From: Nitrospinales bacterium | GTDB taxonomy: Bacteria; Nitrospinota_A; UBA7883; JACRGQ01 | Assembly (NCBI GenBank): GCA_023248535.1 | Contig: JAHFEJ010000025.1 | Location: 1 to 38,713, forward strand | Direction of reading: 5' to 3' | Length of the DNA stretch: 38,713 nt | In this document: positions 1-38,713 of the stretch, piece by piece | Layout: each line of letters opens with the position of its first letter | How positions within the stretch are numbered: position 1 is the stretch's first letter | The notes under the pieces: generated by a model | The model's database searches: none | The model's input: the letters and a program-made list of their open reading frames with translations, nothing else | Told to the model about the DNA's origin: nothing | Position numbers and translations under genes: made by a program

Positions 1-47
1 CAGGCCACCAGAAACCGCTTGTGAAGATCGATCCCTATGTAGTTCAT
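1..47 (-). CDS. IS110-family transposase, N-terminal fragment (runs off left edge)
   Basis: Only the first 15 codons lie in the window. Read on the minus strand from the ATG at 47, they give MNYIGIDLHKRFLVA, with a good Shine-Dalgarno (GGAGGGA) just upstream at about 50-58. The pattern I-G-I-D-hydrophobic-x-K followed by hydrophobic residues is the usual start of IS110/IS1111 transposases. Its Asp is the first acidic residue of the RuvC-like DEDD catalytic core. The protein would cut and rejoin DNA to move the element. Completeness and element ends cannot be judged because the gene leaves the window. The adjacent DNA (48-658) is rich in repeats, as is common near insertion sequences. Confidence 0.7.
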   Translation of the reverse strand, partial: MNYIGIDLHKRFLVA

Positions 48-194
48 GATTCCCTCCTCAAAAACACGCCGTTTACCTAAATAATAACGTCGTATCAGGA
101 ACCCCTACTCGTGAGCTTATGGGTGTGGTACCAAGAGGGGCGGGCCGCTCCTCCCTTTCCCTTTAAAGGGGATACCTGGGACGGATAGAAATTT

Positions 195-340
195 CAGTTC
201 CGCCCCTCCCTTTGAAAAAGGGAGGCTGGGAGGAATTTTTTAAAAAATCCCCCTTTTTCCCCCTTTGCCAAAGGGGGAAGTGTTGCCGCTTGCGCGGCAA
301 TGGGCGAATGAATTCGCCCCTACCCGGAAGCTTGGTGGGT
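195..340. repeat. Modular hairpin repeat, copy 1
   Basis: This is a chain of perfect small hairpins. CCTCCCTTT/AAAGGGAGG lies at 205-225, TCCCCCTTT/AAAGGGGGA at 258-278, TTGCCGC-TTGC-GCGGCAA at 283-300, and GGGCGAAT-GA-ATTCGCCC at 302-319. A GGTGGGTAC end motif follows at about 334-342. The first two hairpins and the sequence between them recur almost identically at 2287-2360. The third hairpin has the same arm length as its counterpart at 2365-2381 but different, compensating bases. This is a non-coding interspersed element of the REP/MITE-like kind. Confidence 0.75.
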
Positions 341-520
341 ACATGCTCCGAGCCTCTGCGCTTCGTCATTCTGAGCCGCAGGCGAAGAATCCCTTTCCGG
401 AAAGGGAGCCGCGGAATTATTTTTCAATCCGCGGCGGAAAAAACCGGACAGCGCGCAGCGGTGTTCCGTGTTTTTCACACGAGTGAAGCGAAGTGTAAAT
501 CCCCTTCAAGGGGAAATAGA

Positions 521-548
521 TCCTTCGCCTGTGGCTCAGGATGACAGC
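521..548. repeat. Short interspersed repeat, partner of an inverted copy at 363-391
   Basis: The sequence here reads TCCTTCGCCTGTGGCTCAGG followed by ATGACAGCC. The reverse complement of nearly the same word occurs at 363-391, and a direct copy occurs at 2411-2441. These short words, built around CTGAGCCGCAGGCGAAG, are dispersed non-coding repeats. They accompany the hairpin elements both here and after the RCC1 gene. Confidence 0.6.
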
Positions 549-691
549 CGCCACAACACAAACGGGGGTGGTGTTGTATTTAAGGACTATTTAAGAAATT
601 AATTCCACCGGCGCAATAAAATACAATATACTCTTACCCTAAAGCGTATGAACCACCCTTGAATGAACAAGGGGAAAATATAACGGGGGGT

Positions 692-2155
692 ATGGCATGG
701 GGTTTGCGTCAGTCAGTCAGTCAGTCAGTCAGTCAGTCAGTCTTTTCTCGCTATAAACTGATCCTTCTTCTTCTATTCACATTCACCATCGGTTCGCTAG
801 CCTCGTGCGGAGGCGGCGGCGGAGGTTCAACTGCGGCAGCTCCTACTCCGACCGCTCCGTCGGCACCGACCGGCGTGACTGGGGTGGCGGGAGACAGTGA
901 GGTGGTGGTCTCGTGGACGGCCAGCTCCGGGGCATCCTCGTACAATGTGTACTGGGGAACGGCGGCAGGGGTGACGACTGCATCCAGCTCGAAGTCGACG
1001 GGAGTGACGACCGTAACAAAGACGGTGCCGGGCCTGCTCAACGGGACGGCGTATTTCTTCGTGGTGACGGCAGTGAACTCGACGGGAGAAAGCGCGGTGT
1101 CGGCGGAAGTATCAGCGACGCCCGTGACTACGGCGAAGGTGACGAAGGTGGGGGCGGGTATGTCACATTTCGTTGCAATGAAGGACAACGGCACGGTTTT
1201 TGCATTGGGGGATAATTCATACGGACAGCTGGGTGATGGCTGCGTCGCTGCGAGCAGTACGGCTCCACTGAAGGTGGCGGGGTTGAGTGGGGTGACGGAT
1301 ATTATTTCCCAAAGTTATTCCTTGCTTTCATTGAAAAATGATGGTGCTCTTTGGGTATGGGGAAAAAATACAAGCGGTCAACTGGGCGACGGAACAACGG
1401 TCGACAAATGCGTACCAACTCAGGTTGCGAGTAGTGTAAGCTCGGCCGCTACTTCCGGCGGGTCCACGCTTATCATAAAAAGCGATAATACCGTGTGGGC
1501 GACGGGGGGGAATCCTTTTGGCCAGCTGGGCGATGGAACCACTACGGAACGCCATAGTTTCGCTCAAGTTTCGGGTTTAGTTGGAATCACTGCAGTTTCA
1601 GTGACCAACCACAGTTTGTTCCTGAAATCTGACGGGACGGTGTGGGCCGCAGGATCCGGGACATTGGGTGAGCTGGGGAATGGATCGAGCTCTGACAGCT
1701 CGGTGCCAGTACAGGTCTCCGGACTGACGAATGTGATCGCGGTAGCGGCAGGAGCCTATCACTCAGTCGCGCTGAAATCCGACGGTACGGTCTGGGCATG
1801 GGGAAATGTCGGGACACTGGGGGATGGGACGGCGAACTACAGCAACGTTCCGGTGCAGGTCTCAGGCTTGACTGGAGTGACAGCGATAGCGGCGGGAAAT
1901 CAAAATTCCCTGGCGCTGAAATCGGATGGGACCGTGTGGGGCTGGGGGGATAATTCCACTGGTACTGCCGGTGATGGGACATATACCTGGAGATACAGTC
2001 CGGTGCAGGCTTCGGGTCTGACCGGGGTGACAGGGATCGCGCTTTCCGGCTGGAATTCCATCGCGGTGAAAAGCGATGGGACGGTGTGTATCTGGGGTGG
2101 CGCAATAGCTATTACTGGTGGCTATACGGTACCCACGCAGGTGACGGGGTTCTGA
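692..2155 (+). CDS. Lipoprotein with fibronectin III domain and seven RCC1-type propeller repeats
   Basis: From ATG 692 the protein is 487 residues. It has a short basic region, a hydrophobic stretch (about 22-37) and the lipobox LASC with Cys39, then a glycine run. This predicts a lipid-anchored surface or periplasmic protein. Residues about 54-147 resemble a fibronectin type III domain. The rest holds seven RCC1-like blades with motifs such as WGKNTSGQLGDG and LKSDGTVWAWG, enough for one closed seven-bladed beta-propeller. Function is unknown; such propellers usually bind proteins. The start is uncertain. TTG 659 is in frame but has no Shine-Dalgarno. ATG 692 has a G6 run only one base upstream. 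ATG 697 has ideal spacing to that run but is out of frame at the present TCAG copy number. A strong terminator follows the gene. Confidence 0.85.
   Translation: MAWGLRQSVSQSVSQSVFSRYKLILLLLFTFTIGSLASCGGGGGGSTAAAPTPTAPSAPTGVTGVAGDSEVVVSWTASSGASSYNVYWGTAAGVTTASSSKSTGVTTVTKTVPGLLNGTAYFFVVTAVNSTGESAVSAEVSATPVTTAKVTKVGAGMSHFVAMKDNGTVFALGDNSYGQLGDGCVAASSTAPLKVAGLSGVTDIISQSYSLLSLKNDGALWVWGKNTSGQLGDGTTVDKCVPTQVASSVSSAATSGGSTLIIKSDNTVWATGGNPFGQLGDGTTTERHSFAQVSGLVGITAVSVTNHSLFLKSDGTVWAAGSGTLGELGNGSSSDSSVPVQVSGLTNVIAVAAGAYHSVALKSDGTVWAWGNVGTLGDGTANYSNVPVQVSGLTGVTAIAAGNQNSLALKSDGTVWGWGDNSTGTAGDGTYTWRYSPVQASGLTGVTGIALSGWNSIAVKSDGTVCIWGGAIAITGGYTVPTQVTGF
709..742 (+). repeat. (TCAG)8 tetranucleotide tract inside the 5' end of a coding region
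   Basis: Eight perfect TCAG units occupy 709-740, followed by a partial TC. The tract lies between the candidate start codons (ATG at 692 and 697) and the lipoprotein signal peptide, and encodes the serine/glutamine/valine-rich stretch RQSVSQSVSQSV. The unit length is not a multiple of three, so gain or loss of a unit shifts the frame. This is the arrangement of contingency (phase-variable) loci. Confidence 0.9.
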
Positions 2156-2194
2156 GCTTCCACTTTCTACTTTCCATTTTCTTTTTGCTACACG

Positions 2195-2227
2195 ACCACC
2201 CCGGGGAAATCCGGGGTGGTTATTTTT
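2195..2227 (+). terminator. Rho-independent terminator of the RCC1 lipoprotein gene
   Basis: A perfect 10-bp stem (ACCACCCCGG with CCGGGGTGGT), a 6-base loop and the tail TATTTTT start 40 bases after the stop codon. Confidence 0.9.
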
Positions 2228-2238
2228 CCCCTTCCCCC

Positions 2239-2441
2239 GGTGGGTACCCAATTCATTGGTACATCGGCCCATCGGGCCGATTCGCTCCTCCCTTTGAAAA
2301 AGGGAGGCCGGGAGGGATTTTTAAATAAATCCCCCTCAGTCCCCCTTTGCCAAAGGGGGAAGTGTTGGCGCGTTGCGCCAATGTACAGAGCCTGTACCCA
2401 CCCGGAAAGAGTTCCTTCACCTGCGGCTCAGGATGACAGCC
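2239..2441. repeat. Modular hairpin repeat, copy 2, bounded by GGTGGGTAC and GTACCCACC
   Basis: The element proper spans 2239-2402 and has short inverted ends. Inside are GTACCCAAT-TC-ATTGGTAC (one bulged base), ATCGGCCC-ATC-GGGCCGAT, CCTCCCTTT-GAA-AAAGGGAGG (2287-2307), TCCCCCTTT-GCC-AAAGGGGGA (2340-2360), TTGGCGC-GTT-GCGCCAA (2365-2381) and GTACAG-AGC-CTGTAC (2383-2397). The flanking 2411-2441 repeats the word seen at 521-548. The hairpins match those of copies 1 and 3 in layout but differ in stem bases that compensate each other. It fills the gap between two convergent genes. Confidence 0.8.
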
Positions 2442-2444
2442 GCC

Positions 2445-2882
2445 TCAGTTGGCGTAGAGGCGGGAGTTCTCGTTCAGGATGACCGCGGCGGTCTGGGAGA
2501 TGATCTCTTTCAGCTTCGGGTCGTCGGTTTTTGCCATCAGCGCAACCAGCGAGTCCTTCTTCTGCATCAGCATGTCGGCCATCGGGGCCAGCCGTTGCGA
2601 CGGCACATCGGCGTTGGCCAAGGTATTTTGGTATAGCTCCAGGTCGCTCAAGGTGGAATCAAGCTGGCGCACCGCCTCTGCCTGAAACGGGTTCTGGGTC
2701 TGCCCCATCACCAGTTGCGGGTGCATTACCGGCGCGGGGCCGGCGGCCGGCTTGGCCTGCGCGCTCTGGCCGGTGTTCATGGCGCTTTTCAAAAACGAGT
2801 CGAACGCATCGCCCGATACCTTGTCGGTCTTCTTCGGTTCCTGTCCCGGCTTGCCCGTGGGATTGATTCCATCAATTTTCAT
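2445..2882 (-). CDS. Small hypothetical protein beginning MKIDG
   Basis: The gene encodes 145 residues and starts at ATG 2882, with AAGGGA about five bases upstream. The N-terminal third is polar and proline/lysine-rich, then a DAFDSFLKSAM segment follows. An Ala/Pro linker leads into a predicted mostly helical C-terminal half (SDLELYQNTLANADV, MADMLMQKKDSLVALMAK). There is no signal peptide and no membrane segment, so it is probably cytoplasmic. I do not recognise a family. The MKIDG start and helical tail loosely resemble small flagellar regulators or chaperones, but no diagnostic motif supports that. It stands alone, convergent with the RCC1 lipoprotein gene and divergent from pstS. Confidence 0.7.
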   Translation of the reverse strand: MKIDGINPTGKPGQEPKKTDKVSGDAFDSFLKSAMNTGQSAQAKPAAGPAPVMHPQLVMGQTQNPFQAEAVRQLDSTLSDLELYQNTLANADVPSQRLAPMADMLMQKKDSLVALMAKTDDPKLKEIISQTAAVILNENSRLYAN

Positions 2883-3071
2883 TTGGTTCCCTTTTCAATA
2901 TCTTCCGTAAACATATATACCTATCGGGCGGCGTTTCTTTTCTCTTGATAGATTACTTTGCCTGCCCCCCCGGGTCAAATTTGCCTAGCTGGTTCCCGGC
3001 GGTTTCTGAAGTACCCAAAAGGTGGGCTTGTCTCAAGATGTTGAATAAATGCATGTTTCAGGCAGACTTTC

Positions 3072-3125
3072 TTAACCGAATCTTAATATTTCATTAACAA
3101 TCGTGTAATCGCGCTTCGGTAGAGT
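3072..3125 (+). promoter_or_regulatory. Pho box and -10 region of pstS
   Basis: Four hexamers sit exactly 11 bp apart: TTAACC (3072), TTAATA (3083), TTAACA (3094) and GTAATC (3105). PhoB/PhoP proteins bind direct repeats with an 11-bp period. The hexamers match the Bacillus PhoP word TTAACA better than the enterobacterial TGTCA core. A possible -10 box TAGAGT (3120-3125) lies nine bases after the last repeat, the usual geometry for a PhoB-activated promoter lacking a -35 box. The cognate regulator is probably the PhoB encoded at 10179-10871. Confidence 0.75.
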
Positions 3126-3208
3126 TGCCACCATACCGAACCCGCAGCGCGGGACGGATGATAGCGGGGAATGAACCCCGGCTAAAAAACCTTATGGAGG
3201 AAGCCTGA

Positions 3209-4195
3209 ATGAAACGGATTCTGAAAGGTGTTGCGATGGCGGTCGCCGTTGCTGGCGGGATTGTAATGGCGGCTCCGGCGGCGCATGCCGAACCGGCGAA
3301 AGTGGACAGCCGCTACAAGGCGTATCAGAAGGCGAAGGGGATCAAGGGGAACCTTAACTCCGTCGGTTCCGATACGTTGAACAACCTGATGACCTTTTGG
3401 GCGGAAGGCTTCAAGAAGCAGTATTCCGGCGTGAATATCCAGATCGAAGGCAAAGGTTCCAGCACCGCGCCGCCGGCCCTCACCGAAGGGGTGGCCCAGC
3501 TGGGACCGATGAGCCGCGAAATGAAATCGAAGGAAACCGACGATTTTGAAGCCAAGCGCGGCTTCAAGCCGTCCGGTTTCAAAGTGGCGGTGGACGGCCT
3601 GGCGGTGTTCGTGAACAAGGACAACCCGGTCAAGAGCCTCACCCTGACGCAGGTGGACGCCATGTTCGGCAAATCCCGCAAGCGGGGGGCGGCGGCCGAT
3701 ATCACCTCGTGGGGCCAGGCCGGCCTCACCGGCGAGTATGCCGCCAAGCCGATCGTGATATTCGGGCGCAACAGCGCGTCGGGCACCTACGGCTACTTCA
3801 AGGAACACGCGCTCGACAAGGGGGATTTCAAGGATTCGGTGAAAGAGCAGCCCGGCAGCGCCTCGGTGGTGCAGGGGGTGAGCGAAGACCGCTACGCCAT
3901 CGGCTACAGCGGCATCGGATATGTAACCTCCGGTGTGCGCGCGGTGCCGCTGGCGGTGAAGGACGGCGATCCGGTGTATGACACTTCGGCCGATAACGTC
4001 TACAGCGGCAAATACCCGCTGGCCCGCTACCTCAACATCTATGTGGCGAAAGACCCGAAGAAGGGGCTGGATCCGGTGGCGAAGGAATTCCTCCGCTTCG
4101 TGTTGAGCAAAGAAGGGCAGGAGATAGTGATAAAGGACGGCTTCCTGCCGCTGCCGTACGAAGTGGCGCAGGAGATGCTCAAACAGTTGAAGTAA
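3209..4195 (+). CDS. pstS: Phosphate-binding periplasmic protein PstS
   Basis: The 328-residue protein has a classical signal peptide with predicted cleavage after AHA at residue 27. It would capture inorganic phosphate in the periplasm and deliver it to the PstCAB importer. Family features visible are GNLNSVGSDTLNNLM near residue 50, the phosphate-loop-like GKGSSTAPPAL near 90, and GRNSASGTYGYF near residue 188, where Ser/Thr and Arg residues contact phosphate. Length is normal for the family. The ATG follows GGAGG by a good distance. It is the first gene of the Pho cluster, preceded by a phased Pho box and followed by a hairpin and a repeat before pstC. That layout would allow it to be expressed more strongly than the membrane genes. 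Confidence 0.96.
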   Translation: MKRILKGVAMAVAVAGGIVMAAPAAHAEPAKVDSRYKAYQKAKGIKGNLNSVGSDTLNNLMTFWAEGFKKQYSGVNIQIEGKGSSTAPPALTEGVAQLGPMSREMKSKETDDFEAKRGFKPSGFKVAVDGLAVFVNKDNPVKSLTLTQVDAMFGKSRKRGAAADITSWGQAGLTGEYAAKPIVIFGRNSASGTYGYFKEHALDKGDFKDSVKEQPGSASVVQGVSEDRYAIGYSGIGYVTSGVRAVPLAVKDGDPVYDTSADNVYSGKYPLARYLNIYVAKDPKKGLDPVAKEFLRFVLSKEGQEIVIKDGFLPLPYEVAQEMLKQLK

Positions 4196-4214
4196 CAACG
4201 GGCCGCATTTCGCG

Positions 4215-4254
4215 CAACGCCGGCGCCGCAAGGCCGTCGGCGTTGTGTTATTTT
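4215..4254 (+). terminator. Possible terminator or attenuator after pstS
   Basis: An 8-bp stem (CAACGCCG at 4215-4222 with CGGCGTTG at 4238-4245) is followed by TGTTATTTT. The T-run is interrupted, so read-through into pstC is likely. Confidence 0.55.
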
Positions 4255-4293
4255 GCGGGGCTTAAAAACAGTATTGAGAATACGATGTTGAGT

Positions 4294-4429
4294 ATAACCA
4301 CAGAGGCACGGAGCCACGGAGAAAAACCTCCCCTTCATTCCCTCCTTGCGAAGGAGGGGAAAGAGCGGGGGATAAGGAGTGGGCACAAGGCCCTCTTCTC
4401 CTCTGTGTCTCGTGTGCCTCTGTGGTTAT
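4294..4429. repeat. 136-bp MITE-like element with perfect 16-bp inverted ends between pstS and pstC
   Basis: ATAACCACAGAGGCAC at 4294-4309 is exactly inverted at 4414-4429. The near-palindromic match extends imperfectly inward (GGAGCCACGGAGAA against TTCTCCTCTGTG). An internal hairpin CCCTCCTT-GCG-AAGGAGGG lies near 4340-4358. There is no coding capacity. The structure is that of a miniature inverted-repeat element or a large folded RNA segment. Its position inside the pst operon may affect transcript stability or polarity. Confidence 0.75.
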
Positions 4430-4511
4430 TTTTCATTCCCAAGTTGAAATTATTTCAGGACTGTTAATATGTCGCGGGCTGCGGTATAAGCGTGATTGAA
4501 AAAGGGGTGGC

Positions 4512-6836
4512 ATGGGATCGGATAAGCACGAAAAAATCGTCTTGCTGAAGGACCGCTTCGCCCGTTACCTGATAACGGCGGGCGGGGTGACGGTTATTCT
4601 TTCGGTCGCGGCGATCATGCTGTTCATTTTTATCGAAATGGTTCCCCTGTTCTACGCCCCCGAGGCCGCCATTTCCTCCCAGTGGGCCGCCGGGCAGCGC
4701 CTCTCGCCGGTGGCGGGCATGGCCGTCGGCGCCGATGAATACCGCGAAACCGCGTTCCGGCTGAACGAGACCGGCGCGGTCGATTTCCTTTCCCTAAAGA
4801 CCGGCGAAGCGCTGAAGAGCATTCCCAATCCCGCGCTGGCCGGGAAAAAGATCACCGCCGCCAGCCGCGCGGTTAAAAGCAACTGGATCGCGTTCGGCAC
4901 CGCCGACGGCATGGCGGGATCCACCGAGGTGCGTTTTGCCGCCGATTTCAGCGGCGCGGCGCGGACCATCACGCAAAGCGTGCGTAACGGCGAACAGCTC
5001 TATCAAGCCGATCCCGCGCGGCGTCCGGTGCGCATCATCGCCGGGGCGTTGGGCGAGGATGGCGGCATCCGCATCGCTGCCGTGAAAGACGATGGCGGGC
5101 TGGTACTGCTGACGGCGGGCGAAAGCGGCGATTCCAACATAGCGCCCGCCAGCGCCGGCGGGGCGCGGATCACGGCTCTCGCCATGAAATCCACGGGGCG
5201 GCAGCTGATTGCCGGCGCCGCCGACGGGATGGTTTACGTATTCGACATCGAAAACGGCCAGCCCCGCACCGCCGAAAATTTCAAGGCCTCCGCCGCCGGC
5301 ATCACCGCTCTCCGCTTTTTAAACGGTGACGAAACGCTTGTTATCGGCGATGAAAAAGGGGATGTCGCCGGGTGGTTTTCCGTGCGCCACATTATCGCCA
5401 AAAACGGCGGCGCGAAGAAAATGACGCTCGACCGGGCGCACGGCATCGTGCTCAAGCCCGGCGAGGAGCGCGAAGTTATCGACCGCAACTATGCCGGCCA
5501 GCGCGGCGCCGATCCGGATGTTTCCTTCGCTCCGGCCGGGATGCGGTATCTGAAAGTGCGCGGCTTCGCATCCCACGGCGCCGCGGTCACCGCCATAGCC
5601 CCCTCGCCGCGCAACAAGGGATTTGTCACCGCGGCGGCCGATGGCCTGACGTACCACTACATCACCACCGGAAAAAGCTACCCCGTGGCGCCGCAGCAGG
5701 ATGGCAAGCCCCTGGTGGCTTTTGCGCCGAAATCCGACGGCATTATCGCCCTGGCGGGGGATGGCGTGTTGTACGACTACGCGCTGACCGCGTATCATCC
5801 CGACGTGACGTTCAATACCCTCTTCAGCAAGGTGTGGTACGAAGGATACCCGGGGCCTGCCCACGTATGGCAATCCACCGGCGGCACCGACGAGTTCGAG
5901 CCGAAGTTCTCGCTCTGGCCGCTCATATTCGGCACGCTGAAAGGCACGCTCTACGCCATGCTGTTTTCGGTTCCGATCGCGCTGCTGGGGGCGCTTTACC
6001 TGTCGCAGCTTGCCCCCGTGCGCCTGCGCAACATCGTGAAGCCGGTCATCGAACTGATGGCCGCCATCCCCTCCGTGGTGGTCGGCTTCCTGGCGGGGCT
6101 TTGGCTGTCGCCGTTGATGGACCGCCACCTGATGGCGTTTTTCATGGTTCTGTTCTCGCTGCCGGCCGCATGGTTCGTCTTTGTGGCGATTATGTGGGCC
6201 GTGCCGTGGCATAAGCGCCCCGACATCAGCGGACATTATGAGCTGCTCTACCTCCTGCCGGTGCTGGCGGCGGGGCTGGGGCTGGGCGTGGCGCTGGCCC
6301 CCGCCGTCGAGGCGGGCCTCTTCGGCGGCGACATCAAGGGGTGGCTTTACCAGGCGTTCACGCTGGCGTACGATCCGCGCAATTGCGTGGTGGTCGGTTT
6401 CGCCCTCGGTTTCGCCGTGATACCGATCATTTTCACCATTGCGGAAGACGCGCTCACGGCGGTGCCGCCGTCCCTCACGTCGGCTTCGTTCGCGCTGGCC
6501 GCCTCCCGCTGGCAGACCGCCATCCACGTCGTGCTTCCCGCCGCCAGCCCCGGCATCTTCGCCGCCATCATGCTGGGCCTCGGCCGCGCGGTGGGGGAAA
6601 CGATGATCGTGCTGATGGCCACCGGCAACACGCCGATCATGGATTGGAGCATCTTCAACGGCATGCGGGCGATGTCCGCCGCCATCGCGGTGGAAATGCC
6701 CGAAGCCCCGGTGGGGGGAAGCCTCTACCGCATCCTCTTCCTCGTCGGCTTCATACTCTTTATTTTCACCTTCGCCATTAACACGCTCGCCGGTTTGATC
6801 AGCAACCGGCTGCGGCGGAAATATTCAAGGTTTTGA
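4512..6836 (+). CDS. pstC: Phosphate ABC transporter permease PstC with large extracytoplasmic N-terminal domain
   Basis: At 774 residues this is more than twice the size of Escherichia coli PstC. A first membrane segment (about 20-45) is followed by about 420 residues containing repeated WD/YVTN-like elements (ITALAMKSTGRQLIAGAADG, ITALRFLNGDETLVIGDEKG, VTAIAPSPRNKGFVTAAADG). These suggest a beta-propeller outside the membrane. The standard permease part starts near residue 468 (FSLWPLIFGTLKGTLYAML) with several membrane helices. The coupling-loop region that docks on PstB (SASFALAASRWQTAIHVVLP) lies near 657-676. It works with PstA to move phosphate inward. Long PstC proteins are known in proteobacteria. 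The stop overlaps the pstA start (TGATG), so the two are coupled. Confidence 0.93.
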   Translation: MGSDKHEKIVLLKDRFARYLITAGGVTVILSVAAIMLFIFIEMVPLFYAPEAAISSQWAAGQRLSPVAGMAVGADEYRETAFRLNETGAVDFLSLKTGEALKSIPNPALAGKKITAASRAVKSNWIAFGTADGMAGSTEVRFAADFSGAARTITQSVRNGEQLYQADPARRPVRIIAGALGEDGGIRIAAVKDDGGLVLLTAGESGDSNIAPASAGGARITALAMKSTGRQLIAGAADGMVYVFDIENGQPRTAENFKASAAGITALRFLNGDETLVIGDEKGDVAGWFSVRHIIAKNGGAKKMTLDRAHGIVLKPGEEREVIDRNYAGQRGADPDVSFAPAGMRYLKVRGFASHGAAVTAIAPSPRNKGFVTAAADGLTYHYITTGKSYPVAPQQDGKPLVAFAPKSDGIIALAGDGVLYDYALTAYHPDVTFNTLFSKVWYEGYPGPAHVWQSTGGTDEFEPKFSLWPLIFGTLKGTLYAMLFSVPIALLGALYLSQLAPVRLRNIVKPVIELMAAIPSVVVGFLAGLWLSPLMDRHLMAFFMVLFSLPAAWFVFVAIMWAVPWHKRPDISGHYELLYLLPVLAAGLGLGVALAPAVEAGLFGGDIKGWLYQAFTLAYDPRNCVVVGFALGFAVIPIIFTIAEDALTAVPPSLTSASFALAASRWQTAIHVVLPAASPGIFAAIMLGLGRAVGETMIVLMATGNTPIMDWSIFNGMRAMSAAIAVEMPEAPVGGSLYRILFLVGFILFIFTFAINTLAGLISNRLRRKYSRF

Positions 6837-8479
6837 TGGCTGCGCGCAACGATTACCATCGCGGGTTCTGGGCCGAAGGGGTGCCGTTCATCTGGATCAG
6901 CGGCATGGCCGTGCTGGTGCTGCTGGCGATAGTCATCGGCTTCCTGGGGCTTATCTTCGCCAAAGGGGCCGGACATTTCTGGCCCGCCCCGATGGCGCAG
7001 GTCACGCTGAAAAGCGGCTCCAGCGTTATGGGGCCGGTGATGGAGACCGAGGCCATTCCGCACGCCGCCGCCACCCGCTCGCTGTTCAAGATCGGCAACC
7101 GCGACGTGTATGGCCTCGATTTCCGCTGGGTGGACGATGCCGCCGTTGAAAAGCGCGAGTACCCTCCGGACGCCGCCGTGATCGAACGGAGCGAATACGG
7201 CGACATGCACGGTTTTATACAGGCGCTGCGGGAAGGGGGCGCGGTTACCGCCCGCGCCGGGCCGGATTTCCATCCCCTGCTGGAAAAAAAGATCGCGCGC
7301 GCCGCGCATCTTAAGGAAGAGATCAAAAAGGCGGCGGACGATGTGGAGCATGCCCGCGAGCCGCTGGCAAAACTGGAAGTGGATATCCGCCTGTTGGAGG
7401 ATGGATCCGAAGCCGGCACCCCCGAAGCGGCCCTGAAACTGGAAAAACTGAACGCGGAATATGACGCGCTTGCCCTGAAGCTGGGGGATGCCATCACCGT
7501 TCCCGAGCAGCGGATTGAATCGTTGCGGAAGGAGCTTGACGCCCCCACGCTCGAAGTGGCGCTTGCCGATGGGCAGGTGAAGACCATGCCGCTTAAGGAT
7601 GTGCGCGCCTTTTATCTGCCCAACCGGATGGGCCTGTCCGCCAAAGCGGGGCATTATCTATGCAAGGTGTGGGATTTCCTCTGGACCTGGCCGCGCGAAT
7701 CGAACACCGAGGGGGGCGTCTTCCCCGCCATATTCGGCACCGTGATGATGGTGTTCATCATGGTGGTGATCGGCGCGCCGTTTGGCGTGATGGCGGCCCT
7801 GTATATGAACGAATACGCAAAGCCGGGGTTCTTCCTGAATCTCGTCCGGTTGGGGGTGAACAACCTGGCGGGGGTTCCCTCCATCGTCTTCGGCATTTTC
7901 GGCCTTGGTTTTTTCATTTACTTCATCGGCGGCGGCATCGACCGTCTGTTCTTCACCGATAAACTGCCAGAGCCGACCTACGGCACCGGCGGCATCCTCT
8001 GGGCGTCGCTCACGCTGGCGCTGCTGACGGTGCCGGTGGTGGTGGTCGCCACGCTGGAGGGGCTGGCCGCCGTGCCGCGCGCCAACCGCGAAGGGGCGCT
8101 GGCGCTGGGCAGCACCAAATGGCAGATGCTCTGGAACGTGGTGCTGCCGAACTCGATGCCGGGCATACTCACCGGCGTCATCCTCGCCATCAGCCGCGCC
8201 ACCGGCGAGGTGGCCCCGCTGATGATCACCGGAGTGGTGAAGCTGGTGGCCGAACTGCCGGTGGACGCCGGGTGGCCCTTTCTGCATCTCGACCGCAAAT
8301 TCATGCACCTCGGCTTTCACATCTACGATGTCGGTTTCCAAAGCCCCAACGTCGAGGCGGCCAAGCCGATGGTCTATACCACCACCGGCCTGCTGCTCGT
8401 CATCGTGGTTACGCTGAATCTCGTGGCGATACTGTTGCGGAACCGCCTGCGGAAAACCTACAAGGGGGCCGCCCTGTGA
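6836..8479 (+). CDS. pstA: Phosphate ABC transporter permease PstA with a periplasmic coiled-coil insert
   Basis: The ATG at 6836 shares its A with the pstC stop and gives 547 residues; a TTG one codon earlier is less likely. The first membrane segment is at about 14-40. The next roughly 240 residues, predicted outside the membrane, include a charged coiled coil (about 145-235, e.g. LEKKIARAAHLKEEIKKAAD). The permease core starts near 295 (GVFPAIFGTVMMVFIMVVIG). Its coupling loop NREGALALGSTKWQMLWNVV and the following GRATGE-like ISRATGEVAPL motif are typical of PstA. It forms the channel with PstC. The oversized outer domain parallels that of PstC, and the two may touch each other or PstS. 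Confidence 0.93.
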   Translation: MAARNDYHRGFWAEGVPFIWISGMAVLVLLAIVIGFLGLIFAKGAGHFWPAPMAQVTLKSGSSVMGPVMETEAIPHAAATRSLFKIGNRDVYGLDFRWVDDAAVEKREYPPDAAVIERSEYGDMHGFIQALREGGAVTARAGPDFHPLLEKKIARAAHLKEEIKKAADDVEHAREPLAKLEVDIRLLEDGSEAGTPEAALKLEKLNAEYDALALKLGDAITVPEQRIESLRKELDAPTLEVALADGQVKTMPLKDVRAFYLPNRMGLSAKAGHYLCKVWDFLWTWPRESNTEGGVFPAIFGTVMMVFIMVVIGAPFGVMAALYMNEYAKPGFFLNLVRLGVNNLAGVPSIVFGIFGLGFFIYFIGGGIDRLFFTDKLPEPTYGTGGILWASLTLALLTVPVVVVATLEGLAAVPRANREGALALGSTKWQMLWNVVLPNSMPGILTGVILAISRATGEVAPLMITGVVKLVAELPVDAGWPFLHLDRKFMHLGFHIYDVGFQSPNVEAAKPMVYTTTGLLLVIVVTLNLVAILLRNRLRKTYKGAAL

Positions 8480-8498
8480 ACCGCCACCCGCGTTTCCC

Positions 8499-8592
8499 GG
8501 TGGGTACACATTTTAATGTGTACATTGGCGCATCGCGCCAAGGAGCGGCCGGCCCTTGCGGGCCGATGTACCCAATAAATTGGGTACCCACC
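8499..8592. repeat. Modular hairpin repeat, copy 3, between pstA and pstB
   Basis: Terminal GGTGGGTAC (8499-8507) is inverted as GTACCCACC (8584-8592). Between them are four successive perfect hairpins: GTACACATT-TT-AATGTGTAC (8504-8523), TTGGCGC-ATC-GCGCCAA (8525-8541), CGGCCC-TTGC-GGGCCG (8550-8565) and GTACCCAAT-AA-ATTGGGTAC (8568-8587). There is no T-run and no coding capacity. It shares ends and layout with copies 1 and 2. It separates the permease genes from pstB inside the operon and could stabilise or process the transcript. Confidence 0.85.
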
Positions 8593-8667
8593 CGATTTGT
8601 CCGGCAGATACACATTTCAATTATGGTACCGTTACTAATAATCAAGAATCGTGGATAATAGGGAGTT

Positions 8668-9462
8668 ATGGATATACCGATGACCGCGCCGATGGATGCC
8701 GCCGGCGATGTGGCCGTGCACGTGCGCAAGCTGAGCTTTTACTACAACCAGTCCCAGCAGGCGCTCTACGACATCAACATGGATATCCGCCGCCAGAAGG
8801 TGACCGCTTTCATCGGGCCGTCCGGCTGCGGCAAGAGCACCCTGCTGCGCTGCTTCAACCGGATGAACGACGTGATCCTCAACACCCGCATGGAAGGGGA
8901 CATCCTCATCAACGGGTCGGACATCTACAAGGAAGGGGTGCGGCTGGAGGCGTTGCGCAAGCGCGTCGGCATGGTGTTCCAGCGGAGCAACCCGTTTCCG
9001 ATGTCGATATTCGATAACATCGCCTTCGGCCCCCGCATGCGCGGCATGAAGGACAAGGCCGTCCTGGGCGAAATCGTGGAACGCTCGCTCAAGCAGGCCG
9101 ATCTCTGGAAAGAGGTGAAGGACCGGCTGGGCAAATCGGCGCTCGACCTTTCAGGCGGGCAGCAACAGCGCCTCTGCATCGCCCGCACGCTGGCCAACGA
9201 TCCCGAAATAATCCTGATGGACGAACCGGCCAGCGCGCTCGATCCCATCTCCACCGCCAAGATCGAGGAGACCATCCAGGTGCTCAAGGAGCAATACACC
9301 ATCGTGATCGTGACCCACAACCTGCAGCAGGCGGCCCGCTGCTCGGATTACACCGCTTTTTTCTATATGGGGAAACTGCTTGAGATGAACGTGACGGGAA
9401 GAATATTCCAAAAACCTTCCGTGAAAGACACGGAAGACTACATCACCGGCAAATTCGGTTGA
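8668..9462 (+). CDS. pstB: Phosphate ABC transporter ATPase PstB
   Basis: The 264-residue cytoplasmic ATPase energises phosphate import. Walker A is GPSGCGKST (50-58), the Q-loop is GMVFQ (101-105), the ABC signature is LSGGQQQR (161-168), Walker B is IILMDEP (181-187), and the H-switch His lies in [13 protein letters not shown]. Spacing and length are normal for PstB. The ATG at 8668 follows GGGAG. A second ATG at 8680 is also possible. It lies 188 bp after pstA because of an inserted repeat, and 19 bp before phoU. Confidence 0.97.
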
Positions 9463-9481
9463 GATAAAGGAAGGTTCAGCA

Positions 9482-10165
9482 ATGCCACATTACGACAGAC
9501 ACTTCGACAAGGAACTGCAGACGCTCAAGGAGGATGTGCTCAGGCTCGGCGGCATCGTCGAGGAGCAGGTTTCAAACGCCATCGCCGCATTGATGAACCA
9601 CAATGTCGAGCTGGCGAACCAGACCATCGCCCGCGACCACCTGGTGAACAAAACCGAGGTCGAGATCGACGAGATGTGCATCGATCTGCTGGCCCGCCGC
9701 CAGCCGATGGGGGCGGACCTCCGCTTCGTCACCACCGCCATCAAGATCGTGGACAACCTCGAACGGATGGGCGACATGGCCGTCAACATCTCCGAGCGGG
9801 TGTTGGAGCTGGCCACCGAACCGCGCCTGAAGGCGTATCTCGATATTCCCCGCATGGGCGAGTACTGCACCTCCATGCTGAAAAACGCCCTCGACGCCTT
9901 TGTCACCAGCAACACCACGCTGGCCCAGCAGGTGCGCGCCGAAGACGACCAGGTGGACGCGCTGACGCACCAGATTTTCCGCGAACTCCTTTCTTATATG
10001 ATGGAAGACCCGCACACCATCACGCGCGCCACCCGTATCATGTTCATCGCAAAATACATCGAACGGATCGCCGACCACTCCACCAACATCGCCGAGATGG
10101 TGATCTACATGGTCGAAGGGCGCATCGTCCGGCACACCGAGCCGGACATGCCGCCCGCCAAGTAG
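9482..10165 (+). CDS. phoU: Phosphate signalling protein PhoU
   Basis: The 227-residue all-helical protein has two PhoU three-helix repeats. The motif R-Q-P-M-G-A-D-L-R-F around residues 75-84 and the second-half stretch E-R-I-A-D-H-S-T-N-I-A-E are the metal/ligand-binding signatures of the family. PhoU links the state of the Pst transporter to the kinase PhoR and keeps the Pho regulon off when phosphate is plentiful. The start is preceded by AAGGAAGG at good spacing. It sits between pstB and phoB with short gaps, as in many Pho clusters. Confidence 0.97.
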   Translation: MPHYDRHFDKELQTLKEDVLRLGGIVEEQVSNAIAALMNHNVELANQTIARDHLVNKTEVEIDEMCIDLLARRQPMGADLRFVTTAIKIVDNLERMGDMAVNISERVLELATEPRLKAYLDIPRMGEYCTSMLKNALDAFVTSNTTLAQQVRAEDDQVDALTHQIFRELLSYMMEDPHTITRATRIMFIAKYIERIADHSTNIAEMVIYMVEGRIVRHTEPDMPPAK

Positions 10166-10178
10166 GCGGCGGAGAAAC

Positions 10179-10871
10179 ATGGCGCGCATACTGGTGATCG
10201 AGGACGAACAGGACATCAGCGGCCTCATCCGCTACAACCTCGAGAAAGAAGGGCACCATCTGGCGGTCAGCCACAACGGCGAGGAAGGGCTGGCGCAGGC
10301 GCGCACGTTCAAGCCGGAACTGGTGGTGCTCGACCTCATGCTCCCCGGCATGCAGGGGCTGGATGTGCTCCGCCGCATGAAAGCCGACGACCGGTTGAAA
10401 CATGCGCCGGTCATCATCCTCTCCGCCAAGGCTTCCGAGACGGACCGCATCATCGGCCTCGAGATAGGGGCCGACGACTATGTGATGAAGCCGTTCAGCG
10501 TGAAGGAGCTGGCCTCCCGCGTGAAAGCGGTGCTGCGCCGCGCCGCCGCGCCGGAGACCGGCCCGAAGATATTCACCTGCAAGGGGCTGGTCGTCGATTT
10601 CGATTCTGTCAGCGTAAAGCTCAACGGCAAGCCGGTTCACCTCAGCCCCTACGAGTTCAAGATACTCGGCTTTCTGGCCTTGCATCCCGGCCGCGCCTGG
10701 TCGCGTGAAGAGCTGCTTTCAAACGTCTGGAAGGACGACGCCTTCGTGCAGCCCCGCACCGTCGATGTGCATATCCGCCGCCTCCGCGCGCTGATCGAAA
10801 AAGACGCCAAAAAACCGTTCTACATCCAGACCGTCCGCGGCTTCGGCTACATCTTCGGCGTGGAACCCTAG
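10179..10871 (+). CDS. phoB: Phosphate response regulator PhoB (OmpR family)
   Basis: The protein has 230 residues. The N-terminal receiver has acidic residues E8/D9-E10, phosphoacceptor Asp52 in LDLMLPG, and Lys104 in YVMKPF. The C-terminal winged helix (about 130-228) includes LSPYEFKILGFLALHPGRAW and RTVDVHIRRLRALIE. On phosphorylation by PhoR it binds direct repeats 11 bp apart; the pstS upstream region carries such a box. It begins 13 bp after phoU and is followed four bases later by phoR. Context makes PhoB far likelier than another OmpR paralogue. Confidence 0.95.
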   Translation: MARILVIEDEQDISGLIRYNLEKEGHHLAVSHNGEEGLAQARTFKPELVVLDLMLPGMQGLDVLRRMKADDRLKHAPVIILSAKASETDRIIGLEIGADDYVMKPFSVKELASRVKAVLRRAAAPETGPKIFTCKGLVVDFDSVSVKLNGKPVHLSPYEFKILGFLALHPGRAWSREELLSNVWKDDAFVQPRTVDVHIRRLRALIEKDAKKPFYIQTVRGFGYIFGVEP

Positions 10872-10874
10872 CCG

Positions 10875-12716
10875 GTGATACGCGGATTCGGCTGGAAGAT
10901 ATTCGGGGCCTTCGCCCTTCTTATCGTCGCGCTCGCCGTGGCGCTTTCCGCCGTCAACGCCAAGGATCGCCAGAACCAGCGCGCGGCGGAGGCGCAAAAC
11001 GTATTCCGCTCTTTGGCTGAATCGTTTCAGGCCGGCATTCCGTTAACGGAGGATGATCCGCTTCCCCGGCTGCGGCAACTGGCCCTTGTCGCGGGCGTCG
11101 ACCTTGCCTTTGTGCGGCCCGGCGGCGAAGCGTTCGCCACCTATCGCAGTGAGGGCGAGGCGCAGCAGGATTTCGCCGCGCTGCCGGAGGTTGCCGCCGC
11201 CCTGCGCGGCGAAGAGGCGGTGGAACTCCGCTTCAGCAATCTCCTCAAAAAGGATGCCTACCATATCGCCTATCCGCTCCGCGCGCATGGAAAACCGGCG
11301 GGGGCGCTCCACTGCCTGGTCGACCCGGCGCGGGTGGGCGGCGGCGATGCCGATACCGCGGGCAAGGTGATGATCGTCACCGCCGTTGCGCTGGCGCTGG
11401 CCGGATTGCTTGCCTGGTTCATGGCGCGGTCGCTGCGGCGGCGGGTGCGCACGATCTCCGATTATCTGGAAGGGGGGGATGCCGCCCCGCACTATGCGGC
11501 CCGCCTGTTCGGCGACGATTTCGACCGTGTCGGCGCCAAAGCCGGGGCGATTGCCGGTCAGGCGGCCGAAACGCTGGCCATGCTGCGCGAGGAGCGCGAG
11601 CGGGTGCGCGCCATCATCGAGTACATGGAAGACGGCGTGCTGCTGCTGGACATCGACGGCAAAATCCTGCTGCACAATGCCGCTTTCCTGGCCCTCTTCG
11701 GCCTGCCGGAGCGGGAACTCATCGGAAAACCGATAGCCGAAACGGTGCGCAACCCCGCCCTGCTCGACCTGCTGGCGCTACACCGCTCCACCCGCAAAAC
11801 CGTCAAGCGCGAGATCGCCCTCGGCGTTCCCCCCGTGCGGCGCCTGCTGGCCTCCGCCGCGCCGCTGGAGCGCGACGCCGGCAGCGCCCGCACGCTGCTG
11901 ATGATCTACGATGTCACCCAGCAGAAGCTGCTGGAGGAGATGCGCGTCGATTTTGTGGCCAACGCCTCCCACGAGCTGCGCACGCCGCTCACCGCCATCA
12001 GCGGCTATGTGGAGACGATGGCCGACGGCGCGGTGGACGAGCCGGAGACCGCGCGCCACATGCTCGGCATCATCCAGCGGCAGACCGGGCGGCTGGGCCG
12101 GTTGATCGACGACCTGCTGGCGCTCTCCAACATCGAGCTGGAAAAAGAGAAGTTCGAGTTTCTGCCGGTGCAGGCCGAACCGCTCATCAAGGGGGCCGCG
12201 CAGGTGTTCGCGCAGGCCGCCGCCAATCAGGGGGTGACGCTCGATTGGACGGTGGAAGAGGGAACCGCGCCGTTCGAGGCCGACAAGGACCGGCTGATGC
12301 AAGTGTTCGTCAACCTGCTCGACAACGCCATCAAATACACTCCCGCCGGGGGCAGAGTGACCGCGCGCTGCCGCACCCTCACGGTCGGCCGGCACAACGC
12401 CGCCTCATTCGATTATCCCTCGCTGGACGGCAATCCGCTTCTGCCGGAAACGGAAGGGGAGTGGAGCCGCGCGTTTGTGGAATGGTCCGTCACCGATACC
12501 GGCGAGGGCATCCCCGCCCACGCCATCCCGCGGCTGATGGAGCGGTTTTACCGCGTCGACCGCGACCGCTCGCGCGAGCGGGGCGGCACCGGGTTGGGGC
12601 TTTCCATCGTGAAGCACATCATCATCGCGCACCGCGGCGGCATCAGGATCGAAAGCGAACCGGGGAAGGGGACAACCGTCCGCTTCGTCATCCCCCTCTC
12701 CCGCAAAATCCCCTGA
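10875..12716 (+). CDS. phoR: Phosphate sensor histidine kinase PhoR
   Basis: The 613-residue kinase begins at GTG 10875, directly after phoB and without a clear Shine-Dalgarno, implying translational coupling. Order of parts: membrane helix (about 8-27), a periplasmic stretch of about 135 residues, second membrane helix (about 163-183), HAMP, PAS (about 245-345), HisKA with the phosphorylated His near residue 366 in NASHELRTPL, then the ATPase domain with N-box NLLDNAIKYTP, DTGEGIP and GTGLGLSIV. All catalytic motifs are intact. The sizeable periplasmic loop is longer than in E. coli PhoR and more like the Bacillus type. It should phosphorylate PhoB under phosphate limitation, with input from PstB/PhoU. 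Confidence 0.94.
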   Translation: MIRGFGWKIFGAFALLIVALAVALSAVNAKDRQNQRAAEAQNVFRSLAESFQAGIPLTEDDPLPRLRQLALVAGVDLAFVRPGGEAFATYRSEGEAQQDFAALPEVAAALRGEEAVELRFSNLLKKDAYHIAYPLRAHGKPAGALHCLVDPARVGGGDADTAGKVMIVTAVALALAGLLAWFMARSLRRRVRTISDYLEGGDAAPHYAARLFGDDFDRVGAKAGAIAGQAAETLAMLREERERVRAIIEYMEDGVLLLDIDGKILLHNAAFLALFGLPERELIGKPIAETVRNPALLDLLALHRSTRKTVKREIALGVPPVRRLLASAAPLERDAGSARTLLMIYDVTQQKLLEEMRVDFVANASHELRTPLTAISGYVETMADGAVDEPETARHMLGIIQRQTGRLGRLIDDLLALSNIELEKEKFEFLPVQAEPLIKGAAQVFAQAAANQGVTLDWTVEEGTAPFEADKDRLMQVFVNLLDNAIKYTPAGGRVTARCRTLTVGRHNAASFDYPSLDGNPLLPETEGEWSRAFVEWSVTDTGEGIPAHAIPRLMERFYRVDRDRSRERGGTGLGLSIVKHIIIAHRGGIRIESEPGKGTTVRFVIPLSRKIP

Positions 12717-12760
12717 ACCCCTCCGGGTAATTGTCATCCCCGCGCATTCCCCGTTCTTGG

Positions 12761-12789
12761 TAGGGGCGGGTTTAAAACCCGCCCGTACA
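12761..12789. repeat. GGGCGGGTTT palindrome between convergent genes
   Basis: GGGCGGGTTT (12764-12773) and AAACCCGCCC (12775-12784) form a perfect 10-bp inverted repeat with almost no loop, flanked by TAGG and GTAC. It resembles the GGGCGAAT/ATTCGCCC module of the repeat at 302-319 in layout. Lying between the ends of phoR and the minus-strand gene, it may also end transcription from both sides, although there is no clear T-run. Confidence 0.6.
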
Positions 12790-12790
12790 G

Positions 12791-15052
12791 CTATGGGGAA
12801 GGGACTTTGCCGGGTATCGAAACCGCCGCCGCGAGATACAGAACCGACGCCATCAACAACGCGCCGCTAAAGCCGACGCCAAGCGCAACCAGCGGGGCGG
12901 AGGCCGCGCCGGCGACCGACGCAAAACCGTTGGCCGCCATGCACCACGGAATGGAGGCATCCGGCCTCTCGCCGATGACCCGAAGCCCCAGCGGATAGGG
13001 GATGCCCATAAAAAATCCGCACGCGGAAATGACCAACAGAAAAATGATGCCGTCGCCTATCGCCGACCCCGTGGTGGCATAGCCCCAGTATTTGAAGCAG
13101 GCGGCGGCAAGGCAGACCACCCCCGCGACCGCCGCCGGAACGAAAAATCCCGGTTTCAGCCTTCTGCTGAAAAATCCCCCCAGCGCCGAAGCGCCAAGCA
13201 GAAACGGTATGACCAGCGCGGCGGCGTGTACGGCTCCCCCCAGGTAGAGTATCCCCTTCTGGATAAAAGCCACCTCGGCCAGCATGAACCCCGCGCCCAG
13301 CATCAGGAAATAAAAAAAGGGGCCGAACCGGGCCGCGGCCCCTTGCCGCCTTTTCACCGCAAGCGGCAGGACAAGCATGATGAACGAAAAGAAAACCGCC
13401 TGAAGAAGGATGACAACATCCATCCCGCCGCCGGTAAGCACCGGCAGCCATCTTCCCTCCAGCGCGCGCACGGTTTCGGCGATTTTTGAAAGGCGGATGT
13501 AGTTATCGAAAAACGGCGAATCGATGGATGGCGGCGACGTATTGAACAGCGTTTCCTCCCCGGCGAGTACCGAGCGGGCCATGTTGTAATAGACCGGCTC
13601 GGCGAAAATGTTATGGCGGTTGGTTTCTTCCTTTCGCAAGCCGGGACGGTACACCGGATCCAGCGAGAGCTTTTCCGCAACGGAGGCCAGGGTTTGCAGA
13701 TCGTTCCCGGTAAAGCCCCCTTTTTTATAGATGACATGGAATGTTCCCCATGACCGGTATGCCGCCGTGTTTTGCCACCCGTCCGGCTCCAGCCCGGCGA
13801 TGAGGCGCAAGAGGCGGGCCTCGCCCCGTGGCGGCGGCAGCAGCGGGATCGACGCGGCAAGGATGCCCCCGCCATTCAGCCGGTCGAGGCAGAGGCGCAT
13901 GAACTCGGTGGTGAGAAGATAGTTCTCGGAAAGCACGTTCGTGCCGATCCCCTCCGTCCCCGCCGCCACCGGCACCGAGATGAGGTCGTAGCGCCCAGGC
14001 CCGTAGAGGTAAAGCCTTGGGTTTGCCCTTGCCAGTTCATACCGGCCACCGGCGGCCTTCGCTATCGCGCTCACAAGAAGGCGCTTCTCTTCCAGGACTT
14101 TCACGGAACCCGCGCCGAGGCGGGCGGCGGCCTCGGCCTCGGTGATGCCGGCCGCGCCGACGATCAGCGCACGCTCCGGCGTTTGAAGCCGGTAAGGCAA
14201 GGTCAGGGGAAGGTGCCGTATATAATCGGATTGCATGTTTGGTATCACGGCTTGAAGTCCGCCATTGAGGAAAACCCCCGTGCCTGCGGGCACGGCGTCT
14301 CCAAAAACGGGATTGAGGCCGGGGGCGTGCCGCAGGTACGGTGATGCAATGGTGTCGGTTTTTCCTTCGGGACCCCATGCCGAATCCAGAAATGTGATAT
14401 CTCCAAACATCTTGTACTGGGCAAGCTCCTTGTACGGCGAGAGGGGAGGGGTAAGAAAGGGGTAGAGCGCAAGCAGCGCCGCAATGCATAGCGGAACCTT
14501 CCACTTTGCCGAGGCCGTCCGTCCCAGAAGGATCGAGGCGGCGGCCGCCGCGCACACGCAGAGAACCGCCGCAAGGTTCTGGCTGGAAGAGGCCGCCAGC
14601 CAAAGCGCTCCCCCCGCCGCCCCGCCGGCCATATCGGCAAAATATATTTTACCCGCGTGGGCGGCATGCCGTTTCATTATTCCGGTGATGACGAGCGACG
14701 ACAGGAAAAAGGGGACGCCAAAGAGCGGGTAATATGTGGCAAGGTGAAAAAGCTCGTGTATGTTCCACTCAAGCTGAATGGGATCGAACTGAACCAGGCC
14801 GGACAGGGACAGCGAGGCCGGATATGAAAGCCCCAGGAAAAGCGCTCCCTGTTCCCATTCTATTTTTTCCAACATGGCGGGGAAGAGGTGGAGGAAAATC
14901 CCGGCGCAGCCGATGCCGAGCAGCGCGGCGGAAACGATGAGCGAGGCGAAGTGGTGCCCGGTGGTGATGACGAACAGCGACGCAAGGCTGATCTCGAAGA
15001 GCAGCGTTGAAAGGGTTATGAAAAAAACTCCGGCAAGCGTTCTGCCGCTCAT
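12791..15052 (-). CDS. Multi-pass membrane protein with degenerate spermidine-synthase-like domain
   Basis: The protein has 753 residues. About six membrane helices (1-200) precede a soluble domain (about 205-520) with the outline of a SpeE/Rossmann methyltransferase fold, followed by more helices (about 540-750). This is the layout of the membrane-embedded spermidine-synthase-like family. The glycine motif is weakened to ALIVGAAG (295-301). The place of the catalytic Asp in aminopropyltransferases reads YDLISVPVA (355-363) with no Asp. Polyamine synthesis is therefore doubtful; a transport or structural role is possible. Its ATG (15050-15052) overlaps the stop of the upstream pcm gene, so the two are co-translated. 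Confidence 0.85.
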   Translation of the reverse strand: MSGRTLAGVFFITLSTLLFEISLASLFVITTGHHFASLIVSAALLGIGCAGIFLHLFPAMLEKIEWEQGALFLGLSYPASLSLSGLVQFDPIQLEWNIHELFHLATYYPLFGVPFFLSSLVITGIMKRHAAHAGKIYFADMAGGAAGGALWLAASSSQNLAAVLCVCAAAAASILLGRTASAKWKVPLCIAALLALYPFLTPPLSPYKELAQYKMFGDITFLDSAWGPEGKTDTIASPYLRHAPGLNPVFGDAVPAGTGVFLNGGLQAVIPNMQSDYIRHLPLTLPYRLQTPERALIVGAAGITEAEAAARLGAGSVKVLEEKRLLVSAIAKAAGGRYELARANPRLYLYGPGRYDLISVPVAAGTEGIGTNVLSENYLLTTEFMRLCLDRLNGGGILAASIPLLPPPRGEARLLRLIAGLEPDGWQNTAAYRSWGTFHVIYKKGGFTGNDLQTLASVAEKLSLDPVYRPGLRKEETNRHNIFAEPVYYNMARSVLAGEETLFNTSPPSIDSPFFDNYIRLSKIAETVRALEGRWLPVLTGGGMDVVILLQAVFFSFIMLVLPLAVKRRQGAAARFGPFFYFLMLGAGFMLAEVAFIQKGILYLGGAVHAAALVIPFLLGASALGGFFSRRLKPGFFVPAAVAGVVCLAAACFKYWGYATTGSAIGDGIIFLLVISACGFFMGIPYPLGLRVIGERPDASIPWCMAANGFASVAGAASAPLVALGVGFSGALLMASVLYLAAAVSIPGKVPSP

Positions 15053-15768
15053 TTCATCGCCTTGCCGGTCATCGGGACAAACCGGACGGGGAGGGAGTAG
15101 CGTATTTCGACGGCGTCCCCCTTCCTGGTGACGACCGCCAGCGTCTGGAAAAAGAATGACCGTGAAAGGGGCAGTATCAATCTTCCGCCTTCCTTCAGCT
15201 GTTTGATAAGGGGCGGGGGGATGTGATTGGCGGCGGCGGTTATCATGATGGCGTCAAACGGCCCGTGCTCCTCCCAGCCGTAATAGCCGTCCCCCATGCG
15301 CGCATGGATGTTTGTATAACCGTCCTGTTTGAAACGGGCGCTGCTCCGGCGGTGGAGAACCGGCTTTATCTCGATGGTGTAAACTTCTTTGCAGAGGCGG
15401 GAAAGCACGGCGGCCTGATAGCCGGAGCCGGTGCCTATTTCAAGGACCCGCTCGCCGCCATGTAATTCCATCAGTTCGCTCATGAATGCCACAATAAACG
15501 GCTGCGAGATCGTTTGCCCCTCGCCTATCGGCAATGGCCGGTCCTCATAGGCCGATGACATGATTGTCGGCGGAACGAATTTGTGCCGCGGAACCGTTTT
15601 CATCGCATCGATGACGCCGGGATCCTGAATGCCGTTTGCGATGATCTGGTTTTCCACCATGCCGTTCCGTTCGGCGGAATAATCGCCGGCCCGGGAAACG
15701 GCCGGCGCAAAAAGGAGAAGGGAAAAAATTAAGGCATGCCATCGGACAATAAACCGTCCCATGTCCAT
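15049..15768 (-). CDS. pcm: Exported protein-L-isoaspartate O-methyltransferase
   Basis: The 239-residue protein uses S-adenosylmethionine to methylate isoaspartyl residues and so starts repair of aged proteins. Family motifs include VPRHKFVPP, the active-site region with GEGQTISQPFIVA (about 84-96) and the SAM-binding motif VLEIGTGSGYQAAVL (about 109-123), with the later DAIMITAAANHIPPPLIKQL. A hydrophobic N-terminal segment ending VSRA (about 11-27) looks like a signal peptide. This suggests a periplasmic enzyme, as in some proteobacterial PCMTs. It overlaps the downstream membrane gene by four bases. Divergent from the arsenic genes. Confidence 0.93.
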   Translation of the reverse strand: MDMGRFIVRWHALIFSLLLFAPAVSRAGDYSAERNGMVENQIIANGIQDPGVIDAMKTVPRHKFVPPTIMSSAYEDRPLPIGEGQTISQPFIVAFMSELMELHGGERVLEIGTGSGYQAAVLSRLCKEVYTIEIKPVLHRRSSARFKQDGYTNIHARMGDGYYGWEEHGPFDAIMITAAANHIPPPLIKQLKEGGRLILPLSRSFFFQTLAVVTRKGDAVEIRYSLPVRFVPMTGKAMK

Positions 15769-15818
15769 ATTCTCTCATATCATTTTGCCCGGCAGTCTCT
15801 TTCATGGAGCAAGTACGG

Positions 15819-15993
15819 TTGGGAATATTGGTGAATTTGGCGCGTGTGGCTGCCGGTGAAGCGGTTGGCGTATCTGGAGTATTTGTCCGTTTTGGCGGTT
15901 CTGAAGAGGTTGACGCGCCTGGAGCCTCTTGACGGGCTTGAAGGGGGATTTACGGCAACGGATTTGACGCATCTGGCGTTTTTGCATGAATTG
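15819..15993. repeat. Degenerate 9-bp periodic tract
   Basis: TTG, CTG, GTG or CTT triplets recur every nine bases at 15819, 15828, 15837 and 15846. After a one-base slip they continue at 15865, 15874, 15883, 15892, 15901, 15910, 15919, 15928 and 15937, and then at 15964, 15973, 15982 and 15991. Units look like TTGGCGTAT. The tract is open on the plus strand as Leu-x-x triplets and on the minus strand as Gln-x-x triplets, but neither reading has a ribosome-binding site. I treat it as a decayed minisatellite in the gap between pcm and arsR, not as a gene. Confidence 0.65.
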
Positions 15994-16115
15994 CACGAAG
16001 CTGAAAAGGGGGCTAAAACCACCCCCGTTTCAGGGACAAAACCGGTCCGTTAAAACTCCCGAAAATGCGAAAAATATACCCCGCGAAAAATATCGAGGGC
16101 ATCCTTCCGGAAGAC

Positions 16116-16144
16116 TTGACAGAAAAGCGCTCCGGCCTTATAGT
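16116..16144 (+). promoter_or_regulatory. Sigma-70 promoter of arsR
   Basis: TTGACA (16116-16121), a 17-base spacer and TATAGT (16139-16144) make a near-consensus promoter. Transcription should start about base 16151, immediately before the ATG at 16152, so the mRNA is probably leaderless. This also argues for that ATG over the in-frame ATG at 16065, which lies upstream of the promoter. The ArsR product may bind here. Confidence 0.85.
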
Positions 16145-16151
16145 TCTAATT

Positions 16152-16526
16152 ATGTCGAAGTATAGAAGTAAAACCGCAAAGGCGGCCGCCGCCTTCGGGG
16201 CGCTCTCCAACCCCCACCGGCTGCAGGCGTTCCTCCGCTTGCTGGATTGCTGTCCCCCCGGTACCGCCTGCTCTATCGGCAGCGGCGAGGCGGCCATGTA
16301 CGTGGGGGAACTGGGAAAAGGGCTTGGTATCGCCCCTTCGACACTGTCCCACCACATCAAGGAACTGCGCGCCGCCGGGCTTATCAGCCTGACGCGGCGC
16401 GGGAAGAACATCGAATGCCGCGTGGAGCCGGAGCGGGTGGCCGAATTGGCCGCTCTCTTCGCGCCCGCAACCGGCGTGGGCATTAACAAGGCTGATAAGG
16501 AATTGACGCGATGGAAAAAGAAGTGA
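16152..16526 (+). CDS. arsR: ArsR-family metalloregulator, probable arsenic-responsive repressor
   Basis: The 124-residue winged-helix protein has a recognition region VGELGKGLGIAPSTLSHHIKEL (about 51-72) typical of ArsR/SmtB repressors. A cluster Cys33-Cys34-x5-Cys40 (CCPPGTAC) just before it is a plausible As(III) site, placed differently from the CVC pair of E. coli ArsR. Binding of arsenite would release the operator. I start it at ATG 16152, eight bases after a strong -10 box, because the upstream ATG (16065) would put the promoter inside the gene and add a 29-residue extension not seen in the family. It overlaps arsM by 16 bases. Confidence 0.9.
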   Translation: MSKYRSKTAKAAAAFGALSNPHRLQAFLRLLDCCPPGTACSIGSGEAAMYVGELGKGLGIAPSTLSHHIKELRAAGLISLTRRGKNIECRVEPERVAELAALFAPATGVGINKADKELTRWKKK

Positions 16527-17353
16527 ACAACGACGCGGTGCGCCAGGGCGTGCGCGCCAACTATGCCCAGGTCGCCCGTTTCGGCAATATCGGCGGATGC
16601 TGCGCCCCCGCTGATGGCGCGGCGGAAAGCTCCTGCTGCGGCGGCGAAAACGATCCCGCGGCCGAGCACGCCAAGATGGCGTCGCTGGCGATGGGCTATA
16701 GCGCCGCCGATCTCGATGGCTTGCCCGAAGGGGCGAATATGGGACTCGGCTGCGGCAACCCGCAGGCCATCGCCTCCATCCGCGCGGGCGAAACGGTGCT
16801 CGATCTCGGCTCCGGCGGCGGGTTCGACGCGTTTCTCGCCATGCGGCAAACCGGCTCGGAGGGCAGAGTGATCGGGGTCGACATGACGCCGGAGATGATA
16901 AGCAAGGCGCGCAAAAACGCCGTCACGCTGAACGCCGGTAACGTCGAGTTCCGCCTTGGAGAACTCGAGCATCTGCCGGTCTCCGACGACATGGCGGACG
17001 TGATCATCTCGAACTGTGTCATCAACCTGTCGCCCGACAAGGCGCAGGTGTTCCGCGAGGCGTACCGCGCGCTGAAGCCGGGTGGGCGGCTGGCGGTCTC
17101 TGATGTGGTGGCCACGGCGCAGCTGCCGGATGACGTGCTGAACGATCTTAAAATGCTGAGCGGCTGCATCGCGGGGGCCGCGTTTATCACCGACATTGAA
17201 CGGATGTTGCGCGAGGCCGGATTTGAAGATGTCCGCGTCACCGCGAAGGAAGAGAGCCGCGAACTTATCCGCGCTTGGGCGCCGGGCCGCCGCGTGGAGG
17301 AGTATGTGGTATCGGCCAATATTCAGGCGGCGAAGCCGAAAAGCCGCGCCTGA
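16511..17353 (+). CDS. arsM: Arsenite S-adenosylmethionine methyltransferase ArsM
   Basis: The 280-residue enzyme methylates As(III) using SAM. Motif I is VLDLGSGGGFDAFLA (96-110). Arsenic-binding cysteines are Cys169 (SNCVINLSPDK) and Cys219 (SGCIAGA), 50 residues apart as in characterised ArsM, plus Cys81 (GLGCGNP). N-terminal CC pairs at 30-31 and 42-43 are common in bacterial members. Volatile or less toxic methylarsenicals would be the products. It starts inside the 3' end of arsR, so the two are coupled and both probably answer to arsenic. Confidence 0.95.
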   Translation: MEKEVNNDAVRQGVRANYAQVARFGNIGGCCAPADGAAESSCCGGENDPAAEHAKMASLAMGYSAADLDGLPEGANMGLGCGNPQAIASIRAGETVLDLGSGGGFDAFLAMRQTGSEGRVIGVDMTPEMISKARKNAVTLNAGNVEFRLGELEHLPVSDDMADVIISNCVINLSPDKAQVFREAYRALKPGGRLAVSDVVATAQLPDDVLNDLKMLSGCIAGAAFITDIERMLREAGFEDVRVTAKEESRELIRAWAPGRRVEEYVVSANIQAAKPKSRA

Positions 17354-17363
17354 TTTTTAGAGG

Positions 17364-17783
17364 TTACGCCGCGGCGGGTTTGGATCCGCATCCCTTGCGG
17401 CAAGGGCAATAGGCGAACGCGACCGCGGCCCAAAAGCCGAACCGGAACGTCATGGCGATAACCGTTCGCATTTCATATGCGCCGCCCATCAGTATGGTGA
17501 CGCCGAATGCGATGAACACTACGAGTGTGGCGGCAGCAATGGCCGCGGAGACCGCGCCCGCCCATCGCGCGGATTTCCAGATCCCGATTCCCGCGGCGAT
17601 GTACGCAAAACCGGCCATGAAATTGAACCAGACGACGAACGGCACATAATTGCCGGCGGTCTGGCGGGCGGCTTCGGAAAATAAAACCGATCCCCCCGCT
17701 TTTACGGTCAACAATCCAAACAGTATCGCGAATATTGAAAGGGGCTTTGCCCACTTCGGCGCGGTCGAATGGTCTTTATCCAC
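17364..17783 (-). CDS. Small four-helix membrane protein of unknown function
   Basis: The protein has 139 residues and starts at GTG 17783 within the last codons of the upstream double-receiver gene (8-base overlap), so translation is coupled. Four hydrophobic segments are visible at about 14-33, 45-68, 74-96 and 105-124. A Cys-rich basic tail (CPCRKGCGSK) follows, which would lie in the cytoplasm if the N-terminus is inside. No family is recognised. It is the last gene of the signalling cluster and is convergent with arsM across 10 bases. Confidence 0.75.
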   Translation of the reverse strand: MDKDHSTAPKWAKPLSIFAILFGLLTVKAGGSVLFSEAARQTAGNYVPFVVWFNFMAGFAYIAAGIGIWKSARWAGAVSAAIAAATLVVFIAFGVTILMGGAYEMRTVIAMTFRFGFWAAVAFAYCPCRKGCGSKPAAA

Positions 17784-18690
17784 GGATTTGGTATATGCTG
17801 GAAATGATCGTGGGGAGGCTCATCTCGATATCGTGTCCGGGCCCCGGCTTGAGGATCACATCGTCGATGTGCGATTCAGGGCGCAGGAGATCGGAGGCCT
17901 TGTCCGGCGAGCCGGTGATGACGATAAATCGGGGCATTTTATCCTTCAGGTTTTTCCGCATCGCATTCACCAGTCCGAAGGCGTCGCCGTCCGGCAAAAT
18001 ATTGTCGGAGATGACAATGGCGAAGGGGCCGTCGTTTTCAACGGCCCGCAGCGCTTCCCGCATGTCCTTGGCGGCGGCGACCTGGAGGCCGATGGAGCGC
18101 AAAAATATGCCGAACCGCTGCTGTTGGGCCTCGGATGATAACACCAGCAGCAGCCGGACATTGTTTGCCAGCAAGGGGCCTTTGCGCTGGATGAGGTCCA
18201 TGAACGCTTTGGAGAGCAGGTGATCCCGCTCCAAAATCTGCGGGGAGAAGATGTTGGGAACAGTTCCATGTTCGTATGCCCGCAAGCGGTTGCTGGCGAC
18301 CAGTGTGGACATTTTTTTCTCCAAGCGGGCGCGGCAGCGAAGTATCGCCTGCTGGAAAAGGTCGTCGTTAACCGGCAATTCCACGAACGCGGAGAGGCCG
18401 GCGTTGTACGCCGCCACCATGTTTGGGATGGACGGTTGCCGGTCGGCGATGACCGTTTCAAACGGCGTCCGCAGCGTTTCGAGGTTGTTGATTACCTTCA
18501 CGCAGAAAAGATCATCCCACACCGGTGGAATGAAAATGATGCCGGGGTCGCGGTCTTTGAACAGCGTGATTGCGGCTTCGGCATCCTGCGGCATTTCCAC
18601 TTCCTCGGCGGGGATGTCGCTGGTTTTCAGCGCCGCCACGAGGGAAGGGTCAGGCCGGAATGTTCCGCTTATGATGAAGTAAGAGTTCAC
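17776..18690 (-). CDS. Double receiver-domain protein (one degenerate, one probable REC)
   Basis: The 304-residue cytoplasmic protein has two CheY-like folds and no output domain. The first (about 1-120) has IIFIPPVWDD in place of the phosphoacceptor loop and so seems unable to be phosphorylated. The second (about 175-304) keeps Asp229 in VISDNILPDGDAF, a Thr/Ser switch (VITGS, about 257-261) and Lys281 (LKPG). Its first acidic pair is replaced by SSE, so phosphorylation is uncertain. It follows the permuted cheA gene by two bases and is a likely partner, perhaps an adaptor or phosphate sink. Confidence 0.85.
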   Translation of the reverse strand: MNSYFIISGTFRPDPSLVAALKTSDIPAEEVEMPQDAEAAITLFKDRDPGIIFIPPVWDDLFCVKVINNLETLRTPFETVIADRQPSIPNMVAAYNAGLSAFVELPVNDDLFQQAILRCRARLEKKMSTLVASNRLRAYEHGTVPNIFSPQILERDHLLSKAFMDLIQRKGPLLANNVRLLLVLSSEAQQQRFGIFLRSIGLQVAAAKDMREALRAVENDGPFAIVISDNILPDGDAFGLVNAMRKNLKDKMPRFIVITGSPDKASDLLRPESHIDDVILKPGPGHDIEMSLPTIISSIYQIRG

Positions 18691-18692
18691 GG

Positions 18693-20804
18693 CTATTCGA
18701 ACCTGCTGAATTTGACCGCCTGCGCGCCGTAGTGCCGCGTCAGTATCCGCACGAGGGATTCTTCCAGCAGGCCGGGCTCCACGGGGCTGGCGAAAAGGAC
18801 TTTCAGCTTTCCGTACATGTAACCTTTTTCGATATCTTCCAGCGGCGGCACGGTTCCCAACACATCGCCGATTTCGGTGAAACGTTTATAGATAAGGCAG
18901 GCCACAAGGAACGCGGGTTGTTTCCCCGCGTCGAATTCGATGTAGGCCATGTAGGCGGGAATCATTTCTTTTTTGTATTTGTTGGCGCGGTACCACGCCT
19001 CATGCGAGAGCTGTACCGTTTCGGCGGTTACGTCGGTTTCGCGGCGGATCTGGGGCTTTTCCTCGGGCAGGATTTTCGCGCTCGCCTCGAGGATGGCGGT
19101 GGAAGGCTGATCGGCCCACTGCCCGGCTTTGCTGGTGCGGACGACCTCTTCGATATAGGCCACGCCGTCCATAAGTATGTCCATCACCTCGGCGCTCATC
19201 TGCATTTTGCCGCCGCGTACGCGGTCCAGCACCGATTCAACGCTGTGGATGGTGGCCCCGCCTTTGGCGAAACCGATCATGATGAAGTTGCCCTTGATGG
19301 TGTGGTACATGCGGAAGGCTTTATTGATATGTTCGGTATTTCCCGTATCCGATTCCAGCGCGAAAAGCGCTTCATTGAGTGCGGGCATGAGTTTTTCGAT
19401 TTCCACGATGAATTCCTGCGTGGCGGCCGCGGCATCCTCGGCCCGGATGCCGCCGGTGTCGCCAAGCGAGGCTGTTTCGGTCTCGGCGGGGGCGCGCTGT
19501 TCCCCCGCTTCGGGGATTTTAACCGTGGCGGCCGATGCGCCCTTTTTTCCAATCTCCGGCGTTTTCCGCAATCCCCGTACGCCCCGTTTGCCGATGGCCC
19601 GGTCTATGAGCGACGGCACGTCGACGATGAATCCCAATTTCCGTCCCCCCAGAATGGTGGTGCCTGAAAGGCCGTTTACGGTCAGCGCGCCGTTAAAGGG
19701 GATGATGACAAGTTTCTGCGGTGAAAAGAATTCCGATATCTTCAGGGCTATCGTGAACCCTTTGTGGTCGACCACCAGCACTTGCACCAGGCCGCTTGTG
19801 TCCTCGAGGGGCCCTTTGTCAATGACTTCGTTAAGGCTGTACAGCGGCAGGAGGTGTCCCAGATACTCTATCATCTCCCCCTTTTGCATCGAGGTGTGCA
19901 GGTCTTTGCGCTCCACCGAGATGGTGGTGACCACGCTGTTAATGGGGAATGCGAAGAAGAAATTGCCCGAACGGACCACCAGCGCGTCCAGTATGTTGAC
20001 GGCGGATATCAGCGGCACGCGGAAGGTGAACAGGCTCCCTTTGCCGGGCGTGCTGCGGAATGTGACGATCCCCCCCATGCCGGTGATCTGCTCGCGCACC
20101 ACGTCCATGCCCACCCCGCGCCCGGAAACTTCGGAAACCGCGGCCGTGGTGGAGACCCCCGGCATGCACATGATCTCCAGCGCGTCATCTTCGGTAAACG
20201 GGTCTTCCTGCTTGATGATACCCATGGCGATGGCCTTTTGCCGCAATGCCTGGATGTCCACCCCTTTGCCGTCGTCCTCGATTTCAATGAAGGTTTCGTT
20301 TTCGCTGTTGGATGCGCGCAGCGACACCACTCCCTCTTCCGGTTTTCCGGCGCGTTGGCGGGTGAGGGTGTCTTCAATGCCGTGATCGATGGCATTGCGC
20401 AACTGGTGGGAGATGGGGTCGTAAAGTTTCTCCACGATGGTCTTGTCCACGGTGGTCGATTCCCCCTCGAACTCGAAGCGGACCCGTTTGCCGGTTTTGC
20501 GGGCGATGTCGCGCACGAGGCGGCGGGTGCGGAAAGAAAGGTCCGTCAGGTCCACGGTGCGGATGGCCTGCACCAGATGGTGCAGGTTCGACGAGATAAT
20601 GGCGGAGGTGCTGGCGAGGTCCTTTGCCCCCTCCACCGTTTCACGGGCGACCGGCGTTTTTTTGTCGTGGAGCTGCTGAAGATGTTTGTATGTCAGGTCG
20701 AGGTTGCTGGAGGTGATGATCACCTCGCCGGCCAGCGTTAACAGCTGGTCGAGGTTTGCCAGCTTCACCAGCATGTTTTCGGCTTGGCCGTGTTTTTCTG
20801 TCAT
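18693..20804 (-). CDS. CheA-type histidine kinase with permuted domain order (P3-P4-P5-P1-P2-like)
   Basis: The 703-residue protein starts straight with a CheA dimerisation domain (about 10-98; LANLDQLLTLAGEVIITSSN). The ATPase follows, with N-box QLRNAIDHG (134-142), DDGKG (177-181) and GRGVGMDVV (229-237), then a CheW-like P5 domain (about 268-402). After an Ala/Pro-rich linker come the Hpt domain (about 460-565) with phosphoacceptor His501 in RMYHTIKGNF, and a ferredoxin-like domain (about 615-700) resembling the one that normally follows Hpt. In ordinary CheA the Hpt comes first. All catalytic residues seem intact. ATG 20804 follows GGGAG. It lies between a CheY-like gene and a double-receiver gene; no cheW, cheR, cheB or receptor gene is nearby, so its stimulus is unknown. 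Confidence 0.9.
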   Translation of the reverse strand: MTEKHGQAENMLVKLANLDQLLTLAGEVIITSSNLDLTYKHLQQLHDKKTPVARETVEGAKDLASTSAIISSNLHHLVQAIRTVDLTDLSFRTRRLVRDIARKTGKRVRFEFEGESTTVDKTIVEKLYDPISHQLRNAIDHGIEDTLTRQRAGKPEEGVVSLRASNSENETFIEIEDDGKGVDIQALRQKAIAMGIIKQEDPFTEDDALEIMCMPGVSTTAAVSEVSGRGVGMDVVREQITGMGGIVTFRSTPGKGSLFTFRVPLISAVNILDALVVRSGNFFFAFPINSVVTTISVERKDLHTSMQKGEMIEYLGHLLPLYSLNEVIDKGPLEDTSGLVQVLVVDHKGFTIALKISEFFSPQKLVIIPFNGALTVNGLSGTTILGGRKLGFIVDVPSLIDRAIGKRGVRGLRKTPEIGKKGASAATVKIPEAGEQRAPAETETASLGDTGGIRAEDAAAATQEFIVEIEKLMPALNEALFALESDTGNTEHINKAFRMYHTIKGNFIMIGFAKGGATIHSVESVLDRVRGGKMQMSAEVMDILMDGVAYIEEVVRTSKAGQWADQPSTAILEASAKILPEEKPQIRRETDVTAETVQLSHEAWYRANKYKKEMIPAYMAYIEFDAGKQPAFLVACLIYKRFTEIGDVLGTVPPLEDIEKGYMYGKLKVLFASPVEPGLLEESLVRILTRHYGAQAVKFSRFE

Positions 20805-20819
20805 GGTTCTCCCGGTTCC

Positions 20820-21218
20820 CTACGCTGCGGGGAGCACGGTGGTGGTGATACGCGCGATCACCCTTTCCACCAGGTCCTGTTCTATCGGTTTGGAAATGTA
20901 ATCGTCGGCGCCGGTGCGCAACCCTTTTATGATGTAGTTGCCGTCCACATGGGTCGATACTACCACGATGGGCAAGGTTCGCAGTTCCGGGATTTTGCGG
21001 ATCTCAAAGCAGAGCTCGAAGCCGTCCATCTCCGGCATGACGATGTCGGTGAAGACGATGTCGACCCTGTTGGTGCGCAATACATCGAGGGCTTCAACGC
21101 CATTGGCGGCTTCCAAAACCTGGATGCCGAGAGTTTGCAGGATGACCACCAGCTTTTTACGGGTATTTTCGTAATCGTCAACGGCAAGGGCCTTCAGGCC
21201 TTCAAATGTTCCCGGCAT
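20820..21218 (-). CDS. Single-domain CheY-like response regulator
   Basis: From ATG 21218 the protein is 132 residues, the usual CheY size. GGGGAG lies about ten bases upstream; a longer frame back to 21296 lacks a good start. Acidic residues AVDDYE, phosphoacceptor Asp in VFTDIVMPEMDG, Ser in VVSTH and Lys in YISKPI are all present, so it should be phosphorylatable. The stop lies 15 bases before the permuted CheA gene, the probable donor of phosphate. It has no DNA-binding or enzyme domain, so it should act by protein contact. Confidence 0.9.
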   Translation of the reverse strand: MPGTFEGLKALAVDDYENTRKKLVVILQTLGIQVLEAANGVEALDVLRTNRVDIVFTDIVMPEMDGFELCFEIRKIPELRTLPIVVVSTHVDGNYIIKGLRTGADDYISKPIEQDLVERVIARITTTVLPAA

Positions 21219-21344
21219 ATCCGCCTTGCTCCCCAAAATGGTTTCCGCCTCAATGACACACGGCAACCCGCTGGATTTCTTCTCCCATACTACCAAATTT
21301 ACCTTCGCAGAGAACTATTTTAATTCTCCCGGTTTGCCGGGGAT

Positions 21345-21361
21345 ATTGATTTATAATCAAT
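21345..21361. promoter_or_regulatory. Palindrome with divergent -10-like boxes between cheY-like gene and ppa
   Basis: ATTGATT-TAT-AATCAAT is a perfect palindrome with 7-base arms. It includes TATAAT (21352-21357) toward ppa and TATAAA toward the signalling cluster. No good -35 boxes are seen, so promoter activity is a guess. It may be an operator for both directions. Confidence 0.4.
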
Positions 21362-21424
21362 TATCCGTTACATTCTCACCGGTTCCACCGGTTTTCGCAT
21401 TTTTATTGTGAGGATTTTTTTGAT

Positions 21425-21979
21425 ATGAGACATTTCAATCCCTGGCACTCACTTGAAATGGGTGAAAACGCCCCTTCCGTCGTCAACGCGCTTATCGAGA
21501 TACCCATGGGGTCGAAGGTAAAGTACGAACTGGACAAAAAAAGCGGCCTGATGGTTGTCGACCGGGTGCTGTACGGCGCGGTTTATTATCCCGCCAATTA
21601 CGGTTTTATCCCGCGCACCTATTGCGAGGATAACGACCCGCTGGACATTCTGGTGCTTTGCCAGGAGGAGGTGCTGCCCCGAACCATTATGGAGGCGAAG
21701 GTGATCGGCTCCATGGCGATGATCGACGGCGGGGCGGAAGATGACAAGATCATCGCCGTGTTCCCCGGCGATCCCGCTTTCGCGCAGTACAACGACATCA
21801 GCGAGCTGCCTAAATTCCAGCTGGCGGAACTGCGGAAGTTTTTCGAAGATTATAAAAAACTGGAGAACAAGGCGGTGAAGATAGAGGATTTCTACCACCG
21901 TGATGGGGCCATCCAGATGGTGCGCGACGCGATGGCTCTGTACGAGGCCAATAAAGACAGGCTCCGCGAAGGTATCTGA
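21425..21979 (+). CDS. ppa: Inorganic pyrophosphatase (family I)
   Basis: The 184-residue soluble enzyme hydrolyses pyrophosphate to two phosphates and so pulls biosynthetic reactions forward. Typical features are IEIPMGSKVKYELDK (about 24-38), the Y-P-x-N-Y-G-F-I-P-x-T segment (55-65) and the metal-binding signature DNDPLDILVL (69-78), whose Asp residues hold magnesium. Length is normal for family I. GAGG lies upstream of ATG 21425. It precedes mqnE but that gene has its own promoter. Confidence 0.96.
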   Translation: MRHFNPWHSLEMGENAPSVVNALIEIPMGSKVKYELDKKSGLMVVDRVLYGAVYYPANYGFIPRTYCEDNDPLDILVLCQEEVLPRTIMEAKVIGSMAMIDGGAEDDKIIAVFPGDPAFAQYNDISELPKFQLAELRKFFEDYKKLENKAVKIEDFYHRDGAIQMVRDAMALYEANKDRLREGI

Positions 21980-21989
21980 CCGGCGGCGT

Positions 21990-22019
21990 TTGCGGCGCGC
22001 GGCGCACGGCGGTTATAAT
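21990..22019 (+). promoter_or_regulatory. Promoter of mqnE abutting the start codon
   Basis: TTGCGG (21990-21995), an 18-base spacer and a perfect TATAAT (22014-22019) point to a start at about base 22026, which is the A of the mqnE ATG. There is no Shine-Dalgarno sequence. This predicts a leaderless mRNA. Confidence 0.7.
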
Positions 22020-22025
22020 CATCCC

Positions 22026-23120
22026 ATGGCGGTAAACCTGAAAAGTATCCGGGAGAAAGTGGAGGCCGGTCTGCGCCTATCCTCCGAGGAGGGCGTATTC
22101 CTGATGACCGCGCCCGACTTGCTGGAGATCGGGGCCATCGCGAATATCGTCCGCCGCCGCAAGAACGGCAACCGCGCCCACTACATCGTCAACGCCCACA
22201 TCAACCACACCAATATCTGCGTGAACCAGTGCCGCTTCTGCGCCTTTCAGCGCGGCGCGGATGAGGAGGGGGCGTATACCATGAGCCTCCAAACGGTGAT
22301 GGAGGAGGCGAAGGCGGGTTATGCGCCCGGCGTGTCGGAATTCCACATCGTCGGCGGGTTGCACCCGGACCTGCCGTACGGTTATTACCGCGGCATGATC
22401 GCATCGCTTCATCAGGCCTATCCCGATGTTCACCTGCAGGCGTTCACTGCCGTGGAGATAGATTATTTCGCGCGCATCGCCGGTATGGGGGTGGAGGAGA
22501 CGCTACGCGATCTCAAGGATGCGGGTCTCGGTTCGCTTCCCGGCGGCGGGGCGGAGATATTCGATCCCGTCATCCGCAAAAAAATCTGCCCGGATAAAAT
22601 ATCCGGCAAACGCTGGCTGGCGGTTCACGAGGCGGCGCACCGCGCGGGGATGCGCTCCAACGCCACCATGCTGTACGGCCACATCGAATCGCCTGAACAC
22701 CGCATTGATCACCTGATGCAACTGCGCGGGCTGCAGGACCGCACCGGCGGTTTTCTCACCTTTATTCCGCTGGCGTTCCACCCCGTCAATACCGATTTCG
22801 ACAACCGGCATTTCACCACCGGCCAGCTCGACATACGGATGCTGGCGGTGTCGCGCCTGATGCTGGATAATTTCGACCATATCAAGGCGTTTTGGATCAT
22901 GATAACGCCGCAGATTTCGCAGTTGTCGCTCTTCTTCGGCGCGGACGACGTGGATGGCACCGTGATAGAGGAAAAAATAACCAACGCCGCCGGCGCCCAG
23001 AGCGGCAAGGCGCTTACCGAAGCCCGGTTGGTGGGGCTGATACGGGAGGCCGGTTTCGAGCCGTTCAGGCGCGATACCCTGTACAATCCTGCCGCCGCGC
23101 CGGAACCGGCTTCGGTATGA
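22026..23120 (+). CDS. mqnE: Aminofutalosine synthase MqnE (radical SAM)
   Basis: The 364-residue enzyme joins the MqnA product to an adenosyl group to give aminofutalosine in the alternative menaquinone pathway. The radical-SAM cluster motif is Cys65-x3-Cys69-x2-Cys72 (CVNQCRFC). Further family marks are EFHIVGGLHPDLPYGYY, LQAFTAVEIDYF and GLGSLPGGGAEIF, which fit MqnE better than the related MqnC. I choose ATG 22026 because a perfect -10 box lies seven bases before it; the frame is open further upstream but overlaps ppa. mqnA follows after ten bases. Confidence 0.93.
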   Translation: MAVNLKSIREKVEAGLRLSSEEGVFLMTAPDLLEIGAIANIVRRRKNGNRAHYIVNAHINHTNICVNQCRFCAFQRGADEEGAYTMSLQTVMEEAKAGYAPGVSEFHIVGGLHPDLPYGYYRGMIASLHQAYPDVHLQAFTAVEIDYFARIAGMGVEETLRDLKDAGLGSLPGGGAEIFDPVIRKKICPDKISGKRWLAVHEAAHRAGMRSNATMLYGHIESPEHRIDHLMQLRGLQDRTGGFLTFIPLAFHPVNTDFDNRHFTTGQLDIRMLAVSRLMLDNFDHIKAFWIMITPQISQLSLFFGADDVDGTVIEEKITNAAGAQSGKALTEARLVGLIREAGFEPFRRDTLYNPAAAPEPASV

Positions 23121-23130
23121 GGCGGGCCGG

Positions 23131-23961
23131 ATGCCGCTGACAGACCTCGCCCGGCAGTATCTGCTGGGGGAACGTTTAAGATTCGGCTGCCACGATTTTC
23201 TCAATTCGCAGCCAATCGTCTACCCGATCAAAGAAGGGCTGGTCGATACCCCATTCGAAACCGTTTTCGCCCCGCCCGGCGAGCTGGCCGATATGTTAAA
23301 GGGGGGGGAACTCGACTTGGCATTCATACCCGCTGTGGAATACGCCCGCATCCACGGGTTACGCATTGTGCCCGGCTTTTCCATCGCCGCGCTCGGCCCG
23401 GTAAAGACGGTGCTTCTATTCTCGAAGCATAAAATAGAAGAGATCGAAACCGTGGCGGTGGATCACCGCAGCCGGACATCAGTTTCGCTGCTGCGGGTGT
23501 TGATGGCGGAATTTTACAAAAAAGAGGTGGAGTTCGCCATCACGCGCGATGTGCACGATTTCATCGATGCCGCGGAGGATGCCACGTTGGTGATCGGCGA
23601 TGAATCGTTCCGCGACGCGCGGGGGCGGCATGTCTACGACCTTTCGGAACTGTGGCACCAGTTTACCGGATTGCCGTTCGTTTTCGCGGTGCTCTGCGTG
23701 GCGCCGGGGTGCGAGGCCCGCGACGCGGTGGCGGCATTGCGCCGGGCCAAGGAGATGGGCATGGGAATACGGGATGAGATTTGCAGGGATTCCGCCGTGC
23801 GCGCGGGTATTACGGTGGAGGAGTGCCGCGATTACCTGATAAACAGAATCCGGTATGATTTGACAGATGGGGATATCAAGGGACTGAAGTTATTCCTCGA
23901 ATTGGCGCATAAGCATCAGGTGGTGCCTGCGTTCGCGCCGGTCGTGTTTTACCACGGCTGA
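23131..23961 (+). CDS. mqnA: Chorismate dehydratase MqnA
   Basis: The 276-residue protein dehydrates chorismate to 3-[(1-carboxyvinyl)oxy]benzoate, the first step of the futalosine route to menaquinone. It has a periplasmic-binding-protein-like fold but no signal peptide. Recognisable stretches are HDFLNSQPIVYPI (about 21-33), the SxR-type motif DHRSRTSVSLLRVLM (about 111-125), and LVIGDESFRD (about 152-161). ATG 23131 follows GAGGCGGG. Its position directly behind mqnE supports the assignment. Confidence 0.94.
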   Translation: MPLTDLARQYLLGERLRFGCHDFLNSQPIVYPIKEGLVDTPFETVFAPPGELADMLKGGELDLAFIPAVEYARIHGLRIVPGFSIAALGPVKTVLLFSKHKIEEIETVAVDHRSRTSVSLLRVLMAEFYKKEVEFAITRDVHDFIDAAEDATLVIGDESFRDARGRHVYDLSELWHQFTGLPFVFAVLCVAPGCEARDAVAALRRAKEMGMGIRDEICRDSAVRAGITVEECRDYLINRIRYDLTDGDIKGLKLFLELAHKHQVVPAFAPVVFYHG

Positions 23962-23973
23962 CCCTCCCCCGCG

Positions 23974-23993
23974 CCGTCCGCCGGTATGGACGG
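23974..23993. terminator. Weak hairpin between convergent mqnA and rubredoxin gene
   Basis: CCGTCC (23974-23979) pairs with GGACGG (23988-23993). The stem is short and lacks a clear T-run, so termination in either direction is uncertain. Confidence 0.3.
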
Positions 23994-23995
23994 GA

Positions 23996-24637
23996 CTATT
24001 CTTCCCGCCGTTCTTTTCCCAGGCATCCCACGCAGCGCTCAGCCGTTGGGAGCACTTTGCTCAGCAGATAGTACGCGGCGATCAGCGCTATCACAATGCC
24101 GGTGCTTACCACCAGCTCCTTGATGGAACGGGCAAAGAACTCGGCGGCCATGTTCTCCTGCACGCTCATCATGGCGCTCACCATAAGGATGCGCCGGATG
24201 GATGAGATCACGCCGATGAGGATGAACGGCGTGAGCGAAATGCGCCGCTCGGTGAGGTACAGCAGCACCGTGCTGAAAATCTCCAGGATGATGACCACCA
24301 GCAGCACGTCGTTCACCACGTTGAGGATGTTGATGGTGGTAAGGCCCTTGGCCAGGTGCATCAACGCGATGCCGATGAGCGTCGCCGCCGACAGAAAAAG
24401 GATGAAGGCGATGAAGTAGTAGGCGATGTCCTCGGCGAAGTAGAGCCGGGCCAGCACCGACGGTTTTTCCCGCATCATCACGCCGGGGTAGAACTTGTCT
24501 TTTCTCGCGTTGCACCGGGGGCAGGCCCATGTGTGCGAGAGCGCGGTGAATGGCGTGCCGGGAGCCACGCCGCCGATCGGATCACCTTTTTCGGGATCGT
24601 AAATGTACCCACATACGCTGCATTGGTATTTTTCCAC
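23996..24637 (-). CDS. Rubredoxin fused to a PsiE-like membrane domain
   Basis: From GTG 24637, nine bases after AGGAG, the protein is 213 residues; a TTG two codons earlier is possible. The N-terminal part has the rubredoxin iron site C-x2-C-G-Y-x-Y-D-P and [11 protein letters not shown], with all four cysteines present. It is followed by about four membrane helices, and the stretch [21 protein letters not shown] resembles PsiE-family proteins, known as phosphate-starvation-inducible in E. coli. The C-terminus has a further CVGC pair. Rubredoxin carries single electrons in the cytoplasm, so the fusion may bring redox chemistry to the membrane. A good promoter lies upstream; no Pho box is seen there. 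Confidence 0.85.
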
Positions 24638-24670
24638 TGCCAACTTCTCCTAGTTTGACATAACAAAACC

Positions 24671-24700
24671 ATAATAGCGTATTACCGTGGCGTTTGTGAA
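24671..24700 (-). promoter_or_regulatory. Promoter of the rubredoxin-PsiE gene
   Basis: Read on the minus strand: TTCACA (24700-24695), 18-base spacer, TATTAT (24676-24671). Each hexamer matches five of six consensus bases. The predicted start near 24664 leaves about 27 bases of leader with AGGAG. Confidence 0.65.
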
Positions 24701-24721
24701 CCGGGAAGGGGCGGGGCTATT

Positions 24722-24931
24722 TCAGGCTTCGGGAGCCTTCATGCATTCCTTGAACCACGCGCAAAATTCATTCGAGCAGTTGTGGTAGCGGCGGAAGCAG
24801 TCGCTGTTCCATTCTGAAAGCTGGATGTTCCTGGCATGAATGGTACGCAACACGTCTTCCTTCGTCATTAACTTGTATGGGGAATCAACGGCCAGCGCTT
24901 TGGAAAACTCCTCGATCTCGCTTTTTGTCAT
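24722..24931 (-). CDS. Small cysteine-containing protein, unknown function
   Basis: From ATG 24931 the protein is 69 residues, with GGAG eight bases before the start; a GTG three codons earlier lies too close to the ribosome site. The first two thirds are charged and helical. The last third holds Cys45, Cys52, Cys57 and Cys63 in CFRRYHNCSNEFCAWFKEC, spaced so that they could bind a metal or form disulfides. There is no signal peptide. No family is recognised. It sits between two genes for iron-sulfur or iron proteins on the same strand. Confidence 0.65.
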   Translation of the reverse strand: MTKSEIEEFSKALAVDSPYKLMTKEDVLRTIHARNIQLSEWNSDCFRRYHNCSNEFCAWFKECMKAPEA

Positions 24932-25172
24932 GGCGCACACTCCTTTCCCTCCAGCTTCATTTTACCAAAGAACCTTGCCGCGTCATAATGCATTGAATAA
25001 CCGTCGCTTGCGGGAGAACTTTTTGGGGCGTGAGCATGAGAAAATTACAGGATTGAATTAACGCATGCTCTTAACAGGATACGCGCAATTCAGCATCAAA
25101 ACCATGCCTGGCATTTCTAAAAAGGCCTTTCATATTGGGCGGATACTCAAAATGTATTGCGGAGAAGCGGCT

Positions 25173-26051
25173 TCAGGTGCGCGCTTCCACGCTTCCCATC
25201 CAGGCGATGCACTCGGCCATTTTTTGCTTCATCTCGTTTAATGGATAGTACGCCCTGCCGCCGTGGCCGGGAAGTATCCATTCAAAGTCGTACGCCGCCA
25301 GCCGTTTCATCGAGGCGGTCTGTTCTTTCCACGAATACCAGCAATGGTTGTTGAACGCCGTGGGATGGGTACGGTTCTGGTTTTGCGCCAGGTGGTCACC
25401 GGTGAAAAGGAACGTGCCGTACAGCAGGCAGATGGAGCCTTTGGTATGCCCCGGCACCGGGATAACCAGCAGGTCGCCTTCCTGGCGCACCGGCTCAACG
25501 CCTTCTATCGGTATCTCCACCGCATTCAGTCCGCGATGCAGGTCTGAACGGTGCATGATCCGCTTGCAACCGAAATGCGCGGCGAATCGCTCGTGTTCCC
25601 CCACATCATCCTTGTGCGTGAGCAGCATGAGCGCCACGCCGCCCATCTGTTCGAGGCGCCGTACCAGGGCCGGCTCAAAACGCGGCGAATCTATAAGCAC
25701 GTTCCCCTGTGACCGTTGGATAAGGTATGAAGATGCGCCAAAACTGAGCGGCGAGTTATAGCCGTTGTAGTACACGTTGTCCGCGATCTTTTGGGGAAAA
25801 AGCCCGATGGCCGCCGCATCCGTCTCTTCCGCTGATGGGCCGATGGAACCGGCGGGACATGCCGCGCTTGCCATCAGCGCCAGCGCGCGCTCTTCATCGT
25901 TTGTTGGCTGATGTTGAACGTATGATTGCCCGTGGCGCTCGGCGTAGATAGCCGGAGCCACGGCGCGGCACGCGCCGCTGTTGATGCAGGTGGCATCGAC
26001 GAAAAATTCGCCGGCCATATTTGCCTTTAGTGATTTTGATCGATCGGCCAT
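25173..26051 (-). CDS. Ferredoxin-like domain fused to metallo-beta-lactamase-fold hydrolase
   Basis: The protein has 292 residues; ATG 26051 follows GGAGG, with TATAAT (26090-26085) upstream. Residues 13-75 resemble a one-cluster ferredoxin, but the first motif is C22-INSGA-C28 with Ser25 where a third Cys usually sits; Cys65 in ACPAGSIG completes only three ligands. A 3Fe-4S or labile cluster is likely. The MBL part has LLTHKDDVGEH (143-153), a variant of HxHxDH, then PVPGHTKGS, FTGDH and ILPGHGG. Such ferredoxin-MBL fusions exist in cyanobacteria and plants; their substrates are not established to my knowledge. Signal peptide and membrane helices are absent. Confidence 0.85.
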   Translation of the reverse strand: MADRSKSLKANMAGEFFVDATCINSGACRAVAPAIYAERHGQSYVQHQPTNDEERALALMASAACPAGSIGPSAEETDAAAIGLFPQKIADNVYYNGYNSPLSFGASSYLIQRSQGNVLIDSPRFEPALVRRLEQMGGVALMLLTHKDDVGEHERFAAHFGCKRIMHRSDLHRGLNAVEIPIEGVEPVRQEGDLLVIPVPGHTKGSICLLYGTFLFTGDHLAQNQNRTHPTAFNNHCWYSWKEQTASMKRLAAYDFEWILPGHGGRAYYPLNEMKQKMAECIAWMGSVEART

Positions 26052-26177
26052 GTTCCGCCTCCAAAAGGGCTGCTTTATATGTCAATTATACCACTTGATA
26101 AAAAGTTGCGGTGATAGTCCTCTGGCTGATGTTGTTGCCGGGTGGGGATGACCGGTCCCGGGTTTGGTGAAAAAGTT

Positions 26178-26208
26178 TTGCATTTTGGCCCGTTAGTAAG
26201 GTTAGAAT
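26178..26208 (+). promoter_or_regulatory. Possible promoter of the gspL-like gene
   Basis: TTGCAT (26178-26183) and TAGAAT (26203-26208) are separated by 19 bases, longer than ideal. The start codon is only 12 bases after the -10 box and no Shine-Dalgarno is seen, so the leader would be about five bases. Confidence 0.4.
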
Positions 26209-26219
26209 AACCTGCGTAT

Positions 26220-27611
26220 ATGCGTGAAATAGCGGTTGTTGATATCAGGGACGGCTTTAGCGCCGCCGCCGTGTATGCCGAAGGGCTGCAAGGGGGGGGC
26301 GTGAAGGGGACGGCTTTGGTAAAGGGTTCCTTCCTGCAGGAAGCGACCGCCACGCAGGTAAAAGAGGCCCTTGGCCGCATTTCCCCCGATCCCGATTATC
26401 TGATGCTCCTGTTGCCGCGCTCCCTGTTCCACCTTGCTTCCACGCATATCCCCGCCCGCGATGCCGAAATGCTGGCGCGGATGATGGAATTCGAGGTGCC
26501 GCGCCATTTTCCCATTCCCGCCGACCGCCTTGTCCACTCCTACACGGTGGCGGAGCGGACGGATGACGGTTACACGGTGAACCTGGCGGGGCTGAAGCTG
26601 GAGGATTTCAACGCCTATTACAACGCCGCCCGCGCGGCGGGATTGCATGCCGATATTGTTTCGATCTTTTCCGGGACGTTTTTACCGGCGGCGGGCGATG
26701 CGCCCCGCGCTTCCGCCGACATCGCGCGCGACGGCGTTGAGCTGACTTTGGCGCGCGGAAAAAAGGTTGTCTATTCCCGCTGGTGCCGCTTCAAACCGGA
26801 GTTGAACGAAGAAGATTTTTTCAGCGCCGGCATTCTGGCGGATACCTCCGCCCCGCAAGTGGCCGATCAGATCGCCGCCGAACTCAACCGGCTCAAGCTG
26901 GTGACCGGTATCGAAAATCTTCCGGAATACCTGGATACCCTCTCGCTCACCGGCGGCGCGCCGCGGCTGCGGCAGGCGGTGGCAAACCGCCTTGCTTCAC
27001 GGATGGAACTGAAAAACGCCAAAGTGAAAACCCTCCCCGCGGAAAAAGAAAATGACGGTCTGGAATATGCCGCCGCCGCGGCCGCCGCGGCCGGACTTTA
27101 TCAGGAAGGGGCGGCATTTAATTTTATTCCCAAAACCCATCGGCGGCTGCGGCATCACGTCGCGCGGCGGCTGTTGCGCGGCGCGGCGGCGGTTATTGCC
27201 GCGTTGCTGGTCGTGTGGGCAGGCACCGCATACGGCATACGCTGGAAGGCGGTGCGCGGCTTCGAGGCGGAACTGGCCGCGTTAAAGCGGGAGGCCCGCA
27301 AAGGGGAAGGGCTGCAACTGAAGATGGGGGAATACCAGGCCCAGTTCGACGGGTTCAACGCTTTTGCCGCCCAACGGTCGTTTAACCTCGAAATGCTTAC
27401 GGCACTCACGGGCGGGTTGCCGCGCGACACCTTTATCACCGAGCTTGAATTCCGTCCGTGCGTGGTCGCCGTTTCCGGCATCTCCGCCAATGCCACCGCC
27501 CTGCTAAAGGTGATGGAGGGGACGGGCGGCATGAAAAACGCCCAAATGCTGGCGGCGGTTCAGACCACCCCCACAGGGGAACGCTTCAAGCTGGGGATGG
27601 AGTGCAAATGA
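26220..27611 (+). CDS. GspL/PilM-PilN-like secretion or pilus assembly protein
   Basis: The 463-residue protein has a cytoplasmic actin-like N-terminal part (about 1-300) with VVDIRDGFSAAAVYAE at the start and SLTGGAPRLRQAVANRL near 250, as in GspL and PilM. One membrane helix (about 317-337) follows, then an extracytoplasmic coiled and ferredoxin-like tail (LEMLTALTGGLPRDTFITELEF), as in GspL/PilN. It would belong to the inner-membrane platform of a type II secretion or type IV pilus machine. The downstream GspM/PilO-like gene overlaps its stop (ATGATG). No other machine genes are adjacent; the operon continues into rimP-nusA. Confidence 0.8.
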   Translation: MREIAVVDIRDGFSAAAVYAEGLQGGGVKGTALVKGSFLQEATATQVKEALGRISPDPDYLMLLLPRSLFHLASTHIPARDAEMLARMMEFEVPRHFPIPADRLVHSYTVAERTDDGYTVNLAGLKLEDFNAYYNAARAAGLHADIVSIFSGTFLPAAGDAPRASADIARDGVELTLARGKKVVYSRWCRFKPELNEEDFFSAGILADTSAPQVADQIAAELNRLKLVTGIENLPEYLDTLSLTGGAPRLRQAVANRLASRMELKNAKVKTLPAEKENDGLEYAAAAAAAAGLYQEGAAFNFIPKTHRRLRHHVARRLLRGAAAVIAALLVVWAGTAYGIRWKAVRGFEAELAALKREARKGEGLQLKMGEYQAQFDGFNAFAAQRSFNLEMLTALTGGLPRDTFITELEFRPCVVAVSGISANATALLKVMEGTGGMKNAQMLAAVQTTPTGERFKLGMECK

Positions 27612-28207
27612 TGGACTGGTCCCGTTTTTCCCGGCGTGAGCGGTTCTGGCTGTTGTATGGCGGCGGCGTTATTATTGTCATCCTGATGTACTTTGCCGTG
27701 GCTGAACCGCTGATGGACCGCTACCGCGCGATGTACGGTGAAATCGCCGGGTTGGCGGAGCGTGTGGCCCGCTACCGGGCGGTGGTGGCCGGCGCCGGGG
27801 CGGAAGGGCGGCGGCAGGGAACATATGACGCCGCCCTGAAATCGGTGGTGGCCGCCAGTTTCACCGCCGATACCGATGCGCTGGCCGCCGCGCAAATGAC
27901 CGAACTGGTGCGGGCGAAAGCGTTGGCCGCCGGCATCACGCTGGGAACAAGCAAACCGGAAAAGGCGGCGGATTTCCGCGGGTACCGCGCCCTCAATTTG
28001 AGCGTGACGTTCAACGCCCCGCTTGCGGCGCTGGCCAGTTTCATGCGGGAATTGGAGAACGACCAGAAACTTATGCGGATAACCGAGGCGAAGATCGCCT
28101 CGCAAAAGCAGGATTATCCCGACGACGTGGCGGAGACCCTTTCGGTGCGGCTGTTGATCGCCGGCCTGCGGTATCTGCCCCCCAACACAGCTACGGAGAC
28201 AAAATAA
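27608..28207 (+). CDS. GspM/PilO-like inner membrane protein
   Basis: The 199-residue protein has a short cytoplasmic start, one membrane helix (about 14-32), a coiled segment and a small alpha/beta domain (about 100-190; ALNLSVTFNAPLAALASFMREL). This is the plan of GspM and PilO, the usual partner of GspL/PilN. The start codon overlaps the gspL-like stop, and a second ATG directly follows. Its stop overlaps the rimP start (TAATG), so secretion and translation genes share one transcript. Sequence similarity in this family is weak; assignment rests on topology and position. Confidence 0.75.
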   Translation: MMDWSRFSRRERFWLLYGGGVIIVILMYFAVAEPLMDRYRAMYGEIAGLAERVARYRAVVAGAGAEGRRQGTYDAALKSVVAASFTADTDALAAAQMTELVRAKALAAGITLGTSKPEKAADFRGYRALNLSVTFNAPLAALASFMRELENDQKLMRITEAKIASQKQDYPDDVAETLSVRLLIAGLRYLPPNTATETK

Positions 28208-28662
28208 TGAGTACGGATAAACGGATACGGGAAATGCTCGCGCCGATCCTTGAGCGTGAAGGGGTGACGCTGTACGACATTGATGCCGTCGCCAGCGGTC
28301 CCCATCAGCATTTGAAGATATACATCGACCGGCCTGACGGGGTGAAATTGGCCCACTGCGAAGCGGTGAGCCACCAAATCTCGGCGCTGCTCGATGTGGA
28401 GGATATGTTCGCGGCGCACTACGTCCTTGAGGTTTCGTCGCCGGGGCTTACCCGCAAGCTGACCAAAGAGGAGCATTTCGCCAAGAGCACGGGGCATTTC
28501 GCCCGCGTGGTGTTCAGGAAAGGGTTTGCCGGGCCGGACAAGGCCGACGGCATATTGGAAGCCGCGAATGGCGGCAAATACCGGATCATTCCCGTGGAAG
28601 GGGTGCCGGTGGAATTTTTCTTTAACGATGTGGCGCGTGCCAGACTGGATTTGAACGAATGA
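28207..28662 (+). CDS. rimP: Ribosome maturation factor RimP
   Basis: The 151-residue cytoplasmic protein helps assemble the 30S subunit. Typical features are the N-terminal alpha/beta domain with LKIYIDRPDGVKLAHCEAVSHQIS-type sequence (about 36-59), the conserved YVLEVSSPGLTRKL segment (about 75-88), and the C-terminal SH3-like domain. It overlaps both neighbours: the A of its ATG is in the gspM-like stop, and its last codons overlap the nusA start by four bases. rimP followed by nusA is a widely conserved pair. Confidence 0.95.
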   Translation: MSTDKRIREMLAPILEREGVTLYDIDAVASGPHQHLKIYIDRPDGVKLAHCEAVSHQISALLDVEDMFAAHYVLEVSSPGLTRKLTKEEHFAKSTGHFARVVFRKGFAGPDKADGILEAANGGKYRIIPVEGVPVEFFFNDVARARLDLNE

Positions 28663-29672
28663 AACAGGATCTTAAGGAAATAATAGATGAAGCCGCGCGC
28701 GAGCGTGGCATCGGCGGCGATGTATTGGTGACCGCCATTGAAAGCGGTATCGCCCTGGCGGCGCAACGCAAGAGCGGCGAGCACAACCTGCGCGCCAAGT
28801 TCAACACGGATGACGGCACCTTTTCGTTGACGCAGGTGTTGGCGGTGAAGGACGAGCCGCTGGACGACAGCGAAATATCCCTGGCTGAGGCGCGTGGGGT
28901 GAAGGAAGACGTCCGTTCCGGCGATATGCTGGAGATACCCTTCGATTTTCCCGATCTGGGAAGGCTGGCGGCGCAGACAACCCGTGGGGTGATGCGCAAA
29001 AACCTGCGTGAACTGGAGATGGAACAGCGGGTGGCGGCCTTGGCGGCCGATTATGGCAAGCTGATCGTGGCGACCGTGGTGGGGAAAAGCGAACGCGACG
29101 AGTATCTGCTGAAAGCGGGGGAAACCCTGGCGGTGCTCTCCCGGAAAGAGCAGGCCTTCCGTGAAAGTTTTCATAATGGCGAGGTTATCAAGGTTATCAT
29201 TGTCGGCGCGGAGCCGGGTGGCGATGGGCCGGTGTACAGCGTATCGCGTACGCACCCGCTGCTGTTGCGCCACCTCTTCGCCCGTGAAGTGCCCGAAGTG
29301 GCTGATGGCGCGGTGGTGATCAAGGCGCTGGCGCGTGATACCAGCGGACGGGCCAAAGTGGCGGTGATCAGCACCAAGCCGAATGTTGACCCGGTTGGCA
29401 CCTGCATCGGCCCGGCGGGGCAGCGGGTGAAAAACATCATCAAGGAACTCAAAGGGGAAAATATCGACATCATCCCGTGGTCGGAAAATCCGGAGGAATT
29501 CATCGCCGCCGCGCTGACGCCGGCGAAGGTGAAACGGGTGCGGTGCGATTGGACCGCGATGACCGGTTACGTGGAGTTGGAGCCGGATCAGCAGTCCATC
29601 GCGGTGGGCAAGGGGGGGCTGAATATACGCCTCGCCTCGCGCCTCACCCGCTGGACCATCAATGTGAAATGA
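28659..29672 (+). CDS. nusA: Transcription termination/antitermination factor NusA (short form)
   Basis: The protein has 337 residues. The order is an N-terminal RNA-polymerase-binding domain (about 1-125, with LVTAIESGIALAAQRKSG), S1 (about 133-200), then KH1 and KH2 (about 225-337; CIGPAGQRVKNIIKEL and VGKGGLNIRLASRL). The C-terminal acidic repeats of E. coli NusA are absent, as in most bacteria. It modulates pausing, termination and rRNA antitermination. The usual next genes (ylxR, infB) do not follow; a convergent gmhA lies 13 bases downstream. Confidence 0.95.
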   Translation: MKQDLKEIIDEAARERGIGGDVLVTAIESGIALAAQRKSGEHNLRAKFNTDDGTFSLTQVLAVKDEPLDDSEISLAEARGVKEDVRSGDMLEIPFDFPDLGRLAAQTTRGVMRKNLRELEMEQRVAALAADYGKLIVATVVGKSERDEYLLKAGETLAVLSRKEQAFRESFHNGEVIKVIIVGAEPGGDGPVYSVSRTHPLLLRHLFAREVPEVADGAVVIKALARDTSGRAKVAVISTKPNVDPVGTCIGPAGQRVKNIIKELKGENIDIIPWSENPEEFIAAALTPAKVKRVRCDWTAMTGYVELEPDQQSIAVGKGGLNIRLASRLTRWTINVK

Positions 29673-29688
29673 CCCGCGGGCCGGGTCA
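29670..29688. terminator. Hairpin spanning the stop codons of convergent nusA and gmhA
   Basis: TGACCCG (29670-29676) and CGGGTCA (29682-29688) form a 7-bp stem that contains both stop codons. There is no T-run, so efficient intrinsic termination is not assured. Confidence 0.4.
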
Positions 29689-30267
29689 GATGCCGAACAG
29701 CTCTTTTTCGATCTGCGCGCAGATGATGTGGCCGATCAGGATGTGCGCCTCCTGAATCCGCGGCGTGTCGGACGAGGGAACGTGAACGCAGACATCGGCG
29801 GATGCGGCGAGCTTGGATTCGAGATTCGAACCGGTGAGGCCGGCGGTTTTGATATCCATCAGTTTTGCTTTCAATATGGCCTGCACCACGTTCGGACTGT
29901 TGCCACTGGTGGTGATGCCGATCAGCAGGTCGCCCGGCTTTCCCAGCCCTTCAATCTGTCTGGCGTAAATGGCCCCAAAGTCGTAATCATTGCCAATGGC
30001 GGTGATGGCGGAGGTGTCTACGGTGAGCGCGATGGCGGCCAACGAGGGCCGGTCTTTGCCGAAACGGCCAACCAATTCGGCTGCGATGTGCTGACAATCG
30101 GCGGCGCTGCCGCCGTTGCCGCAGAGCATTATCTTGCCGCCGTTTTTGAGTGTCTGGGCGGCTGTCCGCCCAATGGCTGATACCGCTAAAGATACAGAGG
30201 CATCTGCGGCAAGTAATTGAATAACCGAGGTGTGAGAGCTAACTGCTTCTTTATAAATGTGTTCCAT
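29686..30267 (-). CDS. gmhA: Sedoheptulose-7-phosphate isomerase GmhA (SIS domain)
   Basis: From ATG 30267 the protein is 193 residues, the normal family size. It would convert sedoheptulose 7-phosphate to glycero-manno-heptose 7-phosphate for lipopolysaccharide or S-layer heptose. Family marks are GNGGSAADCQHIAAELVGRF (about 50-69), AITAIGNDYDF and IGITTSGNSPNVVQAI, then a C-terminal Gln/Glu/His stretch (RIQEAHILIGHIIC). An upstream in-frame ATG (30303) is rejected because a strong promoter lies between: TATAAT ends eight bases before ATG 30267, predicting a leaderless mRNA. No other heptose genes are adjacent. Confidence 0.92.
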   Translation of the reverse strand: MEHIYKEAVSSHTSVIQLLAADASVSLAVSAIGRTAAQTLKNGGKIMLCGNGGSAADCQHIAAELVGRFGKDRPSLAAIALTVDTSAITAIGNDYDFGAIYARQIEGLGKPGDLLIGITTSGNSPNVVQAILKAKLMDIKTAGLTGSNLESKLAASADVCVHVPSSDTPRIQEAHILIGHIICAQIEKELFGI

Positions 30268-30274
30268 TGACCGG

Positions 30275-30303
30275 ATTATACATAAACTTGGTATGAATAC
30301 CAA
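30275..30303 (-). promoter_or_regulatory. gmhA promoter overlapping a 16-bp palindrome
   Basis: On the minus strand TTGGTA (30303-30298), 17 bases, then a perfect TATAAT (30280-30275). The -35 box is one arm of the palindrome TTGGTAT-GA-ATACCAA (30288-30303). The same palindrome lies 16 bases before the plus-strand TATAAT at 30320-30325 that serves the adjacent RNA, so one regulator could act on both. Confidence 0.75.
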
Positions 30304-30331
30304 CTAGGGCTTTTAGGCGTATAATGTAATT

Positions 30332-30468
30332 GAGAGAAGGGCCTGAGTGCCCGAAATTATAGCGAATACGGAATCGGTCGCCTTGCTGTCTAAGGATAAG
30401 CCTCCTTACTCAGATTCCCCTAACCTCCCCCAAGGCGACCGATTTTTCTACCATCTCGGCCCTATTTG
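30332..30468 (+). ncRNA. Structured small RNA, candidate 6S RNA
   Basis: TATAAT at 30320-30325 predicts a start near 30332. The sequence can fold into a long rod. A closing stem pairs AGGGCC (30338-30343) plus GAG with CTC plus GGCCCT (30455-30463). An open internal loop follows, then a perfect 14-bp stem (30372-30385 with 30431-30444) and an apical hairpin CTG..TAAGGA/TCCTTA..CAG (30386-30413), with a C-rich unpaired 3' side. A closing stem, central bubble and long arm are the plan of 6S RNA, which binds RNA polymerase. The CCATCTCGG word near the 3' end resembles 6S termini. A TTTTT after the 14-bp stem could instead end a shorter RNA near 30448. There is no open frame with a ribosome site. 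Confidence 0.55.
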
Positions 30469-30566
30469 TTTCCATGTTGATTGTTGTCCGCGGGGCTGGA
30501 TTGTCCACTTCATGTAGGCTTCGCGGCGAATAAAAAGTCTTTTTGTTCCTGTAAAACGGTCATGGT

Positions 30567-32054
30567 TCAGACCACGAAGCGCCGGACGCGGGGGATCAGC
30601 TCCTCCAGCAGGATTGGCTTGGTAATAAAGTCATCGGCTCCCAGGCTGAACGCCTTTTCCCGCGCGGCGATGTTCGAGTTAGCGGTAATGACCATCGTGG
30701 GAATGAGCTGTGTCTTCGGATTTTTCCGCAGTCGTTCCAACAATTCAAAGCCGTCCATCACCGGCATCATGGCATCGATGATCATCAGGTGGGGAAGGCC
30801 GTTTTCCAGCAGTGCAAGCGCCATTTCGCCGTTTTCCGCATCCAGAATATCCGCCCCAAGGCTTTCCAACAGGCCTTTAAGCATGATGCGCGTCATCCGG
30901 TCATCGTCCACAATAAGGATTTGAGGTTTCACTTCCGGCAGGGCGAGGTAAAAAACGCTGCCGGATCCCGGTCTGCTTTCAGCGCGGATTGTACCGTGAT
31001 GGGCCTGCATGATGTCCTGGGCCAGCGGCATGCCCAGCCCCGTCCCTTTTTCGCCGGCGGTGCCTGTGGTAGTGAATTTTTCCTCGTGCCTGAAAAGTTT
31101 GGCCAATGCCGCCGCGTCCATGCCGACCCCCTTGTCGCGCACGGCAAGAACGCCCGGCTCCTCCCGCGGCGCGAAAATATGGATCGTCCCGCCGGGGTTC
31201 GAGAACTTGATGGCGTTTGAAACAACGTTGAAAAGCGCCTCGCTAAACAGGTTGAGGTCGGCGTAAAGGCGCATGTGCGGGGGGATGTCGTTGGCGATAG
31301 CGACCCCTTTTTTGGCGGCGGCGTGCGCCAGGCGGTCCTTCACCGACATGGCGGCGAAGGCCGCATCGAAAAATCGCGGCTGGGGGATGATGGAGCCGGT
31401 CTGGATGCGGCTGATACTGATAAGCTCTTCCATCAAGGATGACATTTCTTCCACCGTTTCCAGCACCTGTTGCAGCGTCCGGGCGTGGCGGAGGGGGAGC
31501 GGCTCATCCGTATCCATCGCCGCGATTTTGATCCGGGTGCTGACGGATGTGAGGGGGGATTGCAGATCGTGCGCCACAACGGAAAGGAATTTATCTTTCA
31601 GGCGGGTGGCGTCCTCCGCGCGGCGGCGGGCCTCCTTGAGTTCGCTTTCCACATGTTGGCGTTCGATGGCGTAACGGACGGTGTGGGGAAGTATGGCCAT
31701 GCTGTTCTCCCCTTTTATCAGGTAATCCTGCGCTCCCTGGTGCACCGCCTTTATGGAAATTTCTTCGTCGTCGAGGCCGGATAATATGATGACCGGCATA
31801 TCCGGGGCCGCCGCGCGGATCCGAAGCAGCGAGTTGATCCCCTGTTCATCGGGAAGCGCGAGGTCCAGCAACACGGCGGCGAATCGTCTTTTTTCAAGCT
31901 CCAGCAGGGCGAGGGCTTCGGCGAGGCGCTCCACCTGGGTGATTTCGAAGGATATCTTTCCGCTATTGGCAAGGGCTTCCCGCGCCATGTAGGCATCCGC
32001 CGGGTTGTCCTCCACCAGCAGGATGTTGATGATGCTGTCCATCGATTTGCCCAT
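30567..32054 (-). CDS. Hybrid histidine kinase, REC-HisKA-HATPase-REC
   Basis: The 495-residue soluble protein starts at ATG 32054, seven bases after GGAG. The first receiver (about 8-128) has Asp64 in LLDLALPDEQG. The kinase core has His162 in VVAHDLQSPL, N-box around Asn280 (NVVSNAIKFSNPGG), DKGVG (307-311) and GTGLGM (337-342). The second receiver (about 377-495) has DDD, Asp427 in IIDAMMPVMDG and Lys479 (ITKP). There is no membrane segment or sensor domain, so the input is probably phosphorylation of the first receiver by another kinase. It is not part of a visible operon and diverges from the purine permease. Confidence 0.93.
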   Translation of the reverse strand: MGKSMDSIINILLVEDNPADAYMAREALANSGKISFEITQVERLAEALALLELEKRRFAAVLLDLALPDEQGINSLLRIRAAAPDMPVIILSGLDDEEISIKAVHQGAQDYLIKGENSMAILPHTVRYAIERQHVESELKEARRRAEDATRLKDKFLSVVAHDLQSPLTSVSTRIKIAAMDTDEPLPLRHARTLQQVLETVEEMSSLMEELISISRIQTGSIIPQPRFFDAAFAAMSVKDRLAHAAAKKGVAIANDIPPHMRLYADLNLFSEALFNVVSNAIKFSNPGGTIHIFAPREEPGVLAVRDKGVGMDAAALAKLFRHEEKFTTTGTAGEKGTGLGMPLAQDIMQAHHGTIRAESRPGSGSVFYLALPEVKPQILIVDDDRMTRIMLKGLLESLGADILDAENGEMALALLENGLPHLMIIDAMMPVMDGFELLERLRKNPKTQLIPTMVITANSNIAAREKAFSLGADDFITKPILLEELIPRVRRFVV

Positions 32055-32200
32055 TGCCATTCTCCTTATCCCTGCTTTCCCTAACAATATAACCCCCTCC
32101 CGCATGGCATTCAACCCGCGCGGAAAAACGCGCGAAGTCCGTCCGGATGGAAAAAGTATGCTGGAAAGCATCTGTCTGTTAGGGCGGGGGATGCCGGGGG

Positions 32201-32206
32201 TATAAT
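32201..32206 (+). promoter_or_regulatory. -10 box of the purine permease gene
   Basis: A perfect TATAAT ends ten bases before the ATG at 32217, with no convincing -35 box and no Shine-Dalgarno. The predicted leader is about four bases. This leaves no room for a purine riboswitch. Confidence 0.55.
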
Positions 32207-32216
32207 CAATCATCTT

Positions 32217-33557
32217 ATGATTGAGAGATATTTTAAGATTAGGGAACGGGGAAGCAGCCTCTCCACCGAGATGCTGGCGGGGCTGACCACTTTTGCCACG
32301 ATGTCATACGTGATATTCGTGCAACCGGCGGTGCTGGGCGCGGCAGGGATGGATTTCGGATCGGTACTCACCGCCACCTGCCTTTCCGCCGCCTTCGGCT
32401 CTATTCTGATGGGACTGCTGGCAAATCTGCCGATAGCGCAGGCTCCCGGCATGGGGCAGAACTTTTTCTTTGCTTTCACCGTCTGCGGCGTCGCGGCGAT
32501 GGGGGGCTATGGATTCACCTGGCAGCAGGGATTGGGAACGGTGTTCCTGTCGGGGGTGATATTTGCGCTTTTTACGTTGGGGGGGATGCGCGACCGGGTG
32601 ATGCGGGCGATACCAGCCTCGCTCCGGTACGCCATAGGTGCGGGGATCGGCCTGTTCATCGCCTTGATCGGATTTGAATGGGGCGGCGTTGTGACCGCCA
32701 GTCCCGGCACCATGCTGAAGCTGGGACATATCAGCCACGGCCCGGCCCCGATGGTGCTCGCAAGTGTGCTGGTCATCGCCCTGTTCATGGCGTTGCGGGT
32801 GCGGGGGGCCATCCTGATCGGCATCGGCTTCGCCGCCGTCTGGTCGTTACTGGGGGGCTACACCCAGTGGCATGGGCTGGCCGCCATGCCGCCATCAATA
32901 ATGCCAACGCTGATGCAACTCGATCTGAGCGGGGCGCTCAGCCGGCAGCATATCGGCGTTGCGGTTTTCACCTTCACCGTGATGGTGCTGTTTGACAGCA
33001 TCGGCACCATTACCGCCATCGCGCACGAGGCGCAATTGGTGAAAGACGGCGAGATACCAAAAGCGCGGCAAGCGCTGCTTTCGGACGCGGCGGCGACCGT
33101 CGCCGGATCGTTGCTGGGAACCAGCACCGTGACCAGCTATATCGAAAGCTCCACCGGCGTTGCGGAAGGGGGGCGCACCGGCCTCAGCGCGGTGGTGACC
33201 GGCGGCATGTTCCTGTTGGCGCTTTTCATTTATCCGCTGGCGCGGATGATCGGAGGTGGATATGAAATCGCCCCCGGCGTTTTTCTTTATCCGATAATCG
33301 CCCCGGCCATGATCGTGGTCGGCTCTTTCATGGTGCCGCTGGCGGCCCAGGTGGAATGGGAAAATCCGGCCGAGGCGATCCCGGCTTTCCTCACGATGGT
33401 GGCCATGCCGTTCACCTTTTCCATTACCGAGGGGCTGGCGTTCGGCCTCATCGCATACAGCGCGCTGCACCTGGGCATCGGAAGACTGCCGAAAACGCAC
33501 CCGATAATCCATTTGCTCGCGGCGGCATTTTTACTCCGCTATTTCTTCCTCGGATAG
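32217..33557 (+). CDS. NCS2-family purine permease (AzgA/PbuG type)
   Basis: The 446-residue multi-pass membrane protein is likely to import guanine, hypoxanthine or adenine with protons. It shows the AzgA-type start RGSSLSTEMLAGLTTFATMSYVIFVQP, then NLPIAQAPGMGQNFFFAFTV, the central motif ALRYAIGAGIGLFIALIGF-like stretch, VLFDSIGTITAIAHEAQL, and the substrate-region signature LGTSTVTSYIESSTGVAEGGRTGLSAV. About 12-14 helices fit the family. Substrate choice cannot be fixed from sequence. It is followed five bases later by the mini-secretin gene, though the two are not obviously related in function. Confidence 0.93.
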   Translation: MIERYFKIRERGSSLSTEMLAGLTTFATMSYVIFVQPAVLGAAGMDFGSVLTATCLSAAFGSILMGLLANLPIAQAPGMGQNFFFAFTVCGVAAMGGYGFTWQQGLGTVFLSGVIFALFTLGGMRDRVMRAIPASLRYAIGAGIGLFIALIGFEWGGVVTASPGTMLKLGHISHGPAPMVLASVLVIALFMALRVRGAILIGIGFAAVWSLLGGYTQWHGLAAMPPSIMPTLMQLDLSGALSRQHIGVAVFTFTVMVLFDSIGTITAIAHEAQLVKDGEIPKARQALLSDAAATVAGSLLGTSTVTSYIESSTGVAEGGRTGLSAVVTGGMFLLALFIYPLARMIGGGYEIAPGVFLYPIIAPAMIVVGSFMVPLAAQVEWENPAEAIPAFLTMVAMPFTFSITEGLAFGLIAYSALHLGIGRLPKTHPIIHLLAAAFLLRYFFLG

Positions 33558-33562
33558 CAGCC

Positions 33563-34390
33563 ATGCGCATGATGCTTGCCGTGTTGTTATTGATAACGGC
33601 CTTCCGCACCGGTTCCGCGCGGGCCGAAACGCCGGTAGAGGTGTTGACGGTGTTTTACGTCAACGCGGAACCGCTCGTGGAACCGCTTTCAAAACTCCTT
33701 TCAGCGCAGGGGAGAATCGTCGCCGATCCGAAAAGCAATTCCCTCATCGTGCGTGACTCGCCGGCGAATCTTGAAGCAGTGCGGAGGGAACTGAAAAAAC
33801 TCGATGTCCGGCCCCGCCGGGTGCGGATAACAGCCGCACTGATGCCCCGCAACCGGGGGGAAGATTCGGTGCGCTGGTTTTTCAGCACCGGCGATTGGGG
33901 GCAGGGGCATCTCAAGGATGGGCTTGATCTTTTTTTCGGCGTGGAGGGGACGCCGCTGACTGCCGGCAACGGTTTGCCCACGTTCGGGCGGCAGGAGTTG
34001 CTGATCGATGCCGGGGCGGAAGGAAAAATAGTGGTCTCGGACCGCGTGACGGATGCCGCCTTTCTATTCCGCTATGGCATCGCGGAGGGGTACATCGCCC
34101 CGCAGGCCCAATACCGCGATATCGGCACGGCCATCACCGTCACCTGCACAGTAACCGCGTCGGGCGGGGTGGAAGTGACGCTCACCCCCACTGTTCTTCG
34201 ATTGGATGGGGGCAGTCCCATCCTCTTCCAAAAGGCTCATACGCTGGCGGTGCTGGAGCCGGGAAAGGCTCTTGTGCTTGGGGGCAATCAGAACGATCCC
34301 GAAAGTTTCGGCGCGCGGTTTTTAACGGTGTTCATGCCTGATGGCACATCGCAAAAGGCGCTGCTTTTGATGACCGCCAAGGCCGAGTAG
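33563..34390 (+). CDS. Secretin-like periplasmic protein (mini-secretin)
   Basis: The 275-residue protein begins with a signal peptide (cleavage after ARA at about residue 21). Residues about 26-95 match a secretin N1/NolW-type domain (VNAEPLVEPLSKLLSAQGRIVADPKSNSLIVRD, then LKKLDVRPRRVRITA). The rest resembles only the early part of the secretin domain, ending with GKALVLGGNQNDPESFG and a beta-rich tail. It is far shorter than GspD or PilQ, so it may not form a full outer-membrane channel. The start is ATG 33563, five bases after the permease stop. It may work with the GspL/GspM-like proteins encoded at 26-28 kb. Confidence 0.75.
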   Translation: MRMMLAVLLLITAFRTGSARAETPVEVLTVFYVNAEPLVEPLSKLLSAQGRIVADPKSNSLIVRDSPANLEAVRRELKKLDVRPRRVRITAALMPRNRGEDSVRWFFSTGDWGQGHLKDGLDLFFGVEGTPLTAGNGLPTFGRQELLIDAGAEGKIVVSDRVTDAAFLFRYGIAEGYIAPQAQYRDIGTAITVTCTVTASGGVEVTLTPTVLRLDGGSPILFQKAHTLAVLEPGKALVLGGNQNDPESFGARFLTVFMPDGTSQKALLLMTAKAE

Positions 34391-34425
34391 GCCGGATTAT
34401 CCCGGATTTCCGACCTGCCATTCCG

Positions 34426-35265
34426 CTATTGGCGGTGTTGGGGATGCGGGCGATGGTGTTGCGGCGGGGCTTCGTCTTTCACCACATGTTTCGAGATGAT
34501 GCGGGTGATTGATTTTGCATGGCCTGTTTTGGGATCCAGTTCCACGATGACGGCGTTCATCACCGCTTCCCCTTTCGCCACCTCCATGAAGCGGTGTGGG
34601 ATGCGGGTGTGGAACCGCTGTAACGCTTCGTGTTTGTTCAGGCCGATGACCGATTCAATGGGGCCGGCCATGCCGACATCGGTGATATAAGCGGTTTGGC
34701 CGGTTAACAGCCGTTCGTCGGCGGTCGGCACATGGGTGTGCGTTCCCAGCACGGCGGTCACGCGGCCGTCAAGATAGTATCCCATGGCCTGCTTCTCGCT
34801 ACTTGCCTCGGCATGGAAATCGACAAAAATAATATTGGTCTCGCTTCGTACCTTTTGAAGCTGCTCGTCGGCTCCACGGAACGGGTCGTCGTAAAAGTCC
34901 ATGAACACGCGCCCGATGAGGTTGATGACCCCGATGGAAACACCGTCTTTGACATACACCCCCGCGCCACGTCCCGGCACCTGATTAGGGGGGTAATTGG
35001 CGGGGCGGAGGATCCGTTTATCCTCTTCCAGCAGTTTCAGCGCGACCTTTTTATCCCACACATGGTTGCCTGTGGTGAGCACGTCGACACCGGCATCGAA
35101 CATCTCCTGCGCGGTTTCCTTGGTGAGGCCGAAACCGCCGGCGAGGTTTTCGCCGTTGGCGATAACAAAGCCGATCTTATAAAAATCGATGGTCTTGGGA
35201 AGGAGGTTTTTAACCGCCTCCCGCCCGATCCTGCCGATGACATCGCCGATAAAAAGAACTTTCAT
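34426..35265 (-). CDS. ymdB: YmdB-family metallophosphoesterase
   Basis: The 279-residue cytoplasmic enzyme belongs to the YmdB/TIGR00282 phosphodiesterases, reported to act on cyclic nucleotides and to affect gene expression together with RNase Y in Bacillus. Metal-binding motifs are GDVIGRIGRE (7-16), ANGENLAGG (36-44), TGNHVWDKK, DFHAEASSEK and GTHTHVPTADER. A His/Pro-rich tail (APPQHHRPHPQHRQ) is unusual. It starts 26 bases after the rny stop, and rny-ymdB is a recurring pair. Confidence 0.93.
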   Translation of the reverse strand: MKVLFIGDVIGRIGREAVKNLLPKTIDFYKIGFVIANGENLAGGFGLTKETAQEMFDAGVDVLTTGNHVWDKKVALKLLEEDKRILRPANYPPNQVPGRGAGVYVKDGVSIGVINLIGRVFMDFYDDPFRGADEQLQKVRSETNIIFVDFHAEASSEKQAMGYYLDGRVTAVLGTHTHVPTADERLLTGQTAYITDVGMAGPIESVIGLNKHEALQRFHTRIPHRFMEVAKGEAVMNAVIVELDPKTGHAKSITRIISKHVVKDEAPPQHHRPHPQHRQ

Positions 35266-35291
35266 GCTGTATCCGTGCCGCCTGTTGTTTG

Positions 35292-36845
35292 TTATTTCGC
35301 TATTTCGGTCACGCGCGTTTCGCGTATGACGGTCACTTTGATCTCGCCGGGATACGACATCTCGGTTTCGATCTTTTTGGCGATGTCTTTTGCCAGCAGG
35401 AACGTCGCGCCGTCGCCGATGGTCTCGGGCACCACGGTGACGCGTATTTCGCGGCCGGCCTGTATGGCAAAGGTTTTTTCCACCCCCTTGAAGGAGTTGG
35501 CGATCTCCTCAAGCTGTTGCAGGCGTTTCACATACGCCTCCAGCATTTCGGTGCGCGCCCCGGGGCGCGACGCCGAAAGGCTGTCTGCCGCCGCCACGAG
35601 GGTGGCGATGACGGTTTCCGCTTCGATGTCTTCGTGATGGCTGCCGATGGCGTTCACCACGATCGGTTTTTCGTTATAGCGCCGCGCGAAGTCCGCGCCG
35701 ATGGCGGCGTGCGAACCTTCGATCTCGTGGGTGGCCGCTTTGCCGATATCGTGCAACAGGCCGCAGCGGCGGGCGACCTTCGGGTCGAGTCCCAACTCCA
35801 CCGCCATCATGCCGGCGAGGAAGGCGACCTCTACGGAGTGAAGCAGCACGTTCTGCGAATAGGAGGTGCGGTACTTGAGGCGCCCCAGCAGCTTGATGAG
35901 TTCGGGGTGCACCTGGTCGGCCCCCACTTCCATGACCGCTTTTTCACCCGCTTCCACAATGACCTTGTCGAGGTCTTTGCGCACCTTATTGACAACGTCT
36001 TCAATGCGGGCGGGGTGGATGCGTCCGTCGGCGATGAGGCGCTCCAATGAAAGGCGGGCCACTTCCCGCTTGATCGGGTCGAAGCTGGAGAGGATGACCG
36101 CTTCAGGGGTGTCATCGATGATGAGGTCGACCCCGGTGGCCTGTTCGATCGCTTTGATGTTGCGCCCTTCGCGGCCGATGATGCGCCCCTTCATCTCGTC
36201 GCCTTGCAGCGACACGACCGACACGGTCGATTCCGCCACGGTATCGGCGGCGCAGCGCTGGATGGCGATGCTGATGATCCGCTGGGCTTTTTTATTGGCT
36301 TCGGCGATGGCCTCTTCCTCGATCTTTTTCATCAGGATGCCGCATTCGTTGCGGGTGGTTTGCAGCAAGCGTTCTTTCAGGTCGGCCTTGGCCTCTTCCT
36401 GCGACATGGCCGCGATGTGTTCCAGCTTGCGTATCTGTTCCTGCAGCAGGGATTCGTAGCGCCCTTCGGCCTCGCGCGATTTTTCCATCTGGCGCTTGAG
36501 GTCCTGATCCTGCTTTTCCATCTCCCGCTCGCGCTGTTCAACCTGATCCATCTTTTTGTCCAGCTGGCTTTGGCGTTGCTGGAGGCGCCGGTCGGCCTGT
36601 TCGCGGTCTTTCTTGGCTTCGCGCACCTCGCGGTCAAATTCGTTGCGGGCCTTGAGGATGAGATCCTTGGATTCCAGCTTCGCATCCTTGACGATGCTGG
36701 CGGCTTCTTTGCGGGCGTTATTGATGAACGTATCCGCCTTTTGTTTGGCATCGGCCGCTTTGTTCCGCTCGATCAGAATGCTGATGCCGACGCCGATGCC
36801 GATACCCACGGCGCCAATAACCGCGTAAATGATGAACTCGTTCAT
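35292..36845 (-). CDS. rny: Ribonuclease Y
   Basis: The 517-residue membrane-anchored endoribonuclease starts mRNA decay. It has an N-terminal membrane helix (about 3-25), a long charged coiled coil (about 30-190), a KH domain with [19 protein letters not shown] (about 218-236), and an HD domain with LLHDIGKA (about 364-371) and later [15 protein letters not shown]. Length is the family norm. I start at ATG 36845, about five bases after AAGGA; the TTG seven codons upstream is less likely. It forms an operon with ymdB. Confidence 0.96.
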
Positions 36846-36926
36846 ACCGTTCCTTTTCCCTTCCAATTAAACGCCAAAAAGGGGCGCACCTTGCATGCGG
36901 CGGAAGGAACAGACTGCGGCGGACGG

Positions 36927-37328
36927 TTATCGTGAAATAAGCGGTTGCACCGGCCCCGATGTGTTCGGGCTGGTATCACGAAAAATCGGTTGCAACCCCG
37001 GCCGGGCGGAGGGGCGGCGTGTGAACGCCACCGTGGCATTGAGAGCGCGAGCCGGAATACCTGGCGTCATCGGCGTGGCAATTACAGCCGATACGGCACG
37101 GGAAAAAGTCTGGATAACCGTCTGAGAGCAAGTCCGTTCACCGCCGCAAACCTTTTGTACCTTGATAACGGAGAGCGGCCGCGCTAAACGCACTGAAAAA
37201 GCAAGCATCATAACCGACAACGTAAGAAAAAATTCAATCACGGTTATTCCGCCAACTTGTGCGTTTGTTTCAGCCATTCCCGCCACCAAAGGCTTACGGG
37301 TGTTTTTTAACTTCAGGTAAATTACCAT
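36927..37328 (-). CDS. Prepilin-like protein (type IV pilin/pseudopilin N-terminus)
   Basis: The 133-residue protein from ATG 37328 has GGGAG just upstream. An in-frame ATG at 37277 is an alternative. The core is GG-ITVIEFFLTLSVMMLAFSV: a glycine processing site followed by a hydrophobic helix with Glu at position +5. This is the hallmark of prepilins cut by prepilin peptidase. The remaining 90 residues are polar with two cysteines and could form a small pseudopilin or TadE-like head. No cluster of pilin genes is adjacent; the GspL/GspM-like genes and mini-secretin lie up to 11 kb away. It ends 81 bases upstream of rny. Confidence 0.6.
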   Translation of the reverse strand: MVIYLKLKNTRKPLVAGMAETNAQVGGITVIEFFLTLSVMMLAFSVRLARPLSVIKVQKVCGGERTCSQTVIQTFSRAVSAVIATPMTPGIPARALNATVAFTRRPSARPGLQPIFRDTSPNTSGPVQPLISR

Positions 37329-37385
37329 ACTCTCCCGGTGAACTCAAGAGTAACTATCGATTTTATAGCAGGTTCGGGTGTGCCG

Positions 37386-37427
37386 GGGAAAAAGGGACTC
37401 CGGCTGACGGGGGAGCGTCAGCCGGAG
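37386..37427 (-). terminator. Rho-independent terminator of the GH57 gene
   Basis: A perfect 12-bp stem (37398-37409 with 37416-37427; CTCCGGCTGACG arm) with a 6-base loop is followed on the minus strand by CCCTTTTT. A second imperfect hairpin (37440-37466) lies between it and the gene end at 37483. Confidence 0.85.
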
Positions 37428-37482
37428 GGGAAGAGGGACAATCCCGCCGGAGAACCCGGCAGGATTGGATTTGGGATCCTTA

Positions 37483-38713
37483 TCAGGCGTATACCCGGAA
37501 ATCGATCTCCGGGAAAATGTTGTCCAGCGATTCGACCCGCTCAAGCCATTCGTAATCTATCTGTCCGCTTTCGGTCTGGTCGGCAAGCCGGTTGAAGCGC
37601 GAGATGTGATCGTTGGTACGCTTCACGGCATATTCGACCATCGTGCCGGTCTTCATGATAAAGGCCCAGTCCGATGCCTGCGCCAGCAAAAGCTCGCGCG
37701 CCGCCTGATTCAGCAGCCGCTCCTTGCCGTTCGCGGTATTCCGGTGTTGCTGCGCCATGGACACCATCCGCTCGGCGGCCCGGATCAGGTGCGGGTAAAC
37801 CCAGTCGTTGCTTCCTTCCAGCCAGACCTCGTTGTAGCCTTTGTAGCCCCACGAGCACATGGGGGGCTGGCAGACCTGGTTGCGGGGAAATTCCTGCAGG
37901 TATTCCGATGGCGTGATCGTCTTGAATACGTTCTGGTCGTAGTTGATTTTCCGCAGAAGGAAATTTATCCATTCCGGCCCTTCGTACCACCAGTGGCCGT
38001 ACAGTTCCGCGTCGTACGGGGCGACGATGATGGGCGGTTTGCCCCCCATCACGCCATGCAGGTGTTCGATCTGCTTCTCGCGGTTATACATGAAATTCCC
38101 GGCGTGCGATGCGGCCTTTTCAAGGGCGGCGTACTGGTTGTACGGCTCCTTGTGGTTGCTCGTGCCGGTTATCTTGTAATACTTGAGGCCGGTCATTTTC
38201 CGCAATCCGTTCGGCTGGATGTAGGGTTTCACGTACTCAAAGTCGAGGTCGTATCCCACATCGCGGTAGAACTCGCGGTAATCGTAATCGCCCGGATACC
38301 CTTCAACCGAGCTCCAGACCTGCTTGCTGCTTTCAACGTCGCGCGCAAACGCGGCTACGCCCGCGGGGGTGTAGACGGGCGCATAGACGCCGTATTTCGG
38401 CCGCGGTGCGGCGTGCAGCACCCCGTGGGTATCCGTCACGAACCAGCGGATGCCTTCCTCTTTCAGGAGGCTCTCAACGCCGGGGTAGTATGCGCACTCC
38501 GGCAGCCAGATGCCGCGCGGGCGGCGGCCGAAGTGTTTTTCGTAGTGTTGCGCCGCCACCCGTATCTGGGCGCGAACGGCATTCGGCACGCTCTGCATCA
38601 GCGGCAGAAAGCCGTGGGTGGCCCCCACCGTGATAATTTCCAGCACCCCTTTATCCTGGAATTCCTTAAAGGCGGTCACCAAGTTGCAGCCATAGCGCTG
38701 GGCGAAAAGGTCG
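37483..38713 (-). CDS. GH57 family glucan-branching enzyme (DUF1957 type), N-terminus beyond window
   Basis: At least 410 C-terminal residues are present; the frame stays open to the right edge, so the start lies outside. The enzyme would introduce alpha-1,6 branches into glycogen-like glucans. Catalytic regions are visible: WLPECAYYPG with the nucleophile Glu, and PYDAELYGHWWYEGPEW with the acid/base Asp. EIITVGATHGFLPLMQ is an earlier conserved block. The C-terminal part (about the last 100 residues) is helical, as in the Thermococcus-type branching enzymes. A strong terminator follows. Separation from GH57 amylases rests on overall pattern only. Confidence 0.9.
   Translation of the reverse strand, partial: DLFAQRYGCNLVTAFKEFQDKGVLEIITVGATHGFLPLMQSVPNAVRAQIRVAAQHYEKHFGRRPRGIWLPECAYYPGVESLLKEEGIRWFVTDTHGVLHAAPRPKYGVYAPVYTPAGVAAFARDVESSKQVWSSVEGYPGDYDYREFYRDVGYDLDFEYVKPYIQPNGLRKMTGLKYYKITGTSNHKEPYNQYAALEKAASHAGNFMYNREKQIEHLHGVMGGKPPIIVAPYDAELYGHWWYEGPEWINFLLRKINYDQNVFKTITPSEYLQEFPRNQVCQPPMCSWGYKGYNEVWLEGSNDWVYPHLIRAAERMVSMAQQHRNTANGKERLLNQAARELLLAQASDWAFIMKTGTMVEYAVKRTNDHISRFNRLADQTESGQIDYEWLERVESLDNIFPEIDFRVYA

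Follow-up and report, generated by a model that had tools for sequence, protein, structure and literature searches.

A CheA-like histidine kinase with C-terminal P1 and P2 domains, encoded between two receiver genes in a class of Nitrospinota_A

Canonical CheA, as known from E. coli and Thermotoga maritima, is a five-domain kinase in which P1 and P2 stand N-terminal to P3. The survey of Berry, Andrianova and Zhulin (2023) recorded which domains are present, absent or duplicated in 13,673 CheA proteins, and took P1, P3, P4 and P5 as the core of the protein (PMC10782961). The passages of its main text that we consulted make no mention of a permuted domain order or of a C-terminal P1-P2. Literature retrieved under "circular permutation" concerned gene order, not CheA domains. 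Two other kinds of kinase are relevant here. In CheA3 and CheA4 of Rhodobacter (Cereibacter) sphaeroides, P1 is found apart from the P3-P4-P5 unit, so P1 need not be N-terminally attached. In the tripartite hybrid sensor kinases ArcB and BarA, the HPt domain lies C-terminal to the kinase core.

The kinase described here is encoded in a window of 38,713 nucleotides (the whole stretch of DNA that was analysed; contig JAHFEJ010000025.1, positions 1 to 38,713 of the forward strand) from assembly GCA_023248535.1 of a Nitrospinales bacterium (GTDB lineage Bacteria; Nitrospinota_A; UBA7883; JACRGQ01). With canonical CheA it shares the five domains, the P4 boxes, the His/Lys/His/Glu network of P1 and the internal order P3-P4-P5, and its P2 resembles that of T. 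maritima (1u0s). It differs from canonical CheA in having P1-P2 behind P5, in a P5 from which the Glu-Arg pair is missing along with further conserved residues, in a His at position 75 where the canonical proteins nearly always have Gln, and in having no cheW, cheR or receptor genes as neighbours. The separation of P1 from P3-P4-P5 recalls Rhodobacter; there, however, two proteins are involved and the P1 of CheA3 is N-terminal, whereas here all parts are fused in one protein. The position of the Hpt recalls ArcB and BarA but, unlike them, the chain gave no HisKA or Response_reg match in Pfam and contains P5 and P2, and its Hpt would be phosphorylated directly by P4.

Domain order of the kinase

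The initial annotation had read this gene as a CheA-like kinase with the order P3-P4-P5-P1-P2-like, and Pfam, sequence matches to PDB structures and AlphaFold2 all bear out that order. The ORF starts with ATG, and its parts are as follows.

18693..20804, minus strand: permuted CheA-like histidine kinase, 703 amino acids, P3-P4-P5-P1-P2 (ORF, Pfam, AlphaFold2)
20559..20762, minus strand: P3 dimerisation helices, residues 15-82 (Pfam H-kinase_dim sub-threshold; modelled helices 15-47 and 54-82)
20010..20549, minus strand: P4 ATPase/kinase domain, residues 86-265 (HATPase_c; canonical-conserved columns kept, see below)
19599..19994, minus strand: P5 CheW-like domain, residues 271-402 (CheW Pfam; conserved Glu/Arg pair missing at 293 and 315)
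19443..19589, minus strand: disordered linker from P5 to P1, residues 406-454 (pLDDT <50; 53-75 amino acids in orthologs)
19128..19442, minus strand: P1/Hpt four-helix domain, residues 455-559 (Pfam Hpt; AlphaFold2; PDB CheA P1 matches 1tqg and 2ld6)
19302..19304, minus strand: codon of the phospho-acceptor His501 (invariant in 20/20 orthologs)
19005..19127, minus strand: P1-P2 connector, residues 560-600 (length constancy of the stretch 560-616 in orthologs)
18699..19004, minus strand: P2 response-regulator docking domain, residues 601-702 (PF07194 in 19/20 orthologs; profile matches 1u0s)

Pfam placed HATPase_c at residues 131-265 (E=4.6e-14), CheW at 274-402 (E=2.2e-11) and Hpt at 463-547 (E=1.5e-8), and each of these domains was matched in 20 of 20 orthologs. 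The H-kinase_dim match at residues 13-64 was weak and below the cut-off in the window protein; the same domain was matched in 18 of the 20 orthologs. P2 (PF07194) was matched at residues 618-684 (E=3.8e-5; 24.1 bits, above the Pfam cut-off of 23), and the single ortholog in which it was missed is cut by a contig end. When the C-terminal domain was searched as a profile, T. maritima P2 was the sole significant solved structure (1u0s, E=4.5e-4), and the full kinase profile matched CheA P1 structures at residues 470-584. AlphaFold2 modelled the ATPase domain, the beta domain of P5, a ferredoxin-like P2 fold and the expected four-helix bundle around His501, the latter with a pLDDT of about 77-88. 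The model has a mean pLDDT of 71 and a pTM of 0.45, so the mutual placement of the domains in it is unreliable.

Set against the published definition of the CheA core (PMC10782961), P3, P4 and P5 are present in sequence order, as are an Hpt with its phospho-acceptor His and the ATPase boxes (G3 near-invariant); set against the canonical five-domain layout, P1-P2, at residues 455-702, lie behind P5 instead of N-terminal to P3. The kinase is a CheA in its composition and a new variant in its architecture.

The two connecting stretches are conserved in different ways. The long Ala/Pro linker noted previously between P5 and P1 holds up in its length but not in its composition: A+P content ranges from 9 to 39% across the orthologs, and we rejected a conserved Ala/Pro-rich linker. 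The P1-P2 stretch 560-616 is 57 residues long in 18 of the 19 complete orthologs and 59 in the other, with diverging sequence, a constancy of length that the P5-P1 linker does not share; the stretch may be structured.

Retained and lost residues

The N, G1 and G2 boxes of P4 are invariant among the orthologs and G3 nearly so, in agreement with the earlier description of the ATPase boxes as intact. In a conserved-column comparison (21 permuted rows, in which the window protein is counted twice, with 35 canonical CheA as the reference), P4 kept 42 of the 49 strongly conserved columns and lost none. In P1, the phospho-acceptor was correctly assigned to His501, which lies in the motif AFRMYHTIKGN and is invariant together with Lys504 in 20/20 proteins; His520 and Glu523 are invariant in 19/19 where present. 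The spacing of these four residues (+3, +19 and +22 from the first) is that of His48, Lys51, His67 and Glu70 in canonical P1. Because the catalytic residues of both the ATPase and P1 are retained, the permuted kinase would be an active autokinase. Near the P3/P4 junction, His75 (20580-20582, minus strand) is invariant in the permuted kinases, and Gln occupies this position in 32 of the 35 canonical CheA.

Judged against the same 35 proteins, P5 kept 5 of 14 conserved columns and lost 5. The lost columns include 293 and 315, which correspond in an alignment to E. coli CheW residues Glu38 and Arg62. Canonical P5 domains have the Glu in 34/35 and the Arg in 33/35, whereas the pair is absent from all 20 permuted kinases, which carry Ser, Thr or Ala at 293 and Leu at 315 (Thr293 and Leu315 in the window protein). 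In CheW, the Glu-Arg salt bridge holds the sites that bind receptor and kinase in alignment; R62A CheW still binds both partners, and chemotaxis of the cells is impaired (PMC3828127). By analogy with CheW, for which the role has been shown, the pair may do the same in P5. Since the permuted P5 is without this pair, which marks array-coupled CheA and CheW, the kinase would either be coupled to the chemoreceptor array in an altered way or receive its input via another partner.

Occurrence and origin of the domain order

The permuted kinase was found in 20 of 24 genomes of the phylum (E<1e-85, 35-91% identity). Nineteen of the matches are colinear over almost the entire query, and one stops at its contig end, after the start of the Hpt. 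Four genomes are without the kinase: two of these have no chemoreceptor match, one has two, and one is the sole genome from outside the class. Chemoreceptors are present in all 20 kinase-bearing genomes; of the three genomes of the class that are without the kinase, two have none. A contig scan, which reached close relatives only, returned one ortholog record; a Lachnospiraceae match from that scan proved to be an unrelated kinase.

The window's own assembly is a draft of 132 contigs, in which a misassembly or chance joining of two genes might have produced the unusual order. The probability of this is negligible, because independent assemblies carry the identical arrangement: the 19 other assemblies share the domain order (one truncated), the linker length and the operon, with the same neighbours, and one of them is a four-contig assembly rated 100% complete.

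In a core-domain tree of P3-P4-P5, the cores from phylum genomes comprised 20 permuted proteins, 31 with an N-terminal Hpt and 3 too truncated to tell. The permuted kinases form one clade with an SH-aLRT of 100 and a stem of 1.37 changes per site (quick tree method), and the domain order changes once on the tree. All 35 of the other CheA with a readable order are canonical. Inside the permuted clade, the window's family stands apart from the other families, in well-supported subclades, consistent with vertical inheritance. Given the single clade, its support and the one change of order, it appears that the domains were rearranged a single time and that the order was inherited vertically from then on. 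As part of the explanation that we favour (see below), the P1-P2 block had probably become C-terminal before the class's last common ancestor lived.

How the block came to be there is less clear-cut. A circular permutation at the P2/P3 junction, as originally proposed for this gene, predicts a colinear P1-P2 block, and this pattern was found: residues 465-687 of the window protein form a single aligned block with residues 22-254, the N-terminal P1-P2, of a canonical CheA from a plasmid record (E=1e-17), and residues 324-706 of that CheA align with the core of the permuted kinase. The proposal is supported to that extent, but the same pattern would result from the fusion of a P3-P4-P5 kinase gene, like that of Rhodobacter CheA4, to a downstream P1-P2 gene. 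According to the main text of the survey cited above, bipartite CheA systems are known in which the Hpt has a gene of its own (PMC10782961), and the source genome also has a free Hpt-CheW protein adjoining a CheA. Two observations count against fusion, neither of them decisive: P1 and P2 occur together and colinear with the canonical N-terminal P1-P2 (in one alignment), and no two-gene intermediate was seen among the genomes examined. We consider fusion a rather unlikely origin; it concerns the route only, and is compatible with the kinase mechanism proposed below.

Two sets of candidate permuted CheA were rejected. On plasmids, each of the eight records with a query coverage of at least 80% matches in two pieces, and the four plasmid-record loci that were read are canonical. 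A second permuted CheA in the source genome, suggested by the tblastn layout on contig C44, resolved into ORFs for an N-terminal-Hpt kinase and a separate Hpt-CheW gene downstream. The product of the latter (L011:2338-3225) is a free Hpt-CheW fusion of 296 amino acids, encoded just 3' of the canonical CheA.

The three-gene operon and its output

The kinase gene is flanked by two receiver genes.

20820..21218, minus strand: CheY-like single receiver, operon gene 1 (Response_reg E=9e-28)
17776..18690, minus strand: double receiver, 304 amino acids, operon gene 3 (receiver folds in model; PleD-like)
18379..18687, minus strand: REC1 pseudo-receiver of the double receiver, residues 2-104 (receiver fold modelled; phospho-site without Asp, strand 5 without Lys)
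17782..18159, minus strand: REC2 of the double receiver, residues 178-303 (retains Thr/Ser259 and the invariant Asp229 and Lys281; no acidic pair)

The CheY-like ORF, 20820-21296, reaches a TTG at 21296, and the conserved start is probably the ATG at 21218. Its five phosphorylation residues, namely the acidic pair, Asp84, Ser114 and Lys136, are invariant in 20/20 proteins. The CheY-like gene precedes the kinase in 20/20 loci and the double receiver (302-308 amino acids) follows it in every locus with a long enough contig; the operon genes overlap or lie 0-42 bp apart. Both neighbours had been recognised in the initial annotation, to which we add that REC1 is a pseudo-receiver. The double receiver has the two-receiver arrangement of PleD (double receiver-GGDEF), which is also its top fold match. 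It differs from PleD in consisting of receiver folds only, without the GGDEF domain of a diguanylate cyclase, in the pseudo-receiver nature of REC1 and in a REC2 that is without the acidic pair.

Neighbours beyond these three genes are common only within some genera or families, and a wider conserved neighbourhood was rejected, since nothing outside the operon is class-wide. As had been claimed for this locus, the window is without an MCP motif or a CheW- or CheR-like ORF. The 268,570 bases around the orthologs yielded no MCP motif, and neither a stand-alone CheW gene nor a stand-alone CheR gene turned up near the 20 loci, except for one CheV-like ORF (CheW-receiver, L047:4719-5672) about 1.5 kb beyond the operon, the sole CheW-like neighbour found. 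The same searches do recover CheW and CheR at the source genome's own canonical clusters. A promoter and terminator scan gave nothing above chance. Elsewhere in the window are a helix-turn-helix-like ORF (ArsR by inspection) beside a class-I methyltransferase (arsM by inspection) at 16065-17353, of which the methyltransferase domain alone was tested; a 463-amino acid ORF with no Pfam match at E<=1e-5 (26220-27611); and a hybrid histidine kinase that combines HisKA and HATPase_c with a pair of receiver domains (30567-32213, minus strand).

Neither FliM nor FlhA was found in genus g16 (three draft genomes, G020, G021 and G022), which retains the operon; both are present in g14 and g15, two genera from the family of g16. 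Flagella were probably lost in g16 and, because the operon is kept there without FliM or FlhA while these related genera have both, its output is likely to be non-flagellar in this one lineage, represented by draft genomes. The role outside chemotaxis suggested in the initial annotation is plausible on two indirect grounds, namely the retention of the operon in this genus and the loss of conserved residues from P5.

Our preferred explanation, to which we assign a probability of about 0.7, is that the protein is a vertically inherited permuted CheA, class II, catalytically intact, that signals to a CheY-like regulator of its own, with a coupling that is modified and an output that, in genus g16 at least, is non-flagellar. 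Building on what was observed, namely the order of the domains, the residues conserved and, in P5, lost, the single clade and the conserved operon, we suggest the following course for autophosphorylation, phosphotransfer, coupling and output. The kinase would dimerise via P3, and P4 would bind ATP and phosphorylate His501 of P1, which would be tethered by a flexible linker of 53-75 residues to the end of P5 rather than to the start of P3. The C-terminal P2 would dock the CheY-like receiver of the operon, a specificity that we assume from the operon itself. The phosphoryl group would then pass to Asp84 of this receiver, which would relay the signal to its target, a non-flagellar one in at least one genus. 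The PleD-like double receiver would most likely act as a scaffold, a competitor or an effector rather than as a standard phospho-switch.

Two other accounts place the kinase differently with respect to the chemoreceptor array. It could be an ordinary array-bound CheA paralogue, with a neutral domain order, that works in the same chemoreceptor/CheW arrays and governs motility (flagella or type IV pili) via the CheY-like protein. The P1 of CheA is linker-tethered and acts in trans, so domain order may matter little, and the survey's main text cites a liberated Hpt as functional (PMC10782961). The kinase is also confined to genomes with chemoreceptors and is missing where, within the class, receptors are absent or few, which fits a continued reliance on receptor arrays and counts against our preferred explanation. 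The pilT-family genes present in every kinase-bearing genome could supply a pilus output, although such genes occur in all the genomes and do not discriminate. What makes an array-bound paralogue appear doubtful overall, if quite possible, is that P5 has lost CheA/CheW signature residues and P4 none, that the loci contain no MCP or stand-alone CheW or CheR (the ORF in L047 excepted), and that the operon persists in a genus without FliM or FlhA. At the other extreme, the kinase might be off the array, with P5 taking its input from another protein (perhaps the double receiver) and the three genes forming a self-contained non-chemotactic phosphorelay made from chemotaxis parts. The shift of P1-P2 to the tail of P5 and the missing Glu-Arg pair would fit such a loss of array coupling; we nevertheless hold it to be rather unlikely, because the kinase is confined to chemoreceptor-bearing genomes.

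A permuted CheA of the kind we favour, occurring naturally and class-wide, with its kinase residues intact and its coupling domain altered, amounts to a natural experiment. It probes how far CheA function needs the attachment of P1 and the contacts of P5, and the kinase marks an uncharacterised signalling operon in this bacterial class.
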